DNA of 64,000 nucleotides. Source: an uncultured Pelagibacteraceae bacterium (GTDB taxonomy: Bacteria > Pseudomonadota > Alphaproteobacteria > Pelagibacterales > Pelagibacteraceae). Under the pieces are notes generated by a model. It saw nothing but the letters and a program-made list of their open reading frames with translations. It made no database searches and was not told the origin of the DNA. How positions within the stretch are numbered: position 1 is the first letter of the stretch; every line of letters starts with the position of its first letter. Location: NCBI GenBank assembly GCA_902578255.1, contig CACHCH010000004.1, positions 32,566 through 96,565 of the forward strand, in the 5' to 3' direction. The translations under genes were made by a program, and so were the position numbers. Shown one piece after another: positions 1-64,000 of this stretch.

Positions 1-1209
1 GTAAAGGCTTGGGCTCATTTTGATAAAAAACTTTTACTTGAAAAAGCAGCTGAGTCAGACGAGCATAGAAGATCAGGTAAACCCCTAGGACCTTTGCATG
101 GAATCCCAATAGCTCTAAAAGATATAATTGGCACAGTAGATATGCCAACTGAATGTGGAACTGTCATTAGAAAAGGAAAATCTTTTTCTCAAAATGCAGA
201 AATAGTAGATTTACTTTTGTCAGCTGGGGCAATTGTGATGGGCAAAACAGCAACATCTGAGCTTGCCTTTCTTGGACCACCTAAAACTACTAATCCACAC
301 GATCATACAAGAACGCCAGGAGGTTCATCTAGTGGATCTGCTGCATCAGTGGCTTCTTTTATGGCACCTTTATCAATCGGATCTCAAACTGGTGGATCTG
401 TCATAAGACCAGCATCTTACTGTGGAGTTGTAGGTTATAAACCATCTTATGGATTAATTTCTAGAAATGGAGTTCTTAAAACATCTGACAAGTTAGACCA
501 TATTGGCATCTTTGGAAGATCTGTAGAGGATGTTGCGTTACTTGCAAAAGTTCTTATTAAAAAAGATAATTATGATAGTGCTACAGTTCATTATTCAACT
601 GAAAATATGTTGGATGAAACAAAAAAGGGACCATTGTTTGATCCAAAGTTCATTTTTTACAAAACTGATCATTGGAAAATTATAGATAAAAAATCAAAAG
701 AAGCTTTTGAGTATTTTATAAAATCTTTTAAAAAAAATATCGAAGTATTTGATACACCTTCATATTTTAAAGATATTCATAAGTACCATCAAATAATTCA
801 CGAAACTGATTTAGCAAATAACTTTGCTCTTTACTATAAAAAATATAAAAAAAAATTGTCAAAGTATATGCAAGACGCGATAGCAAAAGGGAACAAGCAT
901 TCAGCGAAAGATTATGCAGAAGCAATAGACTTTATGAAAAGAAGTTATGAGTCTTATCAAGAAGTTTTCGAGGATTATCATGGAGTTTTGTCTCCATCTA
1001 GTCCAGGTGTAGCACCCAAGGGTTTAAAAAGCACAGGAACTGCTGAATTTAATAAAGTCTGGTCGTATTTGGGAACTCCTTGTATTTCTTTACCTTTACT
1101 TCAAGGGGAAGGAAATATGCCTTTAGGGGTGCAACTAATAGGTGCTAAATACGATGATCACAGGTTTTTAGGTGTTGCTAATTGGTTAGAAAAAGAATGT
1201 AATAAATAA
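1..1209 (+). CDS. Amidase signature family protein (5'-truncated by window edge)
   Basis: Frame 1 is open from base 1; motif PGGSSSGSAASVASFMAPLSIGSQTGGSVIRPASYCGVVGYKPSYG is the amidase Ser-Ser-Lys signature region. ORF track starts at an internal Met (94). Confidence 0.9.
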   Translation, partial: VKAWAHFDKKLLLEKAAESDEHRRSGKPLGPLHGIPIALKDIIGTVDMPTECGTVIRKGKSFSQNAEIVDLLLSAGAIVMGKTATSELAFLGPPKTTNPHDHTRTPGGSSSGSAASVASFMAPLSIGSQTGGSVIRPASYCGVVGYKPSYGLISRNGVLKTSDKLDHIGIFGRSVEDVALLAKVLIKKDNYDSATVHYSTENMLDETKKGPLFDPKFIFYKTDHWKIIDKKSKEAFEYFIKSFKKNIEVFDTPSYFKDIHKYHQIIHETDLANNFALYYKKYKKKLSKYMQDAIAKGNKHSAKDYAEAIDFMKRSYESYQEVFEDYHGVLSPSSPGVAPKGLKSTGTAEFNKVWSYLGTPCISLPLLQGEGNMPLGVQLIGAKYDDHRFLGVANWLEKECNK

Positions 1210-1210
1210 A

Positions 1211-1387
1211 ATGAGTAAATTTACAACATTTCTTGGAACTTTGCTTGCTGCTGCATTTTTAATTGGTCTTGCAACCACGTTAACAAGATCAACTATGATT
1301 GGTTTTTTTGATGTTCTTCCTGTTTATATTTTGATGGCTATAGCAATTTTCATGATGGTCTACGAAGCTTTCTTCGATAAAAAATAA
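1211..1387 (+). CDS. Small hydrophobic membrane protein, 58 aa
   Basis: ATG at 1211, TAA at 1385-1387: MSKFTTFLGTLLAAAFLIGLATTLTRSTMIGFFDVLPVYILMAIAIFMMVYEAFFDKK. Fits between amidase stop and the DMT transporter start; two hydrophobic segments. Below the ORF track length cut-off. Confidence 0.6.
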   Translation: MSKFTTFLGTLLAAAFLIGLATTLTRSTMIGFFDVLPVYILMAIAIFMMVYEAFFDKK

Positions 1388-1402
1388 TTTTTAAGTATTA
1401 AA

Positions 1403-2308
1403 TTGTCTAAACAGAATAAAAATTTTTTAGCTTTCTCATTGCTTTTTATCCAACCAATTTTTATGTCCTCTAATTTAATAGTTGCTAGAGGTGGTATTGA
1501 ATTTGTTCCTCCAATTTCTTTAGCATTTTGGAGATGGACTTTTGTTTTTATAATCCTTTTACCTTTTACTTATATATCTTTAAAAAAAAATTATTTGATA
1601 ATCAAAAAAGAATATAAAAAATTATTTTTCTTAGGTGCTATGGGATGTGGGGTATGTGGTGCTTTTCCATTTCTAGCTGGAGCAACAACGACAGTCACTA
1701 ATATGGCTATTATTTATACCTCATCACCTATTTTTATAATTTTAATTTCTGCAATTTTTTTTCAAGAAAAAATAAATTATCTTAAAATAATTGGATTAAT
1801 TTCATGTTTAATTGGAGTTTTTGCAATTATTATTAAGGGAGACCTTAACTTATTAATAAATTTAAACTTTACTATTGGTGACCTATGGATGCTTGCTGCA
1901 GCTATAGGATGGGCATTATATTCAATCTATCTTTTTTACTGGAAGTCTGAATTATCAATTTTTCAGAGATTTACATTGGTGTCTCTTTTTGGTGCACTCA
2001 GTTTGTTACCTTTTTATATTATTGAGGAGCTTTTAATGGCTAGAACTACTTTTAATGAACAATTTTATATGTGGGTATTATTTGCAGCTATTTCTCCCGG
2101 TATAATTGCATTTACCTTATATACTAAAGCTCAAAAAAGTCTTGGAGCATCATTAACTGGATTTACACTTTATGTTTTTACAATTTATGGGGCAATTTAT
2201 GGATATTTTATATTTGATGAAAAACTTGAATCATTTCATTATGTAGGTACAGCTTTGGTGTTCTTGGGTGTTTACCTGGCAAAAAAAAACTATGAAACTA
2301 AAACGTAG
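1403..2308 (+). CDS. EamA/DMT-family permease
   Basis: About 10 hydrophobic segments in two repeats, EamA-like; TTG start. Confidence 0.85.
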   Translation: MSKQNKNFLAFSLLFIQPIFMSSNLIVARGGIEFVPPISLAFWRWTFVFIILLPFTYISLKKNYLIIKKEYKKLFFLGAMGCGVCGAFPFLAGATTTVTNMAIIYTSSPIFIILISAIFFQEKINYLKIIGLISCLIGVFAIIIKGDLNLLINLNFTIGDLWMLAAAIGWALYSIYLFYWKSELSIFQRFTLVSLFGALSLLPFYIIEELLMARTTFNEQFYMWVLFAAISPGIIAFTLYTKAQKSLGASLTGFTLYVFTIYGAIYGYFIFDEKLESFHYVGTALVFLGVYLAKKNYETKT

Positions 2309-3110
2309 GAATTTTTTCTTGGAAATTATAATTGGTATTATAGCTATTTATCTTTCAATATTAATTTTACTTTTTTTATTTCAGCGAAATCTCATGTACC
2401 ACCCAGATGAAAACAACTATTTTGGTGATAAGTTAGAAGTAGAAATAGAAAAGGTTAATATTAAGACAAGTGATGACATTAATCTTTTAGGCTGGTTTCA
2501 TAATAAAAGTTTAGAGAACTATAAAACTATAATTTACTTTCACGGAAATGCAGGAAAATTAGAAAATAGAATATACAAATTAAATCATTTTAAAGATTTA
2601 AATGTAAATTTTTTAATCATCGCCTGGAGGGGTTTTAGTGGCAATGAGGGAAAACCCTCAGAAAACAATCTTTATACTGATGGAATTAGTGGAATAGAAT
2701 GGCTTAAAAAAAAGGGCGTGACTGAAAAAGATATAATTATTTATGGGGAATCTCTTGGCACTGGGATAGCAACAGAGATCGCTCAAAATAAAAATTTTGC
2801 TGGATTAATCTTAGAGACACCTTTTACCTCCATGGTGGAAGCTGCAAAGAATTTTTATCCTTATATTCCTGTAGGACTTCTTTTAAAGGATAAATATAAA
2901 AACCAAGAAAAAATTAAAAATATCAATATTCCAGTTTTGGTCATGCATGGTGAAGCTGATCAAATAGTTCCTTTCTGGATGGGAAAAAAAATATTTGATT
3001 TAGCAAATAATCCTAAATATTCATATTTTACAGAGTATGATGATCACATGATGGAATATGACTCTAAATTAGTATCAGCACTGAATGATTTTTTAAAAAG
3101 TTTAAATTAG
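2292..3110 (+). CDS. Alpha/beta hydrolase (BEM46/DUF-type serine hydrolase)
   Basis: YFHGNAG oxyanion motif, IIYGESLGTGIA nucleophile elbow, C-terminal D/H; likely start is the second Met (MKLKRRN) rather than 2268. Confidence 0.85.
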   Translation: MKLKRRNFFLEIIIGIIAIYLSILILLFLFQRNLMYHPDENNYFGDKLEVEIEKVNIKTSDDINLLGWFHNKSLENYKTIIYFHGNAGKLENRIYKLNHFKDLNVNFLIIAWRGFSGNEGKPSENNLYTDGISGIEWLKKKGVTEKDIIIYGESLGTGIATEIAQNKNFAGLILETPFTSMVEAAKNFYPYIPVGLLLKDKYKNQEKIKNINIPVLVMHGEADQIVPFWMGKKIFDLANNPKYSYFTEYDDHMMEYDSKLVSALNDFLKSLN

Positions 3111-3158
3111 GCCACATTCTAAACAAATAAAATTCAAAATATTTTTTAATAGTTAAGT

Positions 3159-3722
3159 ATGAAAAAACTATATTTAATTATTCTATTACTATTCTCAATT
3201 CAAACCTTCAGTTCTGCTAACGAAAATTTGTACTCTGTTGATAATTTATTTCATATAGACCAAATGAATTCTCACAATGATAACTTTGCTTTATACTTTA
3301 AAACGCGTGAAAAGGCTATTTTGGCAAAAGGTGAAGATAGTAATTATATAAATGACTATCCTAAAGATCTTTATATTTACAATTACGAAACAAAAAGTTC
3401 TTTACCATTAATATCTTATGAATGGTTTCCAAGAAAAGCTAAATATTTTTTACAAGAATATGATTTTCCAGTATTTCCGGATGATTTTGCTTATTATTTA
3501 TTAAAAGATAACAAAACACTTGTAATGATTAGTGCTGTCAAAAGCTTAAGAGCAAACTTTAAATTTGATATTATAGAGAAGAAATTAGAAATTTATCCGG
3601 TTAATGGAAAGTTTGATTTTATTATTTCTTCAATTGCAAAAGACTGTGATCATTATGATTTTAAGGATAATTATAAATGCAGTTTTTACAAACCTTTAAT
3701 CTCAAGCACTTTAATTAATTAA
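3159..3722 (+). CDS. Hypothetical secreted protein
   Basis: N-terminal signal peptide-like MKKLYLIILLLFSIQTFSSA; no recognised domain. Confidence 0.65.
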   Translation: MKKLYLIILLLFSIQTFSSANENLYSVDNLFHIDQMNSHNDNFALYFKTREKAILAKGEDSNYINDYPKDLYIYNYETKSSLPLISYEWFPRKAKYFLQEYDFPVFPDDFAYYLLKDNKTLVMISAVKSLRANFKFDIIEKKLEIYPVNGKFDFIISSIAKDCDHYDFKDNYKCSFYKPLISSTLIN

Positions 3723-4632
3723 TTTGTGTAAAAGCTTCGGCAAATTTTTCTGCTTCAAAAATCTGGAGATCATCTTCTTTTTCCCCTAATCCAAGAGCAA
3801 TAATCGGTAACTTATATTTTTTAGCAACTGCTAAAAGAATACCACCTTTCGCTGTCCCATCTAATTTTGTCATTATTAGTCCTGTAATGGGTATAATTTT
3901 ATTAAATTCTTCAACTTGGTTGATTACATTTTGTCCAGAGGTAGCGTCTAAAACTAAAACTACATCGTGAGGAGCCTCAGAGTCTATTTTTTTTGTCACG
4001 TTTGCAATTTTTTTGTATTCCTCCATTAAATTTTTTTTGTTTTGTAATCTTCCAGCAGTGTCTATCAAAACTTGATCGAATTGATTATTTACCGCTTCTT
4101 CTATTGCTTTATATGCCACTGAAGCTGGATCAGATCCTTGTGATGATTTAGTGATTGAAACATCTACTTTTTTTGACCAATTTTCTAATTGCTCAATAGC
4201 TGCTGCTCTAAATGTATCTGATGCAGCAAGCATTACTTTGTTTCCATTGCCTTTAAATATTTTACTAATTTTTCCTATGGTAGTTGTTTTGCCAACTCCA
4301 TTAACACCAGAAATAAGTATTGCGTTAAGTTTTTCTTTTTTTTTAAAAAATTCAAAATTTTCTAAAGGTTTCATCAATTCGATTATATAATTTTTTAAAA
4401 TAATATTTATTTCATCTGATGTATCTTTGTTTGGATCAATTTTAGTTTGGGAAACAATTTCTCTAATTTCTGATGCAGCAGCAATACCAACATCTGATTG
4501 AATCAAATAATCTTCAATCATATCTAAAGTTTTGTCATCTATTTCTTTTTTAATGACAATATTTTTTAAACCAGAACTAAATGCTGACGCGCTTTTCTTA
4601 AAACCAGATTTAAATTTATCAAAAATTCCCAT
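3715..4632 (-). CDS. ftsY: Signal recognition particle receptor FtsY
   Basis: SRP GTPase NG domain: GVNGVGKTTTIGKI, DTFRAAAIEQL, DTAGRLQNK, TKLDGTAKGG. Confidence 0.97.
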   Translation of the reverse strand: MGIFDKFKSGFKKSASAFSSGLKNIVIKKEIDDKTLDMIEDYLIQSDVGIAAASEIREIVSQTKIDPNKDTSDEINIILKNYIIELMKPLENFEFFKKKEKLNAILISGVNGVGKTTTIGKISKIFKGNGNKVMLAASDTFRAAAIEQLENWSKKVDVSITKSSQGSDPASVAYKAIEEAVNNQFDQVLIDTAGRLQNKKNLMEEYKKIANVTKKIDSEAPHDVVLVLDATSGQNVINQVEEFNKIIPITGLIMTKLDGTAKGGILLAVAKKYKLPIIALGLGEKEDDLQIFEAEKFAEAFTQIN

Positions 4633-5456
4633 TAAATTTTTATGTTAATTTCTTTAATATCAGAAACCGGTCCTTTCATGTGAATACTGTCGTTTTCATC
4701 AATAAATATTGATAACTTGCCAGTTGAAAACTCGATATCTACTTTATTACCTGAAAGTCCATTTCTCAATGCAGCAAAAGCAGTAGCACAAGCTGCCGTA
4801 CCACAAGCCTTAGTAAGACCCGCTCCTCTTTCCCACACTTTAACTTTAATTAGTTCTTTATTAACAACTGTTGCTAAAGTGACATTGCATTTTTCTGGAA
4901 ACAAGGGATGGTGTTCAATTTGTGGTCCAATTTTTTTTATTTCAAAATTTTCATTATTCTCAACAAAAAAAATGATATGAGGGTTACCAACATTTACTGC
5001 TGTACCTCCAGTATGATTATTATTATTTAGATCAGTTATTTTTATATTAAGGTTATTGGTATCCAATTCTTCAGAAAGTGGAATTTCATTCCATTTTGTT
5101 CTACCTTTCCCAATTTCTGTAGAGACTAGTTTTTTTCCTAATATCTCAGATTTTAAATCACCAGATTGTGTAGTTAAAGTTATTAATGATTTATTATTTT
5201 CTTTAGATAACAAATCTGCAACACACCTTGTTCCATTTCCACATGCTCCAGAAGTTCCACCATCAGAGTTATAAAATTCTAGAGATGCATCAGAACTATC
5301 ATTTTTAGTTATTAATATTAATTGATCACAACCTATAAATTCTCTGTCACAAATTTTAATAATTTGCTCTTTGCTTAAATTAGTAATTTTTTGCCTATTA
5401 TCTATAATGACAAAATCATTTCCTAAACCATCCATTTTAAACGCTTTGATATCCAT
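4632..5456 (-). CDS. dapF: Diaminopimelate epimerase
   Basis: DGLGNDFVIID, SGACGNGTRCVA, GAGLTKACGTAACA motifs. Confidence 0.97.
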   Translation of the reverse strand: MDIKAFKMDGLGNDFVIIDNRQKITNLSKEQIIKICDREFIGCDQLILITKNDSSDASLEFYNSDGGTSGACGNGTRCVADLLSKENNKSLITLTTQSGDLKSEILGKKLVSTEIGKGRTKWNEIPLSEELDTNNLNIKITDLNNNNHTGGTAVNVGNPHIIFFVENNENFEIKKIGPQIEHHPLFPEKCNVTLATVVNKELIKVKVWERGAGLTKACGTAACATAFAALRNGLSGNKVDIEFSTGKLSIFIDENDSIHMKGPVSDIKEINIKI

Positions 5457-5489
5457 ATATAGATATTTAACTTATTTATTGACTTTTTG

Positions 5490-5600
5490 AACCTCTATTA
5501 TAGGTTGTTGGCGTTTCCGCAAAAACATTAACTTTGCGGTGTCTTTGGAAACAAAGAGATCGACACTAGTCAGCGAGGCTTCGCCCACTAGTGCGATTAC
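5490..5600 (+). ncRNA. Structured RNA / 5' leader upstream of ffh (three to four hairpins)
   Basis: Hairpins read directly: AACCT/AGGTT (5490-5506); CCGCAAA-aacattaac-TTTGCGG (5517-5539); TCTTTG-GAAA-CAAAGA with GNRA loop (5542-5557); ATCG-a-CACTAGT...GCGA-ggct-TCGC...ACTAGTGCGAT (5559-5597). Strand not certain; placed on ffh strand. Confidence 0.6.
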
Positions 5601-5614
5601 TGCTGTGAAAAAAT

Positions 5615-6973
5615 ATGTTTGAAAACTTAACAAATAAATTTGAAGAAATCTTTTCTTCTTTAAAAAAATCACCATCACTTGATGAAACTCAAGTCGACGA
5701 GGGTTTAAGAGGAATTAGGCAAGCTCTTTTAGAAGCCGATGTATCTTTAGAGGTTGCTAAAGATTTTATTGAAAAAGTTAAGCCAAAAGCTTTAGGACAA
5801 GAGATTATTAGGTCAACGTCTCCAGGAGACATGGTTGTTAAAATTGTTTATGACGAGCTTGTAAGTTTGTTAGGAGAGGCTAACAGTGAAATAAATCTTA
5901 ATGCAGTACCCCCAGTCCCTATGATGTTGGTAGGACTTCAGGGCTCAGGTAAGACAACAACAACTGCAAAACTTGCCAAGTATTTAGAGAATAACAAAAA
6001 GAAAAAAGTCATGATGGTAAGTTTAGACATCTATAGACCAGCAGCTCAAGAGCAACTTAGATCTTTAGGAGAACAAAATAATATTTTAACCTTACCAATT
6101 GTTGAAGGGCAACAACCCACAGATATTTGTAGAAGAGCAATTGGTGCTGCAAATTTAAATGGCGCTGAGATAATTCTTTTTGATACTGCTGGAAGAACTC
6201 AAATTGACTTACAGATGATGAGTGAGATTAAACAAATTGAAGGTGTAATTAATCCAACAGAAACATTCTTAGTAGCAGATTCTTTAACAGGTCAAGTTGC
6301 AGCATCTGTTGCAAAAGAGTTTAAAAATACTGTTAATCTATCAGGAATTATTTTGACTAGAGCTGATGGTGATGCCAGAGGCGGTGCTGCCGTTAGTATG
6401 AAATATGTTTCTAATGTTCCTATTAAATTTTTAGGAATTGGGGAAAAAATTGAAAATCTTGAGGTATTTCACCCCGATAGAATAGCTAACAGAATTCTTG
6501 GAATGGGAGATATCGTTTCTCTTGTTGAAAAAGCAGCTCAAGATCTTGGTGAAGAAAATATTAAAAAAGCTGAAGAAAATCTAAAAAAGGGTCAGTTTTC
6601 AATGCAAGATTATTTGGCTCAATTGAGACAAATGAAAAAAATGGGAGGCATCGAAGGAATAATGTCATTTATGCCAGGAGTATCAAAAATTAAATCTCAA
6701 ATGGACTCAGCTGGAATTGATGAAAGTATTATTACTATAAATGAAGCTATTATTTTGTCCATGACAAAAAAAGAGAGAGAGAACCCAAAAATAATTGATG
6801 GTTCTAGAAAAAAAAGAATTGCTAATGGCTCTGGTACTAATCCAGCCACTATCAATAAATTGTTAAAACAATTTAAAATGATGTCTGAAATGATGAAAAA
6901 AATGTCCAAAGGAAATATGAAAGGTATGTCTGATAAAGGAATACCACCAGAGCTATTTAACCAATTAAAATAA
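5615..6973 (+). CDS. ffh: Signal recognition particle protein Ffh (SRP54)
   Basis: [45 protein letters not shown]; Met-rich M domain at C-terminus. Confidence 0.98.
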
Positions 6974-6987
6974 TAAAAGGAGAAGAC

Positions 6988-7452
6988 ATGTTAAAACTAA
7001 GATTATCAAGAGGAGGAACAAAAAAGCGTCCAGTATATAAAGTTGTTGTAGCTGACAGCCGTTTTGCAAGAGATGGAAGATTTATTGAGAAAGTTGGATT
7101 TTTTAATCCACTTTTGCCTAAAGATAAAAAAGAAAGGGTCGGTCTCGAAGCTGAAAGAATTAAATATTGGCTTGGTCAAGGTGCCAAACCAACAACTAGA
7201 GTTGCTAGGATATTGGGAGAAAATGAGTTAATGCCTATGCCTGCAAACGGCAATAATCCTAATAAAGCTATTCCAAAAAAAGAAAGAAATAAAAAAGAGG
7301 ACGATAAAAAAGAAGAAGCTCCTAAAGCAGATGCAGCACCAGCAACAGAAGCTCCTAAGGCAGAAACTCCAAAGGAAGAAGCTGCAAAGGAAGAAGTTCC
7401 TAAAGCAGACGCAGCACCAGCAGCAGAAGCTCCAAAGGAAGAAAAAAAATAG
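6988..7452 (+). CDS. rpsP: 30S ribosomal protein S16 with long Ala/Glu/Pro/Lys-rich C-terminal tail
   Basis: [41 protein letters not shown] is S16; tail of about 65 residues is low-complexity. Confidence 0.97.
7321..7433 (+). repeat. Intragenic direct repeat in rpsP tail (two 35-nt copies, 78-nt period)
   Basis: 7321-7355 cctaaagcagatgcagcaccagcaacagaagctcc and 7399-7433 cctaaagcagacgcagcaccagcagcagaagctcc differ at 2 of 35 positions. Confidence 0.85.
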
Positions 7453-7466
7453 TTTAAAAATTATTT

Positions 7467-8153
7467 ATGTGGCAAGCTCAAGTGTTTACACTTTATCCAG
7501 AAGTTTTTCCTGGTCCTCTGTCAAAAGGATTATATGGAAAAGCTATGTCTAAAAAGTTATGGGATTTAAAGGTTGTTAACATAAGAGATGCAGCTGAAGA
7601 TAAACATAAAACTGTAGATGACACACCTTATGGTGGTGGATCAGGAATGTTACTAAAGGCAGATGTCCTTGCTAAATCGTTAGATCAAAACAGAATTGAA
7701 GGTGAAAAAATTTTATATTTATCTCCAAAAGGAAAAAAATTTGATCAAAGCTATGCGAAAAAATTGGCAACTGCAAAATCCTTATCACTTATTTGTGGTC
7801 ATTTCGAAGGCGTTGACGAGAGAGTATTATCTACAAGAAATATAGAAGAAGTAAGTATAGGAGATTATGTTTTGTCTGGAGGCGAAACAGCTGCATATGT
7901 TGTTATTGATAGTGTACTCAGGCTATTACCAGGGGTATTAGGGAATGATAATTCTAAGATCGAAGAAACTTTTGAAAATGGTCTATTAGAGTATCCGCAG
8001 TATACAAAACCTCAAATTTGGGAAGAAAAATCAGTACCAGATGTACTATTATCAGGTGACCATAGTAAAATTAAAGACTGGCGTTTATCTCAATCTGAGG
8101 CTATAACACGCGACCGGAGACCAGATTTATGGGAAAAATATAAGAAAGACTAA
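7467..8153 (+). CDS. trmD: tRNA (guanine-N1)-methyltransferase
   Basis: [36 protein letters not shown]; rpsP-trmD-rplS order. Confidence 0.97.
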
Positions 8154-8169
8154 TTTGATTAACATAAAC

Positions 8170-8724
8170 ATGAAAACTATTGAGGAAATAAACCAACACA
8201 AAGTAAAAAAAATTCTTTCTGAGAAAAAAATTCCAGATTTTTATCCAGGGGATGTTGTTAAGGTTGGGGTAAGAATTACTGAGGGTAAAAAGGAGAGAAT
8301 TCAATATTTCGAAGGTGTATGTATTGCAAAAAAAAGTAGAGACTTAAACTCTTCTTTTACAGTAAGAAAGATTTCATTTGGAGAAGGCGTTGAAAGAACA
8401 TTTCCTTTATATGGAACTTTAATAGACTCAATTAAAGTTATTAGATCAGGCAAAGTAAGAAGAGCAAAACTATATTATTTAAGAGATAGAACAGGTAAAT
8501 CAGCAAGAATTGCAGAAAAAATAAGAAAAAAAATTGGTATTGATATCGATGTTAAGCGAGAGACTGTAACGGAAGAAAATGTTGCCCCAACTGCTGAGGC
8601 TACAAAAGAGGAAGCCCCTAAAACAGAAGCGGTACAAAATAATGCTGTTAAAGCTGAGGAGGCACCGAAAGAAGAGGCTTCTAAAGAAGAAGAAAAATTA
8701 GAAAGCCCTTCAGAAAAAAAATAA
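8170..8724 (+). CDS. rplS: 50S ribosomal protein L19 with extended acidic/Ala-Pro tail
   Basis: [73 protein letters not shown]; start probably MKTIEEINQ. Confidence 0.96.
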
Positions 8725-8735
8725 TTTTTTTTTCA

Positions 8736-10139
8736 ATGTCCACAACACTTTACGATAAAATATGGAATGATCACTTGGTTGATCAACAGGATGATGGAAC
8801 AGCGCTTCTTTTTGTTGATAGACATTTAATTCACGAAGTGACAAGTCCACAAGCATTTGAAGGATTAAGAAATTCAAATAGGAAAGTAAGACATCCTGAT
8901 CTAACACTTGCAGTTGCAGATCATAATGTTCCAACTACTGATAGAACTAAAGGAATAGCTGATCAAGAATCTAAAATACAAGTAGATACTTTAGATGCAA
9001 ATTGTAAGGAGTTTGGTATTCAACTTTTTGGAATGGATGACAGACGACAAGGAATTGTGCATATCATAGGTCCAGAACAGGGCTTTACTCAACCGGGTAC
9101 TGTTATTGTATGTGGTGATAGTCATACTGCAACCCATGGAGCTTTTGGTGCTTTAGCATTTGGAATTGGAACGTCAGAAGTTGAACACGTTTTAGCAACA
9201 CAAACACTAGTTCAAAAAAAAGCAAAAAATTTTAGAATTAATGTTAATGGGAAACTTCCGATTGGTGTCACTTCAAAAGATGTAATTCTTCAGATAATTG
9301 GAAAAATTGGTACAGCTGGCGGTACAGGTTGTGTAATAGAATATGCTGGTGATTTAATAAGATCATTGAGCGTTGAGCAAAGAATGACAATTTGCAATAT
9401 GACAATTGAAGGTGGAGCAAGAGCAGGATTGATTGCACCAGATGAAAAAATATTTGAGTATTTAAAAGGCAAACCTATGTCACCGAAGGGTCTAAATTGG
9501 GAAAAAGCTTTAAATTACTGGAGTGGTCTAAAGACTGACAAAGATGCAAATTTTGATAAGGAAATAAATTTAAATGCAGCGGAAATTTTGCCAATGATAA
9601 CATGGGGAACTTCGCCACAAGATGTTATTACAATTGATGGAAAAGTTCCTAATCCACAAACTGAAACAGACGAAGATAAAAAGAATTCAATTGAAAGATC
9701 ATTGAAATACATGGGACTAAAACCTGATATGTCAGCAACTGACATAAAAATCGATAAAGTATTTATAGGAAGTTGTACAAACGGAAGAATTGAGGATTTA
9801 AGAGAGGCAGCAAAAATTTTAAAAGATAAAAAAATATCATCACACGTTAATGCAATGGTAGTTCCAGGATCTGGGTTAGTTAAAGAACAAGCTGAGCAAG
9901 AGGGATTAGATAAGATTTTCATCAGTTCAGGATTTGAGTGGAGAGAGCCAGGCTGTTCTATGTGTTTAGCCATGAATGCTGATAAGCTTAAGCCAGAGGA
10001 AAGATGCGCTTCTACTTCAAATAGAAATTTTGAGGGTAGACAAGGTAGAGGTGGCAGAACTCATTTGGTCAGTCCAGGGATGGCAGCTGCAGCTGCAATT
10101 TCTGGAAACCTTGATGATGTTAGAAAGTATCAAAATTAA
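8736..10139 (+). CDS. leuC: 3-isopropylmalate dehydratase large subunit
   Basis: [56 protein letters not shown] [4Fe-4S] ligands. Confidence 0.98.
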
Positions 10140-10745
10140 ATGCAAAAGTTTAATACACTAAAGAGTATTCCTGCATATCTGCCAATAGTTAATATTGATA
10201 CAGATATGATTATTCCTAAGCAATTTTTGAAAACTATTAAAAGAACTGGACTTGGAAAAAACTTGTTTTTTGAGATGAGATATGATGATCAAGGAAAAGA
10301 AATTGAAAATTTTATTCTTAACAAGGATCCCTTCAATAAATCCAAAATTTTGATTGCTGGAAAAAATTTTGGATGCGGTTCATCAAGAGAACACGCTCCA
10401 TGGGCATTGCTAGATTTTGGAATTACATGTGTAATTAGCTCAAGTTATGCAGATATTTTTTATAGTAATTGCTTCAAGAATGGTATTTTGCCAATTATTC
10501 TTGATGAGGAAAAAATAAAAGAGATTTCAGAATATGCAACTAGAAAAGAAGAAATCTCAGTCGATTTAAATGAACAAGTAATTTGTTATGGTAATAACGA
10601 AATTAAATTTGAAATAGATCCATTTAAGAAAAAGTGTTTACTAGAAGGCCTTGATGACATTGCTTTATCTTTAAAAAAAGTAGACAAAATTAAAACTTTT
10701 GAAAATAGTTTAAAAACTAAAAAACCATGGATTTTTAATGATTAA
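10140..10745 (+). CDS. leuD: 3-isopropylmalate dehydratase small subunit
   Basis: [31 protein letters not shown]. Confidence 0.97.
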
Positions 10746-11844
10746 GGTAAAAAAAAGAAAAATTCTTTTATTGCCTGGTGACGGTATTGGACCAGAAGTA
10801 ATTCGTGAAGTGAAAAAAATTATTAACTGGTTCAACGACAAAAAATCTTTAGATTTTGAAATAGATGAAGATCTTGCTGGTGGTTGTTCTTATGACAAAC
10901 ATGGCACTCCAATTACTGACGAAGTATTTTATAAAGCTCTGGAGAGTGAAGTTGTTATGTTAGGTGCGGTGGGAGGACCAAAATGGGATGAAGTAGAATT
11001 TTCTAAAAAACCAGAGAGAGCATTGCTAAAACTTAGAAAAGAATTAAAACTATTTGCTAATTTACGACCAGCAATATGCTTTGAACAATTGGTAAGCGCA
11101 TCAACATTAAAACCAGAGGTAGTTTCAGGATTAGATATAATGATTGTTAGAGAGCTTACAGGTGGAATATATTTTGGTGAACCAAGAGGAATTAAACCGA
11201 TTGAAAATGGAGAAAGAAAAGGAATAAATACCCATACATATACGACTAATGAAATCGCTAGGGTAGCACGTATTGCATTCGACCTAGCAAGAAAAAGATC
11301 CAATAAAGTAACCTCATGTGAAAAATCAAACGTTATGGAAGCCGGACAGTTATGGAAGGAAGAAGTACAAGAACTTCATGATAAAGAATTTAAAGATGTA
11401 GAATTAAGCCATATGCTTGCTGATAATTGTGCAATGCAACTATTAAGAAATCCTAAGCAATTTGATGTAATTGTAACTGATAATTTATTTGGCGATATGC
11501 TTTCAGATCAAGCATCAATGCTAACAGGCTCTTTAGGTCTATTACCTTCTGCATCTTTAGGAGCAAAAAATAAAGATGGAGAAATGAGAGCGATGTACGA
11601 ACCTATTCATGGTTCAGCACCAGATATTGCCGGTAAATCGATTGCAAACCCTATTGCTTCTATTTTAAGCTTTGCTATGGCTTTAAGGTATTCTTTAGAT
11701 TTAGATAATGAGGCTGATGCATTAGAAAAAGCAGTACAGCAGGTATTAAATGATGGTTTGAGAACTAAAGATATTCTATCAGATGGAATGAAACAGGCAT
11801 CAACTTCAGCAATGGGTGATGCGATAATTTCAAAATTGCAATAA
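10738..11844 (+). CDS. leuB: 3-isopropylmalate dehydrogenase
   Basis: [57 protein letters not shown]; 8-nt overlap with leuD. Confidence 0.98.
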
Positions 11845-11870
11845 ATCTATAATTATTCTAAACTTTTAAA

Positions 11871-13634
11871 ATGCCAAGTTATACAGCTCCAGTAAAAGAT
11901 ATGATGTTTCTTTATGATAAGTTAAGAGACAATAAATACTACAATGAATTAGAAAAGTATAATGAAGTTAATTCTGATTTGGTAAAAGATATTTTAGAAG
12001 AAGCAGCTAAAATAAATCAAAATTTAATTTTACCACTTGCAAAAGTAGGGGATGAAAATCCTGCAGTTTTAGAAAATGGAGTTGTTAGAACCCCCCCAGG
12101 CTATAAAGAGGCATACCAAAAATATATAGAAGATGGATGGACATCATTATCTTGTGATCCAAAATATGGTGGTCAAGGGATGCCTAAAACTGTGAGCGCG
12201 TTTTTTGACGAAATGTTATCTTCTGCGAGTTTGTCATTTAAACTTTATAGTGAATTAAGTATTGGAGCTTATAATTGTATTAATCGTCATGCTACAGAGG
12301 AAATAAAAAACAAATATTTACCTAAAATGGTTGAGGGTAAATGGAGTGGCACGATGTGTTTAACTGAACCAGTTTGTGGAACTGATTTAGGGCTTTTAAA
12401 GACTAAAGCAGAAAAACAAACTGATGGAACATATAAACTAAGTGGTCAGAAAATATTCATCACTTCTGGTGATCAAGACCTAACAGAAAATATTATTCAT
12501 CTCGTAATTGCTAGAGCCACAGACTCTCCAGCTGGAACTAAAGGCATAAGTTTATTTTTAGTACCTAAATTTATAGTCAATGAGGACGGAACTGTTGGCC
12601 CAAGGAATGGGGTATCAACAGGTTCTATTGAAAGTAAAATGGGAATAAAAGGTTCAGCTACATGTGTCTTAAATTTTGATGATGCAACTGGCTATATGAT
12701 TGGAGCCAAAGACAAAGGTTTAAGTGCGATGTTCACAATGATGAATTTAGAGAGAATAGTAGTTGGTATACAAGGTTTAGGCCTATCTGAAATTGCTTAT
12801 CAGAACTCACTTGCATATGCTAAAGAGAGAAAACAAGGAAAAACAAATAATACCAAGTCAACTAATGGTGCAGATTTTATAATTGAACATGCTGACATAA
12901 GAAAATCTTTGTTAAATATGAAATCAATCATTGAAGGAGAAAGAGCATTATGTTTTTGGTTATCTCAACAAACGGAGGTTAGCCTTTATCATCCTGATGA
13001 AAAAATAAAACAAGAGGCATCTGATTACGTTTCATTAATGACACCTGTGGTAAAATCATTGTTTAGTGATTTAGCTATGGAGATAACAAATGACGCAATG
13101 CAGATACACGGAGGCTATGGCTATACAAAAGATCAAGGAATTGAGCAATTATATAGAGATAATCGTATTACTCCTATTTATGAAGGAACAAACTCAGTTC
13201 AAGCTGCAGATTTAGTATTTAGAAAATTATCAAACAAAAATGGCAATATAATTGAGAGATTCTTAGGCATGGTTAAGTCTGAGTGTGATAGTAAAAAAGG
13301 AAAAGTTGAAATTTTTTCAAAAGAGTTAAATCATTACTTGGATATATTATCTAAGTTTACAGGTTGGATCAGTGATCAAAGTAAAATTGAAAAAGACGAT
13401 GTAAGTGCGGCAGCAAATGATTATTTAAGAACACTTGGATACGTTTCAATTGCTTATTCTTGGATTAAAGTTTTAGAAGTTAGTTTTAATGACTACGAAA
13501 AAAATAAAGACTTTTACTCAGATAAAATTAATACAGCTAAATTTTATTTTGAAAAGGTATTACCTAGAGCAGAATATCATTACAAATCTGCAATTTCAGG
13601 TAGTTCCAATATTATGAAATTTAAATTTATTTAG
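11871..13634 (+). CDS. dmdC: Acyl-CoA dehydrogenase, probable DmdC (3-methylmercaptopropionyl-CoA dehydrogenase)
   Basis: Long acyl-CoA dehydrogenase (587 aa) MPSYTAPVKDMMFLYD..., AMQIHGGYGYTKDQGIEQLYRDNRITPIYEGTN; clustered with dmdB-like and dmdA. Confidence 0.8.
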   Translation: MPSYTAPVKDMMFLYDKLRDNKYYNELEKYNEVNSDLVKDILEEAAKINQNLILPLAKVGDENPAVLENGVVRTPPGYKEAYQKYIEDGWTSLSCDPKYGGQGMPKTVSAFFDEMLSSASLSFKLYSELSIGAYNCINRHATEEIKNKYLPKMVEGKWSGTMCLTEPVCGTDLGLLKTKAEKQTDGTYKLSGQKIFITSGDQDLTENIIHLVIARATDSPAGTKGISLFLVPKFIVNEDGTVGPRNGVSTGSIESKMGIKGSATCVLNFDDATGYMIGAKDKGLSAMFTMMNLERIVVGIQGLGLSEIAYQNSLAYAKERKQGKTNNTKSTNGADFIIEHADIRKSLLNMKSIIEGERALCFWLSQQTEVSLYHPDEKIKQEASDYVSLMTPVVKSLFSDLAMEITNDAMQIHGGYGYTKDQGIEQLYRDNRITPIYEGTNSVQAADLVFRKLSNKNGNIIERFLGMVKSECDSKKGKVEIFSKELNHYLDILSKFTGWISDQSKIEKDDVSAAANDYLRTLGYVSIAYSWIKVLEVSFNDYEKNKDFYSDKINTAKFYFEKVLPRAEYHYKSAISGSSNIMKFKFI

Positions 13635-13635
13635 G

Positions 13636-15252
13636 ATGAATCATTACGATAATAATTTGGACAAAAATGAAGCCAACCATGTTCCGTTAACACCTCTAAC
13701 ATTTTTAAAAAGAGCAACAGAAATTTATCCAAATTATGAAGCAATCGTTTATGAAGACAGAAGTTATACTTGGAGTAAAGTTTACCAAAGAGCAGTAAAA
13801 TTTGCCAGTGCATTGTCTAAAATTGGTATTAAAAAAGGTGATACTGTTTCATTCTTAGCATTTAATACACCTGAAATATTCGAAGCACACTACTCTGTTC
13901 CTATGACAGGAGCAGTTTTAAATACAATTAATATTAGATTGGATGCAAACACGATTGCATACATTTTAAATCATAGTGATGCAAAAGTTTTAGTCGTTGA
14001 TAGACAGCTACATATAGAAGTTAAAAAAGCTCTAAAAACTTTAGATAAAAAAATTACAATTATTGATATAAATGACAAATATGCTGACCAATCAAAGTGT
14101 GAAAAAATTGGTGAGCATGAATATGAAAACTTTTTAAATACTGGGGATGAAAATTATAACTGGCAAATGCCCAACGATGAATGGCAGTCTATTTCGTTAA
14201 GTTATACTTCTGGAACTACAGGAAATCCAAAAGGAGTAGTTTATCATCACAGAGGTGCTTATTTAATGTCCACAGGAAGTTCAGTTGCATGGAATATGCC
14301 TAATCGTTTAAATTTTTTAACAGTCGTGCCAATGTTTCATTGTAATGGATGGTGTTATCCTTGGACAATTCCGATGCTAAACGGAAGAACTATATGTTTA
14401 AGAAATATAGATATTAAAAAAATATTTGATCTAATTGATAGATACGATGTAACGCATTTTGGTGGAGCACCTATTGTTTTAAATATGATTACTGGTGCTC
14501 CAGAAGCTGACAGAAAAAAATTAAATCATAAAGTTTATGTTTTAACTGCCGGGGCTCCTCCACCTAGTGTAATTTTTAAAAAAATGAAAGCTCTTGGTTT
14601 TGAGGTAATGCATGTTTATGGTTTAACAGAGACATATGGGCATGTTACTCAATGTGCTTGGAATGATGAGTGGAATGATTTTGATGAAGATAAACAAAAT
14701 GAAATCAAAGCGAGACAGGGAGTAAGATATCCAAATACTGAAGGTGTAACAATTTTAGATCCTGAAACTATGAAAGAAGTTCCAAAGGATGGTAAAACTA
14801 TAGGTGAAATAATGATAAGAGGCAATATAGTTATGAAGGGATATTTTAAAGATAAAGAAGCTACAGATAAAGCAATGAAAGGTGGCTGGTTTCACACTGG
14901 AGATTTAGCCGTAATGCATCCTGATGGATATGTCAAAATACAAGACAGATCTAAAGATATAATTATATCTGGAGGAGAAAATATATCTTCAATAGAAATA
15001 GAAAATACTCTTTCTAAACACCCTTCTGTTTCTATTGCAGCTGTGGTTGCAAAACCTGATGAAAAATGGGGTGAAGTTCCATGTGCTTTTATCGAAATGG
15101 TTAAAGACAAACCGGCAAGTGAAAAAGAATTAATAGATTTTTGTAAAGAAACTTTAGCAGGATTTAAAGTCCCAAAAAAAGTAATTTTCTGTGAGTTACC
15201 AAAAACTTCTACAGGAAAAATTCAGAAGTTTGAACTAAGAAAACAATTCTAG
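13636..15252 (+). CDS. dmdB: Acyl-CoA synthetase, probable DmdB (3-methylmercaptopropionate-CoA ligase)
   Basis: ANL family: SLSYTSGTTGNPKGVVYHHRG, VYGLTETYG, GWFHTGDLAVMHPDGYVKIQDRSKDIIISGGENISSIEIE, PKTSTGKIQKFELR. Confidence 0.8.
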   Translation: MNHYDNNLDKNEANHVPLTPLTFLKRATEIYPNYEAIVYEDRSYTWSKVYQRAVKFASALSKIGIKKGDTVSFLAFNTPEIFEAHYSVPMTGAVLNTINIRLDANTIAYILNHSDAKVLVVDRQLHIEVKKALKTLDKKITIIDINDKYADQSKCEKIGEHEYENFLNTGDENYNWQMPNDEWQSISLSYTSGTTGNPKGVVYHHRGAYLMSTGSSVAWNMPNRLNFLTVVPMFHCNGWCYPWTIPMLNGRTICLRNIDIKKIFDLIDRYDVTHFGGAPIVLNMITGAPEADRKKLNHKVYVLTAGAPPPSVIFKKMKALGFEVMHVYGLTETYGHVTQCAWNDEWNDFDEDKQNEIKARQGVRYPNTEGVTILDPETMKEVPKDGKTIGEIMIRGNIVMKGYFKDKEATDKAMKGGWFHTGDLAVMHPDGYVKIQDRSKDIIISGGENISSIEIENTLSKHPSVSIAAVVAKPDEKWGEVPCAFIEMVKDKPASEKELIDFCKETLAGFKVPKKVIFCELPKTSTGKIQKFELRKQF

Positions 15253-15260
15253 GTAATTAT

Positions 15261-16037
15261 TTGATTTTCCAAGTAGAAAATAAAAATGTCCATGCATCAG
15301 ATGCAGGGCAAGGCATTGATCCAAAAAAGCAAACAATTGTATTTTTACATGGAAGTGGGATGTCACATATTGTTTGGTCTTTAACAGAGCAATTTTTTTC
15401 AAATCAAAATTTTAATGTTTTATCAATAGATTTACCTGGACATGGAAATTCTGATGGTCCTTGTATTAATACTATTGAAAAAGTCACAGAATGGTTAGAA
15501 AAAGCATTTATTCAGTTAAATTTAAATGATTTAGTTTTAATTGGACACTCTCAGGGATGTTTAGAAATTTTAGAATTTGCTCATAAGCACCCAAATAGAA
15601 TAAAAAAATTAATTTTTGTTGGTGGCTCTTATAAAATGCCAGTTCATCCAGATTTAATTGAATTAGCTAAAAATGGCGATTCAGATGCTGTTAAATTGAT
15701 GATGAAGTGGGGGTATAATGGGTCAAAAAAATTTATTGGAGGTAATCCACTTGAAAGGATAATCCAATCACCAAGAGATATTAGTAAAATATTGGCTGTT
15801 GATCTTATTGCTTGTAATAATTATTCCAACGGAAAAAAGGCTGCTATCTCAATAAATTGTCCAAGCATGTTTATATTTGGTGCCCTTGATAAGATGGTTA
15901 ATCTTGAAGTCGGAAAAAAATTTTCAAATCTTGTAAAAAATTCATCTACCCACATCTTCGAAGGTTGTGGTCACATGATTATGATTGAAAAAGCATTTGA
16001 AATGAGAGAAAAGGTCCTAGAATTTTTAAAAAAATGA
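15261..16037 (+). CDS. Alpha/beta hydrolase in dmd cluster
   Basis: FLHGSGMSH oxyanion motif, LIGHSQG nucleophile elbow, late D (GALDKM) and H (GCGHM); TTG start; 4-nt ATGA overlap with dmdA. Confidence 0.88.
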
Positions 16038-17143
16038 AAAACTTTTCTATAGCAAAATCAAGAAGATTACGAAGTACACCTTATACTGACAGAATAGAAG
16101 CTCATGGTGTGAGCAGCTACACAGTTTATAATCATATGTTACTTCCAGCGTCATTCAAATCTTTAGAAAGCGACTATGATCACTTAAAAAAATATGTTCA
16201 AGTTTGGGATGTTGCAGCAGAGAGACAAGTTGAAATATCTGGAAAAGACTCATCTAAATTAGTTCAATTAATGACTTGTAGAGATTTATCTAAATCAAAA
16301 GTTGGAAAATGTTATTATGCTCCATTAATTGATAACGATGGACTTTTAGTTAATGACCCAATAATCAATAAGCTTGCAGAGGATAAATGGTGGTTGTCTA
16401 TAGCTGATGCAGATGTAATATTTTTTGCAAAAGGTCTTGCAGCTGGAAATAGATTTGATGTTAAAATTAATGAACCAAATGTAAATATCTTAGCTGTTCA
16501 AGGACCTTTGGCTGATGATTTAATGTCAAAACTATTCAGTGAAGAGATTAGAAAATTAAAATTTTTTAACTTTGATTATTTTGAATTAAAAGGTCACAAA
16601 TATTTCATTGCAAGGTCTGGATGGTCAAAACAAGGTGGATTTGAAGTTTATGTTGATAATGACATTGCAGGTCAGAATTTATATGATTATTTGTTTGAAG
16701 AGGGAAAAGAATTTAATGTTAAGCCAGGTTGCCCAAATTTAATAGAGAGAATTGAAGGTAATTTGTTATCTTATGGAAACGATTTTGACAATAGAGACAA
16801 TCCTTTTGAAGCAAATTTTGATAAATTTATTCATTTAGACAGTGACGTTAATTTTTTAGGTAAAGAAAAACTTAAAAAAATAAAAGAAAAAGGAATAACT
16901 AGAAAACTTATGGGTGTAAAAATTGATCATAATAAAATTGATATGTATTGCGAAAAGACTTTATTTGCTGATAACAAAGAAATAGTTGGATATGTTAGAT
17001 CAGCAACTTATTCACCCACATTTGATAAAGTTATTGGAATTGCAATGATTAATAAACCCTACTGGAATACAAAAAATCAGTTTAATATAGAAATAAATGA
17101 AAAAATATATGTGGGTACTGTTTGTGATTTACCCCTCGTTTAA
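16034..17143 (+). CDS. dmdA: Dimethylsulfoniopropionate demethylase (GcvT/aminomethyltransferase fold)
   Basis: [18 protein letters not shown]..., [84 protein letters not shown]; matches recollection of SAR11 DmdA. Confidence 0.93.
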
Positions 17144-17164
17144 AATTAAAAGTCATTTAGTGTT

Positions 17165-18175
17165 ATGAATATAGCAATTGTAGGCGCAACAGGAAATGTT
17201 GGTAGAAAAATAATAGAAATTTTAGAAAAAAAAAAAATAAATATTGAAAATCTTTTTTTACTGGCTTCAAAAAAAAGTGAAGGAAAAAAATTAAATTATA
17301 ATGGAAATGAACATACAGTAACTGATCTTGAAAAATTTGATTTTTCCTCTGTAAAGATTGCTTTTTTTGCAGCAGGAAGTGGGGTAGCTGAAAAATGGGC
17401 TCATGTTGCTGCTGAAAAAACTATTGTTATAGACAATTCAAAATATTTTAGAAAAGACCCTGATATTCCATTAATTGTTCCTGAAGTTAATTCAAAAAAA
17501 TTATCTGATGTAAAAAATAAAAATATTATTGCTAATGCTAATTGTTCAGTGATTCCAGTTGTTGTGGCTTTAAAACCTTTGCATGACTTGTACAATATAA
17601 ATCGCATAGTTGCATCTACTTATCAGTCAGTATCTGGGGCAGGTAAATCAGCTATGGATGAATTATTATCTCAAACAGAGGATTATTTTCAAAATAAAGA
17701 AATATACTCAAAAAATTTTACTAAGCAGATAGCCTTTAATGCAATTCCTCATATTGATAGTTTTTTGGAAAATGGTTACACAAAAGAGGAACAAAAAACT
17801 ACTGACGAAATTAAAAAAATTTTAGATAAAAAAATTAAAGTAACTTCTACTTGTGTTAGGATACCTGTTCTTGTTTCTCACTGTATTAGTGCAAATGTAG
17901 AATTTAATAAAAAATGTGATTTGGATGAAATAAGAAAAGTTCTATCTACCTCCCCTGGGTGCAAGGTTATTGATGAACATCAGGATGGGGGCTATATAAC
18001 ACCAGTAGAGGCTGAGGATAAATTTGAAACTTTTATTTCAAGAATAAGATTGGATGAGTCTCAAGAGAATACAATAAATTTGTGGATCGTATCAGACAAT
18101 TTAGTTAAAGGGGCGGCATTGAACGCAGTACAAATTGCTGAAAGTTTGATTACAAATGATTTTTATGGAAGATAA
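17165..18175 (+). CDS. asd: Aspartate-semialdehyde dehydrogenase
   Basis: GATGNVGRKI, NANCSVIP catalytic Cys, TYQSVSGAGKSAMDEL. Confidence 0.97.
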   Translation: MNIAIVGATGNVGRKIIEILEKKKINIENLFLLASKKSEGKKLNYNGNEHTVTDLEKFDFSSVKIAFFAAGSGVAEKWAHVAAEKTIVIDNSKYFRKDPDIPLIVPEVNSKKLSDVKNKNIIANANCSVIPVVVALKPLHDLYNINRIVASTYQSVSGAGKSAMDELLSQTEDYFQNKEIYSKNFTKQIAFNAIPHIDSFLENGYTKEEQKTTDEIKKILDKKIKVTSTCVRIPVLVSHCISANVEFNKKCDLDEIRKVLSTSPGCKVIDEHQDGGYITPVEAEDKFETFISRIRLDESQENTINLWIVSDNLVKGAALNAVQIAESLITNDFYGR

Positions 18176-18548
18176 AAAACCACTATCACCACATATACAA
18201 ATTTATAGATGGCATATCTCTTCATTGGTGTCTATTTCTCATAGAATAACAGGTATAATTAATATTATAGCTATTACATTTATTTGTTTGTGGTCTGGCT
18301 GGTTAATTCTAGGAGAAGCAAATTACACTCTAATAAATTTTTTTCTTAATTCATTTTTTGGTAAATTTGTTGTTTTAGGTATCGTTTGGTCATTTAGTTT
18401 CCAAGTTTTGAGTGAAGTACGACATCTAATAATGGATATGGGTTACGGTTTTGAATTACAAACAACTCGTATAACGGGCTTGCTTGTTATATTTGGTTCA
18501 TTCCTGCTTACGGTAGTTATTTATTTAATTGGTAGAAATTTTTTTTAA
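18165..18548 (+). CDS. sdhC: Succinate dehydrogenase cytochrome b556 subunit
   Basis: KPLSPHIQIYRWHISSLVSISHRITGI, HLIMDMG heme region; start likely MEDKKPLSPH. Confidence 0.95.
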   Translation: MEDKKPLSPHIQIYRWHISSLVSISHRITGIINIIAITFICLWSGWLILGEANYTLINFFLNSFFGKFVVLGIVWSFSFQVLSEVRHLIMDMGYGFELQTTRITGLLVIFGSFLLTVVIYLIGRNFF

Positions 18549-18549
18549 T

Positions 18550-18876
18550 ATGAATTTAGCAACAAAAAAATGGATTTTTACTAAAGTTTCATCAGTAATT
18601 TTATTACCTCTTATGCTTTGGTTTATATTAAGTTTTGTATCTATTTACGATCAAGGCTATTTGGAAATTTTAAATTTTTTTATCACCCCAATAAATAAAT
18701 TTCTCTTTAGTTTATTTATTACATTTGCATTTTTTTTCTCATCTTTAACTATTAGTGAGGTTTTTGAGGATTATATTGCTAATGAAAAAATCAAAAATGT
18801 CGCAAACAGACTACTGTATATTTCTGCTATAGGTATTTCATTTTTAACAATAATTATTATATTTAACCTAAAATAA
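18550..18876 (+). CDS. sdhD: Succinate dehydrogenase membrane anchor subunit
   Basis: Short three-TM protein between sdhC and sdhA; start likely MNLATKKW. Confidence 0.88.
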
Positions 18877-20651
18877 TGAGTTCATACAATATTATAGATC
18901 ACGAATATGACGTTGTAGTCTTAGGTGCTGGTGGATCAGGATTGAGAGCTGCCGTCGGTTTGAGTGAAGCAGGTTTAAAAACTGCATGTATTTCAAAAGT
19001 ATTTCCAACTAGAAGTCATACTTCTGCAGCCCAAGGTGGGATTTCTGCTGCGCTTGGAAACATGGGTGAAGATGATTGGAGATGGCATATGTATGATACT
19101 GTTAAAGGAGCTGATTGGTTAGGAGATCAAGATAGCATTGAGTATCTTTGTAAGGAAGCACCTAAAGCAGTTTTAGAATTAGAAAAATATGGAGTTCCAT
19201 TTAGTCGAACAGATGAGGGAAAAATTTATCAAAGACCATTTGGCGGAATGACTAAAAATTATGGAAATGGAATAGTCCAGAGAACATGTGCAGCCGCAGA
19301 TAGAACTGGACATGCAATATTACATACTCTTTATGGCCAAGCTTTGAAACACAACACAGAATTTTTTATAGAATATTTTGCATTAGATTTATTAATGAAA
19401 GATGGAGAGTGTAAAGGATTAATAGCTTGGAACTTAAATGATGGAACAATTCATCGATTTAGAGCTCATACAGTAATTATAGCAACAGGTGGATATGGAA
19501 AAGTTTATTATTCAGCAACTTCTGCGCATACTTGTACAGGAGACGGAAATGCAATGGTATTGAGAGCAGGATTACCGTTACAAGATATGGAGTTTGTTCA
19601 ATTTCACCCAACAGGTATTTACGGACACGGAACATTAATTTCTGAAGGTGTTAGAGGAGAAGGAGGATATCTAGTAAACTCTAAAGGCGAAAGATTTATG
19701 GAAAGATATGCTCCAAATGCTAAAGATTTGGCATCAAGAGATGTTGTGAGTAGATCAATGTCGATAGAAATTAATGAGGGAAGAGGTGTAGGAAAAGATC
19801 AGGATCATGTTCATTTACATTTGAGTCATTTAGATAAAAGTGTAATTGAAAATAGACTTCCAGGTATCACTGAAGCAGCAAGATTATTTGCAAACGTTGA
19901 TGTAACTAAGGAACCAATCCCAGTTGTTCCTACCGTGCATTATAATATGGGTGGAATTCCAACTAATTATAAAGCAGAGGTTCTAACAGTAAATGGATCA
20001 GAAAAAACAGTGCCAGGCTTGATGGCAATTGGAGAAGCAGCATGTGTATCAGTTCACGGAGCAAATAGACTTGGATCAAATTCTTTAATTGATTTAGTTG
20101 TTTTTGGAAGAGCTGCAGCAAAAAGAGCAGCTGAACTAATCAAACCAGGCGCACCTCATGAAGAAATTCCAGAGACAGAAACTCAGAAGTGTTTAGATAG
20201 ATTTGATAAATTGAGAAATGCACAAGGAGATAATAGTACTGCAGAACTAAGATTAGCCATGCAAAAAACAATGCAGTCAAAATGTGCAGTATTTAGAACA
20301 GAAAAAAATTTAGAAGAAGGTGTTAACGAAATTAGAAAAACTTATGAAAGTATGGATTCAATTTCAGTTAAGGATAGATCTTTAGTTTTTAATACAGATT
20401 TAGTAGAAACCTTAGAGTTTGATAATTTAATTAGACAGGCAGTAACCACAGTAGACTCTGCTTATCATAGAAAAGAGAGTAGAGGAGCTCATGCAAGAGA
20501 GGATTATCCTAACAGAGATGATAAAAAATTTATGCAGCACACACTTGCTTGGTGTGATGGAAAAGATACTAAAATAACATACAGACCTGTTCATAATTCA
20601 ACATTGACTAATGAAGTCCAATATTTTCCACCTCAAGAAAGAGTTTATTAA
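18876..20651 (+). CDS. sdhA: Succinate dehydrogenase flavoprotein subunit
   Basis: [71 protein letters not shown]. Confidence 0.99.
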
Positions 20652-21430
20652 TGGCTCAAATAAGTTTACCTAAAAATTCTGAGGTAAATAAAGGGAAATA
20701 TTTCAAAGATAAGACAGGGTCAAAAAATATTCGTAAAGTTAATGTTTATAGATGGGATCCATCTACAGAGGAAAATCCAAGGATTGATACTTACGAAGTT
20801 GATATGGACAATTGTCCTTCAAAAGTTTTAGACATTTTAAACAAAATTAAAAATGAAATAGATCCAACTCTGGCATATAGAAGGTCGTGCGCTCATGGTG
20901 TTTGTGGTTCATGTGCAATGAACATGGGAGGTAAAAATGGTCTTGCTTGTACAAAACCTCATGCTGAAATAGATGGTGATATAGACATTTATCCTTTGCC
21001 TCATTTAAAAGTGAAGAGAGATTTAATAGGTGACTTAGATGGTCTTTATAAACAGTACCAGTCTATTGAGCCTTGGTTAAAAAATAATTCATCTAAAGAT
21101 ACAACTGAGATTTTTCAATCAAAAGAAGATAGAGCAAAATTAGATGGTGCATATGAATGTATAATGTGTGCATGTTGTTCTACTTCGTGCCCTAGTTATT
21201 GGTGGAATGGAGATAAATATTTAGGACCCGCTGTGCTTTTGCAGGCTTATAGATGGATTGTTGATAGTCGAGATGACGAAAGAAAAGCAAGATTAAAAAA
21301 AGTTGCTGATGAACTAAAACTTTATAGATGTCATACTATTCTAAATTGTACTAGTGCTTGTCCTAAAGGGCTAAATCCAGCAAAAGCAATTGCTGAAATC
21401 AAGAAAATGTTAGCTACAGCTAATGTTTAA
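20651..21430 (+). CDS. sdhB: Succinate dehydrogenase iron-sulfur subunit
   Basis: [59 protein letters not shown]. Confidence 0.99.
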
Positions 21431-21460
21431 ATAGACTAATAAGTATTTTTGTTTTAAAAG

Positions 21461-22963
21461 ATGCTTCTCATGAAGTTAATTGAACACTTTGTTGGCGGAA
21501 AATTATTTTCAGGTTCTTCTGACAGAAAAGGTAAAGTTTTTAATCCAGCTACAGGTGAACAAGAATCTGAGGTTAAGTTAGCGTCGAAATCAGATTTAAA
21601 TCAAGCAGTTGGAATTGCCAAAAAAGCTTTTGAAACATGGTCTTTAAAGCCAGCTCTTCAAAGAGCAAGAGTAATGTTTAAATTTAAAGAATTAATTGAA
21701 AAAAATTCTGATGAGTTGACAAAACTAATTGTTTCTGAACATGGAAAAGTTTTTGAAGATGCCAGGGGTTCTTTAACAAGAGGACTTGAAGTTGTTGAAT
21801 TTGCTTGTGGAATACCTCATTTATTAAAAGGTGAATTTTCTGAAAATGTTGGCACAAATGTTGATAGTTGGTCAATGAGACAACCTTTAGGGGTGGTTGC
21901 AGGAATTACCCCATTTAATTTTCCTGCCATGGTTCCAATGTGGATGTTTCCAATTGCAATCGCATGTGGGAATACATTTATTTTAAAACCATCTGAAAAG
22001 GATCCTTCATGCTCTATTATGTTAGCTCAATTGCTTACAGAAGCAGGTCTTCCAGATGGCGTGTTTAATGTAGTGAATGGTGACAAAGAATCTGTAGATG
22101 CAATATTGGAGAACTCAGATATTAAAGCAGTAAGCTTTGTAGGCTCAACTCCAATTGCAAAATATATTTATGAAAATTCAGCTAAAAATGAAAAGAGAGT
22201 TCAAGCACTAGGTGGTGCTAAAAATCATTTGGTGGTAATGCCAGATTGTGATTTAGATGGAGCAGTTAACGGTTTAATGGGTGCAGCTTATGGTTCTGCA
22301 GGTGAAAGATGTATGGCCCAATCAGTTGCGGTTGCTGTTGGAGATATTGGAGATGAGCTTGTTTCAAGATTATCTAAAAAAGCTGAAGCTTTAAAAGTTG
22401 GCCCTGGAATGGATAAAGCATCTGAAATGGGTCCTTTGGTCACAAAAGAACACCTAGAAAGAGTTAAAGGATATGTAGACTTAGGTGTTAAAGAAGGTGC
22501 TAAACTAGTTGTTGATGGAAGAGATCTTAAACTTCAAGGTTATGAGAATGGATTTTATATTGGTGGTTGTTTATTTGATCATGTCAATAAAGATATGAGA
22601 ATATACAAAGAGGAAATATTTGGCCCAGTATTATCAGTTGTAAGAGTTAAAACTTTTGAAGAGGCTGCAAAATTAATAAACGATCATGAATATGGAAATG
22701 GAGTAAGTATTTATACTAGAGATGGAGATGCTGGAAGAACATTCGCTAGCAATATTCAAGTAGGTATGGTCGGTATTAACGTACCCATACCAGTGCCGAT
22801 GGCCTTTCATAGTTTTGGGGGCTGGAAAAGATCTTTATTTGGAGATAGTGCAATGCACGGTATGGAAGGAATAAAATTTTATACAAAACTTAAAACAGTA
22901 ACATCTAGGTGGCCTTCTGGTATCCGTTCAAATGCGGAATTTGTAATGCCAACAATGAAATAA
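21461..22963 (+). CDS. mmsA: Methylmalonate-semialdehyde dehydrogenase (CoA-acylating)
   Basis: ALDH family: [76 protein letters not shown]; actual start may be 21470 (MKLIEHF). Confidence 0.93.
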
Positions 22964-22973
22964 AAGGAAAATA

Positions 22974-23936
22974 ATGACAAAAATATCTTTGATTGGCGCA
23001 GGCCAAATTGGTGGAACTCTTGCTCACTTAATTGGTACAAAAGAATTAGTAAATGAAGTAGTGTTATTTGATGTAGCGAGCGGTATTGCAAAAGGAAAAG
23101 CTTTAGATATAGCCCAATCTTCATCTGTAGATGGTTTTAATGTTAAATTTTCAGGTACTGATAATTACAAAGATATTAAGGACTCTGATGTAATAATTAT
23201 TACTGCAGGTGTACCTAGAAAACCAGGAATGAGTAGGGATGATTTACTAGGAATAAATTTAAAAATTATTAAACAAGTGGCTGAAGGAGTTAAACAAAAC
23301 GCCCCAAATGCTTTTGTTATATGTATTACTAATCCATTAGACGTGATGGTTATGGCATTTCAAAAATTTTCTAGTTTACCAGCTAATAAAGTTGTGGGCA
23401 TGGCAGGTATTTTGGATAGTTCTAGATTTAAATTATTTTTATCTCTAGAATTAAAAGTACCAGTTAAAGAGATTGAAGCGATGGTGATGGGTGGACATGG
23501 TGATACAATGGTTCCTATGCCTAGATTTACAAAAGTCTCTGGCCGACCTTTACTTGATTTAGTCAAAGATGGAAAAATATCTCAAGAAAGACTTGAAGAA
23601 ATAAATCAACGAACAAGAGATGGAGGAGCTGAGATAGTTAAGTTTTTAGAGAAAGGTTCTGCATTCTATGCTCCTGCAGCATCAGGTGTTCAAATGGCTG
23701 AAGCATATTTAAATGATCAAAAAAAATTATTACCATGTGCTGTCCAATTAAATGGAGAGTACAGTGTAAATAATGTTTATGCTGGAGTGCCAGTTATCAT
23801 TGGAAAAAGTGGCGTTGAAAAAATTGAGGAAGTCAGTTTAGATGATAATGAGAAAAAAGAGTTTATGCATTCAATAGATGCAGTAAAAGCTCTTTGGGAA
23901 GCTGCATCAAAAATAGATCCTGATCTTACCAAATAA
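22974..23936 (+). CDS. mdh: Malate dehydrogenase
   Basis: [40 protein letters not shown]. Confidence 0.98.
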
Positions 23937-23938
23937 AA

Positions 23939-25099
23939 ATGAATATACACGAGCATCAAGCCAAACAAATCTTAAAAAAATATGGTGCATTAGTCCCAGA
24001 AGGAGTATTTGCTTTAAACATTGAGGAACTGCTTGAGAAAGTAAAATCACTGAAAACTGAAAAATACGTTCTCAAAGCACAAATACATGCTGGTGGAAGA
24101 GGAAAAGCTGGAGGTGTAAAAATTTTAAATACAATTGATGAGCTAGAATTAGCAGCTAAAGAGTTGCTCGGTAAAACACTTATTACACATCAAACAGGCC
24201 CAGAAGGAAGAGAAGTTAAAAGATTATATGTTGAAGAGTCCTCAAACATAGAAAAGGAATTTTATTTATCGTGTCTTGTGGATAGAGCTAGTTCAAAAAT
24301 TGCCTTCATATCAAGTGATCAAGGAGGCATGGATATTGAGGAAGTTGCGAGTAAAACACCAAAAAAAATTTTAACTACAAAAGTTGATATTAATGAAGAA
24401 ATTTCAAATACTGATTGTGAAAAAATTATAGAAATTTTTGATTTAAATAATGATGTAAAAAACCAAGCTATAAATTTGATCAAATCAATTTATAAAATGT
24501 TTATAAGCACTGATGCTAATATGGTTGAGGTCAATCCTTTGATTTTGACTAAAGATGAAAAAATAGTTTGTTTAGATGCAAAAGTAAATTTTGACTCAAA
24601 TGCCTTGTTCAGACATCCTGAAATTGTTGAGCTTAGAGACCTTAATGAGGAAGACTCAACAGAAATTGAGGCAAGCAAACATGACCTCGCTTATATAAAA
24701 TTAGATGGAAGCATAGGCTGTATGGTCAATGGAGCAGGATTAGCAATGGCTACAATGGATATAATAAAATTATATGGAAAGGAGCCTGCCAATTTTTTAG
24801 ATGTGGGAGGTGGCGCATCAAAAGAAAAAGTTTCTGCAGCTTTAAAAATTATTCTTTCTGATAAGAATGTTAAAGGTATCTTAATTAATATTTTTGGAGG
24901 AATTATGAGATGTGATGTGCTGGCACAAGGGGTAGTAGACGCTGCTAAGGAGGTAAATATTAGTGTTCCTTTAGTGGTTAGACTTGCAGGTACAAATTTT
25001 AAGCAAGGTAAAGAAATACTCGATAGTTCTGGTTTGAAGTTAATATCAGCAGAAAATCTAGATGATGCTGCTAAAAAAATTGTTGAGGCGATAAAATAA
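23939..25099 (+). CDS. sucC: Succinyl-CoA synthetase beta subunit
   Basis: MNIHEHQAKQILKKYG, GGRGKAGGVK, NIFGGIMRCDV. Confidence 0.98.
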   Translation: MNIHEHQAKQILKKYGALVPEGVFALNIEELLEKVKSLKTEKYVLKAQIHAGGRGKAGGVKILNTIDELELAAKELLGKTLITHQTGPEGREVKRLYVEESSNIEKEFYLSCLVDRASSKIAFISSDQGGMDIEEVASKTPKKILTTKVDINEEISNTDCEKIIEIFDLNNDVKNQAINLIKSIYKMFISTDANMVEVNPLILTKDEKIVCLDAKVNFDSNALFRHPEIVELRDLNEEDSTEIEASKHDLAYIKLDGSIGCMVNGAGLAMATMDIIKLYGKEPANFLDVGGGASKEKVSAALKIILSDKNVKGILINIFGGIMRCDVLAQGVVDAAKEVNISVPLVVRLAGTNFKQGKEILDSSGLKLISAENLDDAAKKIVEAIK

Positions 25100-25975
25100 A
25101 TGTCAGTATTAGTAAACAAAAATACAAAAGTTATTTGTCAGGGCTTCACAGGATCTCATGGCACATTCCACTCTGAACAAGCAATAAAGTATGGGACAAA
25201 TCTTGTAGGTGGAGTAACCCCTAAAAAAGGAGGCCAAAAACATTTAGAAAGACCAGTTTTCAATACAGTGTTGGAGGCAAAAAATGAGGTAGGTGCAGAC
25301 GCCACTATGATCTATGTTCCAGCAAAATTTGCAGCTGCTGCAATCATTGAAGCAATAGATGCTTCAATAGATCTTATTGTTTGTATTACAGAAGGCATTC
25401 CAGTTCAGGATATGCTTAAAGTAAGACAAAGTTTAGCTAACTCAAATAGTCGTCTTATTGGGCCAAACTGCCCAGGAATAATTACACCTGATGAATGTAA
25501 AATTGGAATAATGCCTGGAAATATTCATAAAAGAGGTTCGGTTGGTATCGTTTCTAGATCAGGAACACTAACTTATGAGGCAGTAGCACAAACTACTGAA
25601 AATGGACTGGGTCAATCAACTTGTATTGGCATTGGAGGAGATCCAATCAACGGTACAAATTTTATAGATTGTTTAGATTTATTTTTAAATGATGATGAGA
25701 CAGAGTCGATTTTAATGATTGGTGAAATAGGGGGTACAGCAGAGGAAGAGGCTTCAGAATTTATCAAAAATCATAAAATTAAAAAACCTATAGTTGGATT
25801 TATAGCAGGAATTACAGCTCCGCCAGGTCGAAGAATGGGTCATGCAGGGGCTATTATTTCTGGAGGCAAAGGTGGGGCAAAAGACAAAATAAAAAAGATG
25901 GAAGAATGTGGGATTACAGTTGCAGAATCACCATCAATTATTGGAAAAACATTGTTTAATAAACTGTCTAATTGA
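25100..25975 (+). CDS. sucD: Succinyl-CoA synthetase alpha subunit
   Basis: [49 protein letters not shown]. Confidence 0.98.
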
Positions 25976-26010
25976 AAAATACTATTAGAAGGATATATTA
26001 AGTAAAAAAG

Positions 26011-28929
26011 ATGTCTTCATCAAAAAATCTTGAATTTGAAAAAACTTCATTCTTAAATAAGTCTAATAGTGCATTTATTGAACAAATGTATCTTAAGTTT
26101 ATCAATAAAGATCCTGAATTACCTGAGAGCTGGGTAAATTATTTTGAGGGTATAGGCGAAGAGATAAAAGTTATTGCTTCAGAAATAAATGGGCCATCTT
26201 GGGGGCCTTCAAAAGTAAAAATAGATATTGATGAATTACAAAAAAAAATAGAGATAGAGGATAACAATAAAGTAAATAATGAAAAAATAGATTCATCAGA
26301 AAAATTCAATTTTCAATTACTTGCAGACTCTAACAAAGATTCCATAAGTGCTGTTGCCTTAATACGTGCTTATAGATTGAGAGGACATTTATTAGCAAAT
26401 TTAGATCCACTAGAAATGAGAGAATCTGAGTATCTTGATGAATTACATCCTGAATTTTATGGTTTTAAAAAACAGAATTATGAAAAGAAAATTTTCTTAA
26501 ATGGAGTAATTAATAAAAAATATGCAAATATTAGAGAAATACTAAAATTTTTAAAAAAAACATATTGTGGAAATATTGGTTATGAGTTTATGCATGTTTC
26601 AAATCCAGTTGAGAGAAAATGGTTTAGAGACAGAATAGAGCAAGATCAAAATGCTTTAAATTTTACGAAGAATGGTAAAGAGGCGATACTAAATAAACTT
26701 GTACAAGCAGAAGGTTTTGAAAAATTTTTAGCTACTAAATATGTTGGTACAAAAAGATTTGGTCTTGATGGAGGTGAAAGTTTAATACCAGCTCTTGAGC
26801 AAATAATTAAAATTGGTGGGCAAAATCAGATTAAAGAAGTTAAAATTGGAATGTCTCATAGAGGTAGACTTAATGTTTTGGCAAATGTGTTACAAAAATC
26901 ATATAAAAGGATATTTAATGAATTTGCAGGGGAAGTAAGCTCAGATTCTGAGGAAAGTGCAGGAGATGTAAAATACCATCTTGGTGCATCTTCAGATAGG
27001 CAGTTTGATGGAAACTCTGTTCACGTAAGTTTAACAGATAATCCCTCTCACCTAGAAGCTGTCAATCCAGTAGTTTTAGGACAAACAAGAGCAAAGCAAT
27101 TTTTTCATAAAGATAAAGAAAGAAATAAAGTTATACCTATTCTTATTCATGGAGATGCTGCTTTTGCTGGCCAAGGAGTGGTAGCAGAATGTTTTGCTAT
27201 GTCAGGACTTCCTGGCCATAATACAGGCGGCACCATTCATATTATAGTAAATAATCAAATTGGTTTCACTACTAGTCCAAGATTTGCCAGGTCGTCACCA
27301 TACCCATCAGATGTTGCAAAAATGGTTGAAGCCCCAATTCTTCATGTGAACGGAGACGACCCAGAAGCAGTTGTTTATGCGACTAGAATTGCTACTGAAT
27401 TTAGACTGAAGTTTAATAGAGATGTTGTAGTCGACCTAATTTGTTATAGAAGATTTGGACATAACGAAGGGGATGAACCTTCATTTACTCAGCCATTGAT
27501 GTATAAAAAAATTAGAGCACATCCGAGTGTTTATAAGATATATGGAAATAAGTTAGTTAATGAAAACTCAATTACCCAAAAACTTTTAGATCAAAATGTT
27601 AAAGGATTTAAAGATTTATTGGACGAACAATATAAAAGTGCAAAAGATTATAAACCTAAAATAGAATGGTTTGAGGGCTCATGGTCTAGATACAAACCAT
27701 CCAAAGGCAAAGATAAAAGAGGTGTAACTGGTTTTGATGAACACAAACTTAAAGAGATATCAGATAGAGTCAATACCATACCTGCAGAAATTAATATTCA
27801 TAAAACTATTTCTAAAATTTTGAATATTAGAAAAAACTCAGTAGATAAAGGTTTTGATATTGATTGGTCTACAGCAGAAGCGCTAGCTTTTGGTTCTTTA
27901 CTTGAAGAGGGTTACCCTGTTAGGCTCGTTGGTCAAGACTCTGGTAGAGGAACATTTAGTCAAAGACATTCAGTTTTAAGAGATCAGATTGATAATTCTA
28001 GGTATATTCCATTAAACAATATTTCAAGTAAACAAAAAAAATTTGAAGTCGTTGATAGTTTTTTATCTGAACTTGCTGTTTTAGGATTTGAATATGGATA
28101 TAGTTTAGTGGAACCCAATACATTAACATTGTGGGAAGCTCAATTTGGAGATTTTGCTAACGGTGCACAAGTTGTAATTGATCAATTTATAGCATCAGGA
28201 GAAAGAAAGTGGAATAGAGCTTCTGGATTAGTGATGTTATTACCTCATGCCTATGAAGGACAAGGGCCAGAACATTCTTCTGCAAGATTAGAAAGATTTT
28301 TACAACTTTGTTCAAATGATAATATGCAAGTATTAAACTGTACTACCCCTGCCAATTATTTTCATGCTTTACGAAGACAAATGCATAGAGATTTTAGAAA
28401 GCCATTAATAATTATGACACCAAAATCTTTACTAAGAAATAAGTTCTGTGTTTCAAATTTAAAAGATTTTAATAAAGAAAATACTTTTCATAGAATATTA
28501 TGGGATCATGCAATTGATCCAAAAGTAGATGGTTTTATTGAGCTAAAAGATAGCTCAAAGATAAAAAAAGTAATTTTATGTTCTGGTAAAATATATTTTG
28601 ATCTTTTGGATGCCAGAGAAAAACTAAAAAAAGATAATGTTATAATTTTTAGAATTGAACAATTATATCCTTTTCCTGCAAAAGCTCTTGTAAATGAGTT
28701 AAAACCATACGTAAAAAATGCTAATTTTTTTTGGTGCCAAGAGGAGCCTAAAAATATGGGCGCCTGGTTTTCAGTTAGAGATTATATCCAATGGACATTA
28801 GATAGTTTAAAGGCTAATAATAACAAAATTTCTTATATAGGAAGAAGCCCAGATGCAAGTCCAGCAACCGGATATGCCAAAAGGCACAATTCTCAACAAC
28901 AAGAAATAATAAATAAGGTTTTTGAATAA
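26011..28929 (+). CDS. sucA: 2-oxoglutarate dehydrogenase E1 component
   Basis: ALIRAYRLRGHLLANLDPL, GMSHRGRLNVLANVL, GHNEGDEPSFTQPLMY, LLPHAYEGQGPEHSSARLERFLQL. Confidence 0.98.
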   Translation: MSSSKNLEFEKTSFLNKSNSAFIEQMYLKFINKDPELPESWVNYFEGIGEEIKVIASEINGPSWGPSKVKIDIDELQKKIEIEDNNKVNNEKIDSSEKFNFQLLADSNKDSISAVALIRAYRLRGHLLANLDPLEMRESEYLDELHPEFYGFKKQNYEKKIFLNGVINKKYANIREILKFLKKTYCGNIGYEFMHVSNPVERKWFRDRIEQDQNALNFTKNGKEAILNKLVQAEGFEKFLATKYVGTKRFGLDGGESLIPALEQIIKIGGQNQIKEVKIGMSHRGRLNVLANVLQKSYKRIFNEFAGEVSSDSEESAGDVKYHLGASSDRQFDGNSVHVSLTDNPSHLEAVNPVVLGQTRAKQFFHKDKERNKVIPILIHGDAAFAGQGVVAECFAMSGLPGHNTGGTIHIIVNNQIGFTTSPRFARSSPYPSDVAKMVEAPILHVNGDDPEAVVYATRIATEFRLKFNRDVVVDLICYRRFGHNEGDEPSFTQPLMYKKIRAHPSVYKIYGNKLVNENSITQKLLDQNVKGFKDLLDEQYKSAKDYKPKIEWFEGSWSRYKPSKGKDKRGVTGFDEHKLKEISDRVNTIPAEINIHKTISKILNIRKNSVDKGFDIDWSTAEALAFGSLLEEGYPVRLVGQDSGRGTFSQRHSVLRDQIDNSRYIPLNNISSKQKKFEVVDSFLSELAVLGFEYGYSLVEPNTLTLWEAQFGDFANGAQVVIDQFIASGERKWNRASGLVMLLPHAYEGQGPEHSSARLERFLQLCSNDNMQVLNCTTPANYFHALRRQMHRDFRKPLIIMTPKSLLRNKFCVSNLKDFNKENTFHRILWDHAIDPKVDGFIELKDSSKIKKVILCSGKIYFDLLDAREKLKKDNVIIFRIEQLYPFPAKALVNELKPYVKNANFFWCQEEPKNMGAWFSVRDYIQWTLDSLKANNNKISYIGRSPDASPATGYAKRHNSQQQEIINKVFE

Positions 28930-28935
28930 ATTGTA

Positions 28936-30240
28936 ATGAGTGAAAAAATTGTAGTTCCTGCACTTGGTGAGAGTATAACCGAAGCAACAGTGGCCAAATG
29001 GTTAAAAAATACAGGAGATTCTGTTGATGCAGACGAACCAATAGTTGAACTTGAAACAGATAAAGTAAATTTAGAAGTCCCCTCTCCAATAAAAGGAGTA
29101 TTAACTGAAATAAATTCTAAAGACGGGTCTGTAGTGGAAGTGGGAGCTTTACTAGGTTCTGTTTCTGAAAATGGGAGTGGCGTCAAACCCACTCCTACAA
29201 ATAATGAGGAAGTTAAAAAACAAGAGATCGAACCTAGTGAAAATAACGTTATTAAATTAGACCCAATTAAAAAAGAGCCTAAAGTTTTTGAGGAGACTTT
29301 GAAAGTAGACGAGCAAATTGAAAAACCTTTAGTATTATCTGATGAAGTTGTTGATCAAGCACCAACAATTAACAATACTCAGAGCCAAACACTGTCACCA
29401 GCTGTTCGTAAAATTGTTGCTGAAAATAAAATAGACCTAGCTACAGTTCAAGGTTCTGGAAAAGATGGGCGAGTTCTTAAAGGTGACTTGATAAGTATGA
29501 TGGGAGTAAATCCAAAACCTTCAGAGAGAAAAATTCAATATGGTCAAGAAGAAAGAATCAAGATGACCAGACTTAGACAAACTATTGCTAAAAGATTAAA
29601 GCAAGCTCAAGAAAATGCAGCCTTACTAACAACATTCAACGAAGTCGACATGACAAGTATTATGCAAATGAGAAAAGAAAATCAGGAAGATTTTCAATCT
29701 AGATATAATATTAAACTTGGCTTTATGTCATTTTTTGTAAAAGCATGCGTTGTTGCTTTAAAGAATTTTCCAGCAGTAAATGCAGAAATCGATGGGGATG
29801 AAATAATTTACAAAAATTATTATAATATTAGTTTTGCGGTTGGAACTGATAAAGGTTTAGTAGTACCAGTTTTAAGAAATGCAGATGAGTTATCTTTTGC
29901 AGATATTGAAAAAAATATTAAAGAAATTTCTGAAAAAGCGAAGGATGGAAAATTGGCAATTGAGGATCTTCAAGGAGGAACATTCACAATAAGTAATGGT
30001 GGAGTTTATGGTTCTATGCTTTCAACACCTATATTGAACCTTCCACAATCTGGTGTTCTAGGAATGCATAATATTGTTGAAAGACCTGCTGTTGTTGATG
30101 GAGAAATTAAAATAAGACCAATAATGTATTTAGCTTTGTCGTATGATCATAGAATTATTGATGGTAAAGAGTCAGTGTCATTTCTTAAAACGATAAAGGA
30201 AAATTTAGAGGACCCGAGAAGGTTGTTTTTGGATATTTAG
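28936..30240 (+). CDS. sucB: 2-oxoglutarate dehydrogenase E2 (dihydrolipoamide succinyltransferase)
   Basis: Lipoyl domain [13 protein letters not shown]3-binding domain, catalytic [13 protein letters not shown]. Confidence 0.97.
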
Positions 30241-31641
30241 ATGTCAGAAAAATTTCAAGCAGTAGTAATTGGTGGTGGACCTGGTGGATATGTTTGTGCG
30301 ATTAGACTTTCTCAATTAGGATTGAAAACAGCATGTATAGAATCTAGAGGTTCTTTAGGAGGCACCTGCTTAAATATTGGCTGTATACCATCAAAGAGTT
30401 TGTTAAATTTATCTGAGGAATTTCATAAAGTTAAGGGATTGGCTAACAAAGGAATAGAAGTAGGAGATGTTAAGCTAAACCTTAATAAAATGATGAAAAG
30501 TAAAGATAAAGCTGTAACTGTTCTAACAAAAGGGGTTGAATTTTTATTTAAGAAAAACAAAGTAACTTATTTCAAAGGTTATGGTAGTTTCAAAACTCAA
30601 AACGAAATTTCAATTAAAGATAATGAAAATAAAGAGACTATTATACAGTCTGAAAAAACTATAATAGCAACAGGATCTGTAGCTACTTCATTACCAGGAA
30701 TTGAAATTGATGAGCAAAAAATAGTTTCTTCGACTGGTGCATTAAAGCTTGAAAAAGTTCCAAATAAAATGGTTGTTGTGGGCGGCGGTTATATTGGATT
30801 AGAAATGGGATCGGTTTGGTCAAGACTGGGTTCTGAAGTACAGGTGGTAGAGTTTTTAGATCACATCACACCAGGTATGGATAAAGAAATATCCTCAGAA
30901 TTTATGAAAATTCTAAAGAAACAAGGCATTAAGTTTAATATGCAAAATAAAGTTGAAAAAATTAAAAAAAATAAATCTGGAGTAACAGTATCCACTGTAG
31001 ATAAAGAAGGAAATAAAAATGATTTAGATTGTGATGTAGTTTTAATTTCTGTTGGTAGGAAGGCAAATACTGAGGGCTTAAATTTAGAAACTGTTGGAGT
31101 TGAACTGGACGATAGAAAAAGAATTAAAACTGATAAATCATTTAAAACAAATTTAGAGAATATATATGCAATTGGTGATGTAATATCAGGACCCATGCTT
31201 GCTCATAAAGCTGAAGATGAAGGTATTGCTGTTGCTGAAAACATTGCAGGACAATCAGGGCATGTCAATTATGATACTATTCCAGGTGTTGTATATACCA
31301 CACCAGAAGTTGCAGCGATTGGTAAAACAGAGGAACAATTAAAAGATTCTAAAATAAAATATAAAGTTGGAAAATTTTCATTTATGGCTAATTCAAGAGC
31401 TAAAGCTATTGATGATGCAGAAGGATTTGTGAAAATTTTAGCTGATGAAAAAACAGATAAAGTGTTGGGTGCTCATATAATAGGCCCTCATGCTGGTGAG
31501 TTGATTGCTGAAATTGGCGTTGCCATGGAATTTGGAGCTAGTTCAGAGGATATAGCACGTACATGTCATGCTCACCCAACTTTTTCAGAGGCAGTAAAAG
31601 AGGCAGCTTTATCAGTAGATAAAAGAGCAATACACTCTTAA
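30241..31641 (+). CDS. lpdA: Dihydrolipoamide dehydrogenase
   Basis: VIGGGPGGYVCAIRLSQLG, GGTCLNIGCIPSKSLL, HAHPTFSEAVKEA. Confidence 0.97.
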   Translation: MSEKFQAVVIGGGPGGYVCAIRLSQLGLKTACIESRGSLGGTCLNIGCIPSKSLLNLSEEFHKVKGLANKGIEVGDVKLNLNKMMKSKDKAVTVLTKGVEFLFKKNKVTYFKGYGSFKTQNEISIKDNENKETIIQSEKTIIATGSVATSLPGIEIDEQKIVSSTGALKLEKVPNKMVVVGGGYIGLEMGSVWSRLGSEVQVVEFLDHITPGMDKEISSEFMKILKKQGIKFNMQNKVEKIKKNKSGVTVSTVDKEGNKNDLDCDVVLISVGRKANTEGLNLETVGVELDDRKRIKTDKSFKTNLENIYAIGDVISGPMLAHKAEDEGIAVAENIAGQSGHVNYDTIPGVVYTTPEVAAIGKTEEQLKDSKIKYKVGKFSFMANSRAKAIDDAEGFVKILADEKTDKVLGAHIIGPHAGELIAEIGVAMEFGASSEDIARTCHAHPTFSEAVKEAALSVDKRAIHS

Positions 31642-31662
31642 TTTTTTTTCATATTATAAAAT

Positions 31663-33618
31663 ATGAAATATCCGATTCTATTACCAAATATATTTAATTA
31701 TCCATTCACATATGAAAGTAATTTAGATTTAAAAATTGGTGAATATGTATCAGTACCTTTTGGTAAAAATAAACTTACTGGAGTGGTATGGGATAAATTA
31801 GAAGAAAATGAACAAAAAAAATTTAAATTAAAAAAAGTTTTTAAGAAATTAAAAGTTAAACCTCTAAAAAAAACAACTATAAACTTTTTAAATTGGTTTT
31901 CAGAATACAATATTATTCCAAAGGGCATGGCTTTAAAATTGATGCTATTGAGCAACAATGCAATTGAAGATAATATAAAAAATAATTTTCAAGTTTTTGA
32001 AAGCAATATAAAAAATAATTCAATAAAACTCTCTGAGGACCAAAAGAAATCTCTAAAGGAAATGGTCATTTTAAACAATAAATTTAGAGTACACGTATTA
32101 CAAGGAACAACTGGCTCTGGAAAAACTTTTGTTTATTTTGAGGCATTAAAATCAATAATAAAGAAAGGCTTTCAAGGCTTAATATTATTACCAGAGATAG
32201 GACTAACGGGCCAATTTGAGCAAAAATTTGTTGAATATTTTGGTTTTAATCCAGCTGTTTGGCATTCGGGAATATCAAAAAAGAAAAAAGAAATAATATG
32301 GAATGGAATTTCTAATGGAAAAATTCAAGTTATAATTGGAGCAAGATCGTCTTTATTTTTACCGTTTAAAAAACTTGGAATAATTATTGTTGATGAAGAA
32401 CACGATCAATCATTTAAGCAAGATGAGGGGATAACTTACAACGCTAGAGACATGGCAATAGCTAGAGCATCATTTGAAAATATTCCAATAAATCTTATAA
32501 CTGCAGTTCCATCTGTTGAAACATATGAAAATATAAAAAAAGGAAAATATGGTTTATCTAGATTAAACCAGAGATATCAAAATGCTTCTCTCCCTAATTA
32601 TGAAATTATAAATTTAAATAATTCTAAGTTGGAAAAACAATCGTGGTTATCAAGTGAAATTATTAAAAAAGTAAATTCTCATTTAGAAAAAAAGGATCAA
32701 GTTTTATTTTTTTTAAACAGACGTGGGTTTTCACCACATGTATTATGCAATAAATGTTACACAAGTTTTTCATGTCCAAACTGTAGTATCAATTTAGTTT
32801 ATCATAAAAATAAAGGTAATTTGCTTTGTCATTACTGTGGATTTAAATCTCATTTGAAAAGAGACTGTCCAAAAGAAGGAAATTGTGAATTTATTTTTAG
32901 TGGTCCTGGTGTTGAAAGAATATCAGATGAAGTAAAAAGAAAATTTCCAGATAAGAAAATTGAAATCTTTTCAAGCGATACAATGAATAAAAAAGACTCA
33001 ATGGATAAGTTAGATAAAATTATTAAAAATGAAACTAATATTTTAGTTGGAACTCAATTAATTTCAAAAGGATTTCATTTTCCAAGTTTAAATTGTATTG
33101 TAGTTGTCGACATCGATCTTTCATCTCAAGGACACGATTTGAGAGGAGCTGAAAAGAATTTACAACTTTATCACCAACTTTCAGGAAGAGCGGGAAGAAC
33201 TGGGAAACCAGCTACGGTTTATTTTCAAACTTATAAGCATGATACAAAAGTGATTGATGATATTACTAATAAAAATCCTGATATTTTTTTAGAAAGAGAG
33301 TTAGAGATTAGAAAAAAAAATAAACTTCCACCTTTTCAAAGATTTATCTCACTAATTCTTACAGGTGAAAATGAGCATAAATTAGAAACAGAGGCTTTAG
33401 GATTTAAAAATTTTATAGAAACTAAAATTGAAGGAAAAGTATTGGGCCCAGTAAATGCACCCATATTTAGATTGAAGAGAAAATTTAGAGTTAGATTGTT
33501 AATAAGAGGAATTAAATCAATGAAAGTACAAAACTCAATCGCAAAAATTATACCAAATTATAAGTTTGCGTCTGGAATAAAACTTTCAGTTGATGTTGAC
33601 CCTATAAACTTCAATTAA
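31663..33618 (+). CDS. priA: Primosomal protein N' (replication restart helicase)
   Basis: LQGTTGSGKTFVYFEA, VDEEHDQSFKQDEGITYNARD, zinc-binding CNKCYTSFSCPNC...CHYCG, GTQLISKGFHFP, QLSGRAGRTGKP. Confidence 0.97.
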   Translation: MKYPILLPNIFNYPFTYESNLDLKIGEYVSVPFGKNKLTGVVWDKLEENEQKKFKLKKVFKKLKVKPLKKTTINFLNWFSEYNIIPKGMALKLMLLSNNAIEDNIKNNFQVFESNIKNNSIKLSEDQKKSLKEMVILNNKFRVHVLQGTTGSGKTFVYFEALKSIIKKGFQGLILLPEIGLTGQFEQKFVEYFGFNPAVWHSGISKKKKEIIWNGISNGKIQVIIGARSSLFLPFKKLGIIIVDEEHDQSFKQDEGITYNARDMAIARASFENIPINLITAVPSVETYENIKKGKYGLSRLNQRYQNASLPNYEIINLNNSKLEKQSWLSSEIIKKVNSHLEKKDQVLFFLNRRGFSPHVLCNKCYTSFSCPNCSINLVYHKNKGNLLCHYCGFKSHLKRDCPKEGNCEFIFSGPGVERISDEVKRKFPDKKIEIFSSDTMNKKDSMDKLDKIIKNETNILVGTQLISKGFHFPSLNCIVVVDIDLSSQGHDLRGAEKNLQLYHQLSGRAGRTGKPATVYFQTYKHDTKVIDDITNKNPDIFLERELEIRKKNKLPPFQRFISLILTGENEHKLETEALGFKNFIETKIEGKVLGPVNAPIFRLKRKFRVRLLIRGIKSMKVQNSIAKIIPNYKFASGIKLSVDVDPINFN

Positions 33619-33653
33619 TGAGTAAAAAAAAGCCTTTTTAACAAATCGGTTAC

Positions 33654-33682
33654 TTGAAGACATAAAGGTCATATGCTAATTA
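33654..33682 (+). promoter_or_regulatory. Putative sigma70-type promoter for atp operon
   Basis: TTGAAG (33654-33659) - 17 nt - TAATTA (33677-33682) in the 108-nt priA-atpH gap. Confidence 0.45.
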
Positions 33683-33726
33683 GAGCCTGATTTTAATTTA
33701 ATCTTCAACATTATAGAGGAACAAAG

Positions 33727-34284
33727 TTGAGCAAAGACACGGGATTTTCAATAACTTCAGCCGAAAGATATTCGCTTGCACTTTATGAGCTATCCAACGA
33801 AAGCAATCTTTTGACTCAAATTGAGGAACAGTGTTTATCTGTCTTAGAATTGATAAACACAAGTGATGACTTTAAAAATTTAATTAAAGATCCAACAACA
33901 AAACAGGATGATTTATTAAAGATTACAAATTCAATTTCAGAAAATTATAAATTTGAAACTTTATTTAAAAATTTTCTAAATTTTTTAATTCAAAAAAGAA
34001 GGTTCTTTTTTTTAGAGAGAATTCTTAAAAATTTTGTTGAGATATGTTCAAAAAAAAGAGGTGAACTTAAAGCAGAATTAAAATCAGCAAAAGAATTATC
34101 TAATGATGAAATAAATAATATTACAGAGGAGCTCACTAAAAATTTTAGCTCAAAAATAAAATTAAACTACAAATATGATAAAAGTTTAATAGGAGGTTTA
34201 GTACTTCAAGTAGAAAGTACTATGGTTGACACCTCAATTAAAAATAAATTACAACAAATTGAAAACAGAATGATAGAGGCATAA
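33727..34284 (+). CDS. atpH: F1F0 ATP synthase delta subunit
   Basis: AERYSLALYELSNE; GGLVLQVESTMVDTSIKNKLQQI; TTG start; first of atpHAGDC. Confidence 0.96.
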   Translation: MSKDTGFSITSAERYSLALYELSNESNLLTQIEEQCLSVLELINTSDDFKNLIKDPTTKQDDLLKITNSISENYKFETLFKNFLNFLIQKRRFFFLERILKNFVEICSKKRGELKAELKSAKELSNDEINNITEELTKNFSSKIKLNYKYDKSLIGGLVLQVESTMVDTSIKNKLQQIENRMIEA

Positions 34285-35820
34285 ATGGAAATCAATCCTT
34301 CAGAAGTTACAAAAATATTAAAAGAACAAATTAAAAATTTTGGTGAAAAGATAGAGGTTACTGAAGTTGGCCAGGTATTATCCGTTGGAGATGGTATTGC
34401 TAGAATTTATGGCTTAGATAATGTTCAGGCCGGTGAGATGGTTGAGTTTGCTGATGGTTCAAAAGGTATGGCTCTTAACTTGGAAAGTGAAAATGTTGGT
34501 GTTGTAATTTTTGGTGACGACAGAAATATCAAAGAAGGTGATATTGTAAAAAGAACAGGAAATATTGTTGATACACCAGTAGGAAAAGAACTTTTGGGTA
34601 GAGTGGTTGATGGTCTTGGAAATCCAATTGATGGAAAAGGAGCGCTTGATAAAAGTGTTAAAAAAACAAGGGTAGAAGTTAAAGCCCCTGGTATTATCCC
34701 GAGACAATCAGTTAGTGAACCAATGCAAACTGGTTTAAAATCAATTGATAGTTTAGTGCCAATTGGAAGAGGTCAAAGAGAATTAATTATTGGAGATAGA
34801 CAGACAGGTAAAACTGCTGTTGCTGTCGATGCAATTATAAATCAGAAAAAAATTAACGAGTCAGGTGATGAGAAACAAAAATTATACTGTATCTATGTTG
34901 CAGTAGGTCAAAAAAGATCAACAGTAAGACAAATTCAAAAAACTTTAGAAGAAGCTGGAGCAATGGAATACACAACTATTGTTGCTGCTACAGCATCAGA
35001 CTCAGCGCCATTACAATTTTTAGCTCCTTATACAGGATGCGCAATGGGTGAATATTTTAGGGATAATGGAATGCACGCGTTAATTATTTATGATGATCTA
35101 TCGAAACAAGCTGTTGCATATAGACAAATGTCTCTTCTTTTAAGAAGACCTCCAGGAAGGGAAGCTTACCCAGGAGATGTGTTTTATTTGCACAGTAGAT
35201 TATTAGAAAGAGCTGCAAAACTTAGTGATGAACATGGTGGAGGTTCATTAACTGCACTTCCAATAATTGAAACACAAGGAGGTGATGTTTCTGCATTTAT
35301 TCCAACAAATGTTATTTCAATTACAGATGGCCAAATATTTTTAGAAACAGAGCTTTTTAACCAAGGTATTAGACCAGCAATTAACGTTGGTTTGTCTGTA
35401 TCGAGGGTTGGATCTTCAGCTCAAACAAAAGCCATGAAAAAAGTATCAGGCTCCATGAAACTTGAGTTAGCTCAGTACAGAGAAATGGCAGCTTTTGCTC
35501 AATTTGGATCAGATTTAGATGCTTCTACGCAACAACTACTTAATAGAGGTTCAAAATTGACAGAACTTTTAAAACAAAAACAATATTCACCACTGACAGT
35601 CGCAGAGCAAGTAGTATCTGTTTTTTGTGGAGTTAAAGGTTATTTGGATGACATAGATTTAAAAGATATTGCAGAGTTCGAAACAAAAATAATTGAAAAA
35701 TGCAAATCTGATAAGCCTGAAATAATTGACTCTATCCAAAGTTCTGGAAAACTTGAAGAAGATAAAGAAAAACTATTGGTAGAAGTAATCACGCAACTTA
35801 AACAAAACTTTAAATCATAA
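34285..35820 (+). CDS. atpA: F1F0 ATP synthase alpha subunit
   Basis: [15 protein letters not shown] Walker [31 protein letters not shown]. Confidence 0.99.
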
Positions 35821-35826
35821 TAAAAA

Positions 35827-38122
<2,296 letters not shown>

Positions 38123-38123
<1 letters not shown>

Positions 38124-38515
38124 TGAGTGAAGAATTTAAAATTGAAATTGTAAATCCAGAAAAATCTTTTTTAGTAAAAGATGACGTTTCCGAAGTTGTT
38201 GTGCCTGCCTATGAAGGAGAAATGGGAATATTAAAAGATCATATTTCAATTATTTCTTTTTTAAAGCCTGGAATTGTTAAAATTTTATCAAAATCAGGTA
38301 ATGAAAGTTATTATATTGAAGATGGCATTGTTGAATTTAAAAATAATAATCTTTCAATTCTAACTAGCTCCATATTTAATATTGCTGATATGGATAAATC
38401 CAAAAAACAAGATTTACTGAAACAAGCGGAGGAAGAATCTGGTAAGGAAGAAATAAATGACCAGTCTAGGTATTTAATTGATCAAAAAATCGAAGTTTTA
38501 AAAACGCTCAATTAG
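38123..38515 (+). CDS. atpC: F1F0 ATP synthase epsilon subunit
   Basis: Position after atpD; KIEIVNPEKSFLVKDDVSEVVVPAYEGEMGILKDH. Confidence 0.96.
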
Positions 38516-38985
38516 ATTAATTTTTCAACTTTTTCTTGTACTTCTTTGTAAACATGCAACTTAAAATCTACCACTACTTTAGTTAGTTGATCTAGCTCTA
38601 TCCATTTCCAATCTAAAAACTCTGGATGATGAGTGTTAATATTAATTTCCTTATCCTCACCCGTAAATCTCATTAAAAACCATTTTTGTTTCTGCCCTCT
38701 ATATTTACCCTTCCAAATAATACCTAGCAGACGTTCTGGAAGTTCATAAGTTATCATACCATCTAACTCTTTGATAAGTTTAACGCTTTTAATACTAGTT
38801 TCTTCTTCTAGCTCTCTATAAGCAGCCTTCAAAAAATCTTCACCAGAGTCAACTCCTCCCTGAGGCATCTGCCAAAAATTTTTTGGATTATCAATTCTCT
38901 TTGCTACGAATACTTTGTTTTCTTCATTTAAAACTACAATTCCCACGCCACTTCTTAGTGGTAAGTTGCTATATTTCTTATCCAT
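38512..38985 (-). CDS. rppH: RNA pyrophosphohydrolase (Nudix)
   Basis: LPLRSGVGIVVLNEENKVFVAKR; Nudix box GGVDSGEDFLKAAYRELEEETSI. Confidence 0.93.
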   Translation of the reverse strand: MDKKYSNLPLRSGVGIVVLNEENKVFVAKRIDNPKNFWQMPQGGVDSGEDFLKAAYRELEEETSIKSVKLIKELDGMITYELPERLLGIIWKGKYRGQKQKWFLMRFTGEDKEININTHHPEFLDWKWIELDQLTKVVVDFKLHVYKEVQEKVEKLI

Positions 38986-38986
38986 A

Positions 38987-40126
38987 TTATCCGTTGAGTA
39001 ACTTAATGGCGTAACTTAGTTGATTGTCTGTTTCACTCTTTATCTTAAAATCATCTCCGTCTTCATTGATTTCTATATCAGGTCTGACACCGACCTCAGA
39101 AATAGACTTTCCAGACGGCAGATAATATTTTGCAACAGTTAATCGTATAGCACCTTTATTTTTAAGTGGAATTATCGATTGAACAGATCCTTTTCCATAA
39201 CTGTTTTCTCCAACAATTATTGCTCTTTTATGGTCCTTAAGTGCACCAGCCACTATTTCAGAGGCAGAGGCTGAACCATAATTAATCAATACTAACAATG
39301 TTTTTCCATCTGTAATATCTCCTTTTTTAGCAAACCACTTTCTATTTTCTGATTTTTTTCTACTTTTTGTAGATACTATCTCCCCGTTATTTAAAAAAAA
39401 ATCTGAGATTGTTATAGCTTGAGATAATAGTCCTCCAGGATTATTTCTTAGATCTAAAATAAACGCATTTACACTTTCATTTTTTTTTAATTTTTTAATC
39501 TGTTTTTCAATTTGATCGCTACTATTTTCATTAAATGATGTAAGTCTTATATACCCTATATTATTTTCTAAAATTTCAGATTTGACTGATTGAATTTCTA
39601 TTATTTCTCTAACAATATTAAATGTTAGTGCTTTTTTTTCTCCTCTTCGTCTCACAGTTAGTTCTATTCCAGAACCAACCGGCCCCCTCATCAAATCTAC
39701 AGCTTCTGCCAAGGATTTACCTTGCACTTGAATATTATTTATTTTTACAATGTAGTCACCAGCTTTTAGTCCTGCCTTTGAAGCGGGTGTATCATCTATA
39801 GGTGATATTACCTTAACTACACCAGCCTCCATACTTACTTCAATACCTAAACCTCCAAATTCACCACTTGTCTCTGTTTGCATCTGTTCAAGAATTTTTG
39901 GCGACATATATGCGGAGTAAGGATCAAGAGATTGAAGGAGACCATTGATTGCCGAGTCCATACTTTCAGACTGATTTATCTCATCTACGTATTCTTTATT
40001 TATTTTTTCTAAGACTTCACCAAAAAGATCAATTTTTTTATAAATATCAGTCTCAGCAGTATTTACACTGTTATTAAAAAAAAAAATAGATAAAGAAATT
40101 ATTAAATATGTTTTAAATAATTTCAT
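38987..40126 (-). CDS. ctpA: C-terminal processing peptidase (S41 family, PDZ domain)
   Basis: GGLGIEVSMEAGVVKVISPIDDTPASKAGLKAGDYI PDZ; NYGSASASEIVAGALKDHKRAIIVGENSYGKGSVQ catalytic Ser/Lys. Start likely MKLFKTYLI rather than ORF start 40162. Confidence 0.95.
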   Translation of the reverse strand: MKLFKTYLIISLSIFFFNNSVNTAETDIYKKIDLFGEVLEKINKEYVDEINQSESMDSAINGLLQSLDPYSAYMSPKILEQMQTETSGEFGGLGIEVSMEAGVVKVISPIDDTPASKAGLKAGDYIVKINNIQVQGKSLAEAVDLMRGPVGSGIELTVRRRGEKKALTFNIVREIIEIQSVKSEILENNIGYIRLTSFNENSSDQIEKQIKKLKKNESVNAFILDLRNNPGGLLSQAITISDFFLNNGEIVSTKSRKKSENRKWFAKKGDITDGKTLLVLINYGSASASEIVAGALKDHKRAIIVGENSYGKGSVQSIIPLKNKGAIRLTVAKYYLPSGKSISEVGVRPDIEINEDGDDFKIKSETDNQLSYAIKLLNG

Positions 40127-40473
40127 ATCATAACTTTTTCTTTTGGAATAAATTCTGACCAAATTTTTTCAAGTTCATAAAATTTTCTTTTTTCAGGATG
40201 AAAAATATGAACAATTAAATCTATACCATCAACTAATTTCCATTCATTACTTTGTTTACCCTCAATCTTAGAATCTGGAACTCCATTTTTTTTTAACTTT
40301 TCTAAGACTTGTTCTGATAATGACTGAATATGTCTTGAAGAGGTGCCGCTGGCAATAATCATATAATCAGCCATTGAACTCTTATCTTTTAAATCAATTG
40401 TTATTATGTCCTGTGCTTTATTGAGATCAAGAGTGTTGATTACAATCTTTTTAAGATCTGAAATTTTATCCAT
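40123..40473 (-). CDS. rsfS: Ribosome silencing factor RsfS (Iojap)
   Basis: DKSSMADYMIIASGTSSRHIQSL; EWKLVDGIDLIVHIFHPEKRKFYELEKIW. Confidence 0.95.
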   Translation of the reverse strand: MDKISDLKKIVINTLDLNKAQDIITIDLKDKSSMADYMIIASGTSSRHIQSLSEQVLEKLKKNGVPDSKIEGKQSNEWKLVDGIDLIVHIFHPEKRKFYELEKIWSEFIPKEKVMI

Positions 40474-40490
40474 TAATTAATTTAAGAATA

Positions 40491-41048
40491 TCAAATTTTT
40501 CTTAATTGAGAAGATGAAATGTTGACTTTTTTAAATTCAATAAATTTAAGCACATCTTTATTAAGCTGCTTAAATGTCTTTGATTTTAATGAATTTTTTT
40601 TATAACCATGACGATCAAATACCAAAATGTTGCATTTTTGTGAAATTAATTTCGACATATGCCATTTGTGGAAGCTAATTAAATTATCTGCACCCATTAA
40701 AAAATAGATTTCAATATTTTTATTTTTTTTTAAGTGATTGATGAGATCAATGGTTTTGTTTGATTTAATTAAATTTTCATAAAATTTCACTTTTATAAAT
40801 GAATTTGAGCCAATGATACGTTTACATTCTTTAATTCTTTTTAAAACCGTTGTTTCACTTTCAGCTTTAAAGGGATTTTTTTTTGTTATAGCCCAGATTA
40901 TATTCTGAAGTTGAAATCTCTTTTTTGCTTCTTTAGATATTGCTAAGTGTCCTTTATGTGCAGGATCAAAAGAACCTCCCAGAACCCCGATTTTGATTTT
41001 TTTAGTATTCAATTTATTTTCTTGTTTTTCCTTTACTCGTAACTTCAT
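40491..41048 (-). CDS. nadD: Nicotinate-nucleotide adenylyltransferase
   Basis: IGVLGGSFDPAHKGHLAIS; MGADNLISFHKWH; SSSQLR. Overlaps proA end; true start may be internal. Confidence 0.95.
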   Translation of the reverse strand: MKLRVKEKQENKLNTKKIKIGVLGGSFDPAHKGHLAISKEAKKRFQLQNIIWAITKKNPFKAESETTVLKRIKECKRIIGSNSFIKVKFYENLIKSNKTIDLINHLKKNKNIEIYFLMGADNLISFHKWHMSKLISQKCNILVFDRHGYKKNSLKSKTFKQLNKDVLKFIEFKKVNISSSQLRKI

Positions 41049-42264
41049 ATTTATAAGAAACTAATTGATTTAATCCTACAGGTCCTCTTGGAGGTAATAT
41101 ATTTGTAGAAATTCCTACTTCTCCACCGAATCCAAATTCTCCACCGTCAGCAAATTGAGTTGATGTATTATGCATAGCAATTGAGCTTTTAATATTCCTT
41201 AAAAAGTTTTTGGCTGTTTTTTTATTATTTGTAATTATACAATCTGTGTGCATTGTTCCATATTTGTTTATATGATCAATACTTTCTTCAAGATTATTTA
41301 CAATTTTTACTGATACTGCAGGCGCTAAATATTCTGTAGACCAATTTTTCTCTTTAGCTGGTAATATTTTTCCCATGTAATACTTTTTTAAAAACTTATT
41401 TCCATATATTTTGCAATTTTTATTTTGTAGTTCTTTCAAAATTGGATTACAAAATTTTTTTGCAACTTTTTTATGAATCAGAATAGTTTCTGTTGCACCG
41501 CAGATACTTGTATTTCTTAATTTTGCATTAAAAACAACTTTTTTTGCCATAGTTAAAGTTGCATCTTTATCAACATATGTATGACAAAGTCCTTCAAGGT
41601 GCCCAATAATTGGTACACTAGATAAATCTTGAACTCTTTTTACTAAGTTTTTCCCTCCTCTAGGAATAATTACATCAATATATTTTTTCATACCTGACAG
41701 CATTATATCCACAACTCTTCTCTGTTTTGTATCAATGAATTGAATAAAGTTTTCGTCAACTTTATTAACTTTAAGTGCTTTTCGAAAAATCTTTGCTAAA
41801 ATTTTATTAGTATTTATTGCTTCTGAACCACCTTTCAAAATTACTGGATTTCCAGATTTAAAGCATAGACTAGCTACATCAGAGGTAACGTTTGGCCTAC
41901 TCTCGTAAATGACTCCAATTACTCCTATAGGTATTGATATTTTACTAATATTCAAACCATTAGGCCTTTTCCATTTTTCTAAAGTATTTCCAACTGGATC
42001 TTTTAATTTTGCAATTTTAATAATTGAATTTTGAATATTTTTTAACTTAGTTTCATTTATTAAAAGTCTATTAATTAAATTATTTTTAATACCTGTTTTT
42101 TTGGCGAAATTTGCATCTTTTAAGTTTTGCTTAAGTATTAATTTTTTTTCATTACCTAATAATTCTGCGTATTTATTTAATACTTTATTTTTGATTTTTG
42201 TATCAATTTTCTGTTCAAAAGCTTTTCTTGCTTTTCTTCCAACTAAATTCATATATTTGATCAT
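41014..42264 (-). CDS. proA: Gamma-glutamyl phosphate reductase
   Basis: IGVIGVIYESRPNVTSDVASLCFKSGNPVILKGGSEA; FADGGEFGFGGEVGISTNILPPRGPVGL. Confidence 0.97.
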   Translation of the reverse strand: MIKYMNLVGRKARKAFEQKIDTKIKNKVLNKYAELLGNEKKLILKQNLKDANFAKKTGIKNNLINRLLINETKLKNIQNSIIKIAKLKDPVGNTLEKWKRPNGLNISKISIPIGVIGVIYESRPNVTSDVASLCFKSGNPVILKGGSEAINTNKILAKIFRKALKVNKVDENFIQFIDTKQRRVVDIMLSGMKKYIDVIIPRGGKNLVKRVQDLSSVPIIGHLEGLCHTYVDKDATLTMAKKVVFNAKLRNTSICGATETILIHKKVAKKFCNPILKELQNKNCKIYGNKFLKKYYMGKILPAKEKNWSTEYLAPAVSVKIVNNLEESIDHINKYGTMHTDCIITNNKKTAKNFLRNIKSSIAMHNTSTQFADGGEFGFGGEVGISTNILPPRGPVGLNQLVSYKYEVTSKGKTRK

Positions 42265-44368
<2,104 letters not shown>

Positions 44369-44371
44369 CTA

Positions 44372-44626
44372 TTAATTGGGCTTTACTGAAACGAAAGTTC
44401 TATCTGCTTTTGATTTTTTGAATACAACTTTACCTTTAACTATTGAAAAAATAGAATGATCTTTACCCATGCCTACATTCTCACCAGGAAAAATTTTAGT
44501 TCCTCTTTGTCTTACAATTATATTACCAGGTACGACTGTTTCACCGCCATATTTTTTAACACCCAATCTTCGTCCGGCACTATCTCGTCCGTTTCTTGAT
44601 GATCCACCTGCTTTTTTTGTTGCCAT
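44372..44626 (-). CDS. rpmA: 50S ribosomal protein L27
   Basis: [29 protein letters not shown]. Confidence 0.98.
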
Positions 44627-44639
44627 AATTTACCTTGTT

Positions 44640-45038
44640 TTATTTGCTTACCGCTTCTTTAGTTTCTTCTTTTTTTGGCTTTTTAGAAACTTTTTCAGCT
44701 TCAGATAAAACTTTACCATCTTTTGAAAAAATTTTATTTATTCTTATCATAGAATACTCTTGTCGATGTCCATTTTTTCTTCTTGAATTGTGTCTTCTTC
44801 TTTTTTTAAAAATTAGTATAGTTCTATTTTTACTGTTTTTAATTAAATCAGCTTCGACTTTTGCTCCACTCACATGAGGAGCTCCGACCTCAATAGATTT
44901 ATCATCCCCATATGCTAGGATTTCATTAAATTCGATTTTTGTTTCAGGTTTTGAATCTGGAAGCTTCTCTATCTTAAGAATTTCTCCAGACTTTACTTTA
45001 TATTGTTTTCCACCTGTTTTTATAACTGCGTAAGACAT
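44640..45038 (-). CDS. rplU: 50S ribosomal protein L21 with Lys/Glu-rich C-terminal extension
   Basis: [52 protein letters not shown]. Confidence 0.97.
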
Positions 45039-45065
45039 AGTATGAATATTTATTTAAGTATTCGC

Positions 45066-45093
45066 AATATAGTTGTAGCTAAGTTTTAGTCAA
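45066..45093 (-). promoter_or_regulatory. Putative sigma70-type promoter for rplU-rpmA-obgE
   Basis: Minus strand TTGACT (45093-45088) - 16 nt - TATATT (45071-45066). Confidence 0.5.
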
Positions 45094-45103
45094 GCCGAAT
45101 TAA

Positions 45104-45823
45104 CTAGAAATTATCCTTTAAATCTCGCAGTTTTGAAAAGGTTTTGACATCTTTTGCTCTTAGAAAAATATTGCAATCCAATTCTTCTTTAAGTGTAGAC
45201 GGAATTGTGGGCAAGCTATTCTTTAACTTTATTTGAATATTTTGTATTTTTTTTTTAAGATTTAAATTTTCAGAGTCATGTTTGATACAAAATTTTGAAT
45301 TATTAAGAGTATATTCGTGACCACAATAAATTTGTGTATCAAGAGGCATAGCTTTAATCTTATTTAAAGAACTAAACATTTGTTCGTAGGTACCTTCAAA
45401 AATTCTCCCACAGCCAAGGGAAAAAAGAGTATCTCCAGTAAATAGTAATTTATCTTTATAAAAATGAAAACAAATATGGCCCTTAGTATGTCCAGGAACA
45501 TGAATTATTTTAGCTGCAAAATTATCACTTTTCCATATTTCATTGTCTTCAAGACAAATATCAATTTCTGGAATTCTTTCTGAATCATGTTTAAAGCCAA
45601 CAACAATACTATTATATTTTTTTTTTAATTCCTTATTACCTCCAATATGATCAAAATGATGATGAGTATTTAAAATATATTTTAGATTAATATTTTTATT
45701 TTTTAGATAATCAATTACTGGACTGGCCTCGCTTGGGTCAACAATACATGCCAAATTATTGGTCTCATCTACAATTAAATAACTATAATTATCTTGGAGA
45801 CATGAAATTATTTCTACTTTCAT
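45104..45823 (-). CDS. gloB: Hydroxyacylglutathione hydrolase (glyoxalase II)
   Basis: NTHHHFDHIGGNKEL; HVPGHTKGHICFHFYKDKLLFTGDTLFSLGCGRIFEGT; YCGHEYTLNN. Confidence 0.95.
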   Translation of the reverse strand: MKVEIISCLQDNYSYLIVDETNNLACIVDPSEASPVIDYLKNKNINLKYILNTHHHFDHIGGNKELKKKYNSIVVGFKHDSERIPEIDICLEDNEIWKSDNFAAKIIHVPGHTKGHICFHFYKDKLLFTGDTLFSLGCGRIFEGTYEQMFSSLNKIKAMPLDTQIYCGHEYTLNNSKFCIKHDSENLNLKKKIQNIQIKLKNSLPTIPSTLKEELDCNIFLRAKDVKTFSKLRDLKDNF

Positions 45824-45824
45824 T

Positions 45825-46427
45825 TTATTTCTCTATTAAAAATATTCCTAGATTTGCAAAAAAATTTTTAATTGTTAAATTGCTATCATTTATTATTGAA
45901 ACATCCTGATTATTTATAGCCAATGATTTAAAGATTTTGATGTTTCTTGATTTTGCAAAGTAAAAAAAATCCTTTATTGAACACATATGAATATTAGGAG
46001 TATTGTACCACTCATCTGGTAATGTCTTAGTAATTGGCATTGTGCCTTTTATAAGCAAATGAAGTCTGACTCTCCAATAACCAAAGTTTGGAATAGTTAC
46101 AATCGCTTTTTTTCCAACTCTTAAAAGTTCGTTTATAACTAGCTCAGGGTTTAAGAAAGCTTGAAGAGTTTGACTAAGAACAACATATTCGAAAGATTTG
46201 TCTGGAAATTGTTTTAGATCTTTTTCTGCATTTCCTTCAATGACAGTCAATCCTTTTGCAATACACTCTTGTACTTTACTTTTTGATATCTCCAGTCCTC
46301 TAATATTAGTATTTTTATTATTTTTTAAAAACTCCATTAAAATTCCATCTCCACAACCTACATCTAATACTTTTTTATCTTTTTCAATTAATTCAGCTAT
46401 TACTTGAAATTCATTTTTCATAATCAA
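45825..46427 (-). CDS. metW: Methionine biosynthesis protein MetW
   Basis: VLDVGCGDGILMEFL; YVVLSQTLQAFLNPELVINELLRVGKKAIVTIPNFGYWRVRLHLLIKGTMPITKTLPDEWYNTPNIHMCSIKDF; adjacent to metX. Confidence 0.95.
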   Translation of the reverse strand: MIMKNEFQVIAELIEKDKKVLDVGCGDGILMEFLKNNKNTNIRGLEISKSKVQECIAKGLTVIEGNAEKDLKQFPDKSFEYVVLSQTLQAFLNPELVINELLRVGKKAIVTIPNFGYWRVRLHLLIKGTMPITKTLPDEWYNTPNIHMCSIKDFFYFAKSRNIKIFKSLAINNQDVSIINDSNLTIKNFFANLGIFLIEK

Positions 46428-47542
46428 TTTTCTGTATAAGATTTATCTAAAAAGTTTTTAAGCGCACTTAAAAAGTCTGGAACATCTAATAAAAAGGAGT
46501 CGTGACCTTTGTCAGACTCTATCTCAACAAAACCTACATCTGCACCAATAGAATTTAAGGCAATTACAATGTCTTTGTTTTCTTGAGTTGGATAAAGCCA
46601 GTCAGATGTAAATGATATTATAAAAAACTTTGCTCTTGTAGCTCTAAAAGCGTCAGATAAATTACCCTTGTATTGTTTTGCTAAGTCAAAATAATCCATT
46701 GCTCTTGTAATATAAAGATAGCTATTTGCATCAAATCTGTCGACAAATACTGAACCTTGATATCTTAAATAACTTTCTATCTGAAAATCTGCATCAAAAC
46801 CAAATTTCAAATCCTCTCGTTCTTGTAGTTTTCTTCCAAATTTTTCTTGAAGACCTTTTTTTGAAAGATAAGTTATATGAGCAGCCATTCTTGCAACAGC
46901 CAAACCTTTATTTGGGACTGTATTTTTAGATGAATAATCTCCATCTTTCCAATTACTATCAGCAGCTATTGCCTGTCTTCCTAATTCATTAAATGCAATA
47001 TTTTGCGCTGAGTGACTGGACGTACATGCAATTGGGATAACAGTTTTAGCTTTATCAGGAAAATTACTTATAAATTGAAGTACCTGCATACCACCCATAG
47101 AGCCACCTGCGATCGAAAAAAGTTTATATATACCAAAATGGTCAAGCAAATTGTATTGAGCATTAACCATATCGTTAATAGTTATAACTGGAAAATTTGT
47201 ACCAAAAGCAGTCCCAGTATTAGGGTCTTCATGGCTTGGTCCAAAAGAACCCATGCATCCACCAATTACATTTGCACAAATAACAAAGTATTTTTTGGTA
47301 TCAATTGCTTTATCAGGACCAACTGCATAAGACCACCAACCATCTTTCTTTGTTATTGGATTTTGGCCAGTGACAAATTGATCTCCTGTTAATGCATGAA
47401 AAACCAAAATAGCATTATCTTTTTTTTCATTTAATGAACCATAAGTTTCATATGCAATTGGGAATTCATTAATAGTTTTCCCACAATCTAACTTTAATGG
47501 TTTTTTTACTATCAAGGTTTTAATATTATTCTCAGCACTCAT
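46424..47542 (-). CDS. metX: Homoserine O-acetyltransferase (or succinyltransferase) MetX
   Basis: FHALTGDQFVTGQNP; SIAGGSMGGMQVLQ nucleophile elbow; GHDSFLLD. Confidence 0.95.
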   Translation of the reverse strand: MSAENNIKTLIVKKPLKLDCGKTINEFPIAYETYGSLNEKKDNAILVFHALTGDQFVTGQNPITKKDGWWSYAVGPDKAIDTKKYFVICANVIGGCMGSFGPSHEDPNTGTAFGTNFPVITINDMVNAQYNLLDHFGIYKLFSIAGGSMGGMQVLQFISNFPDKAKTVIPIACTSSHSAQNIAFNELGRQAIAADSNWKDGDYSSKNTVPNKGLAVARMAAHITYLSKKGLQEKFGRKLQEREDLKFGFDADFQIESYLRYQGSVFVDRFDANSYLYITRAMDYFDLAKQYKGNLSDAFRATRAKFFIISFTSDWLYPTQENKDIVIALNSIGADVGFVEIESDKGHDSFLLDVPDFLSALKNFLDKSYTEN

Positions 47543-47572
47543 AACAAAGCTAATGTTTGAATTGTGAGAAAA

Positions 47573-47626
47573 AAAACTATTTTAGCGGTTTTTTTTAAGC
47601 GCTCGCAATTCAGTTAAATCAGCGCA
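47573..47626 (-). promoter_or_regulatory. SAM-II-like riboswitch aptamer upstream of metX
   Basis: Minus strand GCGCTGATTTAACTGAATTGCGAGCGCTTAAAAAAAACCGCTAAAATAG; P1 GCGCT/AGCGC, conserved GATTTAAC...ATTGC.AGCGC...GCTAAAA pattern typical of SAM-II; downstream metX. Confidence 0.85.
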
Positions 47627-47631
47627 TAATT

Positions 47632-47660
47632 TTTGTACTAGAACTTATTTATTATGTCAA
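47632..47660 (-). promoter_or_regulatory. Putative sigma70-type promoter for SAM-II/metX transcript
   Basis: Minus strand TTGACA (47660-47655) - 17 nt - TACAAA (47637-47632), ending about 7 nt before the aptamer. Confidence 0.6.
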
Positions 47661-47733
47661 TTTTTTTAAAAATTGTCTTATTCTCTATAAAAATTTGTAA
47701 TTTTATCTATAAAGAGCTCATAAAATTAAAAAA

Positions 47734-48816
47734 ATGGTTACTCCAAAATTTAAAAAATTTAAGATTGAAGCTTATAAACCTGGCAAGTCAAAGGTCAAAA
47801 AGCTTAAAAAAGTAATAAAACTTTCAGCTAACGAATCTGCTCTTGGGATCAGTCCAATGGCAAAGAAATTGATATCAAATAAAAAAATGATTTTGGATAA
47901 ATATCCTGATGGAAAGTCACAAGATCTTAAAAAAGCAATTTCTAAAAAATATAAGTGTGATTTAAATAAAATTATTTGTGGTGCAGGTTCTGATGAGGTA
48001 ATTCAAATGTTGTGTCAATTATATTTAAATCCAAAAGATGAGGTAATAGTTCCAGAATATAGTTTTTTGATGTACAGAATTTATGCAAAAATTGTAGGTG
48101 CCAAAGTTTTATTTGCAAAAGAGGTAAATTTTAGAGTGTCAATAAGAGAGATTCTTAAAAAAATCACGAGAAAAACTAAAATAGTATTTATCGCTAACCC
48201 AAATAATCCAACCGCAACTTATTTGACTAAAGAAGAAATATTAGAACTAAGGAATAAAATGAATAAAAATATTTTACTTGTGGTTGATGATGCGTACTCA
48301 GAATATATGAAAAATAATGATTATACCTCAGGTTTGGATTTATTTAGAAATAAAGATAATGTTTTTATATTAAGAACATTTTCAAAAATGTTTGGATTAG
48401 CTTCCTTAAGAGTAGGTTGGGGATATGGATCAAAAAAAATAATAGATGCTTTAAATGTGATTAAACCACCATTCAATGTAAATGGTGTAGCTCAACTTGC
48501 AGCTATTGCGTCGTTAAGAGATACAAAATTTATAAGTAGATCTGTTAAGCACAATTTACTTTATGCTAAAAAGTTAAAAAAATTTCTTGAGGTTTACAAT
48601 ATTTCTTCAAATAAAATTTCAGCAAATTTTCTATTTTTAAATTTTGATAACTGTAAAATTTCAGCAAAATATTTATACGAAAAATTGAAAAATAAAGGTG
48701 TTATCTTAAGATCAACTGAGGATGGCTATGGTATTAAAAATAAATTAAGATTAACCATAGGGTCTAAGGAAGAAAATTTAAAATTTATGAATACTGTAAA
48801 AAGAATATTAAATTAA
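47734..48816 (+). CDS. hisC: Histidinol-phosphate aminotransferase
   Basis: KLSANESALGISPMAKK; ANPNNPTATYL; RTFSKMFGLASLRVGWGYG. Confidence 0.93.
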   Translation: MVTPKFKKFKIEAYKPGKSKVKKLKKVIKLSANESALGISPMAKKLISNKKMILDKYPDGKSQDLKKAISKKYKCDLNKIICGAGSDEVIQMLCQLYLNPKDEVIVPEYSFLMYRIYAKIVGAKVLFAKEVNFRVSIREILKKITRKTKIVFIANPNNPTATYLTKEEILELRNKMNKNILLVVDDAYSEYMKNNDYTSGLDLFRNKDNVFILRTFSKMFGLASLRVGWGYGSKKIIDALNVIKPPFNVNGVAQLAAIASLRDTKFISRSVKHNLLYAKKLKKFLEVYNISSNKISANFLFLNFDNCKISAKYLYEKLKNKGVILRSTEDGYGIKNKLRLTIGSKEENLKFMNTVKRILN

Positions 48817-49713
48817 ATGAACAATATTTTAATTATTGGGTGTGGTTTATTAGGATCCTCTTTATTGAGACGAATTCACAAAAAAAAAATTGCTAAAAAA
48901 ATATTCATTTATGAAAAATCAATATCAAATGTTTCAAAAATTAAGAAATTAAGACTTCCAGGTATTGTTATCGACAAGCTAGATAAAGGAGCAATTAATT
49001 ATGATCTAATTATTTTTTGTACTCCAATGAGTGAATACAAAAATCTAATCTTAAAGATAAATAATCTTATTACTCCCAAAACATTAATCACAGATATTGG
49101 ATCATCTAAAGTAGAGACCTCGAAGCTTATAAAAAAATTTTTGAAAAAAAATATATCTTGGACTCAAAGTCATCCCATTGCAGGCTCTGAAGTTAGTGGT
49201 CCAGAGCACGGTAAGGAAAATATGTTTCAAGATCGATGGTGTATTTTGATAAAAGAAAAAAATACAAAAAAAAAATATTTGGACATTTTAAATAATTTTT
49301 GGAAAAAAATGGGTTCAAAAGTTATCGTTATGACACCTGAAAAACATGATAGAATTTTTTCCATAACAAGTCATTTACCTCATTTAATTGCGTATAATTT
49401 GGTAAAATCAGCACAAGATTTTGAAAAAAAACAAAATTACGATTTGATTAAGTTTAGTGCTGGAGGACTAAGAGACTTTTCACGTATAGCAGCTTCAAAT
49501 GAAATTATGTGGAGAGATATTTTTTTTAACAATAGTAATAATATCTCAAAAGCAATTGATTTATTTATCAAAAATCTAAAAGCCTTTAAAAAAGATATAA
49601 ATTTTAAAAATAATAAATCAATATTAAAAAAATTAATTCAAACTAAAAGAGTTCGTTCTAAAATTATTAAGTTAAAACAGGATATAAACAAACCTGACTT
49701 TGGTAGAAGTTAA
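48817..49713 (+). CDS. tyrA: Prephenate/arogenate dehydrogenase
   Basis: IIGCGLLGSSLLRRI; TDIGSSKVETSKLI; HPIAGSEVSGPEHGKENMF; SHLPHLIAYNLV. Confidence 0.9.
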   Translation: MNNILIIGCGLLGSSLLRRIHKKKIAKKIFIYEKSISNVSKIKKLRLPGIVIDKLDKGAINYDLIIFCTPMSEYKNLILKINNLITPKTLITDIGSSKVETSKLIKKFLKKNISWTQSHPIAGSEVSGPEHGKENMFQDRWCILIKEKNTKKKYLDILNNFWKKMGSKVIVMTPEKHDRIFSITSHLPHLIAYNLVKSAQDFEKKQNYDLIKFSAGGLRDFSRIAASNEIMWRDIFFNNSNNISKAIDLFIKNLKAFKKDINFKNNKSILKKLIQTKRVRSKIIKLKQDINKPDFGRS

Positions 49714-50456
49714 AATTTTATTTTAGAAATCTTTCTCACTTCAAGACTTGCTGTATCAAGTATTCTTTTAATTGTTTCCTTTATTGGCATGATAAGTACT
49801 TTTTTTTTTGGACCATAAGCGTGAATCAACTGTTTAGAGTTTATGCAAATGGCAACATGACCTTTCCAAAATATAATATCTCCCCTTTTGAACTTTTTTG
49901 ATTTTTTTTTTACTGAATACTTTATTTGATCTTTAGTATCTCTTGGATAAAATAAATTATTATAATAAAAAAAAATTTGTATTAAAGCTGAACAATCAAT
50001 ACCTTTATAAGTCTTACCACCCCATTTATAATTTACCTCAAGAAATTTTGTAAAAAATTTTACAAAGTTTTTTTCTTTATAATTAATTTCTTTAATATCT
50101 TTTTTTTTAATCCACTTATTCTTTTCAATTTTTATATAAAACTTATTTTCTTTTTCTACACTTAATTTAGATCCTAGGGGGAGATATATGTTTGATACAG
50201 AATTAGGTTTTATATAAATTTTTGCCTTTAATGTATTTACTTTATATTTAGGATTAAAATTTTTGATATATTGTTTATTTTTAATATATCCAACATAATT
50301 GTCATATGTAGATTTAATCTTTATCCAATTTTTATTTTTAGATAAAATTTTAAATTTTTCACCATATATTATTTGAGAAGTTACCTCAGATGACGTGTGA
50401 GGTTCTTTGTAAATATTTGAAAAATTCCCTTTAAAGTAAAAATTATTTTTCACCAA
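49710..50456 (-). CDS. SH3-domain NlpC/P60 family peptidase, no obvious signal peptide
   Basis: Two SH3-like segments then YKWGGKTYKGIDCSALIQ (catalytic Cys), GDIIFWKGHVAICI (His). Confidence 0.85.
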   Translation of the reverse strand: MVKNNFYFKGNFSNIYKEPHTSSEVTSQIIYGEKFKILSKNKNWIKIKSTYDNYVGYIKNKQYIKNFNPKYKVNTLKAKIYIKPNSVSNIYLPLGSKLSVEKENKFYIKIEKNKWIKKKDIKEINYKEKNFVKFFTKFLEVNYKWGGKTYKGIDCSALIQIFFYYNNLFYPRDTKDQIKYSVKKKSKKFKRGDIIFWKGHVAICINSKQLIHAYGPKKKVLIMPIKETIKRILDTASLEVRKISKIKF

Positions 50457-51819
50457 TTTTGATTTTATTTTTTATAAGCCACAAACAAAGCAAAGAAGGA
50501 ATGACCATAATTGTAGTTAAAATGAAGAATATTCCCCAATCTCCATTTAGCCAATCTACTAACGCACCTGAGGATGATGCTAAAGTAGTTCTTCCAGCAG
50601 TACCTATTGAAGCGAGTAATGCATATTGAGTTGCTGTATAAGTTCTATCTACTAATAAAGAAATAAAAGCAACAAAGGCCACTGTAGCAAATGCTGCAGT
50701 AATATCGTCAGCAATTACAGCAAATGCAAATAAAATTTCAGATTTTCCTGTCCAAGCCAAAACTGCAAATAAAAGATTTGTTATAGCCATTAGCCCTCCA
50801 GCAAAAAACATTGTTTTTATCGTTCCAGCTCTCATAGCCATTAAACCACCTAATAATGTAAATATTACAGTTGTAATCCAACCCAGTCCTTTTGAGTAAA
50901 TTGCAATTTGTCCTTTTGAAAATCCGATTTCTTTATAAAAAACAATGGACATCCTTCCCATAAAAGCTTCACCAATTTTAAATAAAAAAACAAATGCTAA
51001 TATTGTTGCTGCGATAGCAAAGCCATTTTTTTTAAAAAAACTAATAATGGGTCCTCCAATAGTTCCCGTGATATAGGCAATAAAGTTTGTTATAAAATTA
51101 CTCGATCCAAGTTTTTTTTTAATTAGTTGGTCTGTTTCTTTCTGTTTAGCCTGTCTATCTGTTTGAATAGGTTCATGAACAAACATTAAACCTATGTTCA
51201 TTAAAATTATTAAAATTCCCAAAATTAAAAAAGTAGTTTGCCAATAGTCAGATACGCCCAAGTTTTCAAAAAATTCAGCTGTAAACAATGCAACAACACC
51301 ACCTAATTTATAACCTGTCCACCAACCTACAACAGCCATTGCAGCACCTGCCGCCATAGATTTTCCTTCATTTTCATTTATTTGTTCGATTCTTAATGCA
51401 TCGACAGTTATGTCTTGTGTAGCTGAGGCTATAGCTATAATTAATCCTACACTTATTAATAGAGGTAAATTTTCTCTTGGATTTATTACGCTCCAAACTA
51501 CTAGGCATAGTAAAATTATGATTTGCATTAAGACTATCCATCCCCGTCTATGACCTAATTTTTTTGTTAAGTAAGGTATTTGGACTCTATCGATAATTGG
51601 AGCCCACAAGTAGTTAAAGGCGTATACACCAAAGATTAATCCTGCCCAACCAATTGTAGATCTGCTTAGACCTTCTTCTTTTAACCAAAGACTTAGACTG
51701 CTTGCAATCAAAACCCAAGGAAAACCTGAGATGGCTCCTAACAAAAGAATTCTGAGCATTCTTTTGTCGTAATAAACAGAAAAAGTTTCAGACAGTGTTT
51801 GTTTTTTTACTTCAAGCAT
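50443..51819 (-). CDS. ampG: MFS transporter, AmpG-like muropeptide permease
   Basis: MLRILLLGAISGFPWVLIASSLSLWLKEEGLSRSTIGWAGLIFGVYAFNYLWAPIIDRV; ASATQDITVDALRIE. Confidence 0.82.
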   Translation of the reverse strand: MLEVKKQTLSETFSVYYDKRMLRILLLGAISGFPWVLIASSLSLWLKEEGLSRSTIGWAGLIFGVYAFNYLWAPIIDRVQIPYLTKKLGHRRGWIVLMQIIILLCLVVWSVINPRENLPLLISVGLIIAIASATQDITVDALRIEQINENEGKSMAAGAAMAVVGWWTGYKLGGVVALFTAEFFENLGVSDYWQTTFLILGILIILMNIGLMFVHEPIQTDRQAKQKETDQLIKKKLGSSNFITNFIAYITGTIGGPIISFFKKNGFAIAATILAFVFLFKIGEAFMGRMSIVFYKEIGFSKGQIAIYSKGLGWITTVIFTLLGGLMAMRAGTIKTMFFAGGLMAITNLLFAVLAWTGKSEILFAFAVIADDITAAFATVAFVAFISLLVDRTYTATQYALLASIGTAGRTTLASSSGALVDWLNGDWGIFFILTTIMVIPSLLCLWLIKNKIKIGEK

Positions 51820-53259
51820 TTAGTTTTTCCAAAACGATGGTAGAAATAATACTAGTATTGCGAACAACTCAAGTCTACCTAAAATCATCCCAACAGACAA
51901 AACCCATTTTGATACGTTTGGCAATGATGAAAAATCTCCATTTGGTCCAATTATAGGCCCTAACCCTGGGCCAACATTTGAGATAGATGTCGCGGCTCCA
52001 GATAGTGCAGTAATGAAATCAAGGCCAGTTAAGGACAATAAAGCAGCTAAAATAAAAAAAATTACAAAATAAAAAAATATGAAAGATATAACTGAAGCAA
52101 TAAATTTTTCATCTACTGGACTTTGATCATACTTTATCAAAAAAACTCCTTTTGGATAAATAATTTTTTTAAGTTGATTTATTATAAAAAGATAAAGGAT
52201 TTGAATTCTAAAAATCTTAATTCCACAAGTAGTTGACCCTGCACATCCTCCAATAAACATTAATGCAAGAAAAATAGTCACTGGAAAACTACCCCAAGTA
52301 TCGAATTCAGCATTTACGTAACCAGTTCCAGTTAAAATAGAAATAGTATTGAAAAATATTGATCTAAATGAAAAGTTTTCACTATTAGTTAAAAACAAAT
52401 AAAAACACAGAATAATTATTGATAAAATTATTATTTTTAAAAAAGATCTTACTTGAGCGTCACTTGAAAATATTTTTTTGTTTCCATTTAAAAATTTAAT
52501 ATAAGCAATAAAGGGAACACTTCCTAAAATAATAAACACCATAGAGGACATCTCAATATAAACGCTATTAAAATAACCTATAGATTGGTTGTAATTTGAG
52601 AATCCACCTGTTGCTATTGTAGTCATTGAATGGGTTAAGCTATCGAATTTTCCCATTCCAAAAATCCAGTAACTAATAGCACAAACTGCTGTCAAAGCAG
52701 AATAAATATATATCAGCCTTAAAGCAATTTCTTTAGATTTTGGAAGTATTTTTTCTGTTGAGTCGTTGCTGGAGATTTTAAATAATTGCATTCCTCCAAC
52801 ATTCATTATCGGCATGAGAGTAATAGTCATAACAATTATACCTATTCCTCCTAACCATTGTAAAATAGCTCTCCATAAAAGAATACCTTTAGGAGCATTT
52901 TCTAAATTAGATATGATAGTTGAGCCTGTAGTAGTAATTCCTGACATGCTCTCAAAAAAAGCATCTGTAATTGACATTTCCATAGAGGAAAAAATAAAAG
53001 GTAAAGATCCAAATACTGCTACACTTAACCAAGATAAAGCTGTTAACAAAAAGGCTTGTTGTAAATTAACTTTTCTATCGTGATCAATATTTGTTAAAAA
53101 GAAAAGTGCACCAAAAACTATAGTTACAATTGATGCTCCAAAAAAAGATGAGTCAATTTCTGAATAAATAAATTGTACTATTATAGGGACAAACATAGAC
53201 ACCCCTAAGATTATTTGTAAAATTCCAAGTGTAAAAAATACCGTTTTATAATTAGACAT
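51820..53259 (-). CDS. trkH: TrkH/KtrB-family potassium uptake protein
   Basis: Repeated P-loops: SGITTTGSTII, TIATGGFSN, SILTGTGYVNAEFDTWGSF, FIGGCAGSTTCGIKIFR. Confidence 0.93.
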   Translation of the reverse strand: MSNYKTVFFTLGILQIILGVSMFVPIIVQFIYSEIDSSFFGASIVTIVFGALFFLTNIDHDRKVNLQQAFLLTALSWLSVAVFGSLPFIFSSMEMSITDAFFESMSGITTTGSTIISNLENAPKGILLWRAILQWLGGIGIIVMTITLMPIMNVGGMQLFKISSNDSTEKILPKSKEIALRLIYIYSALTAVCAISYWIFGMGKFDSLTHSMTTIATGGFSNYNQSIGYFNSVYIEMSSMVFIILGSVPFIAYIKFLNGNKKIFSSDAQVRSFLKIIILSIIILCFYLFLTNSENFSFRSIFFNTISILTGTGYVNAEFDTWGSFPVTIFLALMFIGGCAGSTTCGIKIFRIQILYLFIINQLKKIIYPKGVFLIKYDQSPVDEKFIASVISFIFFYFVIFFILAALLSLTGLDFITALSGAATSISNVGPGLGPIIGPNGDFSSLPNVSKWVLSVGMILGRLELFAILVLFLPSFWKN

Positions 53260-53347
53260 TTTGAAAGAACATTATTTTATGGTAAATAAATTTCAACTCT
53301 ATAAGAATTAATAAAATCACTAATTTAAGAATTTAAAAGAATAATTC

Positions 53348-54910
53348 ATGATTAAAAAAGAAATTTTAGACAAAACCAGTGCATGGCCATTTGTAGAAGC
53401 CAAAAAAATGATGAGAGAAAGAAAATCGTTCATTGAAAAAAAAGGAAAAATTACATTACAAACTGGATATGGACCAAGCGGATTACCTCACATAGGCACT
53501 TTCGGAGAAGTTGCAAGAACCTCCATGATGGTAAATGCTTTAAAGCAATTAACAGATTTACCTACGGAAATTATAACTTTTTCTGATGATATGGATGGTC
53601 TAAGAAAAGTTCCAGAAAATATTCCTAACCAAAATTTGTTAAATGAAAATCTTCATAAACCATTAACTGAGGTTCCAGATCCGTTTGGTAAATTTAACAG
53701 TTTTGGTGAACATAATAATGAGATGTTAAAGGATTTTTTAAATAGTTTTAACTTTAAGTATAGCTTTAAAAGTTCAACAGATCTGTACAAAACTGGATAC
53801 TTTAATTCAACACTAAAAATAATTTTAGACAATTATGATGGTATAATGAGTATTATACTCCCAACCTTAGGTAAAGAACGTCAAAAAACTTACTGTCCAT
53901 TTTTACCTATATGTCCAGACAGTGGGCATGTACTTGAAATACCAGTTGTAGAAATTAATAAAGAAAAATCTCAAATAATTTTCGACAATAAAGGTAAAAA
54001 ACTTGAAAAAAGTATTCTTGATGGAAACTGTAAACTTCAATGGAAGGTTGATTGGGCTATGAGGTGGTATGCTCTTGATATTGACTTTGAAATGTACGGT
54101 AAAGATTTAATTGAAAGTGCAATATTATCTACAAAAATTATCAACTTACTTGGTAAAAAGAATCCCTCAGGCTTTGCATATGAGTTATTTTTAGATGAAA
54201 AAGGTGAAAAGATTTCTAAATCGAAGGGAAATGGAATTACTATCGATCAATGGTTAAAGTATGCATCTCCTGAAAGTTTATCTTTATATATGTATCAAAA
54301 CCCAAAAAGGGCAAAAAAACTATATAAAGAAATTGTTCCAAAAGCTGTAGATGAATATTTAGATAATATTGAAAAATCAAAAAAACAAACAGATCAGCAA
54401 CTGATAATGAATCCGGTCTGGCATGTTCATGAAGGCAAAATACCGACTGAAGAAATGATTATGACTTTTTCCATGTTACTTAACTTGGTTGAAACAAGTA
54501 ATGCTGATAGCAAGGATTTACTTTGGAAATTTGTTAAGAAATATAAACCAAATATCCAAGAAGAAAACTCTCCAATTTTTGATGGATTAGTTGGATATGC
54601 AATTAAATATTTTAACGACGTAATTAAATCACAAAAAAAATATAAAAAGCCTAATGAAAATGAAAAAAAAGCTCTTGTAGCCTTAATTAAAACTTTAGAA
54701 ACATGTAATGATGAAATGTCACCTGAGGAAATCCAAACTTTAATTTATTCAACTGGTAAAGAAAATGGCTACGCCGATAAACTTAGAGACTGGTTTAAAT
54801 TAATTTATGAGGTTGTTTTTGGTGATGAAAACGGTCCAAGAATGGGTTTTTTTATAAGTTTTTTTGGTGTAAACGAAACCAAAGAGCTTATAACAAATAA
54901 AATAAAATAA
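53348..54910 (+). CDS. lysS: Lysyl-tRNA synthetase, class I
   Basis: GYGPSGLPHIGTFGEVART (HIGH-like), EKISKSKGNGITI (KMSKS-like); class I LysRS architecture. Confidence 0.95.
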   Translation: MIKKEILDKTSAWPFVEAKKMMRERKSFIEKKGKITLQTGYGPSGLPHIGTFGEVARTSMMVNALKQLTDLPTEIITFSDDMDGLRKVPENIPNQNLLNENLHKPLTEVPDPFGKFNSFGEHNNEMLKDFLNSFNFKYSFKSSTDLYKTGYFNSTLKIILDNYDGIMSIILPTLGKERQKTYCPFLPICPDSGHVLEIPVVEINKEKSQIIFDNKGKKLEKSILDGNCKLQWKVDWAMRWYALDIDFEMYGKDLIESAILSTKIINLLGKKNPSGFAYELFLDEKGEKISKSKGNGITIDQWLKYASPESLSLYMYQNPKRAKKLYKEIVPKAVDEYLDNIEKSKKQTDQQLIMNPVWHVHEGKIPTEEMIMTFSMLLNLVETSNADSKDLLWKFVKKYKPNIQEENSPIFDGLVGYAIKYFNDVIKSQKKYKKPNENEKKALVALIKTLETCNDEMSPEEIQTLIYSTGKENGYADKLRDWFKLIYEVVFGDENGPRMGFFISFFGVNETKELITNKIK

Positions 54911-55962
54911 TGTTTTCAAATTTAAGATCTTTAATATTTAAAATAGATCCTGAAAGAGCTCATTTTTTAGCAATACAGTCGCTCAAACTCAACCTAGTTT
55001 CAAATATTTTTGATGAGCATAAAAATGATCCTATTTTCAAGACAAAAATTTTTAACAAAGAGTTAAACAATCCTATCGGTATAGCGGCAGGTTTTGATAA
55101 GAATGCCGAGGTCTACAACCCTTTATTTAAGTTGGGATTTGGATTAGTAGAAGTTGGCACAATCACACCTTTAAAACAATATGGGAATAGTAAACCTAGA
55201 GTTTTTAGATTAGTAGAAGACCAAGCACTTATAAATAGATTGGGCTTTAATAATCATGGTTCAGATGTCGTATTGAATAGGATTAAATCAAACAATAAAC
55301 TGGGTGTACTAGGAATTAACGTTGGTCCCAATAAAGATTCTGATAATCGAATAAATGATTATTTAATAGGAATTGAAAAGTTTCATGAAGTGGCAGATTA
55401 TATTACTATTAATATCTCTTCACCAAATACAGAGAATTTAAGAAATTTTCACGATGAAAGAAAATTGCAAGATTTACTTAAATCTGTTTCAGAGAAGAAA
55501 AAAAATTTAGATACAAATATTCCAATAGTGGTAAAAATTTCACCTGATATAGATGAAAACCAGATTAATCTAATTTCAGAAATTCTTTTAGAAAATGATA
55601 TAAGTGGAATTATTATTTCAAATACCTCAGAGTCATCAAGAGACATTTTAAAAAATATTCAAAGACATCAAAAAGGAGGATTGTCTGGAAAACCTATTGA
55701 GAAAAAATCAAACTTATTAATAAACAAGTTTTATAATTTATTAAAAGGTAAAATTAAGATTATTGGGGTAGGAGGAATAGACTCAGGACAATCAGCTTAC
55801 GAAAAGTTTTTACTAGGTGCAGACTATATTCAATTATATACAGGAATGGTTTTTCAGGGTCCAAATATAGCCAGTATTATTAAAAAAGACCTAAAAGAAT
55901 TATTGACTAGAGATGGTGTTAAGAATTTTAGTGAAATTGTAGGAAATAAAACTCTTTCTTAA
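54910..55962 (+). CDS. pyrD: Dihydroorotate dehydrogenase (quinone)
   Basis: NPIGIAAGFDKNAEVYNPLFKLGFGLVEVGTITP; NISSPNTENLRNFH; IGVGGIDSGQSAYEKFLLGADYIQLYTGMVF. Confidence 0.97.
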   Translation: MFSNLRSLIFKIDPERAHFLAIQSLKLNLVSNIFDEHKNDPIFKTKIFNKELNNPIGIAAGFDKNAEVYNPLFKLGFGLVEVGTITPLKQYGNSKPRVFRLVEDQALINRLGFNNHGSDVVLNRIKSNNKLGVLGINVGPNKDSDNRINDYLIGIEKFHEVADYITINISSPNTENLRNFHDERKLQDLLKSVSEKKKNLDTNIPIVVKISPDIDENQINLISEILLENDISGIIISNTSESSRDILKNIQRHQKGGLSGKPIEKKSNLLINKFYNLLKGKIKIIGVGGIDSGQSAYEKFLLGADYIQLYTGMVFQGPNIASIIKKDLKELLTRDGVKNFSEIVGNKTLS

Positions 55963-55973
55963 TTCTATTAAAC

Positions 55974-56002
55974 TTGACGCCACTAATATCTGACCTTATA
56001 TA
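55974..56002 (+). promoter_or_regulatory. Putative sigma70-type promoter for rpmB
   Basis: TTGACG (55974-55979) - 17 nt - TATATA (55997-56002); ATG at 56015. Confidence 0.6.
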
Positions 56003-56014
56003 GGCACTAATATT

Positions 56015-56326
56015 ATGTCAAAAAAATGTGAACTTACTGGAAAAATTCCTATGAAAGGTCATAACGTTAGTCACGCTAACAATAAAACTAAGAGAAGATT
56101 TTTGCCTAATCTTAAGAAAGTAAAGTTTACTAGTGAGCTAATGAAAAGAAGCTTAAAATTAACAGTGAGTAATGCTGGAGTTAGATCAGTTGATAAAAAA
56201 GGGAGTTTTGACGAATATTTAAAGACTGTAAAAAATAAAAACTTATCTCCAAGACTTAAAAAATTAAAAAAAGGTATTCTAATTAAATCCCCATTTAAGA
56301 AAAAACCTTTAGCAAAATCAGCGTAA
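56015..56326 (+). CDS. rpmB: 50S ribosomal protein L28
   Basis: [38 protein letters not shown]. Confidence 0.97.
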
Positions 56327-56874
56327 TGAATAGATTATTCTTATTTCTCTCATTTTTAATGGGAGTGGTTGTTTTATCCTCAAATTATTTAGTTCAATTC
56401 CCAATTAAATATTATGGTTTAGAGGAAATTTTAACTTATGGAGCATTTAGTTACCCAATAGCTTTTTTAATAACAGACTTAGCAAACAGATCTTACGGAA
56501 AATTGGTTGCAAGAAAAATTGTTTATATTGGTTTTGCGATAGGAATAAGTTTTACTCTTATATTCTCAACAAATTTTGCAGATCTAATTTCAGTAAGAAT
56601 TGCAATCGGTTCAGGAACAGCCTTTTTAGTAGCTCAACTATTGGATGTACAAATATTTGACCAATTAAGAAAAAAAAAGTGGTTTATTGCTCCTTTAACA
56701 TCATCTCTAATTGGATCTACGATTGATACATTTTTATTTTTTTCAATATCATTTTACGCAACAGGTATTCCGTGGGTTACCTTATCTTTAGGAGATTTAG
56801 CAGTTAAGGTACTCGTTGCCCTCGTTATGTTAATTCCATTCAGAATTCTTCTTGGTACTTTAAAACCGGTATAG
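56326..56874 (+). CDS. Queuosine precursor transporter (YhhQ/VUT family)
   Basis: YGAFSYPIAFLITDLANRSYGKLVARKIVYIGF; DTFLFFSISFYATGIPWV. Confidence 0.85.
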   Translation: MNRLFLFLSFLMGVVVLSSNYLVQFPIKYYGLEEILTYGAFSYPIAFLITDLANRSYGKLVARKIVYIGFAIGISFTLIFSTNFADLISVRIAIGSGTAFLVAQLLDVQIFDQLRKKKWFIAPLTSSLIGSTIDTFLFFSISFYATGIPWVTLSLGDLAVKVLVALVMLIPFRILLGTLKPV

Positions 56875-56875
56875 T

Positions 56876-57946
56876 TTAGATTTTGGGCTCTGGTTGTGTC
56901 ATACAATGAATAGCTCCAAAACCCCAAATGAGTTTAGTGCAGTCAATCGGTACAATTTTTTTATTTTTAAAAAATTTTTTGAAAATTAAAATTACTTTTT
57001 TATCATTTTTGTCGTTAAAGATTGGTAATAGTACTATTTTATTAGCAATATAAAAATTCAGATAACTTGCGGGAACTCTTACTTTTTCAATATATATAGG
57101 CTTAGGCATTGGTACTTCAATTATTTTAAATTTTCTTTTATTTATATTTTTAGCGTTCTTTAAAATATTTAAATTTTCTTTTAAATTTTTATAATTCTTT
57201 TCATTTTTATTTTTTTCTACTGCAGTCATAATTGTGTCTTTAGAGACAAACCTTGAAATATCATCGACGTGTCCGTGTGTATCGTCTCCTTTAATCCCTT
57301 TATTAAGCCAAATGAAATTTTTAACATCTAAATATTTACTCAATGTTTTTTCTAAAGATTTTTTTGTAATCCCAGGATTTCTTTGTTGTACTTTACTTAA
57401 AAGACATTCCTTCGTTAAAAGAACCGATCCTTTACCATTAACATCTATAGCACCTCCCTCCAATACTAATTGTTTTGACTTATTATTAATCTTAACAACA
57501 GGATTTATTTTTTTTACTTTAGTTAGTTTTGATAATTTATTGTTGATATTGTTGTCTTTTTTATAATCTTTGTATTTACTCCATGCATTGAATTTAAAAT
57601 TTACAATCAACTTTTTTTTGGCCTTTTCATTTATTATATATATTGGACCAGTGTCTCTTAACCAAATCCGATCAGTGGTTATTTTGTAAAAAATAATATT
57701 TTGTAACTTATTAGGAAATTTCCTTAATAAATTTATAATTTTTTTTTTGTCTTTATAATTATTTATTAATAAATTTATCTTTTGTGATCTTGATAATTTA
57801 CTTATTATTTGTGTAACTACTTTTGGGATATTTTTAAAAAGACCAGGCCAGTCACTTTTGTTGTGTGGCCAAGCTATCCATACACTCTCTTGCAACTCCC
57901 ATTCTGCAGGCATTCTGTAGCCTATAAGAGATAAATTATTATTCAT
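56876..57946 (-). CDS. aguA: Agmatine deiminase
   Basis: MPAEWELQESVWIAWPHNKSDWPG; RDTGPIYI; DDTHGHVDDISRFV; FGAIHCMTQPEP catalytic Cys. Confidence 0.92.
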   Translation of the reverse strand: MNNNLSLIGYRMPAEWELQESVWIAWPHNKSDWPGLFKNIPKVVTQIISKLSRSQKINLLINNYKDKKKIINLLRKFPNKLQNIIFYKITTDRIWLRDTGPIYIINEKAKKKLIVNFKFNAWSKYKDYKKDNNINNKLSKLTKVKKINPVVKINNKSKQLVLEGGAIDVNGKGSVLLTKECLLSKVQQRNPGITKKSLEKTLSKYLDVKNFIWLNKGIKGDDTHGHVDDISRFVSKDTIMTAVEKNKNEKNYKNLKENLNILKNAKNINKRKFKIIEVPMPKPIYIEKVRVPASYLNFYIANKIVLLPIFNDKNDKKVILIFKKFFKNKKIVPIDCTKLIWGFGAIHCMTQPEPKI

Positions 57947-58820
57947 CTTTAGGGTTTTTTAGAAGTCCTTTGTAATAATCTATTCTTCTATCTCTTAAAA
58001 ATGGCCAATGATTTCTAGCTGTTTCAATTTTATTTAGATCAATGCTAGTAATTAAAATTTCCTCTTTATCTGATTTTGATTTCGCAATAATATTTCCACC
58101 AGGATCGATAATCATTGAGTTACCCCAAAAATGTATTTTTCTTTTTCCGGTTTTTTCTAAACCAATTCTATTTATAGCAGCAACAAATACACCATTTGCT
58201 ATGGCGTGAGATCTTTGGATGGTTATCCATGCTTCTAATTGGGATTTTCCAACCAGTTTTTTCTCTTTAGGGTGCCAACCAATCGCTGTTGGATAAAATA
58301 AAATTTCTGCTCCTTTTAGCGTTGTTAGCCTGGCAGCTTCCGGAAACCATTGATCCCAGCAAATCAAAGAACCAACTTTTCCATATTTTGTTTTTGTAGA
58401 TTTAAAACCTAAATCTCCTGGAGAGAAGTAGAATTTTTCGTAATAACCTGGATCATCTGGAATATGCATTTTTCTATATTTTGAAATAATTTTACCCTTG
58501 TCATCAATTACAATGCTTGTGTTATGATAAAAACCAGTAGTTTTTTTTTCAAATAAAGAAATCATTAAAACAACAGATAGTTCTTTGGCTAATTTACAAT
58601 ATATATCTGATAATCTACCTGGAATTTTTTCTGCTAACTTAAACTTAGTATGATTTTCACTTTGACAAAAATATGGAGATAAAAATAGTTCAGGAAGACA
58701 TATTATTTTTGCTTTCTTCTTTGCTGCTTCTCTAATCTTAATTACAGAATTTTCTATATTTTTATTCTGATTATCAAAAACTTTAGTTTGAATTAAACCA
58801 ATTGTAGTTTTTTTTGCCAT
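57939..58820 (-). CDS. aguB: N-carbamoylputrescine amidase
   Basis: Nitrilase family: CLPELFLSPYF, YRKMHIPDDPGYYEKFYFSPGD, GSLICWDQWFPEAAR. Confidence 0.93.
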   Translation of the reverse strand: MAKKTTIGLIQTKVFDNQNKNIENSVIKIREAAKKKAKIICLPELFLSPYFCQSENHTKFKLAEKIPGRLSDIYCKLAKELSVVLMISLFEKKTTGFYHNTSIVIDDKGKIISKYRKMHIPDDPGYYEKFYFSPGDLGFKSTKTKYGKVGSLICWDQWFPEAARLTTLKGAEILFYPTAIGWHPKEKKLVGKSQLEAWITIQRSHAIANGVFVAAINRIGLEKTGKRKIHFWGNSMIIDPGGNIIAKSKSDKEEILITSIDLNKIETARNHWPFLRDRRIDYYKGLLKNPKDE

Positions 58821-58823
58821 GAA

Positions 58824-59867
58824 TTACTTAAAAATATTTGAAAAATTTTTACGATCTCTACTCTTCCATTCTCCTCTATGGTAAGCATCACTAGCTATTA
58901 AAGGCAAAACACTTGTAGCTTCTGCAAAAACCATTTGTTCTTTAGTGATATCAACTTTACCCCAAGAGCTTGCCTCTTTTAAAGTCGAGCTACTACACGC
59001 TCCATCTCTACTATCTGCGACTGTAATTTGAATAGCATACTTGTGCATATCAACATCTTTTCCTAATAGTTCTGCACAAATAACTGTATCTTGAATGAAA
59101 TTCTTTGGTACTCCACCACCTATCATAAATAATCCTGAGCCTTTGGATTTAATCTTTATTTCTGTAAGTTCTCTAAATTCTCTAACAGAGTCAATTGTCA
59201 TGTGTTTCTTTGGATTTTTTTCTTGGTGCATTACTAAACCAAATCCCGCACTAGAATCTGTAAAGGCTGGGCAAAAAATTGGTACATTATTATCAAATGC
59301 AGTTTCAATTAATGAAGCTTTCTTTTTTGAATTCTTTTTAAGATATTTCCCCATTTCGTGAATAAATTCTCTAGATGTGTAACTCCTTGGTTCTAATGTA
59401 TTTGCTATTTCACATATAATTTTGTCACACATTTGAAGTTCTTCCTCATCGATATAAGTATCATAAATCCTGTCGATATAATTATTTCTTAACTCGGTAT
59501 CATCTTGAAACTGTGAGCCCTGGTAATGTTTAAACCCTAGTGCCTCAAAAAAATCCATATCTACAATTGAGGCTCCTGTTGCAACAATGGCATCGACCAT
59601 ATTATATTTAACTAAATCTTTATAAATATTCATACATCCAGCAGCCGATGTTGATCCAGCCAGTGTAAGGAAAATTGTACAATTTTTATCTTTCAACATT
59701 TCATTATAAATATTTGCTGCATTAGCAGTCTCTCTAGACACGAAAGACATTTTTTCCATTGATGAGATTATCTTTCTTGTATCAAAGGAGGTGATATCAA
59801 TGTGTTCTACTGGATTTTTTAATAAATCTTTTTTACTATTGTGTCCCAGATTTTTTTGGTCTGACAT
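58824..59867 (-). CDS. Deoxyhypusine synthase-like protein (probable homospermidine synthase-type)
   Basis: DHS family: TLAGSTSAAGCMNIYKDLVKYNMVDAIVATGASIVDMDF; GGGVPKNFIQ; DGACSSSTLKEASSWGKVD retains the active-site Lys motif. Confidence 0.88.
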   Translation of the reverse strand: MSDQKNLGHNSKKDLLKNPVEHIDITSFDTRKIISSMEKMSFVSRETANAANIYNEMLKDKNCTIFLTLAGSTSAAGCMNIYKDLVKYNMVDAIVATGASIVDMDFFEALGFKHYQGSQFQDDTELRNNYIDRIYDTYIDEEELQMCDKIICEIANTLEPRSYTSREFIHEMGKYLKKNSKKKASLIETAFDNNVPIFCPAFTDSSAGFGLVMHQEKNPKKHMTIDSVREFRELTEIKIKSKGSGLFMIGGGVPKNFIQDTVICAELLGKDVDMHKYAIQITVADSRDGACSSSTLKEASSWGKVDITKEQMVFAEATSVLPLIASDAYHRGEWKSRDRKNFSNIFK

Positions 59868-61051
59868 TAAGCGACCATGTTAGCTTTATTGCTATCTTTA
59901 TCGTACATGGTCATTATTGGTTTATCTTCAACTTCATAAATCTCATTTGAATAGTATCCATTGAATTGGGTTCTAAAAGTCAATCCATAAGCTCCTAGCT
60001 GACCAAGTTCTATGTAATCATTTTCTTTAATATTGTTTGGAAGCAAAAAAGGACCCTTCATATAATCCATGCTATCACATGTTGGGCCAAAAAAATCAAA
60101 AGCGGTTAATTTTTTAGAAATAATTTTATTTGAGTTATCTTTAATCATTTTTGATGGGTAAACAATATTAGGTGTACCAGCATCAAAAAGAGTACCGTAT
60201 GTACCATCATTTATATAAAGCTTCTGTTTTTTTCTTAGGTTAACTTTGACAATTGTTGATCCACTTTCTGCAACTAATGCCCTTCCAGGTTCACAAATTA
60301 TTTTTGGTAATGTTTCAAGTTTTAAATTTTCTAAACTTTTTTTAATTTCAGTAAAATAACTATTCAAAGATTGAGGAATTAAATCAGGATAGATAGTTGG
60401 AAATCCACCTCCTATATTTATATAATCTGGAATTATTTTTGTTTTTTTTATTATATTTCCAATTTCAGTTATACCCTTGGAGTAAGAGATTGGATGCATA
60501 CATTGAGATCCGACATGAAAACTTAATCCAATTTTTTTTGCATGTTGTTTTGCTAATCTAGTTAGACCTATAGCCTCAGATGTTAAAGCTCCAAACTTTT
60601 TTGATAAGTCTATTTCTGCATGTTCGTTTGAAACTGCAACTCTTACAAATAATTCTAAATCTTTTGCATTATTTGTACTTTCTATAATTTTAATTAATTC
60701 ATCTTTAGTATCTAATGAAAAAGTCTTAACGTTATAATTAAAATAAGCATTCTTAATACTCTCTCTACTTTTTACAGTATGCATGTATGAGCATTTTGCA
60801 GTATGACTAAAATTTCTTATGCTTTTTATTTCTTCGATTGATGCAACATCAAATTGATCTATTCCACTATCTATTATTGTTTTAAGTACTAATGGATGAG
60901 GATTTGTCTTCACAGCATATAAAACAGATCCTGAGAATTTTTTTAAAAAAAATTTTACTGCAGATTCAATTGAACTTTTTCTAATACAATATACTGGCTT
61001 TTCAGGGTTCAGTTGATTTACAAGTTCTTCAACTGATTTAAATTTTTGCAT
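59867..61051 (-). CDS. PLP-dependent Orn/Lys/Arg/DAP decarboxylase (fold III)
   Basis: VLYAVKTNPHPLVLKTI (PLP Lys), FHVGSQC, CEPGRALVAESG, FFGPTCDSMDYM; start likely MQKFKSVEEL rather than ORF start 61120. Confidence 0.9.
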   Translation of the reverse strand: MQKFKSVEELVNQLNPEKPVYCIRKSSIESAVKFFLKKFSGSVLYAVKTNPHPLVLKTIIDSGIDQFDVASIEEIKSIRNFSHTAKCSYMHTVKSRESIKNAYFNYNVKTFSLDTKDELIKIIESTNNAKDLELFVRVAVSNEHAEIDLSKKFGALTSEAIGLTRLAKQHAKKIGLSFHVGSQCMHPISYSKGITEIGNIIKKTKIIPDYINIGGGFPTIYPDLIPQSLNSYFTEIKKSLENLKLETLPKIICEPGRALVAESGSTIVKVNLRKKQKLYINDGTYGTLFDAGTPNIVYPSKMIKDNSNKIISKKLTAFDFFGPTCDSMDYMKGPFLLPNNIKENDYIELGQLGAYGLTFRTQFNGYYSNEIYEVEDKPIMTMYDKDSNKANMVA

Positions 61052-61184
61052 TATAAATGCCTCCAAAAAAAATTTAATAAAAAAAAGTCTTTTATAAAAA
61101 AACTTTAATATTTTTCGCATCTAAATATAAAAAACACTAATGTAAAGCAAATAATTCAGGTCAGTATTGCTTAATAATCATATA

Positions 61185-61213
61185 TTGAAAAATTTAATTC
61201 AGTTACCATATAA
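61185..61213 (+). promoter_or_regulatory. Putative promoter for response regulator, nearly leaderless
   Basis: TTGAAA (61185-61190) - 17 nt - ATATAA (61208-61213), only 5 nt before ATG at 61219. Confidence 0.4.
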
Positions 61214-61218
61214 GATAT

Positions 61219-61782
61219 ATGAAAGAACAAGCAACGCTTCAAAACCTCAGTGATTTTGAGAATAAATCACTGTTAATTTGTGATGATGACAATCCTTTTA
61301 GAGAAAGATTGGCAAGAGCAATGGAAAAGAAAGGTTTTGAGGTTTTTCAAGCAGAGAGTGTACAAAAGGGTGTCGAAGCTGTTAAAGCAAAAAAACCAGG
61401 ATTTGCTGTAGTAGACTTAAGACTTGGAGATGGAAATGGTCTTGAAGTAGTAAAAGAAATTCAAACTTCAAATAATGATAGTAGAATTATAATGTTAACT
61501 GGATATGGAAATATTCCAACTGCAGTTGCGGCTATTAAAGAGGGTGCAATCGATTATCTTGCTAAGCCAGCAGATGCCGAAGATGTGGAAAAAGCTTTGT
61601 TAGCAGACCCATCTAAGAAAGCTGCACCACCAGAAAATCCTATGTCAGCAGATAGAGTAAAATGGGAACATATCCATAGAGTGTTTGAGCTTTGCAATAG
61701 AAATGTATCTGAAACAGCACGAAGACTTAAAATGCACAGAAGAACTCTTCAAAGAATTCTCTCTAAAAGATCACCTAGATAA
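61219..61782 (+). CDS. regA: ActR/RegA/PrrA-family redox response regulator
   Basis: Receiver LLICDDDNPFRERLARAMEKKGFEV, VVDLRLGDGNGL; C-terminal Fis-type HTH HIHRVFELCNRNVSETARRLKMHRRTLQRILSKRSPR. Confidence 0.92.
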   Translation: MKEQATLQNLSDFENKSLLICDDDNPFRERLARAMEKKGFEVFQAESVQKGVEAVKAKKPGFAVVDLRLGDGNGLEVVKEIQTSNNDSRIIMLTGYGNIPTAVAAIKEGAIDYLAKPADAEDVEKALLADPSKKAAPPENPMSADRVKWEHIHRVFELCNRNVSETARRLKMHRRTLQRILSKRSPR

Positions 61783-62326
61783 ATTTTCTAATTTTTATAA
61801 TTTTCTTAACTAATAATGCCAAAATGGCAATTTTGAACATTTCAGCCAACAAAAAAGGTTTTGCTCCTAAAGCTAGAATAGGTTTGTCCCATCCGATTAA
61901 AGTCCCTAACCACAATAATCCTAAAATATATATTGTTGAAGTTGCAATTATTAGTTTACCTAAAACAACAAAAAAACCATCCTCAAATTTAATCATAGAT
62001 GCTAAATAGCATGCTGTTAAGAATCCAATTAAATATCCCATAGTTGGACCAGTGAAATATAAAAGTCCGACACCTTTTTCTGGAGAATTTGAAAAAACGG
62101 GTAATCCTGCAATTCCTTCAATTAAATACAATCCGATAGTAGCTAATCCAATTTTATAACCTAAGCTAATTCCTAAAAATAAGACTACAAAAGTTTGCAT
62201 AGTCATAGGAACTGGGTAAAAAGGAATTTTTATTTTTGCAGAAATAGTTAAAGCTATTGAACCAAGTACTATAGCTAACAAAGATTTAATTATTTTAGGT
62301 TGTGTAAGATTTTTTGTTAATTCCAT
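61775..62326 (-). CDS. bioY: Biotin transporter BioY
   Basis: IKIPFYPVPMTMQTFVVLFLGISLGYKIGLATIGLYLIEGIAGLPVFS; TGPTMGYLIGFLTACYLA. Confidence 0.95.
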   Translation of the reverse strand: MELTKNLTQPKIIKSLLAIVLGSIALTISAKIKIPFYPVPMTMQTFVVLFLGISLGYKIGLATIGLYLIEGIAGLPVFSNSPEKGVGLLYFTGPTMGYLIGFLTACYLASMIKFEDGFFVVLGKLIIATSTIYILGLLWLGTLIGWDKPILALGAKPFLLAEMFKIAILALLVKKIIKIRKFI

Positions 62327-62424
62327 AAAATTAATAATACTCTTAATTATTAATATAATCTAGTGATTAGTAGATTAAATTAAAGTTTAGACTATATTAA
62401 CTATAAAATATTTAATAAATTTTA

Positions 62425-64000
62425 ATGAGTAAAATACAAAAAACCGATCATTTTTATCTTATTGATGGTTCTGGATATATCTTTAGAGCTTATTACGCAT
62501 TACCACCATTAAGTAGAAAAAGTGACGGACTGCCAACAGGCGCAGTTAGTGGTTTTTGCAGCATGCTTTTTAAACTTTTAGAGGACTCAAAATCAAATCA
62601 AAATTTGCAGAAACCAACTCATTTTGCGGTTATTTTTGATTCTGCCAGAAAAACATTTAGAAATGAAATCTATAGTGAATATAAAGCAAACAGATCTGAG
62701 GCGCCTGATGACTTGGCACCTCAATTTGAATATATAAGAAAGTCTGTTTTAGCATTTAACCTACCATCTGTAGATTTACCTAATTATGAGGCAGATGATT
62801 TGATTGCAACTTACGTTGACAAAATAATCAAAAAAGGAGCAAAGGTCACAATTGTTTCATCAGATAAAGATTTAATGCAATTATATAAAAAAAATGTCCG
62901 TATTTTTGATCCAATGAAAAATAAATTTGTAACTGAGGAAGACGTCATTAAAAAGTTTGGGGTAGATGCATCAAAAGTAATAGATGTCCAATCCTTAGCG
63001 GGCGATAGCAGTGATAACGTACCAGGTGTACCTGGAATAGGAGTAAAAACTGCTGCTGAGCTAATTAATAAATATGGCACTCTAGAAAAATTATTGAAAT
63101 CAGCTCATGAAATTAAACAAAACAAAAGACGAGAAACTCTCTTAGAAAATAAAGATAAAGCATTAATTAGCAAAAAACTTGTGACATTAGATCATAAATC
63201 TCCAATAAAGAGAGAGCTTGATGAATTTCAATTAAAAAGTATAGACAAAAATAAATTATATAAATTTTTAAGAGAGATGGAATTTAATAGATTATTAAGT
63301 TCTGCTATTTCTGCATATGGAGAGCCAGACTTAACGAGCTCTGTTCCAGAAACTAAAAATTTAGAAAAGCAAAGTGCAATTGACAATAAAAATTATTATT
63401 TGATTTCCAACCCAGATGAAATAGATGAGTGGGTTGAAGAGGCTGAAGAGTTAGGAGAGGTTGCTGTTGATACTGAAACAAATTCTCTAGATCCTCATCA
63501 AGCAGAGCTAGTAGGTATCTCACTTTCTTCAAAAATAGGTAAAGCCTGCTATATTCCAATTGGTCACAAGTCATCAAAATGTATCAAAAAAGATGTTGTT
63601 ATTAAAAAGCTAAAAAAATTACTAGAGGATCCAAGTGTTAAAAAAATTGGTCAAAATATTAAATTTGATTTTATTGTTTTATTTAAACACGGCGTAACAT
63701 TGTCTGCCATGGAAGACACAATGTTGATGTCTTATGTTTTAGATGCAGGGAAAAATAGACATAATATGGATACATTATCAGAGCTACATCTTGGACATAA
63801 AACGATTTCTTTCAAAGAAATGGTGGGAACTGGAAAAAAAGAAATCAATTTTAGTGAAGTTGAAGTTGAAAAAGCAAAAGATTATGCAGCTGAGGATGCC
63901 GATGTAACTTTTAGACTTTATAAGAAATTTCTTAAAAATCTAAAAACCGAAAAACTGATTAATATTTATGAAATTTTTGAAAAGCCATTAATTAAAATTC
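62425..64000 (+). CDS. polA: DNA polymerase I (3'-truncated by window edge)
   Basis: ATG at 62425: MSKIQKTDHFYLIDGSGYIFRAYYALPPLSRKSDGLPTGAVSGFCSML; 5' nuclease DSSDNVPGVPGIGVKTAAELI; exonuclease AVDTETNSLDP. Frame open to window end; absent from ORF track. Confidence 0.95.
   Translation, partial: MSKIQKTDHFYLIDGSGYIFRAYYALPPLSRKSDGLPTGAVSGFCSMLFKLLEDSKSNQNLQKPTHFAVIFDSARKTFRNEIYSEYKANRSEAPDDLAPQFEYIRKSVLAFNLPSVDLPNYEADDLIATYVDKIIKKGAKVTIVSSDKDLMQLYKKNVRIFDPMKNKFVTEEDVIKKFGVDASKVIDVQSLAGDSSDNVPGVPGIGVKTAAELINKYGTLEKLLKSAHEIKQNKRRETLLENKDKALISKKLVTLDHKSPIKRELDEFQLKSIDKNKLYKFLREMEFNRLLSSAISAYGEPDLTSSVPETKNLEKQSAIDNKNYYLISNPDEIDEWVEEAEELGEVAVDTETNSLDPHQAELVGISLSSKIGKACYIPIGHKSSKCIKKDVVIKKLKKLLEDPSVKKIGQNIKFDFIVLFKHGVTLSAMEDTMLMSYVLDAGKNRHNMDTLSELHLGHKTISFKEMVGTGKKEINFSEVEVEKAKDYAAEDADVTFRLYKKFLKNLKTEKLINIYEIFEKPLIKI

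Follow-up and report, generated by a model that had tools for sequence, protein, structure and literature searches.

A SAM-II riboswitch before metX-metW in a Pelagibacteraceae genome and conserved downstream strands that may dismantle the aptamer

The window, meaning the whole stretch of 64,000 nucleotides that was analysed, carries metX and metW on the minus strand downstream of a SAM-II aptamer, both genes having been identified with curated protein models. The intergenic region upstream of metX (47543-47733) is 191 nt long and separates it from the divergent neighbour hisC. The genes, the promoter and the parts of the aptamer are listed below.

45825-46427, minus strand: metW, 200 aa, overlapping metX (TIGR02081, 234 bits; PF07021)
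46424-47542, minus strand: metX, homoserine O-acetyltransferase, 372 aa, with the ATG at 47542 (NCBIfam NF001209, 514 bits)
47572-47631, minus strand: SAM-II aptamer (P1, L1 and P2 pseudoknot), matched by RF01726 and conserved across SAR11
47577-47586, minus strand: 3' strand of P2, GCTAAAATAG, pairing with the L1 stretch ACTGAATTGC, with compensatory changes at pairs 15-51 and 16-50
47599-47603, minus strand: 3' strand of P1, AGCGC
47621-47625, minus strand: 5' strand of P1, GCGCT, pairing with AGCGC at 47603-47599
47632-47660, minus strand: predicted promoter, TTGACA (47660-47655), 17-nt spacer and TACAAA (47637-47632), with the start expected at 47625

A sequence-only reading of this DNA had proposed a SAM-II-like element before metX-metW and a covariance search for it; all of the letters that it quoted were found on the minus strand, with the aptamer core GCGCTGATTTAACTGAATTGCGAGCGC at 47625-47599 and CCGCTAAAATAG ending at 47577. 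The search with 4227 Rfam families bore the proposal out, returning SAM-II (RF01726) at 47631-47572 over model positions 1-60 of 60 with 32.9 bits and an E value of 2.2e-4. The related model SAM_alpha (RF00521) scored 24.9 bits at the same aptamer. The match is significant but both scores lie under the gathering cut-offs of 44 and 36 bits, respectively, which are annotation thresholds and not traits of the RNA, so that a default Rfam scan misses the metX aptamer. The sole match of the default scan was the ffh RNA motif (RF01793, originally described from Ca. Pelagibacter ubique) at 5549-5602 on the plus strand with 54.4 bits. The same shortfall against both cut-offs was found for every SAR11 metX riboswitch tested (L001, L112, L115, L139 and that of the window), with scores of 24.9 to 32.9 bits. 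L115 differs at only 3 positions from the sequence that we take to be the crystallised SAM-II RNA and also fails (28.2 against 36 bits), which indicates that the Rfam cut-off is too strict for SAR11. Routine annotation at the gathering cut-offs will overlook these riboswitches.

The position of the element, 83 nt upstream of the methionine genes metX-metW and with a promoter a few nt before P1, is that of a SAM-II riboswitch. P1 (GCGCT/AGCGC) is present and near-invariant within the window's genus, and there is no covariation in it. The core pattern was found in 214 of 297 Pelagibacterales genomes and, for the genus, in 312 of 399 genomes and 55 of the 57 most complete; the reversed pattern, used as a control, occurred in none of the genomes listed. 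No second SAM-II match was detected in the host assembly, which is ~82% complete. By its sequence, minus-strand 47631-47572 is a SAM-II aptamer, and it presumably binds SAM.

The 3' strand of P2 had been called atypical, raising the idea of a SAM-II/SAM-V intermediate. Comparison of 3' strands across SAR11 overturned the first point, the strand being that of a compensated pseudoknot with U-A in place of C-G. At pair 16-50 most other SAR11 genera have C-G and the window's genus mainly U-A; pair 15-51 is mostly C-G across SAR11 with U-A and A-U variants, in a numbering that we take to be that of the crystallised RNA. The change from GCTAAAAAGG to GCTAAAATAG is balanced in the 5' strand, where CC has become CU; the window's genus has ACU/AGU pairing in place of the CC/GG of other genera, and GACU...CAGU is also what the Rfam SAM-II consensus shows. 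The idea of an intermediate, or of SAM-V identity, also fell away: the SAM-V model (RF01826) gave no match here at E <= 10, and the P2 3' strand lies 34 nt from the metX ATG versus about ten nt in SAM-V. A separate, strong SAM-V (81.6 bits) is encoded in the same genome outside the window (L148, G000:C3:2186-2252). SAM-V, also known from the tandem SAM-II/SAM-V of bhmT in Ca. P. ubique, is a related SAM-binding pseudoknot (PMC11508383).

The promoter TTGACA-N17-TACAAA had also been read correctly, the letters being present on the minus strand and the pattern TTGACA-17-TANNNN lying 6 nt before the aptamer core in 119 of 121 leaders of the genus. It was absent from the output of a generic promoter scan of the window because TACAAA lacks the final T. 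The predicted start at 47625 is the first base of P1. The abutment of promoter and aptamer, singled out in the sequence-only reading, is real but is the norm of the class, since SAM-II aptamers usually have a promoter close to consensus a few nt upstream of P1 (Corbino 2005, PMC1273637).

The closest known element is the SAM-II riboswitch before metX (SAR11_0217) of Ca. Pelagibacter ubique, reported in a 191-nt intergenic region by Meyer 2009 (PMC2704228) and repeated by Smith and colleagues (PMC5069961). The class, the gene and the 191-nt length are the same in both, and the window element is very probably orthologous to this riboswitch of HTCC1062. No description of the expression platform of the SAR11_0217 riboswitch was found in the literature searched, including the available part of PMC2704228. 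The leader between the aptamer and metX was examined for such a platform, and contains the following elements, together with their partners inside the aptamer.

47549-47554, minus strand: 3' strand of predicted helix H1, ATTAGC, in the spacer, complementary to GCTGAT
47559-47568, minus strand: 3' strand of predicted helix H2, CTC-A-CAATTC, candidate anti-aptamer element, with predicted pairing of 0.99 and CAATTC in all 121 leaders of the genus
47569-47576, minus strand: U-tract, T8, immediately adjacent to P2, with T6-9 in every leader of the genus
47602-47611, minus strand: 5' strand of H2, GAATTGCGAG, inside the aptamer and invariant in 47 distinct segments
47618-47623, minus strand: 5' strand of H1, GCTGAT, inside the aptamer, the complement of spacer ATTAGC

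The U-tract, which starts 34 nt before the metX ATG, had been noticed and placed at ~30 nt, whereas the conserved anti-aptamer strands had been missed, as had, in a reading made without tools, the terminators of sister genera. CAATTC follows T6-9 in every leader of the genus (121/121) versus none of 54 other SAM-II leaders. It mostly lies within CTC-N-CAATTC, the CTC being altered in only a few leaders, and its complement is GAATTG-C-GAG, an invariant stretch of the aptamer. The varying position is the mismatched one, which is A, T or C, once deleted (L152) and never G. The spacer is otherwise variable, but its complementarity to the aptamer 5' strand (GCTGA) averaged -4.93 versus -2.03 kcal/mol for shuffled sequences over 31 non-redundant spacers (z -10); other strands and controls gave z -2 to -5, and reversed-sequence controls -2 to -3. 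The variants TCAGC, TTAGC and TTGGC fit G-U pairing, and the element ends 6-10 nt before the ATG. Pairing between the spacer and the 3' strand of P2, the antiterminator arrangement of sister genera, was set aside, its complementarity (z -5.4) being weaker than that to the 5' strand (z -10.1). A third helix (H3), between the A-tract and the U-tract, received no independent support, the two lengths being uncorrelated (rho 0.12). The complementarity is a property of the set and is not significant in a single leader, 9 of 10 matches or better arising in 4.6% of shuffles. Because SAM binding fixes the aptamer strands, only one-sided covariation is possible, and the conservation of CAATTC could have a cause other than pairing with the aptamer.

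When 84 leaders were folded to just past CAATTC, the new helix had a pairing probability of 0.99 and P1 one of 0.003, in a calculation of folding energies that ignores the pseudoknot and SAM. The H1 and H2 strands together predict a hairpin that destroys the aptamer. The start region was unpaired with a probability of 0.50 in the SAM-like form versus 0.70 with the leader sequestered; the lower openness, seen in 65 of 102, is not sequence-specific (shuffled 0.53), and a second measure of openness differed little (0.57 and 0.54). Specific pairing of the freed strand with the metX start was likewise not clearly better than in shuffled sequences. With more coding sequence included, the lowest-energy fold of the window reverts to P1 and a hairpin over the start codon, a modelled reversion that hints at translational repression, with an effect that is not sequence-specific.

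The sequence-only reading had asked whether control is transcriptional or translational. The question is real. The window has neither an intrinsic terminator nor Shine-Dalgarno occlusion. No terminator-like hairpin (G+C stem and U-tract, between P2 and the ORF) was found in the window or in any of 87 distinct leaders of its genus, whereas the same rule detected an intrinsic terminator after the aptamer in 29 of 34 distinct leaders of other SAR11 genera. Occlusion was rejected: the P2 3' strand, 34 nt from the ATG, holds no SD-like sequence, and the spacers showed no complementarity to the assumed anti-SD. The terminators of the other genera have the form GCCCAG-TTTAGC-TGGGC-T9 or, in a second family, CCGCC...GGCGG-T9, and the loop side can often pair with the aptamer AGCTAAA as an antiterminator. 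Such a complement was present in 15 of the 34 leaders under a 6-pair rule (shuffled mean 4.6, maximum 12), a count that is suggestive only, many of the leaders being related. In one other SAR11 genus a second, terminator-bearing SAM-II precedes a gene that by eye is metY-like (L083, L086 and L088) and, in L087, a methyltransferase that by eye resembles bhmT or mmuM. In two further genera (L129, L131, L133 and L136-L138) the aptamer loop is much shorter, e.g. GCGAGCCAAACTGCTAAAGAGGAA, and the ATG is immediately preceded by a small hairpin, which may be a different platform that acts on translation.

The layout of the sister genera bears on the idea that the SAM-stabilised P2 pseudoknot itself serves as the terminator stem at the U-tract, the downstream strands only locking the read-through RNA in the unbound form. 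This is rather unlikely. In its favor, T6-9 directly follows P2 in all leaders of the genus, the sister genera stop at T9 just downstream of the same aptamer so that loss of the stem would leave this arrangement, and SAM-II was called transcriptional by Smith 2016 (PMC5069961). P2 is, however, short and A-U rich, L156 and L157 have only T6 followed by GCC or ACC, and the idea does not account for an invariant CAATTC, transcribed later than the U-tract.

The 52-nt sequence that we take to be the crystallised Sargasso Sea metX SAM-II RNA (PDB 2QWY) has an exact match in a SAR11 genome of another genus (L173, G186:C3:53503-53554, minus strand) and, belonging to the same class and gene, differs from the window core at a few positions. 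In L173 an antiterminator/terminator pair, GCCCAGTTTAGCTGGGC-T9, follows the aptamer within a few nt, and the metX ATG lies 2 nt after T9. The 52-nt sequence sits directly before this pair, yet the Sargasso Sea metX RNA is the reviews' model of translational occlusion, described as occluding the ribosome-binding site/Shine-Dalgarno (PMC10907184, PMC9373788). The window has neither this occlusion nor the terminator. Nor does it resemble in this respect the SAM-II RNAs of Sinorhizobium meliloti, likewise at alphaproteobacterial methionine genes and both off-switches, of which that of metZ uses a terminator and that of metA a Shine-Dalgarno inside P2 (PMC9373788). The riboswitch itself has already been reported; what seems undescribed is the replacement of the terminator, in this genus, by a conserved strand that could refold and erase the aptamer.

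About an even chance is given to a SAM-off switch of the metX-metW operon that works by refolding, with its output after the leader is made and translation as the first guess. Transcription would start at the aptamer, which would be complete before the downstream strands emerge. SAM bound during transcription would trap the pseudoknot, while without SAM CTC-N-CAATTC and the AGC-type spacer element would pair with the aptamer strands; the aptamer would be lost to a single long hairpin whose end lies some 6-10 nt from the start codon. With SAM bound, the U-rich strand left free could pair with the A-rich metX start, the most likely route to repression. The anti-aptamer strands are made after the U-tract, and any output depending on them would consequently come later than termination at that tract; SAM would repress metX at a step that follows synthesis of the leader. 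The SAM-II switches that have been characterised are repressing ones (PMC1273637, PMC9373788), which was counted in favor of a SAM-off switch. Counted against the refolding model was that metX is missing from the sulfur-limitation-induced genes named for HTCC1062 (PMC5069961).

An improbable alternative is that SAM makes the single-stranded U8-CUC-N-CAAUUC accessible to Rho or RNase E, which would end or destabilise the transcript, the unbound hairpin hiding the stretch. The stretch is U/C-rich and in the folding is sequestered only in the refolded form, and there are precedents for both routes among other riboswitches (cited in PMC9373788). The opposite sign, with SAM activating metX by opening a hairpin that otherwise closes the region before the start codon, is very improbable. 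Known on-switches have such a layout, in which a strand near the ribosome site pairs with strands of the aptamer, and the spacer element ends 6-10 nt before the ATG; against this, MetX feeds methionine and hence SAM synthesis, the characterised members of the class act in the other direction, and the folding gave no gain in start openness in the SAM-like form.

Returning to refolding as a SAM-off mechanism, a fuller and more tentative version, possible but less likely than not, is that the two downstream strands dismantle the aptamer during transcription, and that this one-time kinetic decision sets the translation or stability of the mRNA, the terminator platform having been replaced, with neither terminator nor Shine-Dalgarno, throughout a dominant ocean genus. 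With a refolding platform, whether control is transcriptional or translational can be put directly to the test. If true, it would be a third SAM-II platform beside terminators and Shine-Dalgarno occlusion, in use across a dominant genus of the ocean.
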